Notes under the pieces: generated by a model
The model's input: the letters and a program-made list of their open reading frames with translations, nothing else
Databases searched by the model: none
What the model was told of the DNA's origin: nothing
From: a virus
IMG/VR virus record: IMGVR_UViG_3300021976_000002
Location: 1-55,163 of that record
DNA: 55,163 nucleotides
Direction: 5' to 3' (one strand)
Shown here: one piece after another, positions 1 to 55,163 of the stretch
How the letters are laid out: each line of letters opens with the position of its first letter
Position numbering within the stretch: the stretch's first letter is position 1
Position numbers and translations under genes: made by a program

Positions 1-127
1 ACTTGTGTACGAAGATCATCGATCTGTTTAGCATGACGCTCTTCTAGATCTTTGACTTCCTTAGAATGGTCTTCCCGTTCCTTTGTGAGAGTGGCGCTGT
101 AATCCTTACGGTCTCCGCTACTCTGTC
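1..127. repeat. Terminal direct repeat, left copy
   Basis: These 127 bases are identical to the last 127 bases of the window (55037-55163). An exact overlap of this length at both ends is what an assembler leaves when it closes a circular or circularly permuted genome, so the unit length is 55,036 bp. A reading frame runs straight through the join, which supports closure over a true physical end. Confidence 0.9.
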
Positions 128-215
128 CCATTACTCTTACCATAAGCCAGGCGAGGAGACCCACGGCACCCAGACCTCCTACGAGGTCCGGAATGTTGCT
201 AGGCAGGACTTCCAC
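1..215 (-). CDS. Membrane-anchored coiled-coil protein, 5' part (gene crosses the circular join)
   Basis: This is the first part of a 111-residue protein starting with GTG at 215-213; the reading continues from base 1 to base 55036 and stops at 54916. A run of five G lies a few bases before the start. Residues about 10-30 (LVGGLGAVGLLAWLMVRV) form one membrane segment, and residues about 40-95 are a charged helix with coiled-coil character (KEREDHSKEVKDLEERHAKQ). It follows the endolysin and precedes the collagen-like and holin-like genes, so it belongs to the lysis cassette; a holin-type or spanin-like role is inferred from position and topology only. No family was recognised. Confidence 0.75.
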   Translation of the reverse strand, partial: MEVLPSNIPDLVGGLGAVGLLAWLMVRVMGQSSGDRKDYSATLTKEREDHSKEVKDLEERHAKQIDDLRTQ

Positions 216-246
216 ACGATACCCCCACGGTATGTACTAGATGCTC

Positions 247-1320
247 TCAGGCATCTTTGACTTCGGGCTCTTCCTCGTTCGCCGAAGTCTTTCCGACTTC
301 AGTAGTGGCTGCTGCGACAGGCTTCATCTGGGGAGCAGGCTCGTCGACCATCCCGTTCAGGATCTCCTTGATGACGTCAAGCTCGGCTTGTAGTTCCAGA
401 CCAATAGTCTTGGCATCAGCCAGTTCCTGAATGGCAGCAATGTCCTTGCCACCACGCCTGACGAACTTAGTCCAGAACTTGTTGGCCAAGGAAGTGCTTC
501 GAAGATCCCTAAGGGACAACATAGCCCTGATGACATCATTGGGATGTGGCGGGTCGATAATCTCCAGGGCGCCCTTACCCTTAGTTAGCATGCCCATGGT
601 ACCTACGGAGATAACCTGAGCCTCCATACCACCAATCAGTACCCATTGGGTAGCTCCGTACCTGCTGACGTAAGGTTTTGCCATCTCGTCCTCCTCTGGA
701 AGTTCGGGCTCTGGTGTAGGTGTGTTGCCAAGCAGTCGATCGATAGCAGCATCGAGCTGCGAATAGCGGAGGCCTCCTGGGTCCCAGTGGTCGTTACCGG
801 ACACATGAACGTGACCCAGGATACCTCGGTAAGCATCGAAGCTAGGACCGGAAAGCCTAACGCCACTGACGTAGGTCTTCTGACCTTCCTTCCACCTTAC
901 TGTCGAGCCTAGTGGAAGGTCTTCCTCTCGATGTAGCTGGACGATCATAGCTGCGATGTCGTCGAAGTGTGACTTGGTCAGATCACCAATCCACAAACCC
1001 CCAACGCTTCGTGCCAACGCGTAGTCAGAGTAGGCTATGATCTCGAGCTGGAAGACCTTGTCTCGGTTCTCTCGCACCACTGTGGAGCTTGGATCACGAA
1101 GTGCTCGAGACGATCTGTTGTTGGAATGGTGCTGTCGGATCTGACGTAGCCTAGGATGATAGGTAGCATTGGGTGAAGATGCTCCACCACTATAGCCAGG
1201 CCAGCTCTCAGTCTCAGTAGTATGAATGACGAACTTTTCTAGCCAGGAAAACAATGCTCCTAGATAGTTGTCCTCATACCACTGGGCTGTGACGTTAGCA
1301 CCCTTAAGAGTCTTCGCCAT
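247..1320 (-). CDS. Endolysin, zinc N-acetylmuramoyl-L-alanine amidase
   Basis: This 357-residue protein cuts the amide bond between muramic acid and the stem peptide to release progeny. The PGRP/amidase-2 fold occupies residues about 10-195: IHTTE places a zinc histidine near residue 33, and GHVHVSGNDHWDPGG (169-183) supplies the second histidine and the metal-binding Asp180. A Pro/Glu-rich linker (about 200-212) leads to a C-terminal region of about 140 residues that may bind the cell wall but was not recognised. The ATG at 1320 is preferred over an upstream in-frame start because GAGGAGG precedes it. It is the only peptidoglycan hydrolase seen. Confidence 0.88.
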   Translation of the reverse strand: MAKTLKGANVTAQWYEDNYLGALFSWLEKFVIHTTETESWPGYSGGASSPNATYHPRLRQIRQHHSNNRSSRALRDPSSTVVRENRDKVFQLEIIAYSDYALARSVGGLWIGDLTKSHFDDIAAMIVQLHREEDLPLGSTVRWKEGQKTYVSGVRLSGPSFDAYRGILGHVHVSGNDHWDPGGLRYSQLDAAIDRLLGNTPTPEPELPEEDEMAKPYVSRYGATQWVLIGGMEAQVISVGTMGMLTKGKGALEIIDPPHPNDVIRAMLSLRDLRSTSLANKFWTKFVRRGGKDIAAIQELADAKTIGLELQAELDVIKEILNGMVDEPAPQMKPVAAATTEVGKTSANEEEPEVKDA

Positions 1321-1471
1321 CCTCATCCTCCTCGCCTTCAGGAAGGACAGCGTGACCCTCTTCTTCGAGCTCAGTCGGATCAACTGGCTCTTGAGGTCCG
1401 TCCGTCGAAGCTGGCGGAGGCACCTTAGCATAAGGGTCCTCGTCTTCGACTCGCTGTACGTTCTCGTTCAT
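1304..1471 (-). CDS. Small acidic protein between minor tail protein and endolysin
   Basis: This 55-residue, strongly acidic and proline-rich protein ends in GEEDEDGEDS. The ATG at 1471 is chosen because AGGGAGAAGG lies just upstream; a TTG eight codons earlier is the alternative. Its 3' end overlaps the endolysin start by 17 bases, so the two are probably translationally coupled. No domain was recognised. An intrinsically disordered accessory of the tail tip or the lysin is possible. Confidence 0.55.
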   Translation of the reverse strand: MNENVQRVEDEDPYAKVPPPASTDGPQEPVDPTELEEEGHAVLPEGEEDEDGEDS

Positions 1472-1487
1472 CGATCCTTCTCCCTTC

Positions 1488-3743
1488 TCAGTCAACGGCT
1501 AGGACGCGGACTGAAAGCTCTTGTTCGAGTTGACCATCAGTACTGTGCAGAGAGATCCCTACAACAAGGCACCGACCGGACAGGCCAGAGATCTCCGGAT
1601 CCTCAACTCGAATATGGTCGCCCAATTGAATGCGAGGATCCGGAACAGCCAGAGGTAAGTTGGTAATGATGGGCCTAGGCGTTTCCAACTCGGCAGCTAG
1701 CCAGTCACCAAGTGTCTGAGCCTCAGCAAGTGTAGACCTCCAACGACTTCCCGGAACGTTTAGGAAGCGTTGACCTGTAGGAGGGTTATCATCAGTAATG
1801 GCTGTGTAGGTAGATTCTTCACCCCAGATGTTGACCTGCTTGGCCATCATGACAGGTCCAGGAGTTCCATTACCTCCGGCACCAGCCAAGGACACTTCTG
1901 CATCAGGATCGTAAGGCCACAGCATACCAGGACTGAAGACTGCATTGATCATGATCCTACTAGGTGTAAAGATCGTGACAGTGAGCGTCACACTACCTTC
2001 GGAGCCTAGGAGCTTGTCATAGCTATACCTAGGCACTCCAGGTGGTCGAGGACTACCACAGTCATTACGGAAGTCATCGTTACGATCCGCAGCACCAATC
2101 TCGACGTAGCTACCAATGCGCTGAGCACAGTTGAACCTTTGGATACCTGTGTCCAGTTCAATGGCATCGCCATCAAGATCAACGAACCAGGTCGCACCAC
2201 CAAGACTAGCCTGCATCTCCGCCATAGTGTAGACGTTACTATTGCTAGGCTTCTGCGCCAAGATGTACGCAGCAGATACAACAGTCCTTCTAATAGTCAC
2301 TGGCCAATAAGGAACAGAAACATGGGTATACTTCTGACTGATAGAATAGTCCCAGAAGATGTTCTTCAAGGAGTCTCTAGCAGTCACAGTAGTGGCAATG
2401 GGATTGCTTAGGCTAGTAAGAGTATTTCGGTTCTTGAAGCTAAGCCTTCCTGACTCATCAAGCCAGATAGCGCCCGCCTCAGTCTCAGCAATCTCCCCCA
2501 TAACCTCCCAGGCGACCTCATTGCTAATATATGGTGTAGCCTGCAGAGCATTCAGAGAAGGGTCGGCGAAGAATGTTGGCTCCCAGTTAACCAGATTCCC
2601 CTGCGAAGTTATCAGGAAGCTAGTGCTCGCGCGTGAGATACAGGCGCCAGTAACCTGCCCATTGACGGAGGCGTGTGTGGTTGTCCCGCTGCCGGTCCCA
2701 ACCCCGCTAGCAGTTCGCCCGTCGTGCGTCTCAAGGAAGACTGAGGTAGGCCCGCCGAAGCCATCGGGTATGAACATTACCCGCACAGGCCCGTTGATCG
2801 GAACTCCTCCGAGAGCAATGCTACATATCGTAGTAACCCCTCCACCCGAGTTCGTAGAGGTGACGGAGATGGTTGTGGAGCTAACCACAAGCCCGACGTT
2901 GGGGTTACCAGTTGTCGCGGTGTGTAGTCGGATGGCTGAGGTTGAGGCCTGACTCGCAGAGCTGAACACTCCCTGTATTACAACGCCCGTAAGCAACAGA
3001 GAGGACCAGAGCCAGTTTGTCTGAAGGTCGTAGCCCTGGTTCGAAGCTACGTCAGGCCAGACCCCATAACCCCAAGGAGCAGGCTCCCAACTAAGACCAG
3101 CAGCGGCTGCATTGCTTCTATGAAAGCCCGAACCAGGAAGAGGGTTCCTACCACCCTGCATCGGCACATGTAGATCGACGTCAACATATCCATTAATGGG
3201 GAACGTGTTGATCAGTGGGTTTGGAGTACTTTCGAACCCAGCCTTACGAGCACAAGCATCCAAGGCCCATAGTGCCGTTAGGTACATCGCATTGGTAATA
3301 GTACTGTCGCGAGTATACATACTAGTAGCAACCGGCAACAACGTTATTAGCTTACGGAGCAATGAAGCGTTATCCTGGATATCTACATTAGTAGCAGAGT
3401 CCAGAGACTCGCCCGCATTAGCATGAGCAGTACCAGTGAAGATAGGTACTTCAGCATCATCATATCCAGCACTAATAGTTACTGGCGTCTGCAGTTCAGG
3501 TGTATCCGGAATCGCCTGGAACGGACTCAGAGGCCTATCAACCTGAACATCATCCGGGACGAGATCAACTGAACCAGAAGCGATTGATAATCCTGCGACA
3601 CCTCGAACCTGTTCAGGAAGGAATCCACCAACCTGTCGAGCAACAGACCAGTCTCGAGCCTCACCAGCCCCATCGACCTCTACCGTCGAAGTGGGGCTGC
3701 TCTCATCAAACTGTGTAGGCCATCCAGCAGGAGTTGGTTGCAT
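1488..3743 (-). CDS. Minor tail protein (tail hub / receptor-binding type)
   Basis: This 751-residue protein lies third downstream of the tape measure, where actinophages place the large tail-tip proteins. The N-terminal 120 residues carry short beta-rich segments of the kind seen in tail hub proteins (PVTISAGYDDAEVPIFTGTA). The middle section (about 240-400) is rich in Gly, Ser and Thr and looks like a lectin-like beta-sandwich. The C-terminal section ends in IQLGDHIRVEDPEISGLSGR, typical of hub proteins. It is separated by one base from the upstream gene. The hub assignment is by position and composition; no catalytic motif was seen. Confidence 0.75.
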   Translation of the reverse strand: MQPTPAGWPTQFDESSPTSTVEVDGAGEARDWSVARQVGGFLPEQVRGVAGLSIASGSVDLVPDDVQVDRPLSPFQAIPDTPELQTPVTISAGYDDAEVPIFTGTAHANAGESLDSATNVDIQDNASLLRKLITLLPVATSMYTRDSTITNAMYLTALWALDACARKAGFESTPNPLINTFPINGYVDVDLHVPMQGGRNPLPGSGFHRSNAAAAGLSWEPAPWGYGVWPDVASNQGYDLQTNWLWSSLLLTGVVIQGVFSSASQASTSAIRLHTATTGNPNVGLVVSSTTISVTSTNSGGGVTTICSIALGGVPINGPVRVMFIPDGFGGPTSVFLETHDGRTASGVGTGSGTTTHASVNGQVTGACISRASTSFLITSQGNLVNWEPTFFADPSLNALQATPYISNEVAWEVMGEIAETEAGAIWLDESGRLSFKNRNTLTSLSNPIATTVTARDSLKNIFWDYSISQKYTHVSVPYWPVTIRRTVVSAAYILAQKPSNSNVYTMAEMQASLGGATWFVDLDGDAIELDTGIQRFNCAQRIGSYVEIGAADRNDDFRNDCGSPRPPGVPRYSYDKLLGSEGSVTLTVTIFTPSRIMINAVFSPGMLWPYDPDAEVSLAGAGGNGTPGPVMMAKQVNIWGEESTYTAITDDNPPTGQRFLNVPGSRWRSTLAEAQTLGDWLAAELETPRPIITNLPLAVPDPRIQLGDHIRVEDPEISGLSGRCLVVGISLHSTDGQLEQELSVRVLAVD

Positions 3744-3744
3744 C

Positions 3745-4596
3745 TCACACCTCCTGCAGCACAGCAGAGTAATCAGAACGAGTAACCCCGTACGATTCCA
3801 AGTACACCTCAGGCACGTCCAGGATCGATACCCGTGCGACGCCGTGCCCCGCCACCCACTGGGAAAGAACCACAGGGCTCTCGGCTAGACGAAAGTTGCC
3901 GAACCTCGAAAGCCCTGTAGCGCCGGATTGAATAATGACACGGGCATACGCTGCACCCACTGGAGCCACGGTAGCAGCTAGAGCGATGGGTCCCCAGCCT
4001 GTGGTTGACTTAGTACCAACAACCGCAGCACCAACTGTAGCATTCGTAACGTTGTAGAACTGCAACGAGATAGTCGAAGCCTCTGCCACACTAGGGTTGA
4101 CATAGCCAAGCAAGGCATAGGTGAGTCCTGGGATGACTGGAATCTGTTCTGACTGGGCAGTAGTGGCAGCAGCCATCGACAGAGACTGGTCAGCTAGTAT
4201 AACACCGGCAGCATCCTGAACATCGACCACAGACCTGGTGATCGCACCGCCTGCCGTGACGGTAAAGCCGGGTTCGTCCCCAACAGTGAAGGGAGCAGCC
4301 ACATCAGGCTTGAGCATGTTGCGCTTAACGCTAACCGGATCGTACCACCAGAAGGGACCTCTACCGTACACTCCATGGTGCAACGCCAAGAGGTTGTTAA
4401 TGTCGTTCGGAGTAGCTAGAGCCAGCGACCATTCGAAGGCTCGAGTACCCATTCGACCCTTCTGAACCTTTGCTCGACCGTAGATGGTATAGCTTACCGA
4501 TGTGGCAACGTAGCGGGCAGCAGGCAAGTCAGGAGCAGGACACTTAACGGGCAACAGGTTGCCCAACGGTCCAATGTATGTGACTCCGTTAGCCAT
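3745..4596 (-). CDS. Minor tail protein (distal-tail type)
   Basis: This 283-residue protein follows the tape measure with a one-base overlap of stop and start. The first 110 residues resemble distal-tail proteins (FEWSLALATPNDINNLLALHH, then GPFWWYDP). Residues about 115-250 form a Ser/Thr/Ala-rich beta domain that could be a carbohydrate-binding insertion. It probably links tail tube and tip. Assigned by order and general character. Confidence 0.72.
   Translation of the reverse strand: MANGVTYIGPLGNLLPVKCPAPDLPAARYVATSVSYTIYGRAKVQKGRMGTRAFEWSLALATPNDINNLLALHHGVYGRGPFWWYDPVSVKRNMLKPDVAAPFTVGDEPGFTVTAGGAITRSVVDVQDAAGVILADQSLSMAAATTAQSEQIPVIPGLTYALLGYVNPSVAEASTISLQFYNVTNATVGAAVVGTKSTTGWGPIALAATVAPVGAAYARVIIQSGATGLSRFGNFRLAESPVVLSQWVAGHGVARVSILDVPEVYLESYGVTRSDYSAVLQEV
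3867..3877 (+). repeat. GAACCACAGG motif, copy 1 of 7
   Basis: Exact GAACCACAGGG on the plus strand, inside the minor tail gene at 3745-4596. One of seven exact decamers, all in the same orientation. Confidence 0.7.
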
Positions 4597-7508
4597 TAGC
4601 GTCGACCTCCTCCCAAAGCCTTACCTGTTTGAATAACTCCGTCGATCAATTCGAATGCCACACGGCCGTCCTTAGTCACTAGCTGGACAGGTCGCCTATT
4701 CAACCCACGAGCCTCGTCGATCATGGTCCTCAGCATAGACTCGGACTGCGAGCTCAGTCCGATCGACTCAGGTCCGATCGTTCCTCCGTTAGCATAGCTT
4801 CCGGCAATCTGTCCTCGGTTGATAGCCTCGAGCAAAGACTTGTGACGCTTAGCCTGACTAGCTCGAACTACGTACTCGTCCCTAGACACCAGAGCCAAGA
4901 CATCGTCTGCTCGAGAGTGAGTACCATAGCGCACGCCTCCACCATAACGGAAGTCGTGTGCTACCATTCCACCGGCAGCATAGCCAGTGATCCATCCACC
5001 ACTAGCTCTCAGTCCTGGGTTGACGTACTGAGTACCATCCCAGATGCGGCCCGAGGTCCTGACGCTCACGGTAATAGTCGAGCTTCGGTTTCGTGCTGTA
5101 TTGTTCAGCTCACGCTCGGCAGCACCAATGCCAGTCACGTCGATGTTAGCATTGGCATTAACGTTGCGTCTGTCGAAGGCGGAGAGCTCTGTGTTGGCAG
5201 CTTCAACTTGAGCATCGGCAGCAACAGCACCAGGGGCAGACACAGTAGCTACATAGTCACCCGGAATGAGACCCAGAGTGTTAGCTAGAGTGTTAGCCTC
5301 TTCCTCGGAGTAGCCAGCAGCCACTGCGGCAGCTACGAATGATGCTCGGGCATTCTCCATAGCAACGGAAGCTTGATCAGCTGTGCCAGCATTCTCAAGA
5401 AGAGCTCCAGCAGTCTCAAGAGCCTGACTAGCCAAGTCGTTCAGGGCCTGTTCGTTCTCCCGACCCTTCTCGGTGTTGAATCCAATGGCTACACCAGTCT
5501 CATCGATCGCAGCTGTGGTGTCTGCCATCTGTGAAGCCAGGTCAAGTTGTGTCTGGCGAATGTCAATAGCCAGAAGACCAGCAGCCTGCATCTGGGCTAC
5601 AAGGTTAGCCAGCGCCTCAGCCTGTGTCTGGATGCCTTCAGTAGTAGCATCGAAGTCAGCACCGAGTTGAGCTTGCGCTGCGGCTGCTTCCTCTGTGGAG
5701 GTCGTAGTAATACCGAGCGCCCCGTTAGCAGCCTCAAGTGCGACTTGCTCTTCTTCGTACTTGCCCTTAGCCTCTTCGACGTGACCACTAAGCTCTGTGG
5801 TTCCACCGATGACTTCTTCAATGGCTGACAGCTTAGTACGAAGCGAAGCAGCGTGCTCGAGCTCGTCCTTACTAAGTGCACCAGGTCCTGCACCACCAGA
5901 GTACAACTCGTCCAGCTGTGCTTGGTACTCCTCCTGCTTGTCAACCAGCAACGCCATAGCATCCTGGTTACCAGCAGCAGCCTCAGTCACTGTGTCGAGA
6001 GCGACTCCAGCATCCTTGGCTTTGTCTGCCAACCCCTCTTGTGAGATCTGTGCCGCAAGAACTTGAGCAGCGTTCTCTCCGAAGGCACCAGAGTCAGCTT
6101 CAAGAGCAGCCGTGAAGTCTTCAACGATCTGTCGACCCTTAGCCTTCTCACTAAGGAAGGCGGACAGGATAATGCCAGCGCCAGCAATGGCTAGACCCAG
6201 TACACCACCAGCGATAGAGACAGCTCGCAACGACACACCCAAAGCCTGCGCTGCGATCCTAGCATCGTTGATGGCAACAGTAAGCCTACCCATTCCTGCA
6301 ACACCCAGTGCGACCAAGCCACCGCCACCGACTAGGGCCAGTGCGGCAGTTTGGATACCTGAGGGCAGGTCGTTAAAGCTATTTACTGCTTCTGTTACAT
6401 TCTGCACAACAGTCCGAAGGAAGTTGTTGCTACCCTCGGCCGAGTTGATGAACGCCGTCTCCAGGGCGCCGCCCAGAGCTTCGAGGTCACCCTTCAGGTT
6501 GTCCAGACGAAGAGCGGCCGTCTCAGCAGCGAAGCCTTGATCATCGACTGCGTTGGTCCACTTCTGGATACCACCCGTGCCCTGCTCCATGAGAATGTTA
6601 GCAGCACGAATAGCATCGCTACCGAAGATAGTAGCCAGCGCCTGGTCTCTCTGAGCCTGCGTAAGAGGTCCAAGCTTAGCCTGCAACTGACCAGCGAGGT
6701 CAGCCACACCGACAAAGCTACCCTCAGCATCGTACGCAGCAATGCCCAGGCGCTCCATTGTGTCTGCAGCTTCGCGGGACGGGTTCGCCATGCGTAGCAA
6801 CATCGTACGGAACGAAGTACCAGCATCGCTGCCCAACAGACCAGCAGCTGCGAACGCTGTCAGTGTGCCAACAGTCTCTTCAATGCTAATGCCGAACTGG
6901 TTCGACACCAGACCAGCCTGACGAAGAGCGAACGCCATGTCGGTCACATCACCCTGAGCCTTACCAGCACCAGCGGCTAGCAAGTCAGCAATGTGAGTAA
7001 CGTCCGAACCACTCAGACCGAACTGCGTCATAGCAGTCGCAGCGATCTCAGCAGCGTCGGCCACTTCCAAGTTACCAGCAGCAGCCAAGTCCAGCGAACC
7101 AGAAAGGCCACCGCCAAGGATGTCTGAAGTCGACACACCAGCCTTGGCTAGGTTCTCAATAGCTCCAGCTGCCTCAGTAGCAGAGAAGACAGTCGACTCG
7201 CCAGCATCGAGAGCGGCCTGGCGAAGCAAGCCCATCTCATCTGCAGAGGCATGCGTGGCTGCTTGAACAGCGGACATACCTTCATCGAAGTTGGCAAAGG
7301 CCCGAACAGCTAGACCAGCAGCACCAACCGCGGCGATACCAACAACGCCGAAGGCATTGCTGAGATCCCGAATGGATGCACTCGATCTACCTGACTGGGA
7401 CTCGACGTTCTGATTGAACGCGCCAACAGCGGAAGAGCCTTGACGGAGCCCTGCAGCTAGCCCGGAGACGTTAGCGACAAGCCGTACGGTTACGGTACGA
7501 TCCGCCAT
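4596..7508 (-). CDS. Tail tape measure protein
   Basis: This 970-residue protein sets tail length and occupies the tail lumen. Residues about 30-400 match the TP901 tape-measure core, with helical Ala-rich segments (DLSNAFGVVGIAAVGAAGLA; GQLQAKLGPLTQAQRDQALA). Hydrophobic segments lie near 400-450. The C-terminus carries GGWITGYAAGGMV and YANGGTIGPESIG patches typical of tape-measure tails. AAGGAGGTG precedes the ATG. At about 1.5 angstrom per residue the tail would be roughly 145 nm, which is an inference. It lies directly after the tail chaperones, but a 128-bp gap containing a large inverted repeat separates them. Confidence 0.93.
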   Translation of the reverse strand: MADRTVTVRLVANVSGLAAGLRQGSSAVGAFNQNVESQSGRSSASIRDLSNAFGVVGIAAVGAAGLAVRAFANFDEGMSAVQAATHASADEMGLLRQAALDAGESTVFSATEAAGAIENLAKAGVSTSDILGGGLSGSLDLAAAGNLEVADAAEIAATAMTQFGLSGSDVTHIADLLAAGAGKAQGDVTDMAFALRQAGLVSNQFGISIEETVGTLTAFAAAGLLGSDAGTSFRTMLLRMANPSREAADTMERLGIAAYDAEGSFVGVADLAGQLQAKLGPLTQAQRDQALATIFGSDAIRAANILMEQGTGGIQKWTNAVDDQGFAAETAALRLDNLKGDLEALGGALETAFINSAEGSNNFLRTVVQNVTEAVNSFNDLPSGIQTAALALVGGGGLVALGVAGMGRLTVAINDARIAAQALGVSLRAVSIAGGVLGLAIAGAGIILSAFLSEKAKGRQIVEDFTAALEADSGAFGENAAQVLAAQISQEGLADKAKDAGVALDTVTEAAAGNQDAMALLVDKQEEYQAQLDELYSGGAGPGALSKDELEHAASLRTKLSAIEEVIGGTTELSGHVEEAKGKYEEEQVALEAANGALGITTTSTEEAAAAQAQLGADFDATTEGIQTQAEALANLVAQMQAAGLLAIDIRQTQLDLASQMADTTAAIDETGVAIGFNTEKGRENEQALNDLASQALETAGALLENAGTADQASVAMENARASFVAAAVAAGYSEEEANTLANTLGLIPGDYVATVSAPGAVAADAQVEAANTELSAFDRRNVNANANIDVTGIGAAERELNNTARNRSSTITVSVRTSGRIWDGTQYVNPGLRASGGWITGYAAGGMVAHDFRYGGGVRYGTHSRADDVLALVSRDEYVVRASQAKRHKSLLEAINRGQIAGSYANGGTIGPESIGLSSQSESMLRTMIDEARGLNRRPVQLVTKDGRVAFELIDGVIQTGKALGGGRR

Positions 7509-7568
7509 GAAGCACCTCCTTAAACCCTAGCTCAGTTGAGCTCAGCGAGACTCGATATAGACTCAACG

Positions 7569-7638
7569 AGACTTCGGTTAGACTTGAGTTACCCCTAGCG
7601 CGTGTGGAGTTGTGAGGGCTCAAGTCTAACCGAAGTCT
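7569..7638. repeat. GTCTAAC-family inverted repeat A
   Basis: Two perfect 20-bp arms (7569-7588 and 7619-7638) enclose 30 bp. Each arm contains GTTAGAC/GTCTAAC, and a further GTCTAAC lies just outside the right arm. On the minus strand the loop contains CCCT, then ACTCCACACGCGCTAGGGG, which aligns with the loops of the repeats at 32451 and 33320. It fills the gap between the chaperone and tape-measure genes and would form a strong hairpin in the late mRNA. Confidence 0.9.
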
Positions 7639-8661
7639 AACCGCGTTGGTCTGGTTGCACGACCACAGGCTTTCGAGGTCTCGTTGGGCGTCTGCTTGGT
7701 ACCTTGGGCATCTTCCTGGATGTGAGGAAGTACTTGACCTTCTTGAAGCGTCGCTGTGTCTGTTCAAGCTTCTCGGCAGCCAGCCGTTCCGCTTCGCAGG
7801 CATGACAGACGATCGGGTTAGACACCTGGTAGTAGTACTTGGCATCTGGGTTGTTGGGGTCGGCATCTGGGTGACCTGACTCCGACAGAGGATGTCCGCA
7901 ATACGGATGCGTGTCGGCTTCGTCATCAAGGAGTGCGATGACAAAGTCTCGCTGGTCATCATCCCACTCGCTTTCTGTATCGGTCACCCACCGAAGTGGC
8001 CTTCCCTGATCATCCCATTCAACCACTGTGGTTACTTGCTTAGGCTCCCAGCCTGCGAACTTCTTCCGGCTGATTCCTAACTTAGTGGCTGCCTTGACCT
8101 CTGTCTTGATAACAGGGGCAGACCTTAGATCTGCCCCCGTGTAGGGGTTAGGATCGTGTCCCTGTTCACTTGCTTGGTACCATTGCCCAGAAGATCGAAC
8201 TGGGCATCCGTGATGTTCTCGAGGAAGGTCTTCCACCGCTCAGGAGTGAACTCGACAGAGTCACCGGAGTAGGAAGTCACCTTCATCGTGCAACGCTTGA
8301 TGAGCATGGCGTAGAAGTTCTGAAGGTTGAATCCGACCGAGAGATCGATTCGGTTACCATCACGCGGCTTGCCCGACTGGCGCTGCAGGCTGTTGTATTC
8401 AGCCGAGGAGATGCCAGTCATGTGGATGGTCAGCGTATGCTGAATCATCTCTTCCTCGAGCTGGTCGAGTTCAGCTTGTGCCTGAACCAACTCAGGAATG
8501 TCTGGCTGACCAAAACGCTTGTCGTCCTTCTTGGTCTTCTCGCCCTCAGTCATGTAGGCCAGAAGTTCTTCGCGTCTGGTGTTCAGGTCCTGTCGCATGC
8601 AGATGTCGACAGTCGTCGTGGGGAACTTCGCCCCATTCAGAATTTCATCAACGCTAGGCAT
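7637..8661 (-). CDS. Tail assembly chaperone G-T fusion made by -1 frameshift
   Basis: The G frame (8661 to 8125) and an open frame ending at 7637 overlap by about 110 bp and differ by exactly -1, the standard layout for siphovirus tail chaperones. The likely slip site is the G run on the minus strand at 8138-8134, just before the G stop, giving a fusion of about 340 residues. The T part has paired Cys/His (HPYCGH near its middle, IVCHAC later) and a basic tail. The chaperone pair coats the tape measure during assembly. The exact slip codon is inferred; GGG re-pairs perfectly at -1 there, although the following A-site codon does not. Confidence 0.8.
8125..8661 (-). CDS. Tail assembly chaperone G (unshifted product)
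   Basis: This 178-residue protein lies between the major tail protein and the tape measure, the conserved chaperone position. It starts at an ATG preceded by AAAGGACC. Its helical middle (ELVQAQAELDQLEEEMIQHT) and the acidic/aromatic C-terminal third suit this family. Most ribosomes should stop here; a minority shift to make the G-T fusion. Confidence 0.85.
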   Translation of the reverse strand: MPSVDEILNGAKFPTTTVDICMRQDLNTRREELLAYMTEGEKTKKDDKRFGQPDIPELVQAQAELDQLEEEMIQHTLTIHMTGISSAEYNSLQRQSGKPRDGNRIDLSVGFNLQNFYAMLIKRCTMKVTSYSGDSVEFTPERWKTFLENITDAQFDLLGNGTKQVNRDTILTPTRGQI

Positions 8662-8708
8662 GTTCGGTCCTTTCCTGATGCCTATCGGTATCGGTCCTGA
8701 GAGTATGA

Positions 8709-8751
8709 GGTCCGGGGTAATGCAGGACCGAAAGGGACATTACCCCGGACC
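8709..8751. terminator. Hairpin after the major tail protein gene
   Basis: Perfect 14-bp arms GGTCCGGGGTAATG (8709-8722) and CATTACCCCGGACC (8738-8751) enclose 15 bases. It lies 9 bp past the major tail protein stop and before the chaperone genes. No U tract follows on the minus strand, so it may be an attenuator or mRNA-stabilising hairpin that keeps tail-tube expression above that of the downstream genes. Confidence 0.8.
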
Positions 8752-8759
8752 GGTTCATG

Positions 8760-9323
8760 TTAAGCAGCGACGACCGAAGCGTCCATCTGGGCAGGCCCGG
8801 AAATGAACGGCGTCTGACGGACAGTCAGCTTGGACGACGCACCGCCGCCTCCACCGCCACCCCCGCCGCCACCGCTGTCACCCGTAGCAGGTGCGTTCTT
8901 GATCTGCGCACCCATCGTCACGGGATAAACATCGACGATCTGGTCGGCTGCGAAAGCAGTCTCGAAGGGAAGACCCCAACGGATGATGATGAACCCATCG
9001 GTGTCAGGCGCCAGAGTTTCGTACGCCTCGTTCTCCGGGTCAGCACTTCCGTAGGCCTGGGGGTCGTAGACGTACACGAGCTCCTCGAGCGTGTACGTGA
9101 TCGACCCAGGAACACCGAACACCTGACGCGAGCACAGGCGACGGTCCTGACGAAGAGCCTGCTCGCCACCGGGAGTGAAGCCATCCCCAACGACGTAGCA
9201 AGTGATGTCAAGGCCTGCTGTGATCTCTGCCAGCGTGACCGAGGTGATGTCAGCAACAGCGGGGGAGAAGACGACGTTGACATTGCCCTCGCCCTCAACG
9301 CCTTCTGGGAACGTGACGCTCAC
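8760..9323 (-). CDS. Major tail (tube) protein
   Basis: This 187-residue protein is placed between the connector genes and the tail chaperones and is followed by a strong hairpin, as expected for the highly expressed tube subunit. It is beta-rich (ITSVTLAEITAGLDITCYVV; GSITYTLEELVYVYDPQ). Near the C-terminus an uninterrupted run of 11 glycines links the core to a last segment (ASSKLTVRQTPFISG), an unusual flexible linker. The start overlaps the preceding stop. Confidence 0.82.
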   Translation of the reverse strand: MSVTFPEGVEGEGNVNVVFSPAVADITSVTLAEITAGLDITCYVVGDGFTPGGEQALRQDRRLCSRQVFGVPGSITYTLEELVYVYDPQAYGSADPENEAYETLAPDTDGFIIIRWGLPFETAFAADQIVDVYPVTMGAQIKNAPATGDSGGGGGGGGGGGASSKLTVRQTPFISGPAQMDASVVAA

Positions 9324-9556
9324 TTGGAGCCTCCCTTCGTGGTGGCCGCGGTGGTGGCTGCAGCCTTGTCATCGGTGTTCGAATCTTCGGTTTCAAGCTT
9401 CTTCAACGAGCGCGGCTTGAACTTCGCCTTGAGGGGCTTGCCATTCCGCCCTACGGCTGGCTTGTCAAGCACCGTGTGGTTTTCCGTGTCGACATGAGCA
9501 GTGGTGTACTCATGTCCCGTACGCTTGTCCTGTACGCGGACAAACTTCGTTGCCAT
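9320..9556 (-). CDS. Small basic protein before the major tail protein
   Basis: A 78-residue protein beginning MATKFVRVQDKRTGHEYTT with a Lys/Thr/Ala-rich, probably disordered tail. Small genes of this type commonly sit directly before the tube gene in actinophages. It overlaps the tube gene by 4 bases. Its function is not known; a head-tail joining accessory is possible. Confidence 0.7.
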   Translation of the reverse strand: MATKFVRVQDKRTGHEYTTAHVDTENHTVLDKPAVGRNGKPLKAKFKPRSLKKLETEDSNTDDKAAATTAATTKGGSK

Positions 9557-9568
9557 GGTGGTCCTCCT

Positions 9569-10018
9569 TCAGGCCAGTCGGCATGAGAACAACAACGGCA
9601 CCCAATGCCGTGTTGGCTTGACGGTTCGATCGAGACGTGCTGGACCTTGATCCCCTAGTACCGTTCGGATAGGCGTACTCGCCCTACCATCTGGAAGAGA
9701 CAGACGCCTACTGACCAATGCAGCGTACACCAGGTCAGCTGCTCGCAGTGCTCGCGTCTGATCACCTCCAGCAGCAGTGACTTGGAACGGCCAGGCTTTA
9801 GTGTCTGGAGTAGCACACAGTCGGTACCCAGTTGGATTCCCTGCACTTGCCCAGAGCACGGCGTAGATGTGAACGCCGCCGTCAGCATCTAGGAATGGAG
9901 CAGCAAGGTCTGGATCAGCTTCGTTGACATTGCCATCGAAGACGTTCAGAGTGGGAATAGCCCTAAGGAGCTCCAGCACAGCATCCTTGGCGGTGTAGGT
10001 GTCAACCATGGCAGTCAT
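9569..10018 (-). CDS. Tail terminator protein
   Basis: This 149-residue protein in the conserved position after the HK97-gp10-like protein should cap the tail tube and join it to the head. Features such as DAVLELLRAIPTLNVFDGNV at the N-terminus and RALRAADLVYAAL in the middle match tail terminators by pattern. It overlaps the previous stop by 4 bases. An alternative ATG lies three codons later. Confidence 0.72.
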   Translation of the reverse strand: MTAMVDTYTAKDAVLELLRAIPTLNVFDGNVNEADPDLAAPFLDADGGVHIYAVLWASAGNPTGYRLCATPDTKAWPFQVTAAGGDQTRALRAADLVYAALVSRRLSLPDGRASTPIRTVLGDQGPARLDRTVKPTRHWVPLLFSCRLA

Positions 10019-10395
10019 ACTAGACCATCCATCCCTTCACCAAGGGCTGACACGATACCAGGAACGACAACATCAAACGCAGGACCCATGTAAGGCTGCG
10101 GACCCATAGTGCTCGTGCCATTCTCGACGAAGCCACCATACTCAGCAGTAGGACCGACTTCAATAGCGAAGCCAATTCCGACACTACCACCTGCACTACG
10201 TACTTGAGAGGTGATCGAGTTCTTCAAGAAACCAGTGTCGACTGGTGCTCGAGCTTGCCCGGCTGCTTGAATATCGTTCGCACCCTTCCTCATGATAGGA
10301 AGGACAACCCTTTCCACTTCTCCGGCAACATTAAGCCAGTGCGCAGCGAGTGCGCGAGCATCTTCGTCAACTGTAATATCGATCACTGCACTCAC
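10015..10395 (-). CDS. HK97 gp10-like neck protein
   Basis: This 126-residue protein starts with GTG preceded by GGAGAGGA. PVDTGFLKNSITSQV and YGGFVENGTSTMGPQPYMGP are characteristic of the HK97-gp10/minor capsid neck family: an Asp-Thr-Gly-x-Leu box, then a Phe-x-x-x-Gly box and a Pro-Tyr-x-x-Pro end. It should link connector and tail terminator. Confidence 0.85.
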   Translation of the reverse strand: MSAVIDITVDEDARALAAHWLNVAGEVERVVLPIMRKGANDIQAAGQARAPVDTGFLKNSITSQVRSAGGSVGIGFAIEVGPTAEYGGFVENGTSTMGPQPYMGPAFDVVVPGIVSALGEGMDGLV

Positions 10396-10847
10396 TCCTC
10401 TCCGACAGGGTTACGCTCGACGAGTTCCTTGGAGCAGTACAGGTCTCGTTCCCATCGGAGCGAACTGAATAGTGCACCCTCAATGTGAAGATCCCATCCA
10501 GCAAGCTCCAGGTCATCCGGACAGGTATCGATGTGAACCCAGTCGCTGAACTCGCCAATGCGAACGGGATCAACGTCCCAACGAACCACGACCAGGTGAG
10601 TCGCATTCACGATGCCTTGATCCGCAGCGACCTGTTCTTGGCCTGGCTGAAGCTGCTGCACCCGGCACTTCCCCTGGAACACCACCACAGGGTCACCGAC
10701 TCGGGTAGTGGCATTAGTCTCAGGGTCGAAGGCCAGCTCTTGGGAAGGCCGGAGGATAGTGCAAGTGGCTGTGAGCGTTCCATCAACAGTGAAGTAGTGG
10801 TGCTCACTCCAGTTGTCGGGGATGACTCTCGTCGAAGGAAGAGGCAT
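10392..10847 (-). CDS. Head-tail stopper/connector protein
   Basis: This 151-residue protein begins at an ATG that shares one base with the upstream stop (TAATG) and has a G-rich ribosome site, chosen over an in-frame ATG five codons earlier. It is beta-rich with WDVDPVRIGEFSDW and a C-terminal WERDLYC. Its position between adaptor and gp10-like protein fits a head-closure stopper; the family match is by position and size. Confidence 0.7.
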   Translation of the reverse strand: MPLPSTRVIPDNWSEHHYFTVDGTLTATCTILRPSQELAFDPETNATTRVGDPVVVFQGKCRVQQLQPGQEQVAADQGIVNATHLVVVRWDVDPVRIGEFSDWVHIDTCPDDLELAGWDLHIEGALFSSLRWERDLYCSKELVERNPVGEE

Positions 10848-11251
10848 TAGGGCTGCCCCCATCCGCCTTGGCCGAAGCCTGTGATGCCCTCTACCAGCTC
10901 AGGATCCGACAGAGTACGGTTGAATGGGACAATGTCAAAGAAGGCACCCGAGCCGTCTTCATCATCATCCTCGTCGCCACGCTTACGGAGCGCTTCAGCT
11001 CTACGAAGGAGAGCGTCGGAAACCTTTGCACCGTCAGTGGAAAGGTCCTGCGTCCGAATGACTTTGGAGACCATGACTTCCGACCCAGCAATAGCTTCGA
11101 CAGCTAGTGCAGCAGCGCGGAAGATGTTCTCGTGTCGAGCCATACTAATGTAGGCTGCGATCTGGTTATCGTCGAAGATTTGAGTATCTTCGTCAACGTC
11201 GGGAATGAGAAGACGGACCTTGCCGATCTCAGTTTCGTAATCGTGGGCCAT
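10847..11251 (-). CDS. Head-tail adaptor protein
   Basis: This 134-residue, mostly helical protein has the typical adaptor opening (IGKVRLLIPDVDEDTQIFDD followed by IAAYISMA). A helical section (LAVEAIAGSEVMVSKV) and an acidic stretch DEDDDEDG follow. It should bind under the portal ring. Start chosen at the ATG after GGGAGGAG rather than three codons upstream. Confidence 0.78.
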   Translation of the reverse strand: MAHDYETEIGKVRLLIPDVDEDTQIFDDNQIAAYISMARHENIFRAAALAVEAIAGSEVMVSKVIRTQDLSTDGAKVSDALLRRAEALRKRGDEDDDEDGSGAFFDIVPFNRTLSDPELVEGITGFGQGGWGQP

Positions 11252-11256
11252 CGGTC

Positions 11257-11409
11257 TCAACTCCTCCCTGGACGTCTCGTCTTCGGTTGGGGAACTGGTT
11301 CTGAGATGCCTATCACAGGCGACTCGGAAGAGGGCTCCTTCGAGTTGAGCTTGCGTAGCTCATCCCGAATGTCCTTGAGGACCTGGAGCACCTCTTCCGA
11401 GTCACTCAT
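11257..11409 (-). CDS. 50-residue protein between capsid and connector genes
   Basis: A small frame starts five bases after the major capsid stop and ends where the adaptor gene begins. It reads MSDSEEVLQVLKDIRDELRK, an amphipathic helix, then a Pro/Ser-rich basic tail ending TRRPGRS. No clear ribosome site is visible, so translational coupling to the capsid gene is likely. The function is unknown; a capsid vertex or head-tail accessory is possible. Confidence 0.6.
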   Translation of the reverse strand: MSDSEEVLQVLKDIRDELRKLNSKEPSSESPVIGISEPVPQPKTRRPGRS

Positions 11410-11414
11410 GTCGA

Positions 11415-12542
11415 TCAGGCCTGCGGAGCGCCGAAGGACGCGTAGGTCGCGATCGGGTCGACCGTAGTCATACCCAGAACGTGACGCACGCGGTACTGGA
11501 CATCGTCGTTGTCGAAGCCGCCTTCCTCAGCAGGCACGGCACCCCCACCAGGACGCTCCGAGTCCGAAGAACGGAGGCGCAGGTCAGGAGTCTCGTTGCC
11601 GCGGAGGAAGCCCAATGCCACCGCAGGACGCGGAGCGTTGGGGTTGGGGAGAACGTACCACGTGGTCCCAGCGTCCTCACCCTGGTCAACAACGGTAAGC
11701 CAGGGGTTCACCGAAAGGGTGATCCTACTCGCCAACCAGTTGTTGGTGATCATGACGTTAGTACCCTGAGTGATCCGGATCTCAGTCGCACCGAGGATGT
11801 TGCGAGCAGCAACTTCGAGCGACGGCGGGACGACGAGAACGAACCCGTCGATCCAGATCGGAGCACCGTCTTCGTCCACGCGCGAGGTGATAGCCTCGAT
11901 CGCAGTCGACAGGTTGTCGATCGTGAGCGGGAGCTCAGTCGGTGCGTTGCCGTTGCCCACGTTGAAGAAGGCATCGTTCGGACCATCACCATCGGTGAGA
12001 GCGGTCGTCGCGAGACGGTCTTCGGTACGGCGGGCAGCCACAGCGAGGCGACCAGGAAGCCCCTGAAGGCCGCCCAGGTCATCGTTGATCTGCGACTCCC
12101 ACGAGATGGCGAACCGCGCACCGTGCTTGGCGACCGTCAGGGAGTACTCGGCCTCGCCCAGGTCTCGTGCCGGGTACTCAGTGAGTTCCGGAACGAGGCT
12201 GAGGACGTCCTGACCACCAAGGAGGTCGATCAGGTTGTGCGGCCGGAAGTCCCGGACGACAGTACGGCGAGCGAACTCCGCCCAGACCGACGGAGCTTCC
12301 TGATACTGGGGCAGAAGCTCCCGGCTCAGGATATCGCCGAACAGGAACGGGAAGTCGCTCGTGGAGAAAGCCTCCTTGAGCTTCAGGACCGCGTAGGGGT
12401 TACCCTTCATGGCCTTGCCGACAAGCTCAGCTGCTTCCTTCAGCTTCTGCTTGTAGTTCGGAATCCGCGGAGTCTTGACAGGGGTGAGCGCACCAACGCT
12501 TCCGCCGCCGACCGTCTCGTTGGAGAACGTGACCTGAGTCAT
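11415..12542 (-). CDS. Major capsid protein (HK97 fold)
   Basis: This 375-residue protein makes the capsid shell. It follows the protease-scaffold and decoration genes. The N-terminal helical arm is followed by core segments such as TVVRDFRPHNLIDLLGGQ, YSLTVAKHGARFAISWES and RRTEDRLATTALTDGDGPND, which resemble actinophage HK97-fold shell proteins. A C-terminal GGGAVPAEEGGFDNDDVQ loop precedes the final beta segment. It has the G/C-rich codon choice expected of a very highly expressed late gene. Confidence 0.87.
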   Translation of the reverse strand: MTQVTFSNETVGGGSVGALTPVKTPRIPNYKQKLKEAAELVGKAMKGNPYAVLKLKEAFSTSDFPFLFGDILSRELLPQYQEAPSVWAEFARRTVVRDFRPHNLIDLLGGQDVLSLVPELTEYPARDLGEAEYSLTVAKHGARFAISWESQINDDLGGLQGLPGRLAVAARRTEDRLATTALTDGDGPNDAFFNVGNGNAPTELPLTIDNLSTAIEAITSRVDEDGAPIWIDGFVLVVPPSLEVAARNILGATEIRITQGTNVMITNNWLASRITLSVNPWLTVVDQGEDAGTTWYVLPNPNAPRPAVALGFLRGNETPDLRLRSSDSERPGGGAVPAEEGGFDNDDVQYRVRHVLGMTTVDPIATYASFGAPQA

Positions 12543-12563
12543 TGCTTAATCCTCCTTCTCCAA

Positions 12564-12917
12564 TTAGGCGGCCGCGCCGTGGGCGTGACCAGCGAGTCGA
12601 ACAACGAGCGGAGCCGTGCCGGTACCCTTGGCTTCCAGGGCGTGACCGAAGAGACGGTTACCCGTCGCGGTCATGGTCAGCACACCAGCACCCGTAATGT
12701 GAACGGGAGCGCCGACCGTAGCAGCACCGGTGACGGGAAGTCGGAAGGCACCTTCCAGTGCCACCGAAGCCCAACCCTCCAGGTTGCCACCTTCGCCCTC
12801 AGCGGTCTGGGCAACTCCGACAAGCTCGCCCACAACCACAGGAGCGCTCGAAGCGGTGTCGGCGGGAACCGGAAGCGAGACCCACTGACCATACTTGAAG
12901 ACTTCATTCGTCGCCAT
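12564..12917 (-). CDS. Capsid decoration protein (DUF2190-like)
   Basis: This 117-residue protein opens MATNEVFKYGQWVSLPVP and has repeated Gly-Val beta turns (VVVGELVGVAQ; ITGAGVLTMTATGNRLFGHA), the pattern of DUF2190-type capsid-stabilising proteins. It lies between protease-scaffold and shell protein. It probably binds the outer capsid surface. Confidence 0.78.
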   Translation of the reverse strand: MATNEVFKYGQWVSLPVPADTASSAPVVVGELVGVAQTAEGEGGNLEGWASVALEGAFRLPVTGAATVGAPVHITGAGVLTMTATGNRLFGHALEAKGTGTAPLVVRLAGHAHGAAA

Positions 12918-12922
12918 CTTGG

Positions 12923-13363
12923 TCAGACTCCCTTCACCGAGCTACCGAAGGAACCGTGAATGAGGTTGTCGATGTCCTCGTCGGACACCTCAGCCGACTC
13001 CTCAGCGTTGGCGCCGAAGCCTCGGACGCCACCCTCGTCGACGTTGGTCGCGACCTCACCGAGAGCCTCGCGAACGGACTCACGGAGCTTCTTGTCGTCG
13101 ACCTCGGGGTTGTCACCCTCAGTCGTCGGCGGGTTGTAAGCCAGCGCCTCGGCTAGCTTCGAACCCTTGACGCCTGCGGTGCTCATCTCGTCGGCGACGA
13201 TCCGCCGAGCGGTCTCGTAGTGCGCCTTGCGAGTGGCCTTAGCCTCCGCGATGCGCGACTCCTTCGCCTCTGCCTTTGCAGCTTCCAGCTCATCCTTCAG
13301 TTCATCCGCCCGGCGAGCGGACTCCGTGAGCTGCTGCAGCTTGGCGTCGTCGATCTCAGCCAT
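12923..13363 (-). CDS. Nested in-frame scaffold protein (internal start)
   Basis: Inside the protease gene, ATG at 13363-13361 (MAEIDDAKLQQLTESARRAD) is preceded by AGGAGAG at 13377-13371, an ideal ribosome site, exactly where the coiled-coil domain begins. The product would be 146 residues: the scaffold without the protease. This mirrors the nested scaffold of lambda (C/Nu3). The start site is inferred from sequence. Confidence 0.6.
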   Translation of the reverse strand: MAEIDDAKLQQLTESARRADELKDELEAAKAEAKESRIAEAKATRKAHYETARRIVADEMSTAGVKGSKLAEALAYNPPTTEGDNPEVDDKKLRESVREALGEVATNVDEGGVRGFGANAEESAEVSDEDIDNLIHGSFGSSVKGV

Positions 13364-14248
13364 AGTGCTGCTCTCCTCTGTAGGAGTTGGTGTGCCCTCC
13401 GCCGGGTTGACGGGGACGTAAACAGTCTGGACGACCACCTCGATAGCGTCGCCCAGAAGTGTGACGGAGTTGTCGTCGTCAGCAACCGAGTAGCCTTCCT
13501 GCCACGTGACAGAAGACTCAGGCGTCTCGATCATGTACCAGACAAGGTTCCTGGTCTCATCGAAGTCACGAGTCCAGATCCAGGTGTCGTCATCGCCATA
13601 CGCTTCTCTGAGGACAGAGTCAAGCTGACGTCGACGAGTCGAGCTAGTCGCCTCCTGGACTGGCTGCTTCGTTTCGTTCGGGGGCTTGGTCACAACACTT
13701 TCAACCTCGGCAATCTCCTCAGGAGTCATCTTGCTCTTTGCCGACTCGATCAGCTGAACGATCTTCCCGCCAGCTCCTGCCCTGGTAACGAAGTCAACAG
13801 AAATGCCTTCGACCAAGGAAGTAATGATCATCCCGGAACGGCCGTCTCGCTCTCCAGGCTTGGAGGTAGCCAGCGCTCGGATCGACACACCAATGTCTTC
13901 GGCCACCTCTGAGATGACAGGAGCCATGTGAGAGTAGACGTTGACGTCTGCATAAAGGCCATCGCCTTCATAAGCAGGAGTGGAAGTGATCGTTGCTGCC
14001 AGATCCCTAATGGTACGCTCTGGCCGATCCCAGCTCTCCTCCTCTCCGGGATGATCCAGGTACATGTGAGTGCCGATAGGGAATGCAGTCGGTCCATCCC
14101 GCTCGAGGACTTCCCTCGGGTAATAGCCGGAGCTACCCCAACGGTTACCCTCGATGATTCGAATGCGCATCTTCTGCGCACTCACCTCGGCCACGTTGTT
14201 GATCAGTGGCCTAGGAGCCTCAATGATCCGTTCAGGTGCAATAGTCAT
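12923..14248 (-). CDS. Capsid maturation protease with C-terminal scaffold
   Basis: This 441-residue protein has two parts. Residues about 20-190 look like an HK97-type prohead serine protease: THMYLDHPG supplies a candidate catalytic His and EDIGVSIRALAT a candidate catalytic Ser. Residues about 296-380 are a charged coiled coil (ARRADELKDELEAAKAEAKE) of scaffold type, ending in an acidic tail. A strong internal ribosome site and ATG at 13363 lie at the domain boundary, so a scaffold alone is probably also made. It sits between the MuF-like and decoration genes. Confidence 0.82.
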   Translation of the reverse strand: MTIAPERIIEAPRPLINNVAEVSAQKMRIRIIEGNRWGSSGYYPREVLERDGPTAFPIGTHMYLDHPGEEESWDRPERTIRDLAATITSTPAYEGDGLYADVNVYSHMAPVISEVAEDIGVSIRALATSKPGERDGRSGMIITSLVEGISVDFVTRAGAGGKIVQLIESAKSKMTPEEIAEVESVVTKPPNETKQPVQEATSSTRRRQLDSVLREAYGDDDTWIWTRDFDETRNLVWYMIETPESSVTWQEGYSVADDDNSVTLLGDAIEVVVQTVYVPVNPAEGTPTPTEESSTMAEIDDAKLQQLTESARRADELKDELEAAKAEAKESRIAEAKATRKAHYETARRIVADEMSTAGVKGSKLAEALAYNPPTTEGDNPEVDDKKLRESVREALGEVATNVDEGGVRGFGANAEESAEVSDEDIDNLIHGSFGSSVKGV

Positions 14249-14257
14249 CTCTTCCTC

Positions 14258-15298
14258 CTAGACCAGATCCTTGACGGGAGTAGGTGCATAGCTGCCCCGC
14301 CAATCGTTGCTGGTCCGATAAGTACTAAGATCGTTCCATCCAGTACGTCCGGAGAGAAGCATGTCAAGTCTAGCCTGTCCCATGATCGCTACTTGATCAG
14401 CACGAGGCAGACTACGGAAGACATCCTCAGCGTCACGAACGGGGTTGGGAGGCTCGGGGATGTTGTAGCCCAGATCACGCCAGGTCCTAGTGACAGGAAC
14501 CCTAGCACAGCGACCTTGCTGGTGGTCGTTCGGACCCATCTCATCAACAGGGTGAATACTACCGTGCTGCGACCAACACGAAGGACAAGTACGACTGTCA
14601 AGCTCTGCGTGCCACATCCAGCCTCGCAGGACATCCTTGTTCAACTGGTCCTGGAGGTGACCTGCTCGGCGAAGAGCATCAAGCATCTCGGTGCGTGCAA
14701 TGACAAGCGCCCGTGTCAAACCGAAGTTGAAGGTATTCTCAATTCGCTGTAGCATCCTGGCAGCCACTGTAGCCGGGTTAATACCGAGCGCGATACCCTC
14801 AATGAGAAGATTGCGAATCATTGCTTCAACTCGAGGAGCGATCTTACCTGTCAGAGAGGTGATCTGCTCTCCACTGCGACGGACCATTTCATCGATCTGT
14901 CGCTGGTCGACTCGGTTGAATTGAACTGCAAGCCTGCTCTGGTCAGCCTGAGGAGGATAATTGGAAGCAATGAGGACAGCTTCCCATTGAGCGCCGCTCT
15001 TGACTAGTCCTGGAATGTCCCGAGAGATGCGGACGCCTGCTTCCCGATCAAGTCGGTTCAGAGACTCACGTGTAGAGGCCATCGCCTGCAATACACGGTT
15101 CATCCGCATAAGCTCGGTCTGACTGGGCCAGCTATCTCCAGCCATAGCCTGAGCGAGGGCCAACTCCCACTGACGTGACAGATTGTCCCACGCTCCGGCG
15201 TATGACCGAACGAGATCACGGGTGGCATCGTCGACAGTGTCGCTAATCCCAATGGTCATGCCGTTGAGTAGCTTCAACGTGTCTTCGGTAACTGCCAC
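14258..15298 (-). CDS. MuF-like minor head protein
   Basis: This 346-residue protein lies just before the capsid protease, the usual MuF position. The middle shows the MuF-type helical core (ALGINPATVAARMLQRIENT; ALVIARTEMLDALRRAGH) followed by the metal-binding-like box SRTCPSCWSQHGSIHPVDEM and a later HQQGRCARVP. It probably enters the head with the portal and may be ejected with DNA. Start is a GTG after a GGGGAGGTG ribosome site. Confidence 0.83.
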   Translation of the reverse strand: MAVTEDTLKLLNGMTIGISDTVDDATRDLVRSYAGAWDNLSRQWELALAQAMAGDSWPSQTELMRMNRVLQAMASTRESLNRLDREAGVRISRDIPGLVKSGAQWEAVLIASNYPPQADQSRLAVQFNRVDQRQIDEMVRRSGEQITSLTGKIAPRVEAMIRNLLIEGIALGINPATVAARMLQRIENTFNFGLTRALVIARTEMLDALRRAGHLQDQLNKDVLRGWMWHAELDSRTCPSCWSQHGSIHPVDEMGPNDHQQGRCARVPVTRTWRDLGYNIPEPPNPVRDAEDVFRSLPRADQVAIMGQARLDMLLSGRTGWNDLSTYRTSNDWRGSYAPTPVKDLV

Positions 15299-15349
15299 CC
15301 GTGTCTCACCTCCCCGCCAACCAGTTCCCTAAGGACCACTCTCGATATA

Positions 15350-15379
15350 ATGATAGAGGTTGTCTTTCTGGGACAACAA
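15350..15379 (-). promoter_or_regulatory. Late promoter P2 (TTGTTG, 18 bp, TATCAT)
   Basis: On the minus strand TTGTTG (15379-15374) and TATCAT (15355-15350) are separated by 18 bp. The same -10 and spacing occur upstream of the terminase genes. It lies in the 136-bp gap before the MuF-like gene and could boost head-gene expression. The spacer holds a 6-bp hairpin (GTTGTC/GACAAC). Confidence 0.6.
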
Positions 15380-15423
15380 GAGGTGGGATATAACAGTAAC
15401 ACACGCTAGAGACTCATGACACA

Positions 15424-15434
15424 GAACCACAGGG
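15424..15434 (+). repeat. GAACCACAGG motif, copy 2 of 7
   Basis: Exact GAACCACAGGG on the plus strand, in the gap between the 15435-15743 gene and the MuF-like gene. Confidence 0.7.
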
Positions 15435-15743
15435 TCAGGGATTCAGGTCTTCGCCAATGACAAGAGACAAGAAGCCCCGCTCTGGGAATGTCTGGATCAC
15501 ACTACCAACACGTGTCTCCAGTTCGAGAGACCAGAGTCCGACGTTCTCAGTCTCCTCAGCTGTGAAGGTAATAGTAGCTACCTTGCCAAGGACGGTATCG
15601 ACTGTCCTGTTAATGATAGGCGTGCCCTGCTTGCGTCCGATAACAATGTATGTGTCAGCAGCACTCGGCAGGTCGTCGGAGGCCATCCACTGCTTGGTAG
15701 GAGTGTCGCCCCTCTTGATGTATGTCTCTCGTGGGCTAGCCAT
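15435..15743 (-). CDS. Small structural protein of the tail-fibre block
   Basis: A 102-residue beta-rich protein (TYIVIGRKQGTPIINRTVDT; TITFTAEETENVGLWSLELE) that overlaps the 3' end of the tail-fibre gene. The length and pattern resemble small fibre-associated proteins encoded next to receptor-binding proteins. Its role is not established; a fibre attachment or chaperone function is likely from context. Confidence 0.65.
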   Translation of the reverse strand: MASPRETYIKRGDTPTKQWMASDDLPSAADTYIVIGRKQGTPIINRTVDTVLGKVATITFTAEETENVGLWSLELETRVGSVIQTFPERGFLSLVIGEDLNP

Positions 15744-17691
15744 TCGGTCCTCCGAAGTGAATTAGGTCGTCATCAGTATCCAAGACTGCTTCCAAGGTCG
15801 TAGCAGTCGAAATAGCCTCTAGTGACTTCGGTCCTGGAATCTCAGGTGTAGGATCAGAGCCTGAGATCGTGAAGGCAATGACAAGGTCGACTCCAGTAGT
15901 ACCAGATGGAATCGTAGGTGTTGGTGCCTCGCCCACTATGGAAGTGGACGTAACAGTCATCAGGCTAGTCTCACCCGTAGGAATGACTGCTGCAGGATCT
16001 TGTCCGGTGATAGAGAACGTGGTGACAGTATTGAGCTCGGCTGCACCCTGTGGTACTGATGGAGTAGGAGACTCGCCACTAACCTCGATGACTGTGACCG
16101 TATCGAGCTCTGCACTACCACTAGGAACGGTGGGCGTAGGAGATGCTCCCTCGACACTGATGCCGATAGTTGTTTCTGTCGCCACACTCCCAGTAGGAAC
16201 AGGAATGAGAGGGGCTTCCCCCTGAATGGAGAGGGCGGTAACAGTTTGCGTAATAGCTGAGCCAGAAGGAATGACCTGAGGGATGACACCGATGACCTTA
16301 CCAGTCATGATGCCATTGGCACCCTTACTGAAGGCCTCGGTGGCGTTGGCAGCGTTCAGGATCACATGTCCGAGAACAGGCTTACCATAGGCGAGCGTGT
16401 CGTCCCAGGCACCCTGAGTGGCGAGGTACTCCATACCAAGGTAGTCGTACGCTCCTTGGGTCTCAGCCATGTCAGGAAGGTTCTCTTCGTAGTAGTAGCC
16501 CCACGTGTGGTAGCCACGAGCCCGAACTAGGTCGGCTACTACGACAGTATCCCACCAATGCTTAGACACATACCGACTAGCACCAGCATAGGAGTCCATC
16601 AGGTCAAGCCACTCGTTGACGAACCAGTTGCCCCACTTGTTGTCCACGAAGATGATATGGGTATCACCATAGGCGTCGAGTAGATCAGTAAGCCTGACCA
16701 TCGGGTGATCGCCATCGGTCGTCCGCAGTGTCTCAAGGACTGCCCACGTCGTATCAGGGATGTTGTAGGTGTCTCCGAACATCCTCGTCGTAGTAGCATC
16801 GTGTGAGATCACCCAGACACCGTCAATGCTCCGATGGATCGAAGCTTCTAGTGCCTTAGCTCCATAGGCTACTGCAGCATCAAAGGCCGCCATCGTGTTC
16901 TCAACATAGTCAACCGAGCCACCACGGTGTGCCACATACACTGGCTCGTCCGCCATGAACACTTCGACCGGAGTAGGAGGGTGTTCCTCTTCAACAGTCA
17001 ATGCTAGGCTCAGAGCGAACTCAGCATTCTCTTCCGGAACAACTGAGCTAGCAGTCTTCAGAGCCAGGATCGCGGCAGAGGCCACCGTAGTCGAAGCAGA
17101 GGCTGTCGCGGTCATCGAGTGCGAGCCAGCTGTCACGTTACCAGCGTCTGCTCCCATGAGTGACACAGAGCCACCAGCTTGAATCTGACGACGAAGGTTG
17201 TGTGCTGTAGTGTAGGTAGATCCGTTACGGTCGGACCATCCTGCCACTAGCATACGAATGTCAGCTACAGAGATGCTCGCCGTAGTGCGAACGGTATTCC
17301 CTAGCGCACCAGAGTATGCTGCCTCTCCAGACACTACTGGCTCGGCTAGATCAACTCCGGAGTAGCAAGCAATGAAGGCTGCAGCATTGCCACCACTAGG
17401 GGCGGTGTAGTCCCAAACGAAGTCCGCCTCGTCACCTGTGTAGGGCTTACCGTAGACATTGATCCGCGTACTAGTTCCGGAGCCAGGGTCGTTACCGCCG
17501 ACATGAAGTACCCAACCATCGGGAGGAGTAACGACTGGGTCGTTGTTAGCACCTGCTGCCTGCACAGTGACAAAGGCCAGCATGTACTGACCAACAGCAG
17601 CCTCAACCGGTGGCAATGGATTGACTGAGGTAGCTGTATTGTTGGTCGGAGTGATAACAGCTACACCGGCTGCGACGAATGCAATGGCCAT
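15736..17691 (-). CDS. Tail fibre with glycerophosphodiesterase-like domain
   Basis: This 651-residue protein has three parts. Residues 1-215 form a Gly/Thr/Ala-rich beta domain. Residues about 250-470 match the GDPD fold: AHRGG gives His255, VENTMAAF gives Glu264, LEASIHRSIDGV gives Glu282, VISHD gives His297, and IIFVDNK gives Asp350 and Lys352. The usual second acidic metal ligand after Glu282 (E-x-D) is Ser284, so activity may be altered. Residues 475-618 are six tandem 24-residue repeats (P-T/S-G...G-x-x-P-T-P). It probably binds, and may cut, a glycerol-phosphate wall polymer. A fibre gene here, inside the head module, is unusual. Confidence 0.82.
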   Translation of the reverse strand: MAIAFVAAGVAVITPTNNTATSVNPLPPVEAAVGQYMLAFVTVQAAGANNDPVVTPPDGWVLHVGGNDPGSGTSTRINVYGKPYTGDEADFVWDYTAPSGGNAAAFIACYSGVDLAEPVVSGEAAYSGALGNTVRTTASISVADIRMLVAGWSDRNGSTYTTAHNLRRQIQAGGSVSLMGADAGNVTAGSHSMTATASASTTVASAAILALKTASSVVPEENAEFALSLALTVEEEHPPTPVEVFMADEPVYVAHRGGSVDYVENTMAAFDAAVAYGAKALEASIHRSIDGVWVISHDATTTRMFGDTYNIPDTTWAVLETLRTTDGDHPMVRLTDLLDAYGDTHIIFVDNKWGNWFVNEWLDLMDSYAGASRYVSKHWWDTVVVADLVRARGYHTWGYYYEENLPDMAETQGAYDYLGMEYLATQGAWDDTLAYGKPVLGHVILNAANATEAFSKGANGIMTGKVIGVIPQVIPSGSAITQTVTALSIQGEAPLIPVPTGSVATETTIGISVEGASPTPTVPSGSAELDTVTVIEVSGESPTPSVPQGAAELNTVTTFSITGQDPAAVIPTGETSLMTVTSTSIVGEAPTPTIPSGTTGVDLVIAFTISGSDPTPEIPGPKSLEAISTATTLEAVLDTDDDLIHFGGPNG

Positions 17692-17694
17692 GAC

Positions 17695-18045
17695 TCAGCT
17701 CGCCGTAATGGTAGGAGTGATCCTGGCCTGACCTTGTCCAGTCATGACGATCGGATTGAAAAGAGCCACGGAGCCAATGAAGTCTCCGCCGGTCACTAGA
17801 CTCCAGATACCAACGTGTGTGTAGGTACCAGCCGGAAGATCGAACTCGACCTGCGAGCCAGCCACTGCCCCGTCATCGCTACTCCCAGTCCAGACGGTCT
17901 GCTTCCTAGCGTATGCAGGCGAACCTCCAGTAGCCTCACTCGCTCCAGTGGTACCAGGGTCAGCCGTGTGCAGCGAGATGAAGTCGCCGCTCCCTGTTAC
18001 TTCGAGAGCGGCTGCCTCAAGGACTGCTGGAGTGAATCCTGCCAT
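17695..18045 (-). CDS. Tail-fibre-associated structural protein 1
   Basis: A 116-residue protein with FISLHTADPGTTGASEATGG and PAGTYTHVGIWSLVTGGDFIG, a pattern shared with actinophage minor-tail/tip proteins. It starts four bases after the preceding stop without an evident ribosome site, so it is probably coupled. It appears distantly similar in layout to the next upstream gene (same SxxAxxxTGGxPAYA-like segment). Confidence 0.65.
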   Translation of the reverse strand: MAGFTPAVLEAAALEVTGSGDFISLHTADPGTTGASEATGGSPAYARKQTVWTGSSDDGAVAGSQVEFDLPAGTYTHVGIWSLVTGGDFIGSVALFNPIVMTGQGQARITPTITAS

Positions 18046-18049
18046 GGGA

Positions 18050-18376
18050 TCAGACGATCGCGTTGGTGATAGCGGCCGAGGTCATGTCCCAGCGACCATC
18101 AGAGTTGAGGTTGTCAGGAGCATCCAGAGGCCGAATGAACCAGACACCAGCAGCACGGCGGAAGATAGCGTGCGTGATGGATTGGTTAGGAGGACCACTG
18201 AACTCCAACGGTGCACTGATATCAGACTCACCGTCAGTACCCGAAGCTGGATAGTCCGGGGCGATAGGCGCATAGCCACCACCAGTGATCTCGTTAGCCT
18301 CTAGTGACCCGCTAGCCAAGCCAATGGTAGTGATCTCACCAGTGATCCAGTCAACGACGTCATCTGCGAATGCCAT
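18050..18376 (-). CDS. Tail-fibre-associated structural protein 2
   Basis: A 108-residue protein (MAFADDVVDWITGEITTIGL; later NQSITHAIFRRAAGVWFIRP). The ATG at 18376 is preferred to the one two codons upstream because GAGGAG then has a seven-base spacing. It directly follows the portal gene and opens the tail-fibre block. Probably virion structural; no catalytic motif. Confidence 0.65.
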   Translation of the reverse strand: MAFADDVVDWITGEITTIGLASGSLEANEITGGGYAPIAPDYPASGTDGESDISAPLEFSGPPNQSITHAIFRRAAGVWFIRPLDAPDNLNSDGRWDMTSAAITNAIV

Positions 18377-18388
18377 GGTCATTCTCCT

Positions 18389-19996
18389 CTACAGTACGCT
18401 TGCGGGGTCTTGTCCAGTTCGGAAAGCATCGATGGCAGCTTGTCCGGCGTTCATGAATGGGTCGAGCCAGTTGCCCTGATCGTCGGTGAGCTCATCCATC
18501 ACGTCATCGACGTTCTGAACACCGAGCGCCTGCAGAAGCAGTCGTGCGATAGTGGTCGGAGGAACCTTCCGGGTGCCGTCAGCAGCGACGATAGCATCGA
18601 CACGTTCCTTGACGTTCTCATCTTCCAGGTCAGGCCAGTCGACGTTGATCGTCAGGTCGGTGTCGCCAGCCAGGACTACCATGTTGCGTCGAGTGAATGG
18701 GTCCAGGATCGTACTACCCTGAAGCTTGCCCTGCGGAGCCACTACGGCCTGCTCGATAACGTACTGGCAGATAGCACGGTAAGCTTCGGACCAAAGCGAG
18801 CGTCGCTGCTTCATCCCCAATGCCATGGGCTTGTCGAGCGTCTCAGCAGTCGCCCTATTACCAGAGATGCCAGGGTCACCCAGAAGCACAGTGACAGGAA
18901 TACCCAGAGCAGCAGCGATCATGGAAGCCAGCGGACGACCCGACTCAGAATCGATCGTGGCACCCGACTTGGGAATAGCTTCGAAGTTCTGATCGTCGGT
19001 CATCACAACCGTACCACCAGAGTCGATCGACCTACCCGTGTTAGGGTCCACAGGGTTGTACGAACGAATCTTGTCTCGCTGAGCCTGCGCCTTGCTCTTC
19101 TTGTTCGAGGTAGCCTTCCAAGCAAAGCGACTGAGCGACTTGATCAGCGTAGCCCAGTCCTCCAGGAACTCCTTGTAGGCCCGAGCCCAAGCCAACGCAG
19201 CGAAGGCATCTCCGATACCGAACTGCCAACCATCCAGACGGTTGACCGACGTGTGGTAGATGGGAGCCGTCCACATCACAGTGTGTCCATCGATGGTTGC
19301 TTGCCGCGTGCGGGGCTGGTACCGCAAGTCTGGGTAGTAGGCCACATTGATCGTAGTCTGGGTCTTCAGGCCATCTGCGGTGAGTGAACGTTGCGTCCAC
19401 TGCCTCTTGTAGAACCAAGGCTCGTCACGGTCATCCGGGTTCGAGATGATCTCGGCAATCTCGGCAAACGGAATCGACCTGATCTGGACACGGCCAGTAC
19501 GAGGAGTAGTAAAGCAGGCGAGGAAGGTATTGCCATCTGTCCCGTGTGCTCGCTCTAGCTCTTCCTGTGCCTGGTCTCCTGACAGCGATGCACGGTTGCT
19601 TGGGTCGTTCCAGAACTCCTGGATGAGGGCATTGACATCCTGCTGACCATCCGTCTCACCATTGGCAGTAGCAGACACCTGCACACCGCCGCCGAAGATG
19701 TAAGCCTGACGGACGTTGAGACCTTGCTTGATGAGTGGGTTCGCTACTGCCATGATCCTGGCCAGAGCAGAAGCTCGACCCAGACCATTCCGACTGAACT
19801 GCTCGTTGCCAGTTCCAGTCAGTCGCTCCCAGCCCCTGTCCTCTAGAGCCAGTTCGAGGTCAGCCATACTCTCGGACATGACCTCACTGTTGTTGAGTAC
19901 CTGTCCAAGGCGTGCAGCCAACTCATTGTGCTTGGCGGCCACTTCAGTCACACGACTGAGGCCTACCCGATTCAGGACGGTGTCGACTACGCTCAC
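18389..19996 (-). CDS. Portal protein
   Basis: This 535-residue protein forms the dodecameric DNA gate. It lies between terminase and head genes. Recognisable portal segments include ALARIMAVANPLIKQGLNVR near the N-terminus, YKEFLEDWATLIKSLSRFAW in the stem region and AALGIPVTVLLGDPGISGNR followed by AETLDKPMALGMKQRRSLWS in the wing. The last 60 residues are acidic and contain LLLQALGVQNVDDVMDELTD. Confidence 0.9.
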   Translation of the reverse strand: MSVVDTVLNRVGLSRVTEVAAKHNELAARLGQVLNNSEVMSESMADLELALEDRGWERLTGTGNEQFSRNGLGRASALARIMAVANPLIKQGLNVRQAYIFGGGVQVSATANGETDGQQDVNALIQEFWNDPSNRASLSGDQAQEELERAHGTDGNTFLACFTTPRTGRVQIRSIPFAEIAEIISNPDDRDEPWFYKRQWTQRSLTADGLKTQTTINVAYYPDLRYQPRTRQATIDGHTVMWTAPIYHTSVNRLDGWQFGIGDAFAALAWARAYKEFLEDWATLIKSLSRFAWKATSNKKSKAQAQRDKIRSYNPVDPNTGRSIDSGGTVVMTDDQNFEAIPKSGATIDSESGRPLASMIAAALGIPVTVLLGDPGISGNRATAETLDKPMALGMKQRRSLWSEAYRAICQYVIEQAVVAPQGKLQGSTILDPFTRRNMVVLAGDTDLTINVDWPDLEDENVKERVDAIVAADGTRKVPPTTIARLLLQALGVQNVDDVMDELTDDQGNWLDPFMNAGQAAIDAFRTGQDPASVL

Positions 19997-20006
19997 TCTC
20001 TACCCC

Positions 20007-20078
20007 TTAGAAGATGAAGATCAGTAGCGCAATGATGGCTAGTATAACCAGAACGGTTCCGAGGAATCCGTAATTCAT
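20007..20078 (-). CDS. 23-residue membrane microprotein
   Basis: Between large terminase and portal a tiny frame reads MNYGFLGTVLVILAIIALLI followed by FIF, then TAA. A strong ribosome site (GGGAGGTGGC) stands seven to ten bases before the ATG. The product is a single transmembrane helix with almost no flanks. The excellent ribosome site and its fit in the 106-bp gap suggest it is translated. Function unknown; a lysis regulator or host-membrane effector is possible. Confidence 0.65.
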   Translation of the reverse strand: MNYGFLGTVLVILAIIALLIFIF

Positions 20079-20102
20079 TTTGCCACCTCCCGTGTTGAAG
20101 TG

Positions 20103-21671
20103 TTAGTAGGGACTAATGCTATAGCCCCTCATATCCAGTTCCTCAAACTCCTCAGCTTGCCTCACTGCCGCTTGCTCATCCAACAGAGGCAGCAGGAGGA
20201 GTCGGTTGACAGCTTGGCTATCACAGTCCACCTGGTCGTCATTGGCACCATTAGGAAAGTCCTTGTGCTCCTGAACGAAGTCACCGACCCACGGTGCTAG
20301 CTCAGCAGTCGGGATGTGGACGTTCTTTGAATGCACCAACGGACTGATAGCACTTGCACGGGCATACTTCGATCCCTCAGGCTCGATCGGGATCATACCC
20401 ATCACCTTAGTATTGAGCATGTTCATGATAGCAGGACCGTTAGCCTTGTCCTCAATGAACTTCGCTACCGCCTGGGGCCACTTGGCACTTAGGTCCAAGA
20501 CAGCCTGCACCGTGGCATTGAAGTTCATCCTACCACGAACCTGATCCAGCAGGTAGACATGCACTCCGCGACGCAACCAGACTTGACCAACAACATAGTC
20601 AGACTGCTTGGTGTCCTTGAATGCCATGTCCCAAGACTGGACCATCTCTACGTCTTCATGGCCATACAGAACAACATGGGCGCCATCGGCTCGAACAATG
20701 TGCTGCGGGATATCGTACCGCGACCAGACCTCAGTTGGGAAGAGCCCGCCCTCGTCAGCAGTCGGCCTGCCCTGGTAGAGTGAGCTCCAGGTCCTTGGAC
20801 CCGAACGGACCTTGATGGCTTCCCACTGCTTGCCCGTCCGGAGTCGAGCGGAGCGCATGAACTCCCCTGGCTCACGATCGAGAGCATCGACCCTTCGGTC
20901 GGGATCTTCATGTTCAGGGTTATGATCAGCCTGCGCTGGGATGTTGATGACCTTCCACAGGTGACCATCCTCGGCGGCTTGCAACCGACCAGCCAGGTCA
21001 TCGTGGTGCCACCTTGTCAGGATCAACACCACAGGGGCTCCGGGAGAGAGGCGAGTCGATGCGGTCTCCGTCCAGAAGTCCCACGCATTGTCCCGAACTG
21101 TCTTGCTGTCTGCGGCTTGTCTGTTCTTGACGGGGTCATCGATGATCAGCATGTCACCAGGACGACCTGTGATGGCTCCATCCAAACCGGCTGCGATGAT
21201 GCCGCCCTCAGTAGCAGAGCCTGCCAACTCCCACTCATGCTGGGAGGACAGGTCGTGCCTGATGGCCATGTTGAGCCGGCCGCCATGCATCAGGATCATG
21301 TTGCGAACCCAGCGACTATGACGGCGAGCCATCCCCATCTCATAGGAGGTGACGATGACACGGAGGTTGTGATTCTGTTCCAGAGCCCAGAGAGGGAACC
21401 AACGACTCGCTCGCTGGCTCTTCCCCTCCTGAGGTGGCATGCTGATGATGACTCGGGCGTCGGGAGTATTGTACGCCTCTACCAACGCTTGGTCGATCAG
21501 GTCAAGAGCAGGAGTCTGGATCGTCTTGGGGTCGAGGTCCTTAGCCATGGCGCCAGGGGTAGCCCACTTGGATGTCGCACGCTTCTGGAAACGCTTGGCG
21601 GCGTGCTCTGCCCAGGCAATGGTCACCTCAGTCCTGCCCCTCTGATCCTTCTCCGATAGCCTTCTGCCCAC
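20103..21671 (-). CDS. terL: Terminase large subunit
   Basis: This 522-residue motor packages DNA. The ATPase domain has the Walker A-like ISMPPQEGKSQ (Lys84) and Walker B MLIIDDP (Asp178, Asp179), then LILTRWHHDD. The nuclease domain has MVQSWDMAFKDTKQSDYVV (Asp348) and a late GANDDQVDC. It starts with GTG and overlaps the small terminase gene by 44 bases. The P-loop form (PPQEGKS) is that of terminases common in actinophages. Confidence 0.93.
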   Translation of the reverse strand: MGRRLSEKDQRGRTEVTIAWAEHAAKRFQKRATSKWATPGAMAKDLDPKTIQTPALDLIDQALVEAYNTPDARVIISMPPQEGKSQRASRWFPLWALEQNHNLRVIVTSYEMGMARRHSRWVRNMILMHGGRLNMAIRHDLSSQHEWELAGSATEGGIIAAGLDGAITGRPGDMLIIDDPVKNRQAADSKTVRDNAWDFWTETASTRLSPGAPVVLILTRWHHDDLAGRLQAAEDGHLWKVINIPAQADHNPEHEDPDRRVDALDREPGEFMRSARLRTGKQWEAIKVRSGPRTWSSLYQGRPTADEGGLFPTEVWSRYDIPQHIVRADGAHVVLYGHEDVEMVQSWDMAFKDTKQSDYVVGQVWLRRGVHVYLLDQVRGRMNFNATVQAVLDLSAKWPQAVAKFIEDKANGPAIMNMLNTKVMGMIPIEPEGSKYARASAISPLVHSKNVHIPTAELAPWVGDFVQEHKDFPNGANDDQVDCDSQAVNRLLLLPLLDEQAAVRQAEEFEELDMRGYSISPY

Positions 21672-22089
21672 TGGCAGCCAAGGACATCAGATGGCTAGCG
21701 GCGACCTCTCCTGCACGCTCCTGCTGCTCATCGGTCAGGTTGAGGTCAGCAAGGACCCCTTGAATGACTCCAGCGACCAGCTCGCCCTGACGTTCCGGAA
21801 GACGAGTCGCATGCTGGAAGGCAGCCAGGTCTCCGATGCGACCGAGCACTCGATCGACAACGTACTTGGCAGCTTCGAACTTGATTCGCTCAGTACTTCC
21901 GTGGACAGCCATCTGAATGATCGACAGCGCGGCGGTGTACACGTTCTCTTCGAAGAGTCGGTACGCCATTGCATCGTACGCTTCATCGCCATGAATGGTG
22001 CGCTCCATGATCAGAGCGTCGGTGTCTTCCTGCGGAGGGAAGCCATCGTCCTCTTCACCATCGTCCGAGCGGTAGACGTCGTCAGTCAT
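21628..22089 (-). CDS. terS: Terminase small subunit (by position)
   Basis: A 153-residue, largely helical protein in first position of the late operon and overlapping the large terminase gene. An acidic N-terminus (YRSDDGEEDDGFPPQEDTDA) precedes helices such as FEENVYTAALSIIQMAVHGS and FEAAKYVVDRVLGRIG. GGGAGGTGCCACT precedes the ATG at 22089. It should recognise phage DNA for packaging. Assigned from context and helical content. Confidence 0.7.
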   Translation of the reverse strand: MTDDVYRSDDGEEDDGFPPQEDTDALIMERTIHGDEAYDAMAYRLFEENVYTAALSIIQMAVHGSTERIKFEAAKYVVDRVLGRIGDLAAFQHATRLPERQGELVAGVIQGVLADLNLTDEQQERAGEVAASHLMSLAASGQKAIGEGSEGQD

Positions 22090-22110
22090 AGTGGCACCTC
22101 CCTTACCTAT

Positions 22111-22140
22111 ATGATAACGGTTACACTTACTGGAAGACAA
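22111..22140 (-). promoter_or_regulatory. Late promoter P1 (TTGTCT, 18 bp, TATCAT)
   Basis: On the minus strand TTGTCT (22140-22135) and TATCAT (22116-22111) are 18 bp apart, 22 bases before the terminase start. It is back-to-back with a plus-strand promoter at 22146, so a regulator binding in between could control both. Confidence 0.65.
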
Positions 22141-22145
22141 GATTG

Positions 22146-22174
22146 TTGATATCTCGAGAACACTATGCTATACT
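22146..22174 (+). promoter_or_regulatory. Plus-strand promoter (TTGATA, 17 bp, TATACT), leaderless type
   Basis: TTGATA at 22146-22151 and TATACT at 22169-22174 are 17 bp apart, a good sigma-70-type promoter. The ATG of the next gene starts six bases after the -10 box, so transcription would begin at or next to the start codon. Confidence 0.7.
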
Positions 22175-22180
22175 AGACGC

Positions 22181-22399
22181 ATGAAGGTGTGGAGCGTACT
22201 CGTAGGCTACACCACGCAGCGACCGATCATTCCGGATCAACACACAAGATGGGTCCGTGTAGCATCTGCCTCACCAGTGGAGGCAACACTCATCGCTGCC
22301 CAGATGGTCGGCACGCACTGTACGATGGTGACGTCGACAAAGATCTTGTGGCCTGCGGGTTGCCCTCTGCATGCAGTGTGTGATAAGATACATACATGA
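22181..22399 (+). CDS. 72-residue protein from a leaderless message
   Basis: This protein (MKVWSVLVGYTTQRPIIPDQ..., later SPVEATLIAAQMVG) was not recognised. The Ala/Val-rich middle suggests a short alpha/beta fold. There is no ribosome site; the -10 box ends six bases before ATG. It overlaps the next start by ATGA. It opens a short rightward operon opposite the late genes, so it may be expressed early or serve as a switch between the two. Confidence 0.6.
   Translation: MKVWSVLVGYTTQRPIIPDQHTRWVRVASASPVEATLIAAQMVGTHCTMVTSTKILWPAGCPLHAVCDKIHT
22360..22389 (+). promoter_or_regulatory. Internal promoter (TTGCCC, 18 bp, TAAGAT), leaderless type
   Basis: TTGCCC (22360-22365) and TAAGAT (22384-22389) are 18 bp apart, inside the end of the preceding gene. 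The next ATG is six bases after the -10 box, the same spacing as at 22181, 31786 and 51462. Confidence 0.6.
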
Positions 22400-22581
22400 G
22401 CGAGAGAGTGAAGCGGAGCGGCAACGGCTACAAGGCCGAGAGCCCGAAGGGGTTCGCCAGGTTCTTCTCGAGCGACGAGCTTGACAAGGCTGAGGCGTAC
22501 GCACGAGGCGAGAAGGTCAACTCCGCCAACGAGTTCACAGCCGCTACGTCCATCAGCAAGGGCAACCGGAAGGACTACTGA
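22396..22581 (+). CDS. 61-residue basic protein
   Basis: Unrecognised, charged protein (MSERVKRSGNGYKAESPKGF...; FSSDELDKAEAYARGEKV). It overlaps the preceding gene by ATGA and also has its own leaderless-type promoter. The G+C-rich codons and alternating charge suggest a soluble DNA- or protein-binding role, which is only a guess. Confidence 0.65.
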   Translation: MSERVKRSGNGYKAESPKGFARFFSSDELDKAEAYARGEKVNSANEFTAATSISKGNRKDY

Positions 22582-22583
22582 TC

Positions 22584-22697
22584 ATGTGTGAGCACGAGGG
22601 TCGCGAGTGCATCTACCGTTCATGCCGATGCGAGTGCATGACGTGTATGTTCGGCGAAGAGGATCTTGACGACAGCGACCTCGACACAGGCGACTGA
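22584..22697 (+). CDS. 37-residue cysteine-rich protein
   Basis: A short frame two bases after the preceding stop reads MCEHEGRECIYRSCRCECMT followed by CMFGEEDLDDSDLDTGD. Six Cys in the first 21 residues suggest a zinc knot; the tail is acidic. No ribosome site is obvious, so coupling to the previous gene is likely. It ends just before a terminator, consistent with being the last gene of the operon. Confidence 0.5.
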   Translation: MCEHEGRECIYRSCRCECMTCMFGEEDLDDSDLDTGD

Positions 22698-22703
22698 TCG
22701 TTC

Positions 22704-22771
22704 CGGCAAGACCAACAAGGGCTCCTACCCAAGCAATGAACCACAGGTGGAGCCTTTAGGTCTGCTTGCCG
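22704..22771. terminator. Two-part bidirectional terminator between convergent operons
   Basis: An outer stem pairs CGGCAAGACC (22704-22713) with GGTCTGCTTGCCG (22759-22771, one small bulge), and an inner stem pairs GGCTCC (22720-22725) with GGAGCC (22749-22754). It separates the rightward 22181-22697 operon from the leftward zinc-ribbon genes. The inner loop carries a GAACCACAGG motif. Confidence 0.7.
22738..22747 (+). repeat. GAACCACAGG motif, copy 3 of 7
   Basis: Exact decamer on the plus strand, in the loop of the bidirectional terminator at 22704-22771. Confidence 0.7.
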
Positions 22772-22783
22772 CTGCAGGCTAAG

Positions 22784-23008
22784 TCAGGCTTGGGCCTTGC
22801 GGAGCCGCTCTACCTTGCGGCGCTCGTACTCTTCCTTGGTGATAGGCTTGGGTCCCTTCAGACTCTTGCGGCACTTGGAACAGATCTTGTACTCCTTGAT
22901 CTTCTCCGTGTGGCGTGGTGAGTCGAAGAAGTCCTCCTTGTCCTGCCAGGTGTCGCAACGCTTGCACAGCCAGTAGTCTGGATGGAACATCTTAGGCACG
23001 TCGTTCAT
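22784..23008 (-). CDS. Zinc-ribbon protein
   Basis: A 74-residue protein with WLCKRCDTWQDKEDFFDS and YKICSKCRKSLKGPKP, i.e. two CxxC knuckles about 25 residues apart, then a basic helix (EEYERRKVERLRKAQA). This is the common phage zinc-ribbon form (CxxC...F...CxxC...R) that often accompanies HNH nucleases; no HNH motif is present here. It may bind DNA. The start overlaps the upstream gene by ATGA. Confidence 0.72.
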   Translation of the reverse strand: MNDVPKMFHPDYWLCKRCDTWQDKEDFFDSPRHTEKIKEYKICSKCRKSLKGPKPITKEEYERRKVERLRKAQA

Positions 23009-23151
23009 ATGCGACTCTCCTTGTCACGCCCTTCAAGGATGACAGGAAGGAACTCTCTCGGAAGTCCTCCGCCATCTTCGAAGTGCTTGAGCAGCTTCTT
23101 CAGGTCAATGTACATGCTGAGCTTCTTAAACAGTACGATGCGTTGATCCAT
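23005..23151 (-). CDS. 48-residue helical protein
   Basis: A frame between the two zinc-ribbon genes reads MDQRIVLFKKLSMYIDLKKL followed by LKHFEDGGGLPREFLPVILE and a short basic end. It overlaps both neighbours (26 bases upstream, ATGA downstream), the hallmark of a coupled operon. No family recognised. The GGGLPREFLPVI segment resembles a DNA-binding or chaperone-type helix pair only loosely. Confidence 0.6.
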   Translation of the reverse strand: MDQRIVLFKKLSMYIDLKKLLKHFEDGGGLPREFLPVILEGRDKESRI

Positions 23152-23542
23152 TGTTCTGCTCCTTGTTCGTCTCGGTTCGTGGCATGATCATAGCTTCCAT
23201 ATCCTCTTGACTAGGAAGTCCATCGTCAGCAATCATAGCACGCATCTCGGCTAGGGTTGTATTGGACTTCACAATGTCCTCGTCAAAGATCCTCAACAGA
23301 CCGATAACGTCAATATACTCGTTGAGAGGCACTGCGGCCCTTCTAATGAGCCCAGCCTCTGTCTTCGGGGCCCCTCGACGGTCGGCACTAGCTTGTCGGT
23401 TTGCCTCTTTAACACAAAGCTTACACCACGAATGCAGACCACTCTTGGTAGTCTTCAAAGGGTAGAAAGCGTGAGCGTCTAACCATAGCTGACACTTATT
23501 GCATTGATAGAGATCCCCATCTCTCTTCCTGTATCGAGCCAC
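23126..23542 (-). CDS. Zinc-ribbon protein, first gene of the leftward early operon
   Basis: A 138-residue protein with YQCNKCQLWLDAHAFYPLK and SWCKLCVKEANRQAS (CxxC pairs), then an extended helical C-terminus. It starts with GTG four bases after AGGAGG. The zinc-ribbon form matches its neighbour at 22784, suggesting duplication and divergence. It is transcribed leftward from the A+T-rich region at 23.6 kb. A DNA-binding regulator is likely but unproven. Confidence 0.7.
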   Translation of the reverse strand: MARYRKRDGDLYQCNKCQLWLDAHAFYPLKTTKSGLHSWCKLCVKEANRQASADRRGAPKTEAGLIRRAAVPLNEYIDVIGLLRIFDEDIVKSNTTLAEMRAMIADDGLPSQEDMEAMIMPRTETNKEQNNGSTHRTV

Positions 23543-24018
23543 ATGCCCTCCTTTATCGATGATTTGTAGCCTTATTAATATAATAGTGTGCTCGCTTGTG
23601 TCTTGGCAACGGGTACGAATGGCATTTGGTAATTTTTCATTCTGTTATCCCCCCAAGATCTTAATACTAATAGAGGTCTCACGTATAGTGAGATAACATG
23701 CTCGCCATCTACATAGAAGTCTTATATAGTGATTAATATAGATTAATAGAATTCCTAATTATCTATAGAACCTCAACCCCCTAACTGGCACGGTCCTTTT
23801 TATGGTCCGCAGGAGATTGATTAAGAGCAGGTGAGGTCACTGATGCTTTGTGGGTTGTAGTCATGATCTTCTAGAACATCTTCCCCGGACACCGTTGCCA
23901 TCTCATGAAGGCTGGAGTATGATAGACTTATAACAAATACGAGCTCTCGATGAGCTACCTGAACGGCAACATCAACAGAGAAGTCAACACAACATCATCA
24001 CAAGAAGAGAGGTACGGC
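23543..24018. promoter_or_regulatory. A+T-rich divergent control region; possible origin
   Basis: About 475 bp without a convincing gene. The stretch 23570-23770 is clearly richer in A+T than its surroundings. It holds GATTAATA twice at a ten-base step (23731-23738, 23741-23748), a dyad TCTCAC-gtata-GTGAGA (23677-23693), and a repeated GGTCC flanking a T run near 23795. Promoters for both directions lie here. Helically phased A+T-rich repeats and a dyad suit a replication origin or repressor sites; the choice cannot be made from sequence. Confidence 0.5.
23895..23923 (+). promoter_or_regulatory. Main rightward early promoter (TTGCCA, 17 bp, TATGAT)
   Basis: TTGCCA (23895-23900) and TATGAT (23918-23923) are 17 bp apart, upstream of the long train of small genes. 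The TTGCCN -35 recurs at 22360, 27586 and 51426, suggesting one early promoter class. Confidence 0.65.
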
Positions 24019-24387
24019 ATGAACGAGGTCAGCAACGAGACTCAGCACAAAGCTGACGGCACTAGCAACCCTGTAAAGGGGGTGTACATCGACCTGGAGG
24101 TTACCCTTGACTGGGCTGACCTAGGTGAGCTTGCTGCTGAACAGAACTCAGACAGCCAAGGACGCTTCCTTCTTGAGTTCGCCCACGCACTACGAAAGCT
24201 AGGCAATGACGATAGCGAACACGACACATCTGGCACCAGAGGGGGAATACAGATCGCCGCCATCGCACATGAGATCGAGTCCTTCGAGGAGGGAGACCGA
24301 AAGAAGGTCGAATGGCTATTGAGTAGTCTAATCGACCACATTACAGCAGTGCCATGGACCGAACTCAATGAGAAGGGTACGTTCTGA
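24019..24387 (+). CDS. First protein of the rightward small-gene operon
   Basis: A 122-residue acidic protein (GVYIDLEVTLDWADLGELAA; IQIAAIAHEIESFEEGDRKK) of unknown family. The ATG at 24019 has AGAGAGG upstream; an in-frame ATG at 23950 lacks a ribosome site. It ends with ATGA overlap to the next gene. First position behind a strong promoter suggests early, high expression and perhaps a host-takeover role. Confidence 0.65.
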   Translation: MNEVSNETQHKADGTSNPVKGVYIDLEVTLDWADLGELAAEQNSDSQGRFLLEFAHALRKLGNDDSEHDTSGTRGGIQIAAIAHEIESFEEGDRKKVEWLLSSLIDHITAVPWTELNEKGTF

Positions 24388-24602
24388 TGAGCAAGATCAA
24401 AGTCATCCTCGCTGCGATAGCTGCCATGATGATCGTGAGCGCTGGCACCGCAGCTATCATCACCCTCACCTCCGAAGGGAAGGAATGCCCAGCACTACGC
24501 AACCAATACAACGAGCCGAACCATAACGTCATGTCGTGCGATGAGCTCCATCAGTACGACCAAGAGGTTGCCGACTTCATCGGTGAATTGGACTTGCCAT
24601 GA
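24387..24602 (+). CDS. Small secreted or membrane-anchored protein
   Basis: A 71-residue protein with an N-terminal hydrophobic helix (KVILAAIAAMMIVSAGTAAI, residues about 5-24) after a basic start, then a short polar domain with two Cys (KECPALRNQ; VMSCDELHQ). The topology fits a signal anchor with an outside domain, perhaps closed by a disulfide. A superinfection-exclusion role would fit an early membrane protein; this is inference. Confidence 0.65.
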   Translation: MSKIKVILAAIAAMMIVSAGTAAIITLTSEGKECPALRNQYNEPNHNVMSCDELHQYDQEVADFIGELDLP

Positions 24603-24772
24603 GCACACCTGACACGACTAACACCCTACCCCGCAAGGCCTACCTCAGAGGTAAAGGCCGCGTTCGTATACTAGAGTACGGCCCGACTGGCAAGCCTAAC
24701 TACTTCCTCGTGCTCACGTGGCGAGACGAGCGTGTGATGGTCCACCGTGACAGGCTAAGGTTTATACTATGA
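24599..24772 (+). CDS. 57-residue protein, overlapping at both ends
   Basis: The frame starts in the ATGA shared with the upstream stop and ends in the ATGA shared with the next start. It reads MSTPDTTNTLPRKAYLRGKG, then a compact beta-like section (RVRILEYGPTGKPNYFLVLT; WRDERVMVHRDRLRFIL). Alternating hydrophobic residues suggest a small SH3-like barrel. No family recognised. Confidence 0.6.
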   Translation: MSTPDTTNTLPRKAYLRGKGRVRILEYGPTGKPNYFLVLTWRDERVMVHRDRLRFIL

Positions 24773-25041
24773 GCAAGCCAGAGACGGACTGGAAGAGCGT
24801 AGCCTGGGCATTGGGTGAGCGCATGGAGCACCATGCCTATTGCGAGTCCCACAATGAACAAGAAGCAGACCTCAAGGGCTGCCCGTTCTGCAAAGACCGA
24901 GCTGTGTATCGTATGTACCAGGAAGCCATGAGGTCTATTGGGTACACCTTCAAGGACCTCATTAAGACCAACAACAACGTGTCGCTGCGTGAGATCTTAC
25001 GGAACCCCGACAAGTACACTACGCCAGAGGTGTCAGAATGA
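24769..25041 (+). CDS. 90-residue protein with a CxxC pair
   Basis: Unrecognised protein of the small-gene operon. HAYCESHNEQEADLKGCPFC gives Cys/His spacing that could hold a metal; the C-terminal half is helical (YRMYQEAMRSIGYTFKDLIK). ATGA overlaps on both sides. Confidence 0.62.
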   Translation: MSKPETDWKSVAWALGERMEHHAYCESHNEQEADLKGCPFCKDRAVYRMYQEAMRSIGYTFKDLIKTNNNVSLREILRNPDKYTTPEVSE

Positions 25042-25361
25042 GCGACAAGCTAGTCACCATTGAGACCATGCCTTGTCCTGACTGTGGCAAAGAGGGCAAG
25101 GTCGAGAACGTATCTGAGAATGGCTACAAGCGTTGGAGAGCTGGCGACTTCATTCAGAATGCCTTGCCAGAGCTTTCGCCCGAGAAGCGGGAACAGATGA
25201 TGACCGGCATGCACCCAGAGTGTTGGAATCGAATGTTCCCACCCGACCCCGACGAGTGCAACGGTATCTGCATGACCGGTTACGATGTAGGCATACCGGA
25301 CCCAGGCATCGCCTACCCTCACCCTGACTGCCCTGTGCATGGAGACCCGAAGGAGCACTAA
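25038..25361 (+). CDS. 107-residue zinc-binding-type protein
   Basis: MPCPDCGKEGKVENVSENGY is a zinc-knuckle start; further Cys/His follow (HPECWNRMFPPDPDECNGIC; YPHPDCPVHGDPKEH). Three Cys/His clusters in about 107 residues suggest a small metal-stabilised domain. No family recognised. Coupled by ATGA upstream and TAATG downstream. Confidence 0.62.
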   Translation: MSDKLVTIETMPCPDCGKEGKVENVSENGYKRWRAGDFIQNALPELSPEKREQMMTGMHPECWNRMFPPDPDECNGICMTGYDVGIPDPGIAYPHPDCPVHGDPKEH

Positions 25362-25669
25362 TGACTGACACTCCAGACCTAGGAAAGCGACTCCGCGAAC
25401 TGCGTACCAAGACTGGCCTGTCACATGAGGATGCAGTCCGCCGACTAGAGCGTGAAGATACTATCGAGCGGGCGGCAAAGGTGATGCAGACCACCTATGA
25501 TAAAGTCGATTACGTGGACGACTCCGACCGTGCATTGGCCCTGGACAGAGCCGGTCTCCTCGCCCACACCGAACACGACCGCAAACTACTAGCGCGTGGA
25601 TGGGATGAGGGACTGCACGCCAGCTTCATCGACGCCAATGCGACCAACCCTTACGAAAAGAAGGACTAA
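25361..25669 (+). CDS. 102-residue helical protein, HTH-like N-terminus
   Basis: The N-terminus (LGKRLRELRTKTGLSHEDAV) looks like the first half of a Cro/XRE helix-turn-helix, but the usual recognition helix that should follow is not clear. The rest is acidic and helical. It may be a degenerate regulator. TAATG overlaps join it to both neighbours. Confidence 0.6.
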   Translation: MTDTPDLGKRLRELRTKTGLSHEDAVRRLEREDTIERAAKVMQTTYDKVDYVDDSDRALALDRAGLLAHTEHDRKLLARGWDEGLHASFIDANATNPYEKKD

Positions 25670-25842
25670 TGGGACCACCTGGACCTAGAGACGCGAACAA
25701 CACCTCGGACGCCTACAAGAAGGCTGCTGCCAACAGAGCCAAGCAGAACAAGATCGACGAAGCGAAGAAGACCAAGGCGAAACGAGCCGAGGCCAACAAG
25801 GACCCTATGAAGTGGTTTCGTGACAACAAGAAAGGGAAGTAA
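25669..25842 (+). CDS. 57-residue very basic protein
   Basis: Reads MGPPGPRDANNTSDAYKKAA, then a Lys/Ala-rich helix (NRAKQNKIDEAKKTKAKRAE) and an end WFRDNKKGK. More than a quarter of residues are Lys or Arg. Nucleic-acid or ribosome binding is plausible. It begins and ends in TAATG overlaps, so it is part of the tightly packed operon. Confidence 0.6.
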   Translation: MGPPGPRDANNTSDAYKKAAANRAKQNKIDEAKKTKAKRAEANKDPMKWFRDNKKGK

Positions 25843-26009
25843 TGGGTAAGTCCCGATTCGAAGAGCTCACACCTGGTGGAAAGAAGATCTGGAAGCACAT
25901 CAGGATGGCTGAGCCCAGCAACAGGCGAGACAAGGCAATCGACAACATTGTCAAGCCTGCCAAGGAGTACAAGTCCGCCGATCAGGCTAAGGCCGAGAAA
26001 GGAAAGTAA
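25842..26009 (+). CDS. 55-residue basic protein
   Basis: Reads MGKSRFEELTPGGKKIWKHI, then RMAEPSNRRDKAIDNIVKPA and a Lys-rich end. Similar in size and charge to the upstream gene, with which it shares a TAATG. Function unknown. Confidence 0.6.
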   Translation: MGKSRFEELTPGGKKIWKHIRMAEPSNRRDKAIDNIVKPAKEYKSADQAKAEKGK

Positions 26010-26010
26010 C

Positions 26011-26289
26011 ATGCCCACCGAACCTTCGCTAAAGCCCCTCACCATCGAGGAGGCCAGAGGGTACACAGGTGCTAGAGTACAATACAGTACGCACGACACA
26101 CCTGAGTTCGGTTTCATTGTCAGTACCAGTGCCTGGTTCATCTTCGTTCGCTTCGATGGCGACCTGCATGCTAAGGCCGTATCGCCCGACTGTCTGGAGT
26201 TACTGTGGCCCGTGGAATACGAAGCGTCGTGGCATGCTGCATTGGAGTCGCAGCCATCATTGCCGGAGCACCTTCAGCACACGGAGTAG
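26011..26289 (+). CDS. 92-residue protein, compact beta fold likely
   Basis: The ATG at 26011 lies one base after the upstream stop; the ribosome site is GAAAGGAAAG. The protein (LTIEEARGYTGARVQYSTHD; FIVSTSAWFIFVRFDGDLHA) alternates hydrophobic residues, as in a small beta barrel. Its last 85 bases overlap the next gene. No family recognised. Confidence 0.62.
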   Translation: MPTEPSLKPLTIEEARGYTGARVQYSTHDTPEFGFIVSTSAWFIFVRFDGDLHAKAVSPDCLELLWPVEYEASWHAALESQPSLPEHLQHTE

Positions 26290-26603
26290 TCACACTTAGC
26301 CAAGCTGCCACACAGACACCCTGTGAGCGTGCGGTCATTCACAGTCAGAGCGTTATCGATGCGACGGCACAACTACTAACGCTGGCTAACCAAAGCATAC
26401 AAAATAGCAATGCGTTGGCGAACGAACTAGCTAAGCCAGCACCCGACCAGGCTTCGCTGACAGCTATTAGGAACCACGCACAAGAGATCAACGACACACC
26501 GCGGCCAGACCTAGTAGCACTTGGTGATCTCTATGAAGGTGCCGTAACTGAATGCCTCTGGCCCGAGCGTAGCTTCTACAAGTCCAAACCTAGCCTACGC
26601 TGA
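26205..26603 (+). CDS. Secreted protein with signal peptide
   Basis: A 132-residue protein starting with GTG after TGGAGTTAC. Residues 1-26 (MARGIRSVVACCIGVAAIIA...) are a typical Sec signal with cleavage likely after APSAHG. The mature part is helical (SIQNSNALANELAKPAPDQA) with two Cys (near residues 40 and 118) that could form a disulfide. The long overlap with the upstream gene is unusual. An exported early phage protein may act at the cell surface, for example in superinfection exclusion. Confidence 0.6.
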   Translation: MARGIRSVVACCIGVAAIIAGAPSAHGVVTLSQAATQTPCERAVIHSQSVIDATAQLLTLANQSIQNSNALANELAKPAPDQASLTAIRNHAQEINDTPRPDLVALGDLYEGAVTECLWPERSFYKSKPSLR

Positions 26604-26654
26604 CCCTGTGGTGCTTGCGTGCTGAGGGGCCGTCTTGTCGAAAGGGAAACGTAC

Positions 26655-26885
26655 ATGACTGAGCTTGAGGGAACCACAGGTCTGCAGAGGGTGCAAGAGT
26701 ACATAGTGGCGGCTAGAGGGCATGCACGACTCCTTCAGAAGCCTGAGCACAGCGTACAGAACAAGACCGACTACCAGCAGGGGATAATTGACGGTGTGCT
26801 GGGCCTGCTGGACGGGTTAGACTTGGTCATCGCAGGCAAGCAGAACGAAGACCTACCACCGAGGAGTCCATATGATCACACGTGA
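26655..26885 (+). CDS. 76-residue helical protein
   Basis: Start ATG at 26655 after GAAAGGGAAA. The protein (QRVQEYIVAARGHARLLQKP; QGIIDGVLGLLDGLDLVIAG) is two amphipathic helices joined by a polar loop. Its second helix resembles one in the 27023 gene (GIITGIDQVFAFLEGK), hinting at relationship. It contains a GAACCACAGG motif in its coding sequence. Confidence 0.6.
   Translation: MTELEGTTGLQRVQEYIVAARGHARLLQKPEHSVQNKTDYQQGIIDGVLGLLDGLDLVIAGKQNEDLPPRSPYDHT
26671..26680 (+). repeat. GAACCACAGG motif, copy 4 of 7
   Basis: Exact decamer on the plus strand, near the 5' end of the 26655 gene, read there as part of E-G-T-T-G. Confidence 0.7.
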
Positions 26886-27141
26886 CAACATTATTGCGGT
26901 GCTGGCATCGGCAGACGGGATAACATTCGACATTCACAACCCCGACACCGTGCGGAGCATTTACAGCAAGCAGGCAGATGCTCTGTACGAGCTCTTTGCC
27001 AACAGCCAAGGCAGGTGCCGCCATGCGGCTATCGAGCTTGATCCAGTTCCTGAACTTCGCCCGTGTCGAAGGTGTGAAGGTTCGGGAGGAAACCAAAGGG
27101 GACAAGACATCTGTTGGTCTGTACTCGTACGGACTGGCTGA
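26872..27141 (+). CDS. 89-residue protein, 3' part overlaps the next gene
   Basis: The frame MITRDNIIAVLASADGITFD... starts inside the end of the previous gene and continues for about 120 bases in a second frame over the next gene. The first 46 residues look like a normal small protein; the last part (PCRRCEGSGGNQRGQDICW) has two CxxC-like Cys but may be non-adaptive. Either a genuine out-of-frame overlap or a gene with a recent end shift. Confidence 0.45.
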   Translation: MITRDNIIAVLASADGITFDIHNPDTVRSIYSKQADALYELFANSQGRCRHAAIELDPVPELRPCRRCEGSGGNQRGQDICWSVLVRTG

Positions 27142-27226
27142 TGGAATAATCACTGGTATTGACCAAGTGTTCGCCTTCCTCGAAGGTAAGCCTGTAGGTC
27201 GAGCCGCAGTGAAGTTGGAAGAGTGA
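27023..27226 (+). CDS. 67-residue helical protein
   Basis: ATG at 27023 opens MRLSSLIQFLNFARVEGVKV followed by REETKGDKTSVGLYSYGLAD and GIITGIDQVFAFLEGK. The end resembles the 26655 product. No clear ribosome site, so it is probably read by coupling or re-initiation within the overlapping upstream frame. Unknown function. Confidence 0.55.
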   Translation: MRLSSLIQFLNFARVEGVKVREETKGDKTSVGLYSYGLADGIITGIDQVFAFLEGKPVGRAAVKLEE

Positions 27227-27576
27227 TGACTGACTCCTGGGAACGATGGACGGCTCTGTCACCGATCACTCGTAGGTTCCTCATGGACAACCACTCAACT
27301 GAGATCCGACTAGTCGGTGAGCTAGCACACCTGTCAGGCTTCCCGATTGAGAACTGGATCGAGGTGTACAACGAGTACGGGCACCGAAGGGAGTTCGAGG
27401 ACCTAGCCCAGTGGTGCGTCGAGACAGGTGGGAGCCCTGGGATGTTAAAGAGCCTGTTCGTAGCGATCGAGCCTCCGCACACTAGGACTCGACCGACGCT
27501 GCTTCAGATGTTGTACGAGCTAGTCGGTGAGATGGTAGGTGCCCTGATGGATAGGTTGTCGTCTAGAAGATCTTGA
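27226..27576 (+). CDS. 116-residue protein, end of the small-gene operon
   Basis: Starts at the ATG of TGATG shared with the upstream stop. WERWTALSPITRRFLMDN and HLSGFPIENWIEVYNEYGHR suggest a helical fold; the C-terminus is amphipathic (LYELVGEMVGALMDRLSSRR) and may touch a membrane. No family recognised. A promoter for the next gene begins right after its stop. Confidence 0.62.
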   Translation: MTDSWERWTALSPITRRFLMDNHSTEIRLVGELAHLSGFPIENWIEVYNEYGHRREFEDLAQWCVETGGSPGMLKSLFVAIEPPHTRTRPTLLQMLYELVGEMVGALMDRLSSRRS

Positions 27577-27585
27577 ATTGCCGGG

Positions 27586-27665
27586 TTGCCCTGGCGTTGC
27601 GACTGCTATATATTTGTATCAAGAGCAGGGGAGCGAGTCCCCAGCAAGGAGCAAAGGAGAAGGTC
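27586..27665 (+). promoter_or_regulatory. Promoter and hairpin leader of HTH gene 1
   Basis: TTGCCC (27586-27591), 17 bp, TATATT (27609-27614). The roughly 45-base leader contains GGGGA-gcgag-TCCCC (27628-27642) followed by AAGGAG and ATG. The leader of HTH gene 2 at 31.06 kb has the same order: CAAG, a GGGGAGC hairpin, then a Shine-Dalgarno. Confidence 0.6.
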
Positions 27666-28037
27666 ATGCGCAACGCCAAGGGGCAGTTCGTCAAGAAGAC
27701 GGCCGAGACCACTCTCGACCACCTCGCCGACGAGCTCCTGAAGGACAAGACCGCCAAGCACCTCCAGATCGTGGCCCGCTACAACGAGCAGAAGGCCAAC
27801 GAGGTTGTCAACCCGATCGTCCTCGCCGCGCTGCTTGAGGTCCGGCCCCAGATGATCTACAACTACATCCGCAAGGGCCGCTTCACCGACCTGAGCGAAG
27901 ACGGACACGGTGCGGACTTCAACAACACCCAGAAGCGTGTCATCCGCTTCGACGAGGCGAACACCTTCGCCCAGCAGTACGTCGGGCGCCAGGAAGTCAA
28001 GGCGGCCAAGATTGAGGCCGAGCTCGCTGGGGCGTGA
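27666..28037 (+). CDS. Small helix-turn-helix protein 1
   Basis: A 123-residue protein with basic N-terminus (MRNAKGQFVKKTAE). The centre, LAALLEVRPQMIYNYIRKGR, is a MerR/excisionase-like winged-helix core: a helix, then PQMIYNYI as the recognition helix and a wing. Two paralogues (31130 and 33503) share the PQ-hydrophobic-Y-x-Y-I core. Its high G+C codon use differs from its neighbours and suggests high expression. Probably a DNA-binding regulator or nucleoid-type protein. Confidence 0.7.
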   Translation: MRNAKGQFVKKTAETTLDHLADELLKDKTAKHLQIVARYNEQKANEVVNPIVLAALLEVRPQMIYNYIRKGRFTDLSEDGHGADFNNTQKRVIRFDEANTFAQQYVGRQEVKAAKIEAELAGA

Positions 28038-28056
28038 GAAGTACAAGTGTACCCAG

Positions 28057-28062
28057 TATAAT
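28057..28062 (+). promoter_or_regulatory. -10 box directly before tRNA-like RNA 1
   Basis: TATAAT ends eight bases before the first base of the RNA 1 acceptor stem, so transcription would begin at the mature 5' end. A good -35 box is not visible. Confidence 0.5.
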
Positions 28063-28070
28063 TGAATATA

Positions 28071-28153
28071 GGGTCCTGAGCGTGAGGCGACGCGTCCTTA
28101 AACGGCCATAACCAGGTCATTGGGAAGAGTAGGTTCAACTCCTACAGGATCCA
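28071..28153 (+). ncRNA. tRNA-like RNA 1
   Basis: Acceptor strands GGGTCCT (28071-28077) and AGGATCC (28146-28152) pair over seven positions with a G3:U70 wobble, followed by A73 and then CGG rather than CCA. A D-like arm GCG-TGAGGCGA-CGC and a normal T arm GTAGG-TTCAACT-CCTAC are present. In place of a 17-base anticodon arm there are about 35 bases that fold as a longer stem around GGCC-ATAACCA-GGTC. It is not a standard elongator tRNA; G3:U70 with A73 is the alanine-tRNA-synthetase signal. Confidence 0.6.
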
Positions 28154-28195
28154 CGGCGACAGGAGAGGCCTGTTGCAAGGCAAAAGGAGAAAGAA

Positions 28196-28387
28196 ATGTT
28201 CAAGCGCACACTCGCCACGCTGGCGGCCACGGTCGTGCTCGGTGTTGCTGGCGGAGGGATCGCTCAGGCGACCTCGCCCGTCTACCAGCCCAAGCTCACC
28301 GTTGCCACCCCGCCCAAGAACTGCGACGACAACCAGCCGCTTCCCCCGTACTCGTCTTTCCGAGTCGGCGGAGCGACGCGTTCCTGA
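28196..28387 (+). CDS. Small secreted protein
   Basis: A 63-residue protein with a clear signal peptide (MFKRTLATLAATVVLGVAGG, cleavage likely after IAQA) and a mature part of about 38 residues with one Cys. AAAGGAGAAAGAA is a strong ribosome site. G+C-rich codons. It is isolated among the RNA genes. Function unknown; an exported effector is inferred. Confidence 0.6.
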   Translation: MFKRTLATLAATVVLGVAGGGIAQATSPVYQPKLTVATPPKNCDDNQPLPPYSSFRVGGATRS

Positions 28388-28403
28388 AAGGGAACTCAAG
28401 ACC

Positions 28404-28468
28404 GCTAGCCCAGCTAGCGCGTGAGGAGGGGGAGGGGGAGAAGTCACCCAAGTGATCATCCCCCCTCC
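28404..28468 (+). terminator. Double hairpin after the secreted-protein gene
   Basis: GCTAGC-cca-GCTAGC (28404-28418) is followed by GGAGGGGG (28431-28438) pairing with CCCCCTCC (28461-28468) across 22 bases. No U tract follows. Probably separates the protein gene from the RNA that starts at 28487. Confidence 0.5.
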
Positions 28469-28486
28469 ACCGATACAACTACACAT

Positions 28487-28646
28487 GGGCGCGTAGCACT
28501 TTGGTAGTGCAGCCTGAGCCTCGATGGTTGAACGGGTTGATCGCCGTTACCAGGTCGAAACTTATGTGCATGAAACCCTTACTAGTAGGGGAGTAATGCA
28601 TACTAAGGGCTTCAGGAAGAACGTGGTTCGATCCCACGCGTGTCCA
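28487..28646 (+). ncRNA. tRNA-like RNA 2 with a 94-base anticodon region
   Basis: Acceptor strands GGGCGCG (28487-28493) and CGTGTCC (28639-28645) pair over seven positions, with wobbles at G3:U70 and G5:U68, then A73 and CGG. The D arm GCAC-TTTGGTA-GTGC and T arm CGTGG-TTCGATC-CCACG are normal. The anticodon stem position has CCTGA...TCAGG, but the loop holds 94 bases containing a hairpin AACGG-GTTGATCG-CCGTT and a second region of pairing near 28575. It is too short for a group I intron and has no U33. Overall it resembles a miniature tmRNA-like layout. Confidence 0.6.
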
Positions 28647-28710
28647 CGGTTGAACTCGGACTCGTAATCCGGTGTGTCAACAAGTGGCTGGCAGGCTGCG
28701 TGCGCTGGTG

Positions 28711-28736
28711 CCTGAGACGGCTGCCACTGTCTCAGG
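28711..28736 (+). other. Hairpin between tRNA-like RNA 2 and tRNA-Lys
   Basis: Perfect CCTGAGAC (28711-28718) and GTCTCAGG (28729-28736) with a 10-base loop. It may be a processing or termination element of the RNA cluster. Confidence 0.6.
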
Positions 28737-28746
28737 GCCAGCGTAT

Positions 28747-28822
28747 GGACTGGTAGCTCAGAGGTCAGAGCAAGGGACTCTTAATCCCTGGGTCGTGGGT
28801 TCGACTCCCACTCAGTCCACCA
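28747..28822 (+). tRNA. tRNA-Lys (anticodon CTT)
   Basis: A 76-base cloverleaf: acceptor GGACTGG/TCAGTCC (one G:U), D arm GCTC...GAGC, anticodon arm AGGGA-CTCTTAA-TCCCT, variable loop GGGTC, T arm GTGGG-TTCGACT-CCCAC, A73 and encoded CCA. Anticodon CTT decodes AAG, a codon very common in the phage genes. It is the only canonical tRNA in the window. Confidence 0.95.
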
Positions 28823-28946
28823 GGGGATAGGATAGGCTGATTACCTATCTGAAGGGAGCTAATCACTCCTAGAGGTTACGGGCACTGGGTTCGTCGCTTC
28901 GTCCCCGTCTACGTTAACAGGATGCGACTAACAAAGGAGAGAGGCA

Positions 28947-29198
28947 ATGACCGATACAGAACAGCCAACCCTGGCACACATTGCAGCCGACGGACTGACC
29001 GAGACAGAGGGGCTTCCGGAAGACGCACTGCACCTGTTGCGCCTCCTCGGGACGATGGACTATGGCGTCGTCTACGAGTCAGCGTTGGTCGTCCAGTCCT
29101 TCCTGGAGCGTTCGCGAGGTTGGGATGGACCCATTGCCCTAGGTGTGCGAGCTGAGCTCCTACGTCAGCTTCGAAACTACGAGCAGGCCCCACGATGA
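28947..29198 (+). CDS. 83-residue helical protein
   Basis: Unrecognised acidic protein (LAHIAADGLTETEGLPEDAL; GVVYESALVVQSFLERSRGW). AAAGGAGAGAGG precedes the ATG. It starts the operon after the tRNA and overlaps the next gene by ATGA. Confidence 0.65.
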   Translation: MTDTEQPTLAHIAADGLTETEGLPEDALHLLRLLGTMDYGVVYESALVVQSFLERSRGWDGPIALGVRAELLRQLRNYEQAPR

Positions 29199-29464
29199 GC
29201 GGGCCTCCAGGTGCACAGAACTTCCACGTCTGGCAACAGCAAACCACCAGCCTGGTGAACACTGCACAAAGCCGGGCGAAGAAGGCCGACAAGACCGCAG
29301 CCAAGTTCGAGAAGGACTACCGCCGAGCCGTCTCCCTAGGTGATCGCGCGCAGGCGATAAAGATCCAGAAGCAGATGGACAAGGCTACCAAGGAGTCCAT
29401 CAAGCACAGCAAGGAGGCCAAGCGCCTCGCGAAGCAGGGCAAGAAGAAGAGCTGGTGGAACTAG
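29195..29464 (+). CDS. 89-residue basic coiled-coil protein
   Basis: A single long, Lys/Ala-rich helix (SRAKKADKTAAKFEKDYRRA; QMDKATKESIKHSKEAKRLA) ending KKSWWN. The heptad pattern suggests a coiled coil; charge suggests nucleic-acid contact. Unknown family. Confidence 0.65.
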   Translation: MSGPPGAQNFHVWQQQTTSLVNTAQSRAKKADKTAAKFEKDYRRAVSLGDRAQAIKIQKQMDKATKESIKHSKEAKRLAKQGKKKSWWN

Positions 29465-29536
29465 GAGTTGCCCTAGCGCAGCACATGCGATACACTTCAA
29501 GAGACAGCAAGCGACCACAACCCGAAAGGACCGATC

Positions 29537-29911
29537 ATGAGCATCAACCCGAACGAGCCGCAGCCAGTAGGTGGCGTCAGCATCAACAGCACGAGCACAG
29601 GAGTGTGGGGCTTCGTTGCAGTCCTAGCTCTGGCTATCGGTGGAGCAGTTGGCTACGGCCTGGCCTCCGGTGGCAGCAGCACCGATGCGTCGGTGTGCCT
29701 CGAGTTCATCGACGCCTCCGAGAAGGCTTTGGACTACAGCGTGGAGGCTTTGGGCTATGCCTCCGATGGAATGATGGCAGGTGCCAACTTCGACATCCAG
29801 GCTATCGAGCGTTCGACCGACAAGCTCTACACGCTCTCGGATGAGATCGACGCACACGCCCCCACTTTCCAGTCCACGCGTGACGAGTGCCGCGCGGCCG
29901 TAGGAGAGTAG
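29537..29911 (+). CDS. Membrane protein with extracellular helical domain
   Basis: A 124-residue protein: a polar N-terminus of about 22 residues, one membrane helix (VWGFVAVLALAIGGAVGYGL), then an outside domain with two Cys (VCLEF and DECRAA) that could pair. CGAAAGGACC precedes the ATG. Early membrane protein of unknown role. Confidence 0.65.
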   Translation: MSINPNEPQPVGGVSINSTSTGVWGFVAVLALAIGGAVGYGLASGGSSTDASVCLEFIDASEKALDYSVEALGYASDGMMAGANFDIQAIERSTDKLYTLSDEIDAHAPTFQSTRDECRAAVGE

Positions 29912-29961
29912 AACACCACAGGGTAATCGTCAGCCGCTTCAACCCAAGAGAGGACCGAGTC

Positions 29962-30300
29962 GTGGCTAACACCAAGGAGCGTGACCCGCTCGAGCAGTTG
30001 GAGGACTACCTCAAGGAAGAGATGGTCCGTGCTGCCAAGCTGTACAAGGCTATGGAGGAACTTAACAACCCTCCGCCTCCGAAGTACAGGTACATTCCCA
30101 TCCAGGAGCTCCGCCCTGGGGACAAGCTCATCGTCAAGTTCGGACGCAACAGCGAGATCCAGAAGACAGCTGTGGTGGCTTCCGTCGAAGAGGGTAGCAA
30201 GTTCGGTGGCTGCTCCAAGCGTGACTACCACGTCACCGTTCAGGGCTCGACCGTCACGCAGTGCTGGAGCCGAGTTGGAAGGGTACCGGTGAAGAACTGA
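29962..30300 (+). CDS. 112-residue protein, small barrel-like
   Basis: GTG start after AGAGGACC. The N-terminal half is helical (LEQLEDYLKEEMVRAAKLYK), then a Pro-rich turn and a beta section (YIPIQELRPGDKLIVKFGRN; DYHVTVQGSTVTQCWSRVGR). It may bind nucleic acid. Unknown family; TGATG joins it to the next gene. Confidence 0.6.
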   Translation: MANTKERDPLEQLEDYLKEEMVRAAKLYKAMEELNNPPPPKYRYIPIQELRPGDKLIVKFGRNSEIQKTAVVASVEEGSKFGGCSKRDYHVTVQGSTVTQCWSRVGRVPVKN

Positions 30301-30695
30301 TGGGCAAGAACTTCGAACAAGAAGGCAGCCGCGGAGGACGTTTCGTTCCCGAGCACAAGCCCGTCGAGCTCCTGGACACCATCGAAGGTTTTCTGGACGA
30401 GGACTTCCCCGAGACCAACGGAGAGGTCATCACGGGCGAGATCGTTAACGTCACCGATGTTGACCCTCTAGGACACGTTACCATTGACTCGCTGCGCCGC
30501 GACCTGGAGAGCACTCCCATCTACGCCGAGCTCGTCGAGGCGATGGGCAACCCGTGGGTCGAAGTGACCGCACACGAGGAGAAGGTCAACGACTGGCATA
30601 CCGAGGTCATGCGTGAGCAACTCGAGATGCGAAGGATCATCGACGAGGGACTCCCGACGCCTGCCGAACAGTTTAGGGCGCTGACCCAGGCATGA
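30300..30695 (+). CDS. 131-residue acidic protein
   Basis: Starts at the ATG in TGATG. Acidic and helical (PVELLDTIEGFLDEDFPETN; MREQLEMRRIIDEGLPTPAE) with a short beta part (GEIVNVTDVDPLGHVTIDSL). No family recognised. ATGA overlap with the next gene. Confidence 0.6.
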   Translation: MGKNFEQEGSRGGRFVPEHKPVELLDTIEGFLDEDFPETNGEVITGEIVNVTDVDPLGHVTIDSLRRDLESTPIYAELVEAMGNPWVEVTAHEEKVNDWHTEVMREQLEMRRIIDEGLPTPAEQFRALTQA

Positions 30696-30823
30696 TCAAC
30701 ATCACCCACCCCCAAGGAGAGACCGTACGGACCATACTCAGTTGGAACTTCACGGAGTGGGTCGACCAGGCCCTCGACATCGTCAAGGACAAACACCACG
30801 GGACCGAACCCTCAGGGAGGTAA
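30692..30823 (+). CDS. 43-residue protein
   Basis: Reads MINITHPQGETVRTILSWNF, then TEWVDQALDIVKDKHHGTEP and SGR. It begins in ATGA overlap with the preceding stop and ends six bases before the next start, whose ribosome site lies in its last codons. One amphipathic helix. Unknown. Confidence 0.55.
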   Translation: MINITHPQGETVRTILSWNFTEWVDQALDIVKDKHHGTEPSGR

Positions 30824-30828
30824 GAACT

Positions 30829-30978
30829 GTGGAGCGTCTTCAGGCACTGAGCGTAGTGGACTGGTTCTTTCTGTTCATCCTGCTCGTCATAGTTGGTGGC
30901 GGATTCATGTACGGTGGGTACGTCGCCAAGCGTCCGTACGGCAACCTCAAGAACAACCTACCGCGGAACAAACACTAA
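30829..30978 (+). CDS. 49-residue membrane protein
   Basis: GTG start after GGGAGG. One transmembrane helix (WFFLFILLVIVGGGFMYGGY) near the N-terminus and a basic tail (KRPYGNLKNNLPRNKH). Small single-span proteins of this kind may modify the host membrane. Last gene of this operon. Confidence 0.62.
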   Translation: MERLQALSVVDWFFLFILLVIVGGGFMYGGYVAKRPYGNLKNNLPRNKH

Positions 30979-31023
30979 CGTTTCCTGTGACGACACGACA
31001 ATTAAATTCATCAAGTCACTAGC

Positions 31024-31129
31024 GTGACATTGCAGAGACAGTGTAGTAGAATATAGATACAAGCAAGGGGAGCTGAGGGGCTTCCCGATCAAGGGGCCGC
31101 CGCAGAGCGGCAGAGAGAAGGATTACATC
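31024..31129 (+). promoter_or_regulatory. Promoter and hairpin leader of HTH gene 2
   Basis: GTGACA (31024-31029), 17 bp, TAGAAT (31047-31052). The leader holds a hairpin at 31068-31086 (GGGAGC with GCTTCCC, one bulge) after CAAGCAA, the same order as in the leader of HTH gene 1, and then a second G+C-rich hairpin before the Shine-Dalgarno. A shared regulatory leader is likely. Confidence 0.6.
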
Positions 31130-31594
31130 ATGGCACGGAACCGCAACGCCGAGGTCGACGTTCCCGACTCGAGCGAGACCGACGCTCCGGAGTCGACCGA
31201 GGCGAAGGCCCCCAAGGGCCCGAAGCGTGGCGAGCTCCCCGAGGGCTTCGTCACCCCGATCGGCCTGGCCAAGGAACTCACCACGCGTGGGCTCCACACC
31301 AACCGCGATGGTGAGACCGTCGAGGTCAAGCCGCAGATGGTGTACTCGTACATCAAGAACGCTCCTGCGGACCACCCCTTCCCGCTTCAGTCGGTGGAGG
31401 ACAGCAACGGTACCGCGCGCCAGGTCGTGAGCCTGGAAGAGGGCCTTGCATGGTGGGTCGAGAAGACCGAGCGTGCGCAGGCTCGTCGGGCGAACGCCGC
31501 TGAGAAGCGGACCGCCAAGGAGCAGCGCGCCGCTGAGCGGACCGCCAAGGCTGAGGCTGAGGGCGACACCTCGGAGGTCACCGAGGCTGAGTGA
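31130..31594 (+). CDS. Small helix-turn-helix protein 2
   Basis: A 154-residue protein. Residues 1-40 are acidic and disordered; the core TPIGLAKELTTRG and KPQMVYSYIKNAP is the shared helix-turn-helix type; SLEEGLAWWVEK follows; the C-terminal 45 residues are a charged Ala/Arg/Glu helix (ANAAEKRTAKEQRAAERTAK). G+C-rich codons like HTH gene 1. Own promoter, own terminator, so a monocistronic, probably abundant DNA-binding protein. Confidence 0.72.
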   Translation: MARNRNAEVDVPDSSETDAPESTEAKAPKGPKRGELPEGFVTPIGLAKELTTRGLHTNRDGETVEVKPQMVYSYIKNAPADHPFPLQSVEDSNGTARQVVSLEEGLAWWVEKTERAQARRANAAEKRTAKEQRAAERTAKAEAEGDTSEVTEAE

Positions 31595-31644
31595 TCGAAG
31601 ACGTCACATGCCGTAACGTCTTCCGGGGAAGTCACTCACAGGAG

Positions 31645-31678
31645 GCCCTCGTCACCCGCTAAGGGTGGCGGGGGCTTT
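31645..31678 (+). terminator. Rho-independent-type terminator after HTH gene 2
   Basis: A 13-bp stem (31645-31657 with 31663-31675, two G:U pairs) and a five-base loop GCTAA, followed by TTT. It ends the monocistronic message. Confidence 0.85.
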
Positions 31679-31749
31679 CCCTTGCTCTCACGTACTCTAA
31701 CGGTTCCAGTTACAGTACATAGAGATATATGGTCGTTAGGAAAAGCCCA

Positions 31750-31779
31750 TTGAGTGGCTACTATAGGACACTATATAAT
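31750..31779 (+). promoter_or_regulatory. Promoter (TTGAGT, 18 bp, TATAAT), leaderless type
   Basis: TTGAGT (31750-31755) and TATAAT (31774-31779) with an 18-bp spacer. ATG begins six bases after the -10 box (AAAGAT between). Confidence 0.7.
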
Positions 31780-31785
31780 AAAGAT

Positions 31786-32031
31786 ATGATGATGAGAACA
31801 AAGGGAAGGCATAAGCTTGTTAGCATAAAGCTGTCTCGCAAGCAATGCCAATATGTTCTGGACGCACTCGATGTCTATGAAGATGGACTTAGTGAGGCCA
31901 GAGTTGAGACAGCAGATGACAATGGCTTTGTTAGCATCCACGAACTCCTAGACGTAGCCTCCGGTTACTCTGAGGACCAGAAGGCCATCGAAGACATTCG
32001 ACGAAAGGTTCACTATGTCGTCCGCGACTGA
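31786..32031 (+). CDS. 81-residue protein from a leaderless message
   Basis: Three ATG codons in a row open the frame (MMMRTKGRHKLVSIKLSRKQ); no ribosome site, only a -10 box six bases upstream. The rest is helical (CQYVLDALDVYEDGLSEARV). The A+T content is higher than that of its neighbours. Unknown family. Confidence 0.62.
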   Translation: MMMRTKGRHKLVSIKLSRKQCQYVLDALDVYEDGLSEARVETADDNGFVSIHELLDVASGYSEDQKAIEDIRRKVHYVVRD

Positions 32032-32434
32032 GACTCCCGAAGAGGTAACTCTTCCGGCCCTCTACTACCACTGCATCGAAATCTACGAGGCGATGAGCGA
32101 CGTCGCCACCGAGGTCAAGATGGACACTGGTGCTACCTCTCTGGTGTACGAAGGCTTCCTTACCTCACTGGTGACGAAGCAGCAGAACCTGTCCGTGCCT
32201 TACTACACGGACGTGACTCGTGCTCTGCGTCGCATGGGGTGCATCAAGCAGCTTCGCCGAGGAGGAGGTACCGCACCCTCCCAATGGGAACTCTTTCATC
32301 CTCCCAACCAGCAACTGTTCGAAACGGCCAAGGCTCCCACTAGGTCGAAGCGTGCCTCCGACGTCGAGGGCATGCAGCAACAGATCCGAGACCTCAACGA
32401 GCGCGTGCTGCGCCTCGAGCAAGCCCGTAGCTAG
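32015..32434 (+). CDS. Winged-helix-like protein with coiled-coil tail
   Basis: A 139-residue protein. Residues about 35-100 look like a winged helix (FLTSLVTKQQNLSVPYYTDV; TRALRRMGCIKQLRRGGGTA), and the end is a coiled coil (MQQQIRDLNERVLRLEQARS). AAAGG precedes the ATG. Possibly a dimeric DNA-binding regulator. Confidence 0.62.
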   Translation: MSSATETPEEVTLPALYYHCIEIYEAMSDVATEVKMDTGATSLVYEGFLTSLVTKQQNLSVPYYTDVTRALRRMGCIKQLRRGGGTAPSQWELFHPPNQQLFETAKAPTRSKRASDVEGMQQQIRDLNERVLRLEQARS

Positions 32435-32450
32435 GAAGCTCACAATCGCT

Positions 32451-32515
32451 GTCTAACGCAAGATCCCAAGCGCCTGCGAGTAAACGGTTAGGGTGTAAAT
32501 GATCTTGCGTTAGAC
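32451..32515. repeat. GTCTAAC-family inverted repeat B
   Basis: Perfect 15-bp arms GTCTAACGCAAGATC (32451-32465) and its complement (32501-32515) enclose 35 bp. Read on the minus strand, the loop contains CCCTAACC, TACTCGCAG and CTTGGG, aligning with the loops of copies A and C. It fills the gap between two small plus-strand genes, in the opposite orientation to them. Confidence 0.88.
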
Positions 32516-32542
32516 TCGCATCTAGACAGTCAGGAGAGGATC

Positions 32543-32683
32543 ATGCTATTCTGGTACGCCGACCTTACCTACTACCGCCGGACTTGGTGCAGCAAGAAGA
32601 TCACCTGGTCGCACAGTCGTGGGGACTGCCGCTTCGAAAAGAACCACAGTGGTCCCTGCAAGCCTGGCGCGCGACGGGTGTGA
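32543..32683 (+). CDS. 46-residue basic protein
   Basis: Reads MLFWYADLTYYRRTWCSKKI, then TWSHSRGDCRFEKNHSGPCK and PGARRV. Three Cys with two His suggest metal binding. CAGGAGAGGATC is a strong ribosome site, repeated before the next gene. Unknown. Confidence 0.58.
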   Translation: MLFWYADLTYYRRTWCSKKITWSHSRGDCRFEKNHSGPCKPGARRV

Positions 32684-32693
32684 GGAGAGGATC

Positions 32694-33305
32694 ATGGTAT
32701 GTACTGAGTGTGAGACGGTGGAAGAAAGATCCCTGTGTCAAGAAGCTCCTGTACAGATCGTGACCAAGCCCTGTGCCAAGTGTGTAGTGATCTATAGACG
32801 GAAGGTAGGAGATGTTGTCATGGGACAATACATAGTGAGGCACCCAACACCTATTCCTATGCACGACTCCCCAGGCAAGCCTCCTGCGTCGCGTCTGAAT
32901 AGGACTGGCGAGTACCTTACTGATGCACAGGAGCGAAGGCTTCAAGACGTAACAGACAGAGCCAACGTCGAATTCAGATCGGCAATGGGAGCTATCGCCT
33001 CGACGGGCATTACAGTCGGCTGCCCACATCGCAATACAGACCCTGTAGTTAGTTTAGACATTGAGGTCGCTCGGCTATGCCTTGACTGTGGCAAGCAACT
33101 CGAGACAGCATACACCAGAGAGTTCGCCCAGCGACCTGACCCAGGAATCATTACTGACAATGGGCTTGATATACATGCACCGATCAAGATGGAAACAATC
33201 GGACCTGCAGAGGGCTGGGTCGTTTCTATCGTCGCATGTCTATTTGGTGTCGCACTGTTCTTCCTGATCTTCTGGCTACCACTGTGGCTATTCAACAATA
33301 GGTAG
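32694..33305 (+). CDS. Zinc-knuckle protein with C-terminal membrane anchor
   Basis: A 203-residue protein. Cys pairs occur at MVCTECETVEE, KPCAKCVVIYRR and ARLCLDCGKQLE, and the C-terminus is one membrane helix (VVSIVACLFGVALFFLIFWL). GAGGAGAGGATC precedes the ATG at 32694. A tail-anchored zinc protein in a phage early region is unusual; the soluble domain would face the cytoplasm. Unknown family. Confidence 0.65.
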   Translation: MVCTECETVEERSLCQEAPVQIVTKPCAKCVVIYRRKVGDVVMGQYIVRHPTPIPMHDSPGKPPASRLNRTGEYLTDAQERRLQDVTDRANVEFRSAMGAIASTGITVGCPHRNTDPVVSLDIEVARLCLDCGKQLETAYTREFAQRPDPGIITDNGLDIHAPIKMETIGPAEGWVVSIVACLFGVALFFLIFWLPLWLFNNR

Positions 33306-33319
33306 ATAGTCTATCTGAT

Positions 33320-33375
33320 AGTCTAACATATCCCTATCCAACTACACGCAGCTAGGGGACTTCTCTTGTTAGACT
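33320..33375. repeat. GTCTAAC-family inverted repeat C
   Basis: Arms AGTCTAACA (33320-33328) and TGTTAGACT (33367-33375) enclose 38 bp whose plus-strand loop reads CCCTATCC, TACACGCAG, CTAGGGG. This matches the minus-strand loops of copies A and B nearly base for base, with inner CCCTA/TAGGG able to pair. Confidence 0.82.
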
Positions 33376-33457
33376 CCAAGAGACTCGCAGAGACCTATAA
33401 GCAACGCTGAGCTCAATAGCTTAGAGAAGCAGCGTGTGAGGGGCCGAGGGTACGTGG

Positions 33458-33463
33458 TATGAT
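33458..33463 (+). promoter_or_regulatory. -10 box of HTH gene 3
   Basis: TATGAT, 39 bases before the start of the 33503 gene; the -35 position (TGTGAG) is weak, suggesting activator-dependent use. Confidence 0.4.
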
Positions 33464-33502
33464 AGCCAAGACAACGAACACATAGCCGCCAAGAGGAGAC
33501 CG

Positions 33503-33760
33503 ATGGACGGCAAGGAGAAAGTGACAGCGAGTACAGATGAGCTCGTCAAGCAGATGCAGCACGACGAACTCGATGGTGCGGAGAAGCTTAGCATTCGAGA
33601 CTATGCTAGGATGCGCAGCATGCAACCACAGCTTGTGCATTACTACATCAGTCAGGGAAGGCTCAAGCCAGAGACTTGCATCTGTGGTCGTAAGGTTCTC
33701 GACGTGAAGGATGCGGACGATTTCTTTGCGACCAAGAAGGATCGACGCACGCATGGATGA
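33503..33760 (+). CDS. Small helix-turn-helix protein 3
   Basis: An 85-residue protein with SIRDYARMRSMQPQLVHYYI as its helix-turn-helix and CICGRKVLDVKDADDFFATK as wing and C-terminal helix, typical of MerR/excisionase-like folds. Shares the PQ-hydrophobic-x-x-Y-I core with the proteins at 27666 and 31130. AAGAGGAGACCG precedes the ATG. Confidence 0.72.
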   Translation: MDGKEKVTASTDELVKQMQHDELDGAEKLSIRDYARMRSMQPQLVHYYISQGRLKPETCICGRKVLDVKDADDFFATKKDRRTHG

Positions 33761-34022
33761 TCTGCATCGCGAACTGATCAAGAGCGGACGGAAGGTATAC
33801 CGAAGGCGCCGCAAGTTTCAAGGCGCGGACTGGACACCTCCGTCTGTCAGTTCGGTGAAGCAGGATGGTCTATGGTGTAGGGCATGCAGACAGCACCACG
33901 GATATATGTCCATGGGGATGTCGTATAATAAGAGCTCGAGCGGTTGGGAGCTACTCTGGCTCTGTAGGAAAACAGGAGACGTGCTCGACACCACTAGGCT
34001 AGGAGAGAGCCGTGGGACGTGA
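33753..34022 (+). CDS. 89-residue basic zinc-binding-type protein
   Basis: Starts at ATG in a TGGATGA overlap with the upstream stop. Basic N-terminus (SGRKVYRRRRKFQGADW), then LWCRACRQHHGYMSMG and LWLCRKTGDV, a CxxC-His-Cys set. Could bind nucleic acid through a zinc knuckle. Overlaps the next gene by 11 bases. Confidence 0.6.
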   Translation: MDDLHRELIKSGRKVYRRRRKFQGADWTPPSVSSVKQDGLWCRACRQHHGYMSMGMSYNKSSSGWELLWLCRKTGDVLDTTRLGESRGT

Positions 34023-34320
34023 ACTGACCATCGAGGAGAAGGCTCTAGTCGAGTCCCAAATTGCCAACCTAGAGATCGCACTCGGTCGTGCATTGGAGAA
34101 GCTCGATAGCTACGTCGAAGGTCACGTGGCCGTCCCTGCCCTCTTTGCCCTCGTGGACAACCTACATGAGAACGGGATGATCAACATCATCGCCTCTGGA
34201 GACCTCACGACCGTCCTCAAGAAGATCAGTGCGGCAGCCTACCTGTGCGGCTTCGAGATGGGTCGGACCAACAACTTCCTGTATGAGTTCAATGACCTGT
34301 GTGACCACAACGAGGAGTAG
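34012..34320 (+). CDS. 102-residue helical protein
   Basis: GTG start after TAGGAGAGAGCC. Helical (KALVESQIANLEIALGRALE; LTTVLKKISAAAYLCGFEMG). Unknown family. Precedes the HNH gene by three bases. Confidence 0.62.
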   Translation: MGRELTIEEKALVESQIANLEIALGRALEKLDSYVEGHVAVPALFALVDNLHENGMINIIASGDLTTVLKKISAAAYLCGFEMGRTNNFLYEFNDLCDHNEE

Positions 34321-34323
34321 TCC

Positions 34324-34755
34324 ATGATCATGGTGGGCTTTCCCATTGAACGGTTCCTAGCCAAGGCAGACAAGCAAGAAGATCATTGGCTATGGACTGG
34401 CGCTAAGGGAGGCAGCAGTAAGACCTATGGCGTCTTTACTTGGGTTGCTGGACCAGAAGAACAATACACCAAGATGGCTCATGTCTGGTCGTATTTATAT
34501 TTCGTCGGTCCCATTCCTCAAGACTATGAAGTGGATCATAGATGTAAGATTCGACTATGTGTACGACCCGAATGCCTAGAGGCTGTCACTAAAGAAGTCA
34601 ACAACATTCGTAAGCGAAAGACCCATTGTAAGAATGGTCACGAGCTTACACCTGAAAATGTCTATGTCCATCCTAGCACAGGCAGCATCCATGGATGCAA
34701 GAAGTGCCGAAGAGAAGCCTTTCTTAAATGGAAAGGTCGAGGAGGTGATGCCTAA
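34324..34755 (+). CDS. HNH endonuclease
   Basis: A 143-residue protein. MAHVWSYLYFVGPIPQDYEV, then DHRCKIRLCVRPECLEAVT is the HNH core: His of the pair, Cys residues of the zinc knuckle and the conserved PECLE. A second zinc motif follows (HCKNGHELTPENVYV; GCKKCRRE). Free-standing HNH nucleases of this type often are homing enzymes that cut a nearby target. It sits immediately upstream of a helicase gene whose ATP-binding loop is broken by a frameshift. Codons look more A/T-rich than the neighbours, a hint of transfer. Confidence 0.85.
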   Translation: MIMVGFPIERFLAKADKQEDHWLWTGAKGGSSKTYGVFTWVAGPEEQYTKMAHVWSYLYFVGPIPQDYEVDHRCKIRLCVRPECLEAVTKEVNNIRKRKTHCKNGHELTPENVYVHPSTGSIHGCKKCRREAFLKWKGRGGDA

Positions 34756-36238
34756 TGTCTCTTAACCTTTACCCCTTCCAGAAGGAAGATATCGCCAAGC
34801 TCGAAGCACATGGCTCTGGCCTAATTGGTTCAGAGATGGGTTAGGTACCGGAAAAACTCACGAGGCGATTGCTCTCGACGAGGCATGGTACTCCAACAGG
34901 CCCACCCTAGTCATTGCCCCCTTGAACACATTCGACTCTTGGCAAGAGAAGTATGGCACACAGTCATCGCAGTCGGATGTCACGGTCATCGATAGGAAGA
35001 ACCGTACCAAGTTCCTCGATGCCATTCGCAAGCGACAGGGCGATGTCTTCTTGATGCACTGGGACGCACTGAGACTAATGCCTGAGCTTCGCAACATTCA
35101 ATTCGGTACCATCATTGGCGATGAGGTCCACCGCATTGCGAACCGAAAGGCCCAGAGCACTCTCGCAGCTAAGAAGTTGCAGGCACTCCACAAGCTAGGT
35201 CTGTCCGGCACAGCCACGGGCGATCAGCCAGCCAACCTGTGGTCTGTGCTCAGCTGGTTGTACCCGAAACAGTATTCCAGTTACTGGCGGTTCAGGAAGA
35301 GGTACTGTGTTGAGGAACTTGTCGGAGACCCAACTGGACGCACTCGCGGCTATACTAAGATCACCGGTGTCCAGAATGTGGCTCAGCTCCATGAAGAGCT
35401 CGAACCCTTCTTCGTGCGGCACCTCAAGCGAGAGCAGTGCTGCGACCATCACCCCGACGGAGTCATGGACTGGCTCCCCGACAAAACGTACGAGTCCATT
35501 TGGGTCCAGCTCACTCCTACCCAACGACGGTTCTACGAACAGATGCGAAAGGAAATGGTGGCCTGGGTTGGCGAGCATGAGAATAGCCCACTCATGGCCT
35601 CGGTCGTCGTCGCGCAGATGGTTCGTCTGAGCCAGATGGCCCTAGCCACTCCTGAGATCTACACCAAGATGGTTCGTCATCGTAAGCCTGATGGAACATT
35701 GAGTGACCCTGAACCTGTAGAGGCCGTCAAGCTCCTGGAGCCGTCCTCGAAGCTTGATGCTGTACAGGAGAGGCTACTGGACCATGGGAGCAAACAGTTC
35801 GTTGTAGCATCCTCGTCCAAGCAGATCTGTTACCTGGCTCAGGAGAAGTTCGCCAAGAAAGGTATCAGCTCGTTCGTCCTTAGCGGTGACACACCACAGG
35901 AGGAACGAGATGGAATGGTGCAGCGCTTTGTCAACGGAGACACACAGCTCTTCATTGGTGTCATCGAAGCTATGGCGGAGGGTATTGATGGACTGCAGCA
36001 TGCAACAGACACGATGATCTTCCTCGACAGGTCCTGGCGGACGGTAAAGAACAAGCAGTGCGAAGATCGTCTGCACCGAGATGGACAGAAGGACACTGTG
36101 CAGATCATTGACGTCATTGCACGTGACACTCTGGACATGGGCCGACTCCAGAGGCTCGAGACCAAGTGGTCATGGATCAAATCGATTCTCGGCGACCCAG
36201 CTAAGGCACAGGAACTCGTACTGAAAGGAATGATGTAA
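34755..36238 (+). CDS. SNF2-type DNA helicase, frame interrupted at Walker A
   Basis: ATG at 34755 opens MSLNLYPFQKEDIAKLEAHG followed by SGLIGSEMG, then TAG at 34842-34844. Stepping back one base at 34841 restores L-GTGKT and a continuous frame to 36238, about 494 residues in all. The rest has a DEVH box (near residue 123), LGLSGTATGD, and a helicase C domain (ASSSKQICYLAQEKFAKKGI; EGIDGLQHATDTMIFLDRSW; CEDRLHRDGQ). Either a one-base loss, a sequence error or a -1 recoding site; the slip context is G-GGT-TAG. A shortened protein from TTG 34922 would lack Walker A. Confidence 0.8.
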
Positions 36239-36831
36239 TGGCTGACAACGGATATCTGGATAGAGATGCATCTGGATGGGAGGAGCAGAGACAAAAGCTA
36301 TTCTATATTCACACTAGCCTACCTGACTTGCCTCCTCCTAAGCTTCCACCCCTTCAGGATCTAAGTGGGTACTTCGAACCAACTGGATTCAAGGGTTGGC
36401 CCCAAGCTAGCTTCGACGAGGCCTCAAGGAAGATGGGTGAGGCCATGACTGACATCGTGGAGAAGGGCCGTAGAGCACAAGTAGAATTAGAAGAGATGCA
36501 GATCAAGGAGAGGATTAGAATGACCAGCACTGACAACATCAAGAAGCAAATCGCCTACCTGTATGGCGAACTCGAGAAGCGTGATAGGTGGGGCGACGAC
36601 ATCTACGAAGATAGTGAGATCATTGCCTTCACCAAGACCTTCACCAATAACCACCACGCTGGGGAATACTACTACGCAGCTATCAAGGCTGACGGTAAGT
36701 GGTACATCACCGGTAACTACGAGTCTGGTCACCCCAGGACTTGGGAAGAACTGATCGAGTGGTTCGATGCCAAGGGTAGTGTCAAGGACGTTCGCGTGGT
36801 AGTCAAGACCAAGAAGCTAGGTGCCTCATAG
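36238..36831 (+). CDS. 197-residue protein of the replication block
   Basis: N-terminal Pro-rich part (SLPDLPPPKLPPLQDLSGYF), a helix (ASRKMGEAMTDIVEKGRRAQ), then a beta-rich C-terminal domain (AFTKTFTNNHHAGEYYYAAI; KWYITGNYESGHPRTWEELI). ATG shared with the helicase stop (TAATG). Family not recognised; context suggests a replication or recombination accessory. An in-frame ATG near 36520 could give the C-terminal domain alone. Confidence 0.65.
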   Translation: MADNGYLDRDASGWEEQRQKLFYIHTSLPDLPPPKLPPLQDLSGYFEPTGFKGWPQASFDEASRKMGEAMTDIVEKGRRAQVELEEMQIKERIRMTSTDNIKKQIAYLYGELEKRDRWGDDIYEDSEIIAFTKTFTNNHHAGEYYYAAIKADGKWYITGNYESGHPRTWEELIEWFDAKGSVKDVRVVVKTKKLGAS

Positions 36832-37055
36832 TGGATGTCACAGTCGAGGTGAAGAAGACCTTTACGTTCGTACTCTCCGAGACAGAGGTCTACGGTCTTC
36901 GAACGGCTCTCCTAGAACTTACTAGGGAGGTCTGGAGCAAGCTTCCTAATGGAGGTCCAGAGAAGGACTACTACGGGATGGTCAAAGAGCTTCTTGAACA
37001 GACAGAGCCTAGAGGCAATGGCTTCTACTTCCCTCCGGAGACAGACCTTGAGTAA
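36831..37055 (+). CDS. 74-residue protein
   Basis: GTG start (VDVTVEVKKTFTFVLSETEV). A beta hairpin and a helix (YGLRTALLELTREVWSKLPN). Unknown; shares the operon with the helicase and overlaps both neighbours. Confidence 0.6.
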   Translation: MDVTVEVKKTFTFVLSETEVYGLRTALLELTREVWSKLPNGGPEKDYYGMVKELLEQTEPRGNGFYFPPETDLE

Positions 37056-37344
37056 CATTACCGGACGACACCTGCTAGAGACTGTAGCAGAGCAGGCCGA
37101 AAGACTAGCTCGCCCGAGTGCTCTTGCTGTGATGCCTAGTCTCCGCATTCTCATTCCTGTGTGGCTTTCCTTGAAGACAACGTACCCTCTGGGAGATGCT
37201 GAGCGAGACGGTCGCGCACGACGTTGGACTAACACCAACAGTCTCATGCTTGTTCACATGGAAATCTTTGAACGTTCTACCGAAGATAACAGTCGGGATG
37301 CAAAGCTCAACAAGAAGATCCGGAAGGAGCTCGAGCGTGACTGA
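37048..37344 (+). CDS. 98-residue basic protein, TTG start
   Basis: TTG at 37048 lies seven bases after GGAG and inside the upstream gene's last codons. Helical (ETVAEQAERLARPSALAVMP) with basic end (DAKLNKKIRKELERD). Unknown. Confidence 0.55.
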   Translation: MSNITGRHLLETVAEQAERLARPSALAVMPSLRILIPVWLSLKTTYPLGDAERDGRARRWTNTNSLMLVHMEIFERSTEDNSRDAKLNKKIRKELERD

Positions 37345-37567
37345 GATCAGAGGGAATTACGTCTTCGATGCCAAGCGTATCGACCTGGCTGTATGTAGGG
37401 AACAGGCACAGCGAAGGGCTAAGGGGGACATTCGGAACACACCTGAGCCAACAATGATTCACATTCATCACGCCGATCACTCCTGCCTGAACAAGATGCA
37501 CGAGCGTATCAACATCGATGGGACGATCGACATCTTCGCTGGAGAAGTAAGCAGGGTGACAGAATGA
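37337..37567 (+). CDS. 76-residue protein, GTG start
   Basis: GTG at 37337 after AAGGAG, overlapping the previous gene by eight bases. MTEIRGNYVFDAKRIDLAVC, later MIHIHHADHSCLNKMHERIN; two His-rich segments and two Cys could bind metal. Unknown. Confidence 0.58.
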   Translation: MTEIRGNYVFDAKRIDLAVCREQAQRRAKGDIRNTPEPTMIHIHHADHSCLNKMHERINIDGTIDIFAGEVSRVTE

Positions 37568-37959
37568 CCCAATACATCCTCATGCGGTTCGAGGACGACG
37601 AAGTTGCTCAGCAGATCGTCGACGCTCAGAAGATGGACGCCGATAGTAAGGGTGACTGGGACGGAGTAATCGTAGGACAGTATAAGATCCCTACCTTGTT
37701 CTGTGAATGCTCGACAGCCAAAGCTCAGGACCCCCATAACCGTGGTGCGAAGTATGGTTGGTTCCTTTGTCCTGACTGTGCTAAGCCTCGACGGTATCAC
37801 GGCCAGACTCCGATCAACATCCTGGATCCAGAAGTGGAAGCACAGGACCCTCACTACAAGGACCACGTGCTTCACATCTATCCCGAACAGAATGTAGGGA
37901 AGACCCGACGCAAGAAGGCCATTGCCTTGATCAATCAGAATGGTCAACGAGTAGACTGA
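37564..37959 (+). CDS. 131-residue protein with Cys clusters
   Basis: LFCECSTAKAQDPHNRGAKY and WFLCPDCAKPRRYHGQ form a CxC...CxxC zinc ribbon; the N-terminal 50 residues are acidic (YILMRFEDDEVAQQIVDAQK). Unknown family. It is the last gene before a 287-bp non-coding region. Confidence 0.6.
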   Translation: MTQYILMRFEDDEVAQQIVDAQKMDADSKGDWDGVIVGQYKIPTLFCECSTAKAQDPHNRGAKYGWFLCPDCAKPRRYHGQTPINILDPEVEAQDPHYKDHVLHIYPEQNVGKTRRKKAIALINQNGQRVD

Positions 37960-37966
37960 ACATAAG

Positions 37967-38246
37967 GCCTCATGTTCTCTGGGAAAAGATAGTTGTGTTC
38001 CCAATGAGGCTTATAATAGAATAGATAGAAGAAGTACAGATGCGGAAGGCACGGCTGGATGGTTGGCCGGAAAGCGTAGTGTCACCGCATCGGCATTACG
38101 TGAGTAGGTGGGACCGCATCAGTACTTCTACCCCCACTCGGTCTAGTACTAGGTAAGAGATTTAGTCCTGGTAGAAGAGTACTAATGGGACGGTCCGCCG
38201 GGTGGCCCTTAACTTTAAATGAACCACAGGTGCAGGAGAGAATAGA
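37967..38246 (+). ncRNA. Structured leader or RNA with two competing pairings
   Basis: A hairpin pairs CCTCAT with ATGAGG and TGGGAA with TTCCCA (37968-38009), overlapping a TATAAT box at 38012-38017. The predicted transcript then has GATGCGG (38039-38045), which can pair with CCGCATC at 38085-38091 or with a second CCGCATC at 38114-38120. The second copy also lies in GGACCG (38111-38116), the 5' side of a stem with CGGTCC (38191-38196), inside which AGTACTTCTACC (38121-38132) pairs with 38170-38183. These exclusive folds resemble a riboswitch or attenuator. It precedes the nuclease gene. Confidence 0.6.
38221..38230 (+). repeat. GAACCACAGG motif, copy 5 of 7
   Basis: Exact decamer on the plus strand, seven bases before the Shine-Dalgarno of the nuclease gene. 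Confidence 0.7.
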
Positions 38247-39515
38247 ATGACGCTTACGGTTGACGAGTGCATCAAGCTTAAGCTCGTGCATGAGGTGCAC
38301 ACATCGGAGCGTCGTTCATTCAGAGCTTGCCGCCGCCGTTGGGACTGGCACTTTCGCCACGCGTACTATCCGCTCGTGACTGCTAAGCCACTTGAGTTCG
38401 GAGTCGCGTACCACAATGCGATGGAGATGCTGTACGATCCCGATAGCTGGAAGTGGACTACCGAGGCCAAGCTTAAGAGGGCACTCACCGCCTTTGACCA
38501 GACCTGTGAGAAGCAGTTGGCGAAGGCGCTTGAAGTCCAGGACAGGATAACACTCGACACGGAGATCCAAGAGGACTACAACGAGCGTGTCGAACTTGGT
38601 CGAGGAATGATCAGGTACTACGCCACTGAGGTTAGTCCTAAGCTGGACATTGGCTGGAAGCCAGTGCGCGTCGAGATCGCCTTCATGGTTCCTGTTCCTC
38701 ATCCTGACACAGGCAAGACGATCACTTGTTACTGTGACAACTGCTATGCCAAGTGGCTCAAGTCCGACTATGCTAAGGCAGAGCTTGCAGCGTGCGCGGA
38801 CTACAATCACGACCATGATGAGATCGAGAACCGTCAAGGACACTTTCACGGACTCCCTGTGGTGTATGCTGGTCGCATTGACATGTTAGCCAAGGATGAC
38901 AACGGTGCCCTGTGGATCTTCGACTGGAAGACTGCAGCGAGCATTCCGGACAACCACGAGTTCCTATTCTTGGACGACCAGATCAGTTCCTATGTCTGGG
39001 CTCTTGTCGTCGGACTCGGGTTGAAGGTACGAGGCTTTGTCTACCACGAGCAGCGTAAGGGATTCCCCGGAGCACCCAAGGAGAACAAGCATCGCCGACT
39101 TGGTCGTCTGTTCTCGGTGGCAGCGAATCAAGATACGGACTACGACACCTATCTGTCTACGGTAAAGGAACACGACACCGAAGCCTATGACGAAGGTTTG
39201 TATGATGAGTTCCTCCACTTCCTTCGTGAAGAGGGCATCACCTATTACCACCGCGAGAAGGTATACAAGAGCTTTGAGGAGCTCCAGGAAGTCGGCTACA
39301 ACATTGGCCTTGAAGTACTGGACATGATCGATCCTCAGCTTCGCATTTACCCTTCCGCTGGACGTTTCGGTTGTAGCTTCTGTGCTTTCCAACAGCCATG
39401 CCGAGAGAAGAACTCTAAGGGCGACTATCAGTATGCTCTCGATACGATGTACGAGCAGAAAGAGCATTACTATGTTCGTACAGAAGCTTCGACAGAATCG
39501 AAGGGCGGAGAGTAG
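38247..39515 (+). CDS. Cas4/RecB-like PD-(D/E)xK nuclease with Fe-S cluster
   Basis: A 422-residue exonuclease-type protein. SFRACRRRWDW gives Cys28; FGVAYHNAME gives the RecB-type His (residue 56); AGRIDMLAKDDNGALWIFDW gives Asp212 and the D-x-K pair (Asp226, Lys228); LDDQISSYVWAL is the following QxxxY-type helix; and GCSFCAFQQPC gives Cys376, Cys379 and Cys385. One Cys near the N-terminus plus three near the C-terminus is the Cas4/AddB iron-sulfur layout. An extra CYCDNC near 161 may bind another metal. It likely supplies single strands to the recombinase encoded downstream. Confidence 0.85.
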   Translation: MTLTVDECIKLKLVHEVHTSERRSFRACRRRWDWHFRHAYYPLVTAKPLEFGVAYHNAMEMLYDPDSWKWTTEAKLKRALTAFDQTCEKQLAKALEVQDRITLDTEIQEDYNERVELGRGMIRYYATEVSPKLDIGWKPVRVEIAFMVPVPHPDTGKTITCYCDNCYAKWLKSDYAKAELAACADYNHDHDEIENRQGHFHGLPVVYAGRIDMLAKDDNGALWIFDWKTAASIPDNHEFLFLDDQISSYVWALVVGLGLKVRGFVYHEQRKGFPGAPKENKHRRLGRLFSVAANQDTDYDTYLSTVKEHDTEAYDEGLYDEFLHFLREEGITYYHREKVYKSFEELQEVGYNIGLEVLDMIDPQLRIYPSAGRFGCSFCAFQQPCREKNSKGDYQYALDTMYEQKEHYYVRTEASTESKGGE

Positions 39516-39516
39516 C

Positions 39517-39756
39517 ATGGCTTGCTCTATCACCGGCACCGCTGTGATCCGTAACATTGAGGACCCCAAGACAGGCGAATGGATCATCGAGTGGAGGCAG
39601 ACCGATCCCGAGATCCATGTACACACAGAGTTGATCTCGAACGCCAAGGTCTTAGCCCACCTTGAGGAGCGGTACAAGGTCGGCGAACACTGCCCTCATG
39701 ATCCATTCACTCTACACGCGAGACTCTTAGAGCTTGAGCTAGAGGATAACACCTAG
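39517..39756 (+). CDS. 79-residue protein after the nuclease
   Basis: MACSITGTAVIRNIEDPKTG, then EWIIEWRQTDPEIHVHTELI; a small beta-rich fold. Starts one base after the nuclease stop. Unknown, possibly a nuclease partner. Confidence 0.6.
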   Translation: MACSITGTAVIRNIEDPKTGEWIIEWRQTDPEIHVHTELISNAKVLAHLEERYKVGEHCPHDPFTLHARLLELELEDNT

Positions 39757-39766
39757 CTCAGACAAG

Positions 39767-39851
39767 CTCTCTGCGAGTCTAACAGGAGAAGTCATCAGTG
39801 TGCGCGGAGCTGTTACCCGTTGAGGCACAAGCGCTGTAGACTCGCAGAGAG
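39767..39851. repeat. GTCTAAC-family inverted repeat D
   Basis: Arms CTCTCTGCGAGTCTA (39767-39781) and TAGACTCGCAGAGAG (39837-39851) are perfect over 15 bp and continue with one bulged A (ACAG/CTG). The left arm contains GTCTAAC. The 55-bp loop does not clearly match the loops of copies A-C. It fills the gap before the recombinase gene. Confidence 0.8.
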
Positions 39852-39882
39852 ACCCACTACAGACATCTAGTACGGAGAGGAG

Positions 39883-40671
39883 GTGATTGCGATCGCGACA
39901 GCAACATTGGCCCCCAAGACGCTGGGAGGTCTTCCAGTGCAGGAGGTTCAGCAGCGGAGTGCCTACTTCAACATCTTGATCTATGGCGACTCTGGTACAG
40001 GCAAGACTACACTGGCAGGCTCAGCCGACGAAGTTCCGAACATGCGTCCAGTTCTCTTTGTGGACATCGAGGGAGGAACAGAGTCACTGCGTCACAGCTA
40101 TCCCAGTGTAGAGACTGTCCGTGTCACCAGCTGGAAGGAGATGCAGCAGGTGTACGACGTTCTTCATTCAGGCGACCATGAGTACAAGACTGTGGTGCTT
40201 GACTCGCTCTCTGAAATCCAGAAGTTCAACATGTACACTATCATGAACGACTTGACTCAGAAGCGACCTGACCTCGACCCAGATGTTCCGGGTATGAGGG
40301 AGTGGGGGAAGAACCTCGAACAGATGAGGAAGTTCGTCCGCGCGTTCCGAGACTTGGAGATGCACACTATCTTCACGGCTCTGAATATGACTGACAAGGA
40401 CCAGAAGACTGGCCTGACAACCATGAAGCCTATGCTGTCGGGAAAGCTGGCTAACGAAGTAGCAGCGTTCCTAGACATCGTGGCGTACTATTACGTCAAG
40501 CAGATTGGCTCAGGCGAGGACGCTGAGTTCAGACGTCTCCTGCTTACTCAGAAGACCGATGCGCAGGTGGCCAAAGATCGATCGGGACTACTCCCGATGA
40601 TCGTGGAAGACCCAACGATGAAATCCCTTCATCAGCTAATGACTACAGCAAAGGAAAAAGTAAATGGCTGA
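39883..40671 (+). CDS. Sak4-like RecA-fold ATPase (recombination)
   Basis: A 262-residue P-loop protein: NILIYGDSGTGKTTLAG is Walker A, YKTVVLDSLSEIQKF Walker B, then HTIFTALNMTDKD, the usual Sak4-type sensor. It probably promotes strand annealing with the ssDNA-binding protein encoded next. GTG at 39883 is the start; GGAG stands five bases before it, while a stronger AGGAGG overlaps the GTG itself, so initiation at a rarer codon a few residues in cannot be excluded. Overlaps the next gene by eight bases. Confidence 0.82.
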   Translation: MIAIATATLAPKTLGGLPVQEVQQRSAYFNILIYGDSGTGKTTLAGSADEVPNMRPVLFVDIEGGTESLRHSYPSVETVRVTSWKEMQQVYDVLHSGDHEYKTVVLDSLSEIQKFNMYTIMNDLTQKRPDLDPDVPGMREWGKNLEQMRKFVRAFRDLEMHTIFTALNMTDKDQKTGLTTMKPMLSGKLANEVAAFLDIVAYYYVKQIGSGEDAEFRRLLLTQKTDAQVAKDRSGLLPMIVEDPTMKSLHQLMTTAKEKVNG

Positions 40672-41152
40672 CAGCAAGCTCAAGCTTAACTTCAGCAGTG
40701 AAGAGGCCTCCTCGGAGGCGATGGACTTCGACCCGATTCCCACTGGGAAGTACTGGGTGAAGATCACTGAGGTCGAGGACCGTGAATGCGGACCTCAGTC
40801 CAAGAACCCTGGCAAGCCCTACTGGAACGTGGAGCTCACGGTTCAGGATGGCGACTACGAGCTTCGTAAGCTCTGGGCCAACGTCATGCTGTTCGAGGGT
40901 GCTCTGTACTCCCTCTCGCAGTTGGTGAAGGCTCTGGGATACGATGTCAACAACTCGAAGGGCTTCACCGTTCCTGACGGCGAGGAGCTCGTTGGCAAGG
41001 ACCTGATCGTCTCGGTCCGCAAGCAGCTCGACGTGTACAAGATGGAACAGGAAGCCAGCGAGGACAACATCTACAAGAACGAGGTGAAGGGCTTCAAGCC
41101 CTACAGCCCCGAAGCAGTGGGTGGCTCCAAGGACGGCTCGCTCCTTCCGTAA
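40664..41152 (+). CDS. DUF669-like single-stranded DNA-binding protein
   Basis: A 162-residue protein with the pattern of DUF669/phage SSB proteins: MDFDPIPTGKYWVKITEVED near the N-terminus, then NPGKPYWNVELTVQDGDY and KLWANVMLFEGALYSLSQLV. It lacks a long acidic tail. Encoded next to Sak4, as often in phages that recombine by annealing. Confidence 0.78.
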   Translation: MADSKLKLNFSSEEASSEAMDFDPIPTGKYWVKITEVEDRECGPQSKNPGKPYWNVELTVQDGDYELRKLWANVMLFEGALYSLSQLVKALGYDVNNSKGFTVPDGEELVGKDLIVSVRKQLDVYKMEQEASEDNIYKNEVKGFKPYSPEAVGGSKDGSLLP

Positions 41153-41165
41153 CATCCACTAGGCT

Positions 41166-41260
41166 GGGTAAGGCCCACCGAGGTTACTCGCAAGGCTGTG
41201 ATCCGTTTCCCGGGGCGGTTAGCCTGTAGCGGTGCTCTTAGTGAAGCGTGGGCCTTACCC
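41166..41260 (+). ncRNA. Structured element before the primase gene
   Basis: A perfect 12-bp stem GGGTAAGGCCCA (41166-41177) with TGGGCCTTACCC (41249-41260) closes a multi-branch region containing CGAG-gtta-CTCG (41179-41190) and AGGCT (41193-41197) with AGCCT (41221-41225), the latter enclosing CCG...CGG. The Shine-Dalgarno GGGGAG of the primase begins 11 bases after the closing stem. There is no T-loop, so it is not a tRNA. It could be a leader RNA or a cruciform replication site. Confidence 0.65.
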
Positions 41261-41281
41261 TTCTATTTATGGGGAGAGACA

Positions 41282-43480
41282 TTGACAGGCATTGGTTCGC
41301 CGGAGGAGAACAAGAGGCTCCGTGGAGTCTTCTTCGACTCCATTTTCGGCAAGCACAATGGCTGGGTATGTCTTGCCTTTCTACCCGCAGCTGACCGTAA
41401 GAAGTTCCGAGAAGAGTATTACCGTTACCCCGAAGAGACGTCTCAGATGCTGGACGCTGTTGAGGCTAACCTCTCGGGCAACAATATCTATTTCTGTCCT
41501 CAGCTCCTGAGTGAGAAGCGTAGACAAAAGCAATACGTTTCATCCACTCCGAACCTCTGGTCGGACTTGGACTTCTGTGAACCAGCTAACCTCCTTGTCG
41601 AGCCGACAGTAACTATAGAGTCCTCCCCAGATAGGTACCAAGCGTACTGGGTGCTCGACAAGGTCGTTGATGTAGACGATGCGGAAGATCTTAGCAAGCG
41701 CATTGCCTACAAGCATGCTGATCAGGGTGCGGATAGAACAGGCTGGGACCTTACCCAGCTATTGCGAGTTCCACTTACGTACAACTACAAGTACAACAAG
41801 CTAGCCCCTCCGGTAGTGAAGACTATCAACTTCAACCGGACACGATATAGAATAAGCGACTTCGAAGAATACCCCAAGGTCGAAGGGTATGCCTACGTCG
41901 ATGTTGAGATGCCTGACATATCAGAGTATCCCAACGCAGATGAATTGCTCGACAGACGTAGGCTTCAACTCAACCCCAGGGTCTGGCATTCGTATAGTGA
42001 AGAGCCTGCAGAGGACTGGAGCGGTGTCCTTTGGAACCTCCACCTGATGCTACTCGAAGCTGGCTACGATCGCAATGAGACATTCATCATTGTACGAGAA
42101 GCCAAGTGCAACAAGTATGTTAGAGATGGCAAGTCTGAAAAGCTCCTGTGGAAAGAAGTTGTTAGAGCCGATACTAAGAATGAGTTGAACCTAAGACTCA
42201 TTGCTGGCATTGGTGACAACGAAGATTCACAACCACTTCTTTCCGACAAGGAAAGGTCTAAGCTCGAACGAGACCCAGACACCTTCATTGAACGGTTCCA
42301 ACAGTGGGCGCGGTCCCTAGGTGATGCAGCACCACAGTACCACCAGGCCGGAGCTTTCGTGGCACTGTCATCTCTACTCGCAGGTGCGGTACGATTGCCA
42401 ACATCATTCGGTACGATCATCCCCAACCTGTGGTTTATGATCCTGGCAGACACAACTCTTACCAGGAAGTCGACTGCGATGGACATTGCTATCGACATGG
42501 TGATGGAGATCGACCCGGACTCAATGTTGGCTACTGATGGATCTCTAGAGGGTTTGTTGACAGCATTGTCAATGAGGCCCGGCAAGCCATCTATCTTCCT
42601 GCGAGACGAGTTCTCTGGACTGCTTGAGATGATCACTAAGAAGGACTACTACTCAGGCATGCCGGAGCTACTCACTAAGCTGTACGATGGTAAGATGCAG
42701 AAGAGGATCTTGCGCAAGGAGACCATTGAAGTCCGAGAGCCCATCCTGATCTTCTTCGCAGGTGGTATCAAGGACAAGATCACTGGACTGCTAACGCATG
42801 AGCACGTCAGCTCTGGCTTCATGCCTAGGTTCGTATTCATCACAGCTGAATCGGACATCAACAGGCTGAAGCCGATCGGCCCCCCAACGGCAACCACCAC
42901 AGGGTCTGGGGATGCCATCCGCAATGAGTTGATGGACATCTTCTCGTACTACCGTAAGCCAATACACATGACAGTTCAGAAGACAGCAGCCGTGCTAGAC
43001 GAGCCTATGAAGTTCGAGGCAGAGCTAACTGGGGATGCTTGGGTCAGGTACAACATCCTGGAATCGGATATGCTGTCCGCTGGGCTCGCTATGGAGAAGC
43101 CCGACATGATGACTCCTACCTACGACAGGCTCAGCAAGTCCATTCTCAAGGCTGCCATTCTTCTTTCGGCAGCACGGCAGCGTAGTGAGAAGTTGGTCGT
43201 GGAAGAGATCGATATCATTCGGGCTATTAGCTACGGAGAGCAATGGCGCACGCATGCCAATGAGGTCATGATCAATGTTGGGAAGGGTACCTACGAGAGG
43301 CAACTGGATACTATTGTCCGAGCCATTGAGAGGACACCAGGTGTTACTCGTTCGAAAATCATGCAGTGGTACCATCTCAGCTCGCGCTCTGCATCCGAAA
43401 TGTTCGACACGCTAGAGCAGCGCGGTGCTATCAAACGCATTCGCGCTGGCAGAACCGAAACGTTCCACTCACTACGCTAG
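41282..43480 (+). CDS. Primase-polymerase fused to helicase-like ATPase
   Basis: A 732-residue replication protein from TTG 41282, chosen because GGGGAGAG lies five bases upstream; a GTG at 41198 lies within the structured element. The N-terminal domain looks like an archaeo-eukaryotic-type primase: WSDLDF (Asp95, Asp97), SPDRYQAYWVLD and LLRVPLTYNYKY. Residues about 340-560 resemble a DUF3987-type ATPase: LADTTLTRKSTAMD in the P-loop place (Lys396, but without the usual glycines) and SIFLRDEFSG (Asp442, Glu443). The C-terminus has a winged-helix end (RSKIMQWYHLSSRSASEMFD). It should prime and unwind phage DNA. Confidence 0.78.
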   Translation: MTGIGSPEENKRLRGVFFDSIFGKHNGWVCLAFLPAADRKKFREEYYRYPEETSQMLDAVEANLSGNNIYFCPQLLSEKRRQKQYVSSTPNLWSDLDFCEPANLLVEPTVTIESSPDRYQAYWVLDKVVDVDDAEDLSKRIAYKHADQGADRTGWDLTQLLRVPLTYNYKYNKLAPPVVKTINFNRTRYRISDFEEYPKVEGYAYVDVEMPDISEYPNADELLDRRRLQLNPRVWHSYSEEPAEDWSGVLWNLHLMLLEAGYDRNETFIIVREAKCNKYVRDGKSEKLLWKEVVRADTKNELNLRLIAGIGDNEDSQPLLSDKERSKLERDPDTFIERFQQWARSLGDAAPQYHQAGAFVALSSLLAGAVRLPTSFGTIIPNLWFMILADTTLTRKSTAMDIAIDMVMEIDPDSMLATDGSLEGLLTALSMRPGKPSIFLRDEFSGLLEMITKKDYYSGMPELLTKLYDGKMQKRILRKETIEVREPILIFFAGGIKDKITGLLTHEHVSSGFMPRFVFITAESDINRLKPIGPPTATTTGSGDAIRNELMDIFSYYRKPIHMTVQKTAAVLDEPMKFEAELTGDAWVRYNILESDMLSAGLAMEKPDMMTPTYDRLSKSILKAAILLSAARQRSEKLVVEEIDIIRAISYGEQWRTHANEVMINVGKGTYERQLDTIVRAIERTPGVTRSKIMQWYHLSSRSASEMFDTLEQRGAIKRIRAGRTETFHSLR

Positions 43481-43491
43481 GAGTATTCCCC

Positions 43492-44256
43492 ATGACTGTA
43501 CCTCAGAAGCTTGTCGTCGTTCTCTCTGGAGGACTGGACAGTACTACTCTCCTGTACGATGCGGTGGCTCAAGGCGCCGATGTTGTTCGGGCCGTCAGCT
43601 TCAACTACGGACAGAGGCACAAGAAGGAATTGGACTACGCTAAGCAGTCCGCAGAGAAGCTCAGCATCAAGCACACCGTTATCGACCTGTGGTCGTCGGG
43701 TCTGACTGAGGCGTTTTCCAATTCGGAAAGCTCGCTGGTCACGGACACCGATGTGCCTGAGGGACACTACGGCGAGGAGTCGATGAAGGCTACTGTCGTT
43801 CCCAACCGCAACATGATCATGCTCAGCATCGCAGGTGGCATTGCCGTAGCTGATGGTGCCAATGCCGTCGCTACTGGTGTGCATGCTGGCGACCACTTCA
43901 TTTACCCTGACTGCCGACCTGCATTCATTAGCACAGCCGCCTCGGCCTTGGCTCTAGGCAACGATGGCTTCGGCTCTCTCGACGTGGCTCCCATCTTCAC
44001 GCCGTACATCTTCCGGAGCAAGAACGATATTGCCTTCCGGGCTATCGAGTTGGACGTTCCTCTTCACGAGACTTGGTCTTGCTACAACGGACGAGAGAAC
44101 CATTGCGGGCGATGCGGCACTTGTGTCGAGCGCTTGGAGTCCATTGACTGGGCGGTCAACAAGTTCCTGGACGAGTACAATGTTGAGGTCGAGGATCACA
44201 CCATGTACGAGGACGACGCGTACTGGCGAGAGGCTCTCAAGAGGGAGACGGTCTAA
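43492..44256 (+). CDS. queC: 7-cyano-7-deazaguanine (preQ0) synthase QueC
   Basis: A 254-residue enzyme that turns carboxy-deazaguanine plus ammonia into preQ0 with ATP. SGGLDSTT (12-19) is the PP-loop; SWSCYNGRENHCGRCGTC provides the zinc cysteines 197, 205, 208 and 211. AGGAG lies eight bases before the ATG. There is no fused amidotransferase domain, so the expected end product is preQ0 rather than the amide. First gene of the modification island. Confidence 0.95.
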   Translation: MTVPQKLVVVLSGGLDSTTLLYDAVAQGADVVRAVSFNYGQRHKKELDYAKQSAEKLSIKHTVIDLWSSGLTEAFSNSESSLVTDTDVPEGHYGEESMKATVVPNRNMIMLSIAGGIAVADGANAVATGVHAGDHFIYPDCRPAFISTAASALALGNDGFGSLDVAPIFTPYIFRSKNDIAFRAIELDVPLHETWSCYNGRENHCGRCGTCVERLESIDWAVNKFLDEYNVEVEDHTMYEDDAYWREALKRETV

Positions 44257-44769
44257 ATGATCGTAGCTGTCAAGCACAACTTCGAGACGGCACATCGTCT
44301 ACCTTTCCTCGAAGGCAAGTGCCAGAGCATCCACGGTCACTCGTGGTGGGTGGAGTGGCAATTCGAGAAGCCAGTTGACTCCAACGGTCTGACTGTTGAG
44401 TACGGAACGATGAAGCGTCACCTCCGGGATTGGGTTGACACCTATCTCGACCACGGAACAATGCTTGGCATTAACGATCCTTTGTGGCAAGCATTCAAGG
44501 ATGATATTGGCTGTAAGCTCTTCACCTTCGGAGCCTCTAGCAAAGAGTTCATGAGCACTGCTGACCATAAGTGGCCTACAGTAGAAGCTGTCGCTCAGCT
44601 TCTAGCAAATGTAGGCGAAGGGCTTATTGGAGAAGCTCAGATCGTCAGAGTCGAAGTTCAAGAGACGCATGTCAACAAAGCTATCTGGACACCAACTGAG
44701 AACGACATCGAGTATCAGAGGAGAGTTCGTGAACCCGCTCAAGACACTTTCGGGCAACGATCGAAGTGA
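44257..44769 (+). CDS. queD: 6-carboxytetrahydropterin synthase QueD
   Basis: A 170-residue enzyme that makes 6-carboxy-tetrahydropterin from dihydroneopterin triphosphate. HNFETAHRLPFLEGKCQSIH and GHSW give the zinc ligands (His13, His26, His28) and the catalytic Cys22; LDHGTMLGIND and VEVQETHVNKA are the other family boxes. Immediately follows QueC. Confidence 0.93.
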   Translation: MIVAVKHNFETAHRLPFLEGKCQSIHGHSWWVEWQFEKPVDSNGLTVEYGTMKRHLRDWVDTYLDHGTMLGINDPLWQAFKDDIGCKLFTFGASSKEFMSTADHKWPTVEAVAQLLANVGEGLIGEAQIVRVEVQETHVNKAIWTPTENDIEYQRRVREPAQDTFGQRSK

Positions 44770-44920
44770 AGAGCCTGACTCGTTGTACCAACTGTACACG
44801 ATGCATGGGCTAAGGGACGGCAAGCATGTCTATGCTGGAACGGTTACTCGTAGCGACCGTGACCGACGCCGCGCAAAGAATCGGGTGGCTAAGAAGTCCA
44901 GGAAGAGGAACCGTGGCTGA
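44729..44920 (+). CDS. 63-residue basic protein inside the modification island
   Basis: GTG at 44729 after AGAGGAGAG, overlapping the end of queD by 41 bases. SLYQLYTMHGLRDGKHVYAG, then a very basic tail (RDRRRAKNRVAKKSRKRNRG). Could bind DNA or RNA. Unknown; its fixed place in the island suggests a link with modification. Confidence 0.55.
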   Translation: MNPLKTLSGNDRSEEPDSLYQLYTMHGLRDGKHVYAGTVTRSDRDRRRAKNRVAKKSRKRNRG

Positions 44921-45290
44921 CCCATACCTCGAGGGTAAGGTCTCCGACTCTATCTCTGGAGGCCTCGGAGTGACTGACACCGAGTACACTCTCGATGCCA
45001 ATGATCCGTTCGAGTCGAAGCTGATCGAGATGGTCAAGCTCAATCGAATGAAGCGAGCTGACTACGCTGGCGACGAAGATCCTTGGCAGAACTTTGTTGA
45101 CAGTGCTATTCAAGTCAACGATACACCAGGCAAGTCTGTCGAGACGTTGATCGCTACCAAGCAGGCTCGACTTCGGCAGCTTCTGTTCACTGGTCGCGCA
45201 CCCAAGAATGAAGCCGTGCGCGACACAGTCCTCGACCGTGCAGTGTATTCTGTCATTGCCCTTTCGATCTACGACCGAGGAGACTACTGA
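44913..45290 (+). CDS. DUF1599/DUF6378-like protein (nucleotide-modification-associated type)
   Basis: A 125-residue helical protein from GTG 44913 (AGGAAGAGG upstream). MKRADYAGDEDPWQNFVDSA, then LIATKQARLRQLLFTGRAPK and NEAVRDTVLDRAVYSVIALS follow the order of small all-helical proteins often found near phage DNA-modification genes. The match is by pattern and needs a profile search. It lies between queD and queE, so a role in handling modified nucleotides is inferred. Confidence 0.6.
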   Translation: MADPYLEGKVSDSISGGLGVTDTEYTLDANDPFESKLIEMVKLNRMKRADYAGDEDPWQNFVDSAIQVNDTPGKSVETLIATKQARLRQLLFTGRAPKNEAVRDTVLDRAVYSVIALSIYDRGDY

Positions 45291-45535
45291 TGAGTGAGCC
45301 CAACGAACCGCTTGACCCCGAAGAGGGTGTGACTCCAGAAGGGGTTATCACCGACAATGACTTCGCATTCGGATCTAACGGAATAACTCTAGCTCCTCTC
45401 ATTCCAGTCCGTATCGAGACTAAGCAGCAGGCCTATCGAGCCGGCATCTGGATCAAGCTTATGGGTGAGTTTCTTCCTGACGAGCCAGTCGCCTCGACCT
45501 GGGAAGAGATCCAGAACGCGATTGAGGGGACCTGA
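45290..45535 (+). CDS. 81-residue acidic protein in the modification island
   Basis: MSEPNEPLDPEEGVTPEGVI, then a short fold (IPVRIETKQQAYRAGIWIKL; LPDEPVASTWEEIQNAIEGT). Overlaps both neighbours (TGATG). Unknown. Confidence 0.6.
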   Translation: MSEPNEPLDPEEGVTPEGVITDNDFAFGSNGITLAPLIPVRIETKQQAYRAGIWIKLMGEFLPDEPVASTWEEIQNAIEGT

Positions 45536-46242
45536 TGGTTGTACGAGTGAGTGAGGTCTACCTGAGTGTGCAGGGTGAAGGGCCTCGAGCTGGTCAGCGT
45601 ACGGTGTTCGTCCGATTCGGTGGATGCAACCTTCGTTGCCCCGGATGGCCCTGTGACACTCAGCACGCGATTGATCCGGCTCTTTATCGTAACGAGTGGA
45701 TCAAGACTGAGCCTGCAGACCTCGTTGAACAGATCGACAAGGTAGCAGAGAAGACCCTGAGTACTGCGATCTGCTTCACGGGCGGTGAGCCATTCCTTCA
45801 GCACCACCCCGACCTGGCTGAGGTCATGGATGGCTTGATGGTTCGAGGCTACGGAACGTATGAGTGCTTCAGCAATGGGACTATCTTGTACCCTGAATGG
45901 GCTACTCGTGAGTTGTCCTTTATCATGGACTGGAAGCTCCCAGGCTCTGGAGAGAACCATCTCAACCCAGTACGCCTGAAGAACTTGTCGAACCTTAAGG
46001 TCAAGGATGCTGTCAAGTTCGTTATCAAGGATCGAAATGACTTCGAGGTAGCCAAGGAACTGTACCTTAGGTACATCGAACGGATCCCGAATGCGTGGCG
46101 CCCTCGTACCTACTACGGTGTGGTGTGGGGAGCTATGGAGAACTCCGAACTCATCGAATGGGTTCTGGACGCCAAGCTTCCATGGTGGATAAATGTGCAA
46201 GTGCATAATTATATTTGGTCCAGGGATCAGAGAGGCATTTGA
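45535..46242 (+). CDS. queE: 7-carboxy-7-deazaguanine synthase QueE (radical SAM)
   Basis: A 235-residue radical-SAM enzyme that makes the deazaguanine ring. VYLSVQGEGPRAGQRTVFVR and FGGCNLRCPGWPCDTQ give cluster cysteines 31, 35 and 40 (CX3CX4C, one residue longer than the common CX3CX2C), followed by AICFTGGEPFLQ, the SAM-binding GGE box. The longer last loop is probably a phage QueE variant. Confidence 0.92.
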   Translation: MVVRVSEVYLSVQGEGPRAGQRTVFVRFGGCNLRCPGWPCDTQHAIDPALYRNEWIKTEPADLVEQIDKVAEKTLSTAICFTGGEPFLQHHPDLAEVMDGLMVRGYGTYECFSNGTILYPEWATRELSFIMDWKLPGSGENHLNPVRLKNLSNLKVKDAVKFVIKDRNDFEVAKELYLRYIERIPNAWRPRTYYGVVWGAMENSELIEWVLDAKLPWWINVQVHNYIWSRDQRGI

Positions 46243-46243
46243 T

Positions 46244-46822
46244 ATGCTCGAGCAGGACGCTTTGTTCGGTACGTACACTCCTGAGGGGCATGCACTCGAA
46301 ATCTTTTCCTCTTTGGAAGCTTGGGAAAGAACGAACGAGAACCACAGGGAGGATACACCAGTACGTTTCATCAATGCCCTCCGCCAGCTGACTGAACGGG
46401 AGGAGTTCAACTTCACTACGTTCGACAACGATGGCATCGACGAGATGATCACGCTTGGGCCAATTCCCTTCTACACGTTGTGTGCCCATCATGTGGTTCC
46501 CTTCTACGGCAACGCCTGGGTTGGCTACGTGCCAGATGGACGCATCGCCGGCCTGAGCAAGTTCGCTCGCGCTGTCAAGTATGTGGCGAAGGGCTTCTGG
46601 GTTCAGGAGGAGCTCACTCGAGAGCTGGCCGACTTCCTCGAGCACAAGCTGGAGCCCAAGGGCGTAGCCATCGTGATGAAGGCTGAGCACATGTGCATGG
46701 CAATGCGAGGCGTGCAGCAGCCAGGTGTGATCACTACGACATCGACCATGCGGGGTGTGTTCGCAGACCACTCTCGCACAGCGAAGGCAGAGTTCCTTCA
46801 CAATGTGAATGGAGCACACTGA
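46244..46822 (+). CDS. folE: GTP cyclohydrolase I (FolE)
   Basis: A 192-residue enzyme giving dihydroneopterin triphosphate, the first precursor of preQ0. PFYTLCAHHVVPFYGNAWVG holds zinc Cys80 and His82/83; IAGLSKFARAVKYVAKGFWV and AEHMCMAMRGVQQPG (Cys151) are the other boxes. ATG 46244 is preferred to 46193 because GAGAGG is eight bases upstream and queE ends at 46242. Confidence 0.93.
   Translation: MLEQDALFGTYTPEGHALEIFSSLEAWERTNENHREDTPVRFINALRQLTEREEFNFTTFDNDGIDEMITLGPIPFYTLCAHHVVPFYGNAWVGYVPDGRIAGLSKFARAVKYVAKGFWVQEELTRELADFLEHKLEPKGVAIVMKAEHMCMAMRGVQQPGVITTTSTMRGVFADHSRTAKAEFLHNVNGAH
46339..46349 (+). repeat. GAACCACAGG motif, copy 6 of 7
   Basis: Exact GAACCACAGGG on the plus strand, inside folE where it reads as part of E-N-H-R-E. 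Confidence 0.7.
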
Positions 46823-47229
46823 TGAGCTACGCAGCTGACAGCAATGGCGAACGTGTTTACTTCGAACGGGAACTAAGTGTAACAGACTCCCGCGAACAGC
46901 TTTATCACCTGGCCAAGCAGTGCCTCGAGGACAGTGAACGTTGGTTCGGAGACAGTGGTAAGGTGCATGACCTTCCTCATCATGGACTAGGCCTTGGAGG
47001 TGAGACAGGCGAAGTCCTAGAGATCATTAAGAAGATCGATCGCGGCTCTTTAGATCTCAGCGATCCGAACGTTGAAGAAGCATTGGCTTTGGAACTGACG
47101 GACGTTCTAATCTATGTTCTGAACCTCGCAGCCATTCTTAACATTGACCTGCAACAAACTTACAACCAGAAGCGTAGCATCAATGAAGACCGCTTCATGA
47201 GACAACGACGGGAACGGGAGAGTCGATGA
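46822..47229 (+). CDS. MazG-like nucleotide pyrophosphohydrolase 1
   Basis: A 135-residue helical protein with GLGLGGETGEVLEIIKKIDR and LALELTDVLIYVLNLAAIL, the ExxE...ExxD metal-binding set of MazG-like enzymes. It may trim the nucleotide pool, for instance removing unwanted dNTPs during replication with modified DNA. Confidence 0.8.
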   Translation: MSYAADSNGERVYFERELSVTDSREQLYHLAKQCLEDSERWFGDSGKVHDLPHHGLGLGGETGEVLEIIKKIDRGSLDLSDPNVEEALALELTDVLIYVLNLAAILNIDLQQTYNQKRSINEDRFMRQRRERESR

Positions 47230-47540
47230 CTGACGCTAAGGTTCGAATCAGTGGCTCCAAGGTCTGGTTCGATCAGAAGGAAGTTACCAAGGAAGACATC
47301 GACAGGTTCGGTGACGGCTTCGAGACTCTCCGGCACATCCGGTACGTTAAGGGTGCAGAGGAGTATGGCGACCTGACCTTCCTCGACAACGACATCATCC
47401 GAATGATGGCCGAGGAGCTTGCTGACACCGCCAACTACTGCAAGATGCAATTCATCAAGCTCATGCTCCTGAAGCGTGAACTCGACAAGCAGTACCCGAG
47501 CGACCAGGACTTCAACGGGACTAAGAGGGGATGGGAGTAG
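47226..47540 (+). CDS. MazG-like protein 2
   Basis: A 104-residue protein with LRHIRYVKGAEEYGDLTFLD and MMAEELADTANYCKMQFIKL, the short phage MazG-like form (E-Y-G...E-E-L-x-D...Y). ATGA overlap with the first MazG-like gene. Two such genes in tandem are unusual and may have different substrates. Confidence 0.7.
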   Translation: MTDAKVRISGSKVWFDQKEVTKEDIDRFGDGFETLRHIRYVKGAEEYGDLTFLDNDIIRMMAEELADTANYCKMQFIKLMLLKRELDKQYPSDQDFNGTKRGWE

Positions 47541-47542
47541 AC

Positions 47543-48349
47543 ATGAAGCTGGCATTGATTCCACCAATCAGTCTTCGACATACTGCTGTGCAGAGCAGGT
47601 ACCATCTCGTCCTGCCTCAACTCCTCGAGGCGCGCGACGAGTACTTCGCCATGTACTACACCATTGCCAAAGAGATCCCAGGCAACTTCATTATCCTGGA
47701 CAATGGTGAGGCTGAGGGTGCTCAGGTTGACTTCGAGACTCTTATCTCCTACGCAGCCGAACTTGATGCTGACGAGGTTGTCCTCCCCGATGTGATGAAG
47801 GATGCACAGAGAACCATTCACCGCATTGAAGAGTTCCTACAGTGGTACGACAACTCTGAATGGGGAGGAGGACGCCGCCGCAACTTTATGTTCGTTGCCC
47901 AGGGGACAACCTACGAGGAAGTCCAGAGCATGATGGGTGAGGTGATGGAAGACAAGGAGATGTCCAAGAACATCTCTGCTGTTGGTATCCCCCGCCATCT
48001 GGTTGAGACATTAAATGACAACCAGGCTCGTGTTGAATTGGCCTACTACTTCCACGAGCGGTACAGTAACAGCGACTACGCACCTGTGGCGATCCACTTC
48101 CTCGGAGCCTCGCCTGTGTACGTTGAAGAGGTGGGCGACCTTCAATCCATTGGCATTGGCCGAGGCATGGACACGTCGCTCCCTTACAATGCAACATACC
48201 ACAGTGTGGAACTTGGAGGGCTTACGCCCGATGTTGTGAGTCGGCCGGATGGGTACTTCGACCTTGACCACCAGGCCTTCAATAGTCAACTGCTCGAGAA
48301 GAACATTCACACCATGATGGACTGGGCCCATGGTCGAACTAACTCCTAG
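47543..48349 (+). CDS. dpdA: DpdA-like 7-deazaguanine DNA transglycosylase
   Basis: A 268-residue TGT-like barrel protein that would swap guanine in DNA for the deazaguanine base. FIILDNGEAEGAQVDFETLI gives Asp53 (base-binding place), ADEVVLPDVMKDAQRT gives Asp83, and IGIGRGMDTSLPYN gives Asp210, a candidate nucleophile. GGGAG precedes the ATG at 47543; an ATG four codons earlier is possible. It closes the preQ0 island and overlaps the polymerase gene by 20 bases. Confidence 0.82.
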   Translation: MKLALIPPISLRHTAVQSRYHLVLPQLLEARDEYFAMYYTIAKEIPGNFIILDNGEAEGAQVDFETLISYAAELDADEVVLPDVMKDAQRTIHRIEEFLQWYDNSEWGGGRRRNFMFVAQGTTYEEVQSMMGEVMEDKEMSKNISAVGIPRHLVETLNDNQARVELAYYFHERYSNSDYAPVAIHFLGASPVYVEEVGDLQSIGIGRGMDTSLPYNATYHSVELGGLTPDVVSRPDGYFDLDHQAFNSQLLEKNIHTMMDWAHGRTNS

Positions 48350-50780
48350 GAATGTTACGCGCAAGCATCCGAAGGCGCGGTGCGAAGAGTGCCCCCTGTA
48401 CGAAGTTGGTAAGTTCGTACCGAGTGTTGGTCCTGCCAATGCTGAACTTGCCTTCGTCGGAGAAGCTCCAGGTGTCAAGGAGACTCGCCAGGGTATTCCC
48501 TTCACTGGTCCCTCTGGCAAGCTTCTCGACAAGGTCATGGAGCACCATGGCTTCAATAGAGAAGATGTCTTCCTGAGCAATGCTTGTCTCTGCCGACCAC
48601 CAGACAATGCGACACCAACCAAGTCAGCCATCTTCGCCTGCCGTGATAGGCTTGTCGCTGAACTAGAACAACACAACGTCAAGACTGTGGTGGCGTTGGG
48701 TAACTCGGCTGCTGAGTCGTTGCTCGGTCAGTCAGGTGTCACCAAGCTTCGAGTTGGTCCTGGCAAGCTATCGAAGTATGCCAAGGACGTTCTGGTCATC
48801 CCCACTCTACACCCTGCAGCCTGCCTTCGTCAGGGTGACATGTTCCCCTATCTCGTCACTGACGTTGGAAAGGTAAACGCTACCCATGAAGAGTGGACTG
48901 AGCCTGAGTACAGAGTCCTTGACACTACAAGGGACGCTCTCGATGCCTGTAAAGAATTGGCACGTGTACAGGGACCATTTGTTATCGACATTGAAGTTGA
49001 CATTGAAAAGGACACCGCTTACGATCATCCAAACCACTACGGTATGCTGTGCCTTGGAATCGCTTATGCCCCAAAGCGGGCAGTTGTTTTCTCTGAAGGT
49101 GTCATGGGCGAACGAGACGTTCGAGATGCGCTTGGAGGTCTTCTCCGCAACAAGAAACTTATTGCGCAGAACGGCAAGTTCGATCTAGCGGGACTCTACC
49201 CTGTCCTAGGTCCTCTCGAGCTTTGGTTCGACACCATGCTAGCTTCCTACGTCTTCGATGAACGCCCAGGCATTCATGCGCTGAAGCACATGGCTGTAGA
49301 ATACCTAGGCGCACCCCAGTACGATGACGAGGTGAAGAAGTATGTGGGACCCGGCGACGGTTACGGTGTCATTCCACGAGACGTCCTCTACAAGTACAAT
49401 GCGCTCGATGTTGCCTGTACGTATTCGCTGTACGAGATGTTCAGCAAGCGGCTCGATCTCGATCAAGCGGCGACGCCGGAAGGTCAACGATCGCTACGAG
49501 ATGTACACGACTTCCTCGTGGCAGCATCCAATCAACTCATGTACGTTGAGCTCAATGGCATTGGAGTTGACCGCGAGTATCTAGACACGCTCACGGATGA
49601 GTACCTTGATCGTCTGGATAACATCGAGCAGGACATCAACAAGATCATTGAGGGCCGTGACTACGACAAGCGTGGCGGCATCAACCCCCGATCGCCAATG
49701 CAGGTCAAGCAGTACTTGTCGGACAAGGGTATCATCACAGAGACTACTAACGAAGATGCTCTGAACATGATCAAGGATAGACTTGCAGGGATGATCCTCG
49801 ACCATGACTCAGGAACCAAGAAGCTTGGTGCCTCAGAAAACGTAGCCAGGGAGGTGTTGTCTTTTGTGCAGACGCTGCTCACGCATCGTCGCGAGGCTAA
49901 GCTCTACGGAACGTACGTCAAGGGTATCCGTAAGCGTATGTCCAGGGGAAGAGTGTTCCCCACCTTCTTGCTCCACGGTACTACGACCGGACGGCTTGCT
50001 TGCCGTAACCCTAACATGCAAAACATTCCACGTGAGTCGACTATTCGACGTCTCTTCGTACCATCAAAGCCTGATCACGTCTTCGTGGAGACCGACTATA
50101 GTCAGGCTGAGTTGCGGGTGCTCAGTTACCTTGCAGGCGACACTTACTTCCGTGACATCTTCAACGGAGGAGAGCGTGACCTCTTTGATGAGCTGACTCC
50201 CATTCTGTATCCGGAGTTGCAGAGTAAGGAAGCCTGCCCTCCCGAGCTGTGGAAAGAGATCCGGATTCGAGTCAAGGCTTACGTGTACGGTCTCTCCTAC
50301 GGACGCTCTGAGTTCTCTATTGCCGACGAGTACAAGATCAGTGTTAAGGAAGCCCGCAAGGGTATGTATGCCTTCTTCGATGTCATCCCAGAGATCGTTA
50401 CCTTCAGGAACGAGACGAAGAAGAAGGTGCTAGCCGGAGAGGACCTCATCACTCCTTGGGGTCGACACCGTCGCTACAGTCTCATCACGAAGGAGAACAA
50501 GGACTCCATTCTTCGAGAGGCTCTAGCCTTCCTCCCTCAGAGTACTTCCTCGGACATGTGCTTGCAGGCTATGGGATGGTCTCGTCGTGACCTCAAGGGC
50601 ATCGGATGGGTTCGTAACATCGTCCATGACTCTGTACTCGTTGAGTGTCACGAAGAGGATCAGGATGAAGTCAAGCAGATCGTAGAGACGCACATGATCG
50701 AATCTGCCAAGACGATCGTCGGTGACTACGTCAAGTTCGCCGTTGAGTCGAAGACTGGAAAGAGCTGGGCCAAGACATGA
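48330..50780 (+). CDS. Uracil-DNA glycosylase fused to family A DNA polymerase
   Basis: An 816-residue replicative polymerase. Residues 1-190 are a family 4 uracil-DNA glycosylase: Cys18, Cys21, Cys88 and Cys104 for the Fe-S cluster, FVGEAPG (42-48) and TLHPAACLRQ (159-168). Residues about 215-370 are a proofreading exonuclease (Asp220, Glu222, FD at 284-285, ALD at 358-360). The polymerase has TTGRLACRNPNMQNIPRE, motif A ETDYSQAELR (Asp589), motif B with Arg645, Lys649 and Tyr653, and motif C IVHDSVLVE (Asp767). Tyr653 stands where E. coli Pol I has Phe762, as in T7 polymerase. Confidence 0.9.
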   Translation: MVELTPRNVTRKHPKARCEECPLYEVGKFVPSVGPANAELAFVGEAPGVKETRQGIPFTGPSGKLLDKVMEHHGFNREDVFLSNACLCRPPDNATPTKSAIFACRDRLVAELEQHNVKTVVALGNSAAESLLGQSGVTKLRVGPGKLSKYAKDVLVIPTLHPAACLRQGDMFPYLVTDVGKVNATHEEWTEPEYRVLDTTRDALDACKELARVQGPFVIDIEVDIEKDTAYDHPNHYGMLCLGIAYAPKRAVVFSEGVMGERDVRDALGGLLRNKKLIAQNGKFDLAGLYPVLGPLELWFDTMLASYVFDERPGIHALKHMAVEYLGAPQYDDEVKKYVGPGDGYGVIPRDVLYKYNALDVACTYSLYEMFSKRLDLDQAATPEGQRSLRDVHDFLVAASNQLMYVELNGIGVDREYLDTLTDEYLDRLDNIEQDINKIIEGRDYDKRGGINPRSPMQVKQYLSDKGIITETTNEDALNMIKDRLAGMILDHDSGTKKLGASENVAREVLSFVQTLLTHRREAKLYGTYVKGIRKRMSRGRVFPTFLLHGTTTGRLACRNPNMQNIPRESTIRRLFVPSKPDHVFVETDYSQAELRVLSYLAGDTYFRDIFNGGERDLFDELTPILYPELQSKEACPPELWKEIRIRVKAYVYGLSYGRSEFSIADEYKISVKEARKGMYAFFDVIPEIVTFRNETKKKVLAGEDLITPWGRHRRYSLITKENKDSILREALAFLPQSTSSDMCLQAMGWSRRDLKGIGWVRNIVHDSVLVECHEEDQDEVKQIVETHMIESAKTIVGDYVKFAVESKTGKSWAKT

Positions 50781-51109
50781 CCAAAGCATCCTTCATCGGA
50801 CACCACTTCATCGGGGATGGTTGTGCCACGCATGACATAGGTACCGTCGTCAGTAAGTATACTGGACTAGATCCAGTACCTGTTGTTCCTCCTATCGGTG
50901 TACCTGCCAAGCGTCTGGCTACTTCAGAAGACATCTGCACCTTTCTAGGTATGTCGATTAGTAATGTTAGTCGACTAAGTGAGCGCAAGGAAAGTACAGG
51001 CTTCCCAGACCATGTGAGCAAGAGGGGCAATGGCTACTTGTGGGACATGAGAGAGGTCGAAGCCTGGTTCGACTACTGGCGGCTCACTCGCCGAACGAAG
51101 TATGAGTAA
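50777..51109 (+). CDS. Excisionase-like helix-turn-helix protein
   Basis: A 110-residue protein; residues about 45-105 (LATSEDICTFLGMSISNVSR; GNGYLWDMREVEAWFDYWRL) form the MerR/excisionase-like winged helix used for DNA bending. With no integrase present, it is more likely a transcription regulator. ATGA overlap with the polymerase stop. Confidence 0.75.
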   Translation: MTKASFIGHHFIGDGCATHDIGTVVSKYTGLDPVPVVPPIGVPAKRLATSEDICTFLGMSISNVSRLSERKESTGFPDHVSKRGNGYLWDMREVEAWFDYWRLTRRTKYE

Positions 51110-51200
51110 CCCCTCCTCACTTAACTGAGCGGGTGCGGACCTGTTGAGCCACACGCTAAGCTATAGGTGTCAGGTAATCAACAGCTCGAAGGGAGCTACC

Positions 51201-51404
51201 ATGTTCAACTGTGATGTGTGTGGCAAGGAACAAGAAGATGTAGGTAGTCTTCGAACGCTTCAGGTTCGTGACACTGAGCACAATGCTATCTGGACTTACG
51301 TTGCCTGCAATCAGGGTTGCGCAGACAAGGTTCGCAACCAAGAACAGCAAGCCATGTTGACAGATGAGCCAGCAAGCATGAACGACATCATCAGCAACTG
51401 GTAG
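51201..51404 (+). CDS. 67-residue zinc-ribbon protein
   Basis: MFNCDVCGKEQEDVGSLRTL and YVACNQGCADKVRNQE hold two Cys pairs typical of a small treble-clef or ribbon. GAAGGGAGC precedes the ATG at 51201. The 91 bp before it hold a possible hairpin and a weak -10 but no gene. Confidence 0.65.
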   Translation: MFNCDVCGKEQEDVGSLRTLQVRDTEHNAIWTYVACNQGCADKVRNQEQQAMLTDEPASMNDIISNW

Positions 51405-51425
51405 CATCCATCAGGGTGGCCTCAC

Positions 51426-51455
51426 TTGCCTGGGGCCACCTTGCCATGGTATAAT
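51426..51455 (+). promoter_or_regulatory. Promoter (TTGCCT, 18 bp, TATAAT), leaderless type, with inverted repeat
   Basis: TTGCCT (51426-51431) and TATAAT (51450-51455) have an 18-bp spacer; ATG follows six bases later. An inverted repeat GGTGGCC (51415-51421) / GGCCACC (51434-51440) spans the -35 box and may be an operator or the terminator of the previous gene. Confidence 0.7.
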
Positions 51456-51461
51456 AAGTAC

Positions 51462-51749
51462 ATGAGCGAACACGATGAAGAGCTTAAGCGGCTCGCAGAA
51501 GAGACTAACTTGGTCAAGGCTAAGAAGGTAGCCGAAGAAGTTGGATACGATCTTGATCGACTACTCGAGGCCAAGAAGCGACACGGGAGCGCACTCGACA
51601 ATCTAGAAGATGCCAGGTTCGATCTGTACGGACACATCCTAGAAGGACTAGATGCAGGCTTGACTGGTAACCAGCTAGCCAAGATAACTGGTTGGTCCAC
51701 TACTCAGATCTACAAGGTCCGTGACATGCTAAGGAGGAACGATGGCTAA
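51462..51749 (+). CDS. 95-residue HTH-like protein from a leaderless message
   Basis: Starts at ATG 51462, six bases after TATAAT; an in-frame ATG 12 codons earlier lies upstream of the -10 box and cannot be used from this promoter. Helical N-terminal part (ELKRLAEETNLVKAKKVAEE), then LTGNQLAKITGWSTTQIYKV, a helix-turn-helix. Likely a small regulator. Confidence 0.7.
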   Translation: MSEHDEELKRLAEETNLVKAKKVAEEVGYDLDRLLEAKKRHGSALDNLEDARFDLYGHILEGLDAGLTGNQLAKITGWSTTQIYKVRDMLRRNDG

Positions 51750-52056
51750 GGGACGCAAGGCCCAGATCGGCGACAAGAACGTTAGTGCGAATGGTTACCA
51801 CTACACGCGCACCGCTGATGGCTGGGTGTTCGACCACCACCTGATCGCCGAGGAGAAGCTCGGTCGGAAGGTGAGTGAGAACGAGCGCGTGCGATTCGTA
51901 GACGGTGACCGTAGCAACCTTCACCCCGACAACGTCGAGATCATCAAGAAGGGAAAGGCTAACCTCCGTCGTCGCAAGGCTCAGATCGAGGCACGCATCT
52001 CTGAGCTGCAGGGAGAGCTGAAGGCTCTTGAGGAGGAGATCGAAAGTGAAGCCTGA
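51742..52056 (+). CDS. HNH-like protein with degenerate active site
   Basis: A 104-residue protein with HHLIAEEKLGRKVSENERVR followed by FVDGDRSNLHPDNVEIIKKG, the order of HNH_3 nucleases. The usual V-H-H is VRF here, so the first catalytic His pair is lost. A coiled coil follows (IEARISELQGELKALEEEIE). It may bind DNA without cutting. TAAGGAGGAACG precedes the ATG. Confidence 0.68.
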   Translation: MAKGRKAQIGDKNVSANGYHYTRTADGWVFDHHLIAEEKLGRKVSENERVRFVDGDRSNLHPDNVEIIKKGKANLRRRKAQIEARISELQGELKALEEEIESEA

Positions 52057-52324
52057 CGGACTTATCACGGTCAAGTTCAAGAACCAAGACAAACGAACCT
52101 TCCTCTTCAACACCTTTAGATTCTGGCGGCGCGACCCTGCAGGCCTAGTTGTCAGCAAAGAAGATGGGTACACAATCTTCCCTTGGCATGACATCCTCAG
52201 TATCGATGTCATTCGAAACTCCGACCGCTACATTGAGTGGTTACGGGATCAAAGCGGAGAAGGAGTTCAGGGTCCTATTATAGGTGGCGAGCGTAAGGCA
52301 GATGCGAGGTACCATTCCCGATGA
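52046..52324 (+). CDS. 92-residue protein, beta-rich
   Basis: GTG at 52046 after GGAGGAG, overlapping the previous stop. GLITVKFKNQDKRTFLFNTF and EDGYTIFPWHDILSIDVIRN suggest a small barrel. Unknown. Confidence 0.6.
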   Translation: MKPDGLITVKFKNQDKRTFLFNTFRFWRRDPAGLVVSKEDGYTIFPWHDILSIDVIRNSDRYIEWLRDQSGEGVQGPIIGGERKADARYHSR

Positions 52325-52488
52325 AGCACACATGCGAGCGATGCGAGATCGTCTTCGACCACGAGCCTGTTCATGATCAAGGTGAACTGTTCTGGCTTGG
52401 CGAAGATGATGCTCGCACTTGGTGTACCCAGACCTGCTACGAGCTTGACGGCGAAGACAGCTACATGAGAAGGGTCAACCTCACATGA
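52321..52488 (+). CDS. 55-residue zinc-binding-type protein
   Basis: Reads MKHTCERCEIVFDHEPVHDQ, then GELFWLGEDDARTWCTQTCY and an acidic end. CxxC and CxxxC plus nearby His make a likely zinc site. ATGA overlaps on both sides. Confidence 0.62.
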   Translation: MKHTCERCEIVFDHEPVHDQGELFWLGEDDARTWCTQTCYELDGEDSYMRRVNLT

Positions 52489-52703
52489 AGAAGAAGCTCC
52501 GGTACGACAATCGCCTCGCGACAGAATTCGACATCGACGACCCAGAGCTTCCGGAGACCATTAAGAAGAACAAGGTTGCCATCTTCGGTGCTGTGGTTCG
52601 AGGCGGCTCGGACTGCCTCGAGGCTCTTGGTCTGTCGCAGTTCTTCGATCTCACTCCGGAGCACATCGCTCAGCTAGATCTCAAGGTAGCTGAGCTAGCG
52701 TAA
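52485..52703 (+). CDS. 72-residue protein
   Basis: MKKKLRYDNRLATEFDIDDP, then VAIFGAVVRGGSDCLEALGL and LTPEHIAQLDLKVAELA; a mixed fold of unknown family. Last gene before the repeat-rich gap at 52.7 kb. Confidence 0.6.
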   Translation: MKKKLRYDNRLATEFDIDDPELPETIKKNKVAIFGAVVRGGSDCLEALGLSQFFDLTPEHIAQLDLKVAELA

Positions 52704-52707
52704 CACC

Positions 52708-52800
52708 TAAGTCTAACAGAGTCTATCCTAAGTCTAACAAGCTCAACTATCATCTGTGAGCAACTCGTAAGGCGCAAGTCTAAACAAAGTCTAACCGCGA
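52708..52800. repeat. GTCTAAC-family cluster E
   Basis: AAGTCTAAC occurs at the start, about 20 bases later and again near the end, with a variant AAGTCTAAAC before it; the last copy reads AAAGTCTAACCGCG, as beside copy A at 7.6 kb. The pairing between arms seen in copies A-D is not obvious here, so it is a direct-repeat relative. It lies in the 132-bp gap before the 52836 gene. Confidence 0.65.
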
Positions 52801-52815
52801 AATTCCAATTGAAGG

Positions 52816-52826
52816 GAACCACAGGG
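52816..52826 (+). repeat. GAACCACAGG motif, copy 7 of 7
   Basis: Exact GAACCACAGGG on the plus strand, ten bases before the ATG at 52836. Confidence 0.7.
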
Positions 52827-52835
52827 TGAGACGAC

Positions 52836-53072
52836 ATGACTCAGCATAGGGGCCGCTGCGTGGGAGGACCGCTACATAACAAAGGAGCGATGGCAGCAGG
52901 TACCAAGTTCACCATCAGGCGAAAGGTCAAGGACGTATTCAACCTTGGCGACCTCAACATCAGAGAGACGGTCGAAGTGATCGACAAGCCTGTTGGTACG
53001 TACCAGTGGGATGATCGAAGTGCTACATGGGAATGGAGGGGCTGGGGCGATGACCCTAATCGTCAGTCTTGA
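52836..53072 (+). CDS. 78-residue basic protein
   Basis: MTQHRGRCVGGPLHNKGAMA, then TKFTIRRKVKDVFNLGDLNI and YQWDDRSATWEWRGWGDDPN; a beta-rich small protein of unknown family. Overlaps the resolvase start by 23 bases. Confidence 0.6.
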   Translation: MTQHRGRCVGGPLHNKGAMAAGTKFTIRRKVKDVFNLGDLNIRETVEVIDKPVGTYQWDDRSATWEWRGWGDDPNRQS

Positions 53073-53514
53073 CCCAGGCGGCACAACCGGAATAGCCTAC
53101 GCAGTAGGACTCACAGGCGAAGGTTGGGACTACAAGGTACAGCAATTGGGTCCCGAAGCCCATCATCTAGTCCTACACAGAAGGCTAGAGAGACTGTACT
53201 GGGAATTCGAACACGATGACATGACTGTGGTGTATGAGTCCTTCGAGTACCGTAACAAAGAAAGACCAGGCTTGGTCCTAGACTCTGTAGAGTACATCGG
53301 AGTGACTAAGACCTTCTCCAAAGCTAACAACGTGCCTACTGTGAAGCAGACGGCAAGTATGGCCAAGGGCTTTGTGAAGGATAAGAACATTAAGCGGCTA
53401 GGCCTGTGGTCTCCGGGCCAGCCTCACGCGATGGATGCACTACGTCACTTGTTGTTCTATCAGACAACAGTACTGAAGGATAAAGCCGTACTAGAGAGAG
53501 GCTGGAAAGAATGA
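53050..53514 (+). CDS. RuvC-like Holliday junction resolvase
   Basis: A 154-residue RNase-H-fold nuclease. LIVSLDPGGTTG gives Asp8, TVVYESFEYR gives Glu63, and GQPHAMDALRH gives His126 and Asp129, the usual acidic set. It should resolve branched phage DNA before packaging. Start ATG 53050 follows GGAGGGGC. Confidence 0.85.
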   Translation: MTLIVSLDPGGTTGIAYAVGLTGEGWDYKVQQLGPEAHHLVLHRRLERLYWEFEHDDMTVVYESFEYRNKERPGLVLDSVEYIGVTKTFSKANNVPTVKQTASMAKGFVKDKNIKRLGLWSPGQPHAMDALRHLLFYQTTVLKDKAVLERGWKE

Positions 53515-53678
53515 CTACAGTAAGACTTCCACCGGAGCTATGGCCAGATGAAGTAGCTGTGGCACTCAACGCATTGTGGGCTAAAGTAGAAACACATACG
53601 GACTGGGATGAGGTTCAAGTAACCCTGGTTAGATCTTCTGGACAGATTACTATCGATGCCTTCGTACAGGACATTTAA
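53511..53678 (+). CDS. 55-residue protein, last rightward gene
   Basis: Reads MTTVRLPPELWPDEVAVALN, then ALWAKVETHTDWDEVQVTLV and an end RSSGQITIDAFVQDI. ATGA overlap with the resolvase. A small alpha/beta fold. Unknown. Confidence 0.6.
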   Translation: MTTVRLPPELWPDEVAVALNALWAKVETHTDWDEVQVTLVRSSGQITIDAFVQDI

Positions 53679-53735
53679 CCAAACGAGCAAGATCCGTTAC
53701 AATGAATTCGTACATTGAACCAGAGCATAACAAAA

Positions 53736-53775
53736 GCCCGCTACCTCGTCTGGGGGGAGTTACGAGGTAGCGGGC
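53736..53775. terminator. Bidirectional terminator between convergent halves
   Basis: Perfect 14-bp arms GCCCGCTACCTCGT (53736-53749) and ACGAGGTAGCGGGC (53762-53775) with a 12-base loop. Four A precede it and GGTCTTTGTTT follows, so both strands read T-rich after the stem. It ends the early messages and the late lysis operon. Confidence 0.9.
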
Positions 53776-53788
53776 GGTCTTTGTTTAC

Positions 53789-54154
53789 CTAGACTGCTTG
53801 AGGTCCTCTGTGCGCAGCAGGAACAGCTCTAGGTGTAACACTGTCAGGGGTGAAGTACACTGCGATGACACCAATCACAGCTAGTGCAATGTTCACCCAC
53901 TCTGCGTTACTGATGTTGCCATTCGTAATGGCTGAGACCAGAACGTTGAGCCCAGCCAACACAGCTGCTGTGGCCGTCTTGGCCCAGATCAATTGAGGCA
54001 AGTTCGCCGTGAGCCAGACTCCAACGGCCGTGGCACCTGCAATGGAAATGTTGATCCACTCTTCGCCAGTGACGACATCATCTGTCAGAGCCGATGCCAG
54101 TGCAGTCAGTGCAGCGAAGATCAAATAGGCAATAGCCTTGGCTGCAGCCTTCAT
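53789..54154 (-). CDS. Holin-like membrane protein
   Basis: A 121-residue protein with four hydrophobic segments (AYLIFAALTALASALT; INISIAGATAVGVWL; AAVLAGLNVLVSAIT; VNIALAVIGVIAVYF). The two halves repeat: GEEWINISIAGATAVGVW and NAEWVNIALAVIGVIAVY, so the gene arose by duplication. The C-terminus is polar. GGAAGGGAAG precedes the ATG. The form is that of actinophage holin-like proteins; it is the last gene of the late operon. Confidence 0.78.
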   Translation of the reverse strand: MKAAAKAIAYLIFAALTALASALTDDVVTGEEWINISIAGATAVGVWLTANLPQLIWAKTATAAVLAGLNVLVSAITNGNISNAEWVNIALAVIGVIAVYFTPDSVTPRAVPAAHRGPQAV

Positions 54155-54172
54155 CTTCTTCCCTTCCTAAAC

Positions 54173-54919
54173 TTAGACACAGACAATTCCATTCACTGGG
54201 ATCCTCTGCTCGACAGGCGCTTCAGTGTAGGTAATGATTACCTCACATTGACGAATGTCACCTTCGATGACAATGTTGACGATCCCTCTCCCCGGATCTC
54301 CCTTGTCACCCTTCGGTCCTGCTTCGCCTTGAACCCCTTGCTTTCCTTCTGGGCCAGGAGACCCAGTAGGTCCTATCGGTCCAGGAGGACCCTGCGGCCC
54401 AGTATCCCCTGTTGCACCTGTCGCTCCGGTAGCCCCGACAGGACCTTGAGGTCCAATGTCTCCTGAAGTCCCCTGCTCTCCAGGTTCACCTTGGACGCCC
54501 TCAACCCCTTGTGGACCGGTCGCACCGCGGAGTCCAATGTCGCCTGGAATACCCTGAGGACCTTGCTCACCTGTTTCTCCAGGTAGCCCTCGAGGACCCA
54601 TCGGACCACGACTACCAGTGTCACCCTTGTCCCCCTGATCTCCCTTCTCCCCCGGAGGACCAGGAATCTGTTCTGCAGGAGCATCAGCGACAACCTCGGC
54701 TTGACGACACCACTCATCTGGTACGTCGTCAGATGTTTCCGGATTAGCACACAACGCCTTGACCTGCTCAGCAACAACGGTAGCATTAGCCTGGGATGTT
54801 TCATTTTCCCTTCTGGCAATGTACCTGTCAAATGCACCATAGGCAACGAGGCCAAGAACAACAACTAGCAGAGCGTTCGTTACCCATTGTCTGGAAGAAC
54901 GATCTCTTAACCGGCTCAT
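54173..54919 (-). CDS. Collagen-like membrane-anchored protein
   Basis: A 248-residue protein with a membrane helix (ALLVVVLGLVAYGAF, about 16-30), a stalk with two Cys (LCANPE, EWCRQA), then about 41 uninterrupted Gly-x-y triplets (residues about 86-210) and a short C-terminal domain with two more Cys (RQCEVI, NGIVCV). Such repeats form trimeric triple helices. In the lysis cassette it may span the wall as a trimer; a virion fibre role is possible. Start overlaps the previous stop by ATGA. Confidence 0.82.
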   Translation of the reverse strand: MSRLRDRSSRQWVTNALLVVVLGLVAYGAFDRYIARRENETSQANATVVAEQVKALCANPETSDDVPDEWCRQAEVVADAPAEQIPGPPGEKGDQGDKGDTGSRGPMGPRGLPGETGEQGPQGIPGDIGLRGATGPQGVEGVQGEPGEQGTSGDIGPQGPVGATGATGATGDTGPQGPPGPIGPTGSPGPEGKQGVQGEAGPKGDKGDPGRGIVNIVIEGDIRQCEVIITYTEAPVEQRIPVNGIVCV

Positions 54920-55163
54920 TCCTGTACCCCCGCAATGCGTCTGTAATGCATTGCCATGTCCTCTGCTTCATGTCGCCTGGTGCGTTCGGCCTCAACCTGT
55001 TGCTGCAGTTCATCGACTCTGTCTGTCAGCCGTGCTACTTGTGTACGAAGATCATCGATCTGTTTAGCATGACGCTCTTCTAGATCTTTGACTTCCTTAG
55101 AATGGTCTTCCCGTTCCTTTGTGAGAGTGGCGCTGTAATCCTTACGGTCTCCGCTACTCTGTC
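54916..55163 (-). CDS. Membrane-anchored coiled-coil protein, 3' part (gene crosses the circular join)
   Basis: Continuation of the gene that starts at 215 on the other side of the join; bases 55037-55163 repeat the first 127 bases of the window. This part encodes the charged coiled coil (TQVARLTDRVDELQQQVEAE; RTRRHEAEDMAMHYRRIAGV) and stops at 54918-54916, overlapping the collagen-like start. Confidence 0.75.
   Translation of the reverse strand, partial: QSSGDRKDYSATLTKEREDHSKEVKDLEERHAKQIDDLRTQVARLTDRVDELQQQVEAERTRRHEAEDMAMHYRRIAGVQE
55037..55163. repeat. Terminal direct repeat, right copy
   Basis: Exact copy of bases 1-127. See the left copy. Confidence 0.9.

Follow-up and report, generated by a model that had tools for sequence, protein, structure and literature searches.

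A phage gene island for preQ0 synthesis with a predicted DNA-guanine transglycosylase of the CP220/phiST branch

We describe a compact run of genes in a phage genome that very probably directs the synthesis of 7-deazaguanine DNA. It encodes the four enzymes of a route from GTP to preQ0 and a 272-aa protein that groups, on profile comparison, with the transglycosylases of Campylobacter phage CP220 and Cellulophaga phage phiST. The identity of the base and the extent of replacement are less certain than 7-deazaguanine DNA itself. In our analysis dPreQ0 is the tentative first choice, falling a little short of an even chance, and dADG follows so closely that the two are about equally plausible.

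The window analysed here is the whole of IMG/VR record IMGVR_UViG_3300021976_000002, a stretch of 55,163 bases that represents a whole phage. It carries identical 127-bp direct repeats at both ends, and for this reason the absence of a gene from the record is meaningful. The minus strand carries structural genes of tailed-phage type, the plus strand those for replication. Ten genes follow one another almost without gaps from position 43492. The first-pass annotation had placed a modification island at 43492-48349 on the plus strand, and these ends coincide with the start of QueC and the stop of dpdA. The genes are as follows.

43492..44256, plus strand: QueC, 7-cyano-7-deazaguanine synthase, 254 aa (PF06508, E 5e-57; TIGR00364, above cut-off)
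44257..44769, plus strand: QueD, 6-carboxytetrahydropterin synthase, 170 aa, with a C...HGH motif (PF01242, PTPS, E 8e-20; phrog_2389, E 1e-32)
44826..45290, plus strand: 154-aa protein, weakly DUF1599-like (phrog_1485, E 8e-7; PF07659, E 0.012, under cut-off)
45290..45535, plus strand: 81-aa protein, for which searches including Pfam, PHROGs and NCBIfam gave no homologue
45535..46242, plus strand: QueE, radical-SAM 7-carboxy-7-deazaguanine synthase, 235 aa (phrog_2076, E 5e-34; TIGR03963, E 9e-37, under its cut-off)
46244..46822, plus strand: FolE, GTP cyclohydrolase I, 192 aa (PF01227, E 4e-47; start chosen by spacing)
46822..47229, plus strand: MazG-type (d)NTP pyrophosphohydrolase, 135 aa, with an invariant EXXE...EXXD (PF03819, above cut-off)
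47226..47540, plus strand: 104-aa protein of a conserved family beside dpdA, overlapping the dpdA start (invariant R..G...YG..E..D..NY)
47531..48349, plus strand: DpdA-like DNA-guanine transglycosylase of the CP220/phiST branch, 272 aa (AlphaFold2 fold, 7ui4 profile match, HMM family)
48330..50780, plus strand: DNA polymerase A with an N-terminal uracil-DNA-glycosylase (UDG) domain (PF03167, E 5e-31; PF00476, E 3e-57), overlapping the dpdA end

The pairs FolE/MazG, MazG/104-aa, 104-aa/272-aa and 272-aa/PolA overlap or abut, an arrangement as in one operon. The island is genuine. Chance is excluded because several independent E-values lie far below 1e-15 and because the same gene set recurs in at least 32 relatives.

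All four enzymes of the GTP-to-preQ0 route are recognised by Pfam, PHROGs and NCBIfam profiles, which bears out the earlier claim of a complete pathway. QueC passes its NCBIfam cut-off, while QueD (TIGR03367, E 3e-16), QueE and FolE fall short of theirs; these lower scores may be those of divergent phage members. Aligned with the QueC proteins of CP220 and Escherichia phage CAjan, QueC shows the SGGLDS P-loop and the CX7CX2CX2C zinc motif. The cluster motif of QueE is unusual, CX3CX4C (CNLRCPGWPC) instead of CX3CX2C, and is common to about 10 relatives. The FolE frame is open from 46193, and translation probably starts at 46244. In the pathway that we propose, FolE would convert GTP to dihydroneopterin triphosphate, QueD and QueE would yield 7-carboxy-7-deazaguanine, and QueC would first amidate this product (ADG) and then dehydrate it (preQ0).

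The protein that would put the base into DNA is harder to recognise. Searches of Pfam, PHROGs and NCBIfam gave no informative match for it, and it lacks about 100 aa relative to TGT. The Pfam TGT family (PF01702) has no match at E <= 1 anywhere in the genome, with all 14 controls giving one. A DNA-level search of GenBank phages returned no relatives, tblastn with the protein found only six Bacillus-group phages, and an IMG/VR search with the single sequence found none. The same search with a three-sequence alignment, of the protein and two Bacillus-group phage homologues, returned 71 loci. An AlphaFold2 model based on the 64-member family has a pLDDT of 93.8, and every one of its 50 best fold matches in the PDB is a tRNA-guanine transglycosylase. 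The best PDB sequence match of the family profile is 7ui4, a bacterial DpdA, that is, a DNA-guanine transglycosylase (E 8e-4). Together with the family placement described below, these results agree with the DpdA-like protein of the first-pass annotation.

Six residues are invariant over the 64 family members (I10, D57, E62, H189, G192 and D214), and D57, D87, T95, R167, H189, G192 and D214 stay invariant when CAjan-type DpdA is added to the alignment. The motifs occur in the order LDNG, LPD, QG, GIP, IHLLG and DT, which appears to parallel the pocket and nucleophile residues of TGT, the residue mapping following motif order. Via a covalent aspartate intermediate, probably at D214, the enzyme would excise guanine from DNA and insert the deazaguanine; the base pocket would include D57 and D87. 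DNA modified in this way would withstand restriction enzymes whose sites contain G.

To which branch of the transglycosylases does this protein belong? The family HMM scores phiST gp042 at 139 bits and CP220 CPT_0056 at 103 bits, against 13 for HVTV-1 gp69, 10 for nt-1, 7 for CAjan and likewise no more than 13 for Erebus and Typha. In the reverse test, the CAjan/9g-type (DpdA1) HMM gives the 272-aa protein -2.0 bits versus 545 bits for CAjan, which rules out the CAjan/Typha-type family, and hhalign between the two families is weak, with a probability of 29%. The phiST transglycosylase ranks second in a BFVD fold search (TM 0.77). The CP220-type enzyme is reportedly called DpdA3 by Cui et al. 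2023. The link to CP220 is at the level of profiles only (21% pairwise identity), and the base preference may therefore not carry over. Moreover, the branch serves more than one base, because its relatives include four with a genuine QueF and one with GAT-QueC, and because the phiST island has no QueC. Many further weak QueF matches in the relatives, which appear to fall on FolE with its related fold, were left uncounted.

The gene content of the phage is that of group 2 of Hutinet 2019: FolE, QueD, QueE and QueC are all encoded, as is a DpdA-type guanine transglycosylase, and a genome-wide profile search found no ArcS, GAT-QueC or QueF/QueF-L. The QueF, ArcS (DUF5591), GATase_7 and YhhQ families, with PF14489, PF17884 and PF13537 among the profiles, have no match across the record, while the control genomes do give matches. 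The reported absence of a reductase, and of an amidotransferase domain fused to QueC, thus holds. From this absence the first-pass annotation had predicted dPreQ0. The gene content does fit the dPreQ0 group, but dPreQ0 is not the sole prediction, because the rule that QueC without an amidotransferase gives dPreQ0 was measured with another DpdA family, that of CAjan and Mycobacterium phage Rosebush. In these phages dPreQ0 reaches about 32% of G (CAjan) and about 28% (Rosebush), CAjan DpdA is required for dPreQ0, and the modification protects the DNA (PMC6884629). For CP220 and CPt10, the account in PMC8306585, citing Crippen 2019, gives 100% replacement of dG by dADG. The combination of dADG and near-complete replacement is equally live, because our enzyme groups with that of CP220, which encodes QueC. 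Residues of QueC were considered as a predictor of the base; the conserved ones are common to the CP220 and CAjan proteins and do not discriminate, and QueC sequence cannot separate an enzyme that stops at ADG from one that makes preQ0.

Extensive, perhaps near-complete, replacement of G is expected because the enzyme lies in the CP220/phiST and not in the CAjan/Rosebush branch. The main alternative is an outcome as in CAjan and Rosebush, in which preQ0 would enter preferred contexts, amounting to about 30% of G, to give dPreQ0 DNA. A DpdA with FolE, QueD, QueE and QueC and without amidotransferase or QueF is the content of the CAjan/Rosebush dPreQ0 group (PMC6884629), yet the CAjan-type HMM and hhalign results above set the enzyme apart from that family, and the measured QueC-bearing member of its own branch carries dADG completely (PMC8306585). 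We regard partial replacement of this kind as possible, though it is not what we would predict.

Comparison with known phages helps to place the island. In both Weizmannia phage Youna2 and Bacillus phage BSP7 the genes run in the same order, QueC, QueD, QueE, FolE, a kinase-like gene, DpdA and PolA. Their DpdA is of the same family (about 30% identity to that of the window) and is annotated as 'hypothetical protein'. They differ in having a gene for a dNK-like P-loop kinase in place of the window's MazG and 104-aa genes, and in the type of QueE. CP220 shares the transglycosylase branch and QueC, but its genes are scattered, with the enzyme flanked by an HD/P-loop protein on one side and a P-loop kinase-like one on the other. 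The phiST island resembles ours in QueD, QueE, FolE, MazG and a same-branch DpdA adjoining a DNA polymerase, and also has a kinase; it differs in lacking QueC and in a polymerase of type III. Complete guanine replacement in this branch is known only for CP220 and CPt10 (PMC8306585). Finally, Rosebush and CAjan have the four biosynthesis enzymes and a TGT-like DNA enzyme without an amidotransferase, as in the window, but their replacement is partial and their DpdA is of another family (the HMM comparison was made for CAjan); no MazG is annotated in the CAjan island, unlike ours.

The small proteins of the island were also revisited. The first reading had two MazG-like proteins, of which that at 46822-47229 stands, its family profile also matching dCTP pyrophosphatase structures (E 1e-11). 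For the other, at 47226-47540, neither the profile searches (Pfam, PHROGs, NCBIfam and PDB) nor the fold search gave a MazG match; its model is of low confidence (pLDDT 73) and without a fold match, and its family occurs in 13 of the 44 relatives with full context. The DUF1599-like label of the 154-aa protein could not be upheld at the PF07659 cut-off, and its homologues are limited to three relatives (L012, L068 and L069).

Neighbour counts were made for the 44 relatives with full context and for 43 CAjan-type loci, the latter from one lineage. MazG was tallied with clean profiles. All four biosynthesis genes are present in 32/44 relatives and PolA in 42/44; the UDG-PolA fusion of the window is found in 55 of the 61 relatives with PolA. 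The enzyme has a MazG, a dNK-like kinase or a member of the 104-aa family beside it in 25/44 relatives versus 1/43 CAjan-type loci, a contrast that is suggestive only, because the comparison sample is of one lineage, at least one annotated pyrophosphohydrolase in that sample (in Shewanella phage S0112) seems to have been missed by the profile, and the 104-aa family is without an assigned function. Three relatives (L023, L028 and L032) encode a fusion of MazG with a dNK-like kinase. The association of MazG and kinases with the enzyme may be due in part to replication modules held in common and is no proof of function.

In the mechanism that we favour, with insertion into DNA by the transglycosylase, MazG probably tunes the pool of guanine nucleotides while the genome replicates, the simplest reading being that it trims it. 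A bolder scheme assigns the nucleotide pool the central role, with MazG lowering dGTP, base exchange at the nucleotide level, and kinases feeding a deazaguanine dNTP to the polymerase. It would work as in the 2-aminoadenine phages, where MazZ, a MazG-like (d)GTP diphosphohydrolase, belongs to the dZ pathway (PMC8342488), and it draws on the nucleotide-enzyme-type genes that flank the enzyme in the tally above, on the MazG-kinase fusions and on the kinase-like neighbours of the CP220 enzyme. Against this, polynucleotides are the known substrates of TGT-fold enzymes, the island of the window has no identified kinase, MazG genes are common in phages, and the tally rests partly on the 104-aa family and a one-lineage comparison. 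We consider this route improbable. The same holds for its widest form, in which the whole guanine pool would be converted before or during replication in this DpdA branch, with MazG depleting dGTP, the enzyme working at the nucleotide level or at the fork, and dNK-like kinases recharging the deazaguanine product. If true, whole-pool conversion would explain both complete replacement and the MazG-kinase fusions beside the enzyme, and its fork variant would involve the adjacent polymerase.

That the island serves to increase queuosine in the tRNA of the host, with the 272-aa protein a tRNA transglycosylase and the phage DNA unmodified, is very unlikely: the fold is that of TGT, and such a role has been proposed for phages with the pathway but without a recognised DpdA (PMC6884629), but the protein is short and unmatched by the Pfam TGT family, the solved sequence nearest to it is that of a DNA-guanine transglycosylase, there is no QueF for making preQ1, the usual bacterial TGT substrate, and the gene adjoins DNA polymerase in 42 of the 44 relatives.

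The portal protein is closest to those of actinobacterial phages, e.g. Brevibacterium phage LuckyBarnes (48% identity), while in gene order the block for replication and modification is like that of Bacillus-group phages. GTDB genomes hold no relative and hence give no host clue.

Replacement of guanine by 7-deazaguanines is a known phage trick against restriction enzymes (protection: PMC6884629), and the deazaguanine pathway in phages is likewise known. What is added here is a firmer placing of the transglycosylase and a revision of the predicted base. Fold and family mark a protein without matches in Pfam, PHROGs and NCBIfam as a probable DNA-guanine transglycosylase, and this ties at least 70 loci in viruses, cultured Bacillus-group phages among them, to a branch with complete guanine replacement. 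The recurrent MazG and kinase-like neighbours raise the question of how complete replacement is reached, and the culturable phages BSP7 and Youna2 make the identity of the base and the extent of replacement directly testable.

The gene adjoining that of the DpdA-like protein encodes a fused polymerase, and the same fusion of uracil-DNA glycosylase and PolA is found in 55 of the 61 relatives (viral loci with a DpdA of the same family) in which PolA is adjacent to DpdA.

48330-50780, DNA polymerase A with a uracil-DNA-glycosylase domain at the N-terminus

Within the island itself, QueE (45535-46242) carries the radical-SAM motif CX3CX4C, as opposed to the usual CX3CX2C, and shares this spacing with about 10 relatives. 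In the deazaguanine islands of three relatives, MazG and deoxynucleoside-kinase-like domains are encoded together by a single ORF.

L023:5387-6436, MazG/deoxynucleoside-kinase-like fusion
L028:5397-6365, the same fusion
L032:5363-6346, the same fusion

In the island of one further relative, DUF3310 is fused to MazG (L034:7104-7814).

Elsewhere in the window there is a perfect 20 bp inverted repeat with a 30 bp loop (7569-7638), and a collagen-like protein with GXY repeats is encoded close to the right end (54173-54919, minus strand).

The portal of Brevibacterium phage LuckyBarnes (L169) is close to that of the window. Genes of this phage at L169:12845-16009 are annotated as thymidylate synthase and HMC-glucosyltransferase, which hints that it carries a different DNA modification.
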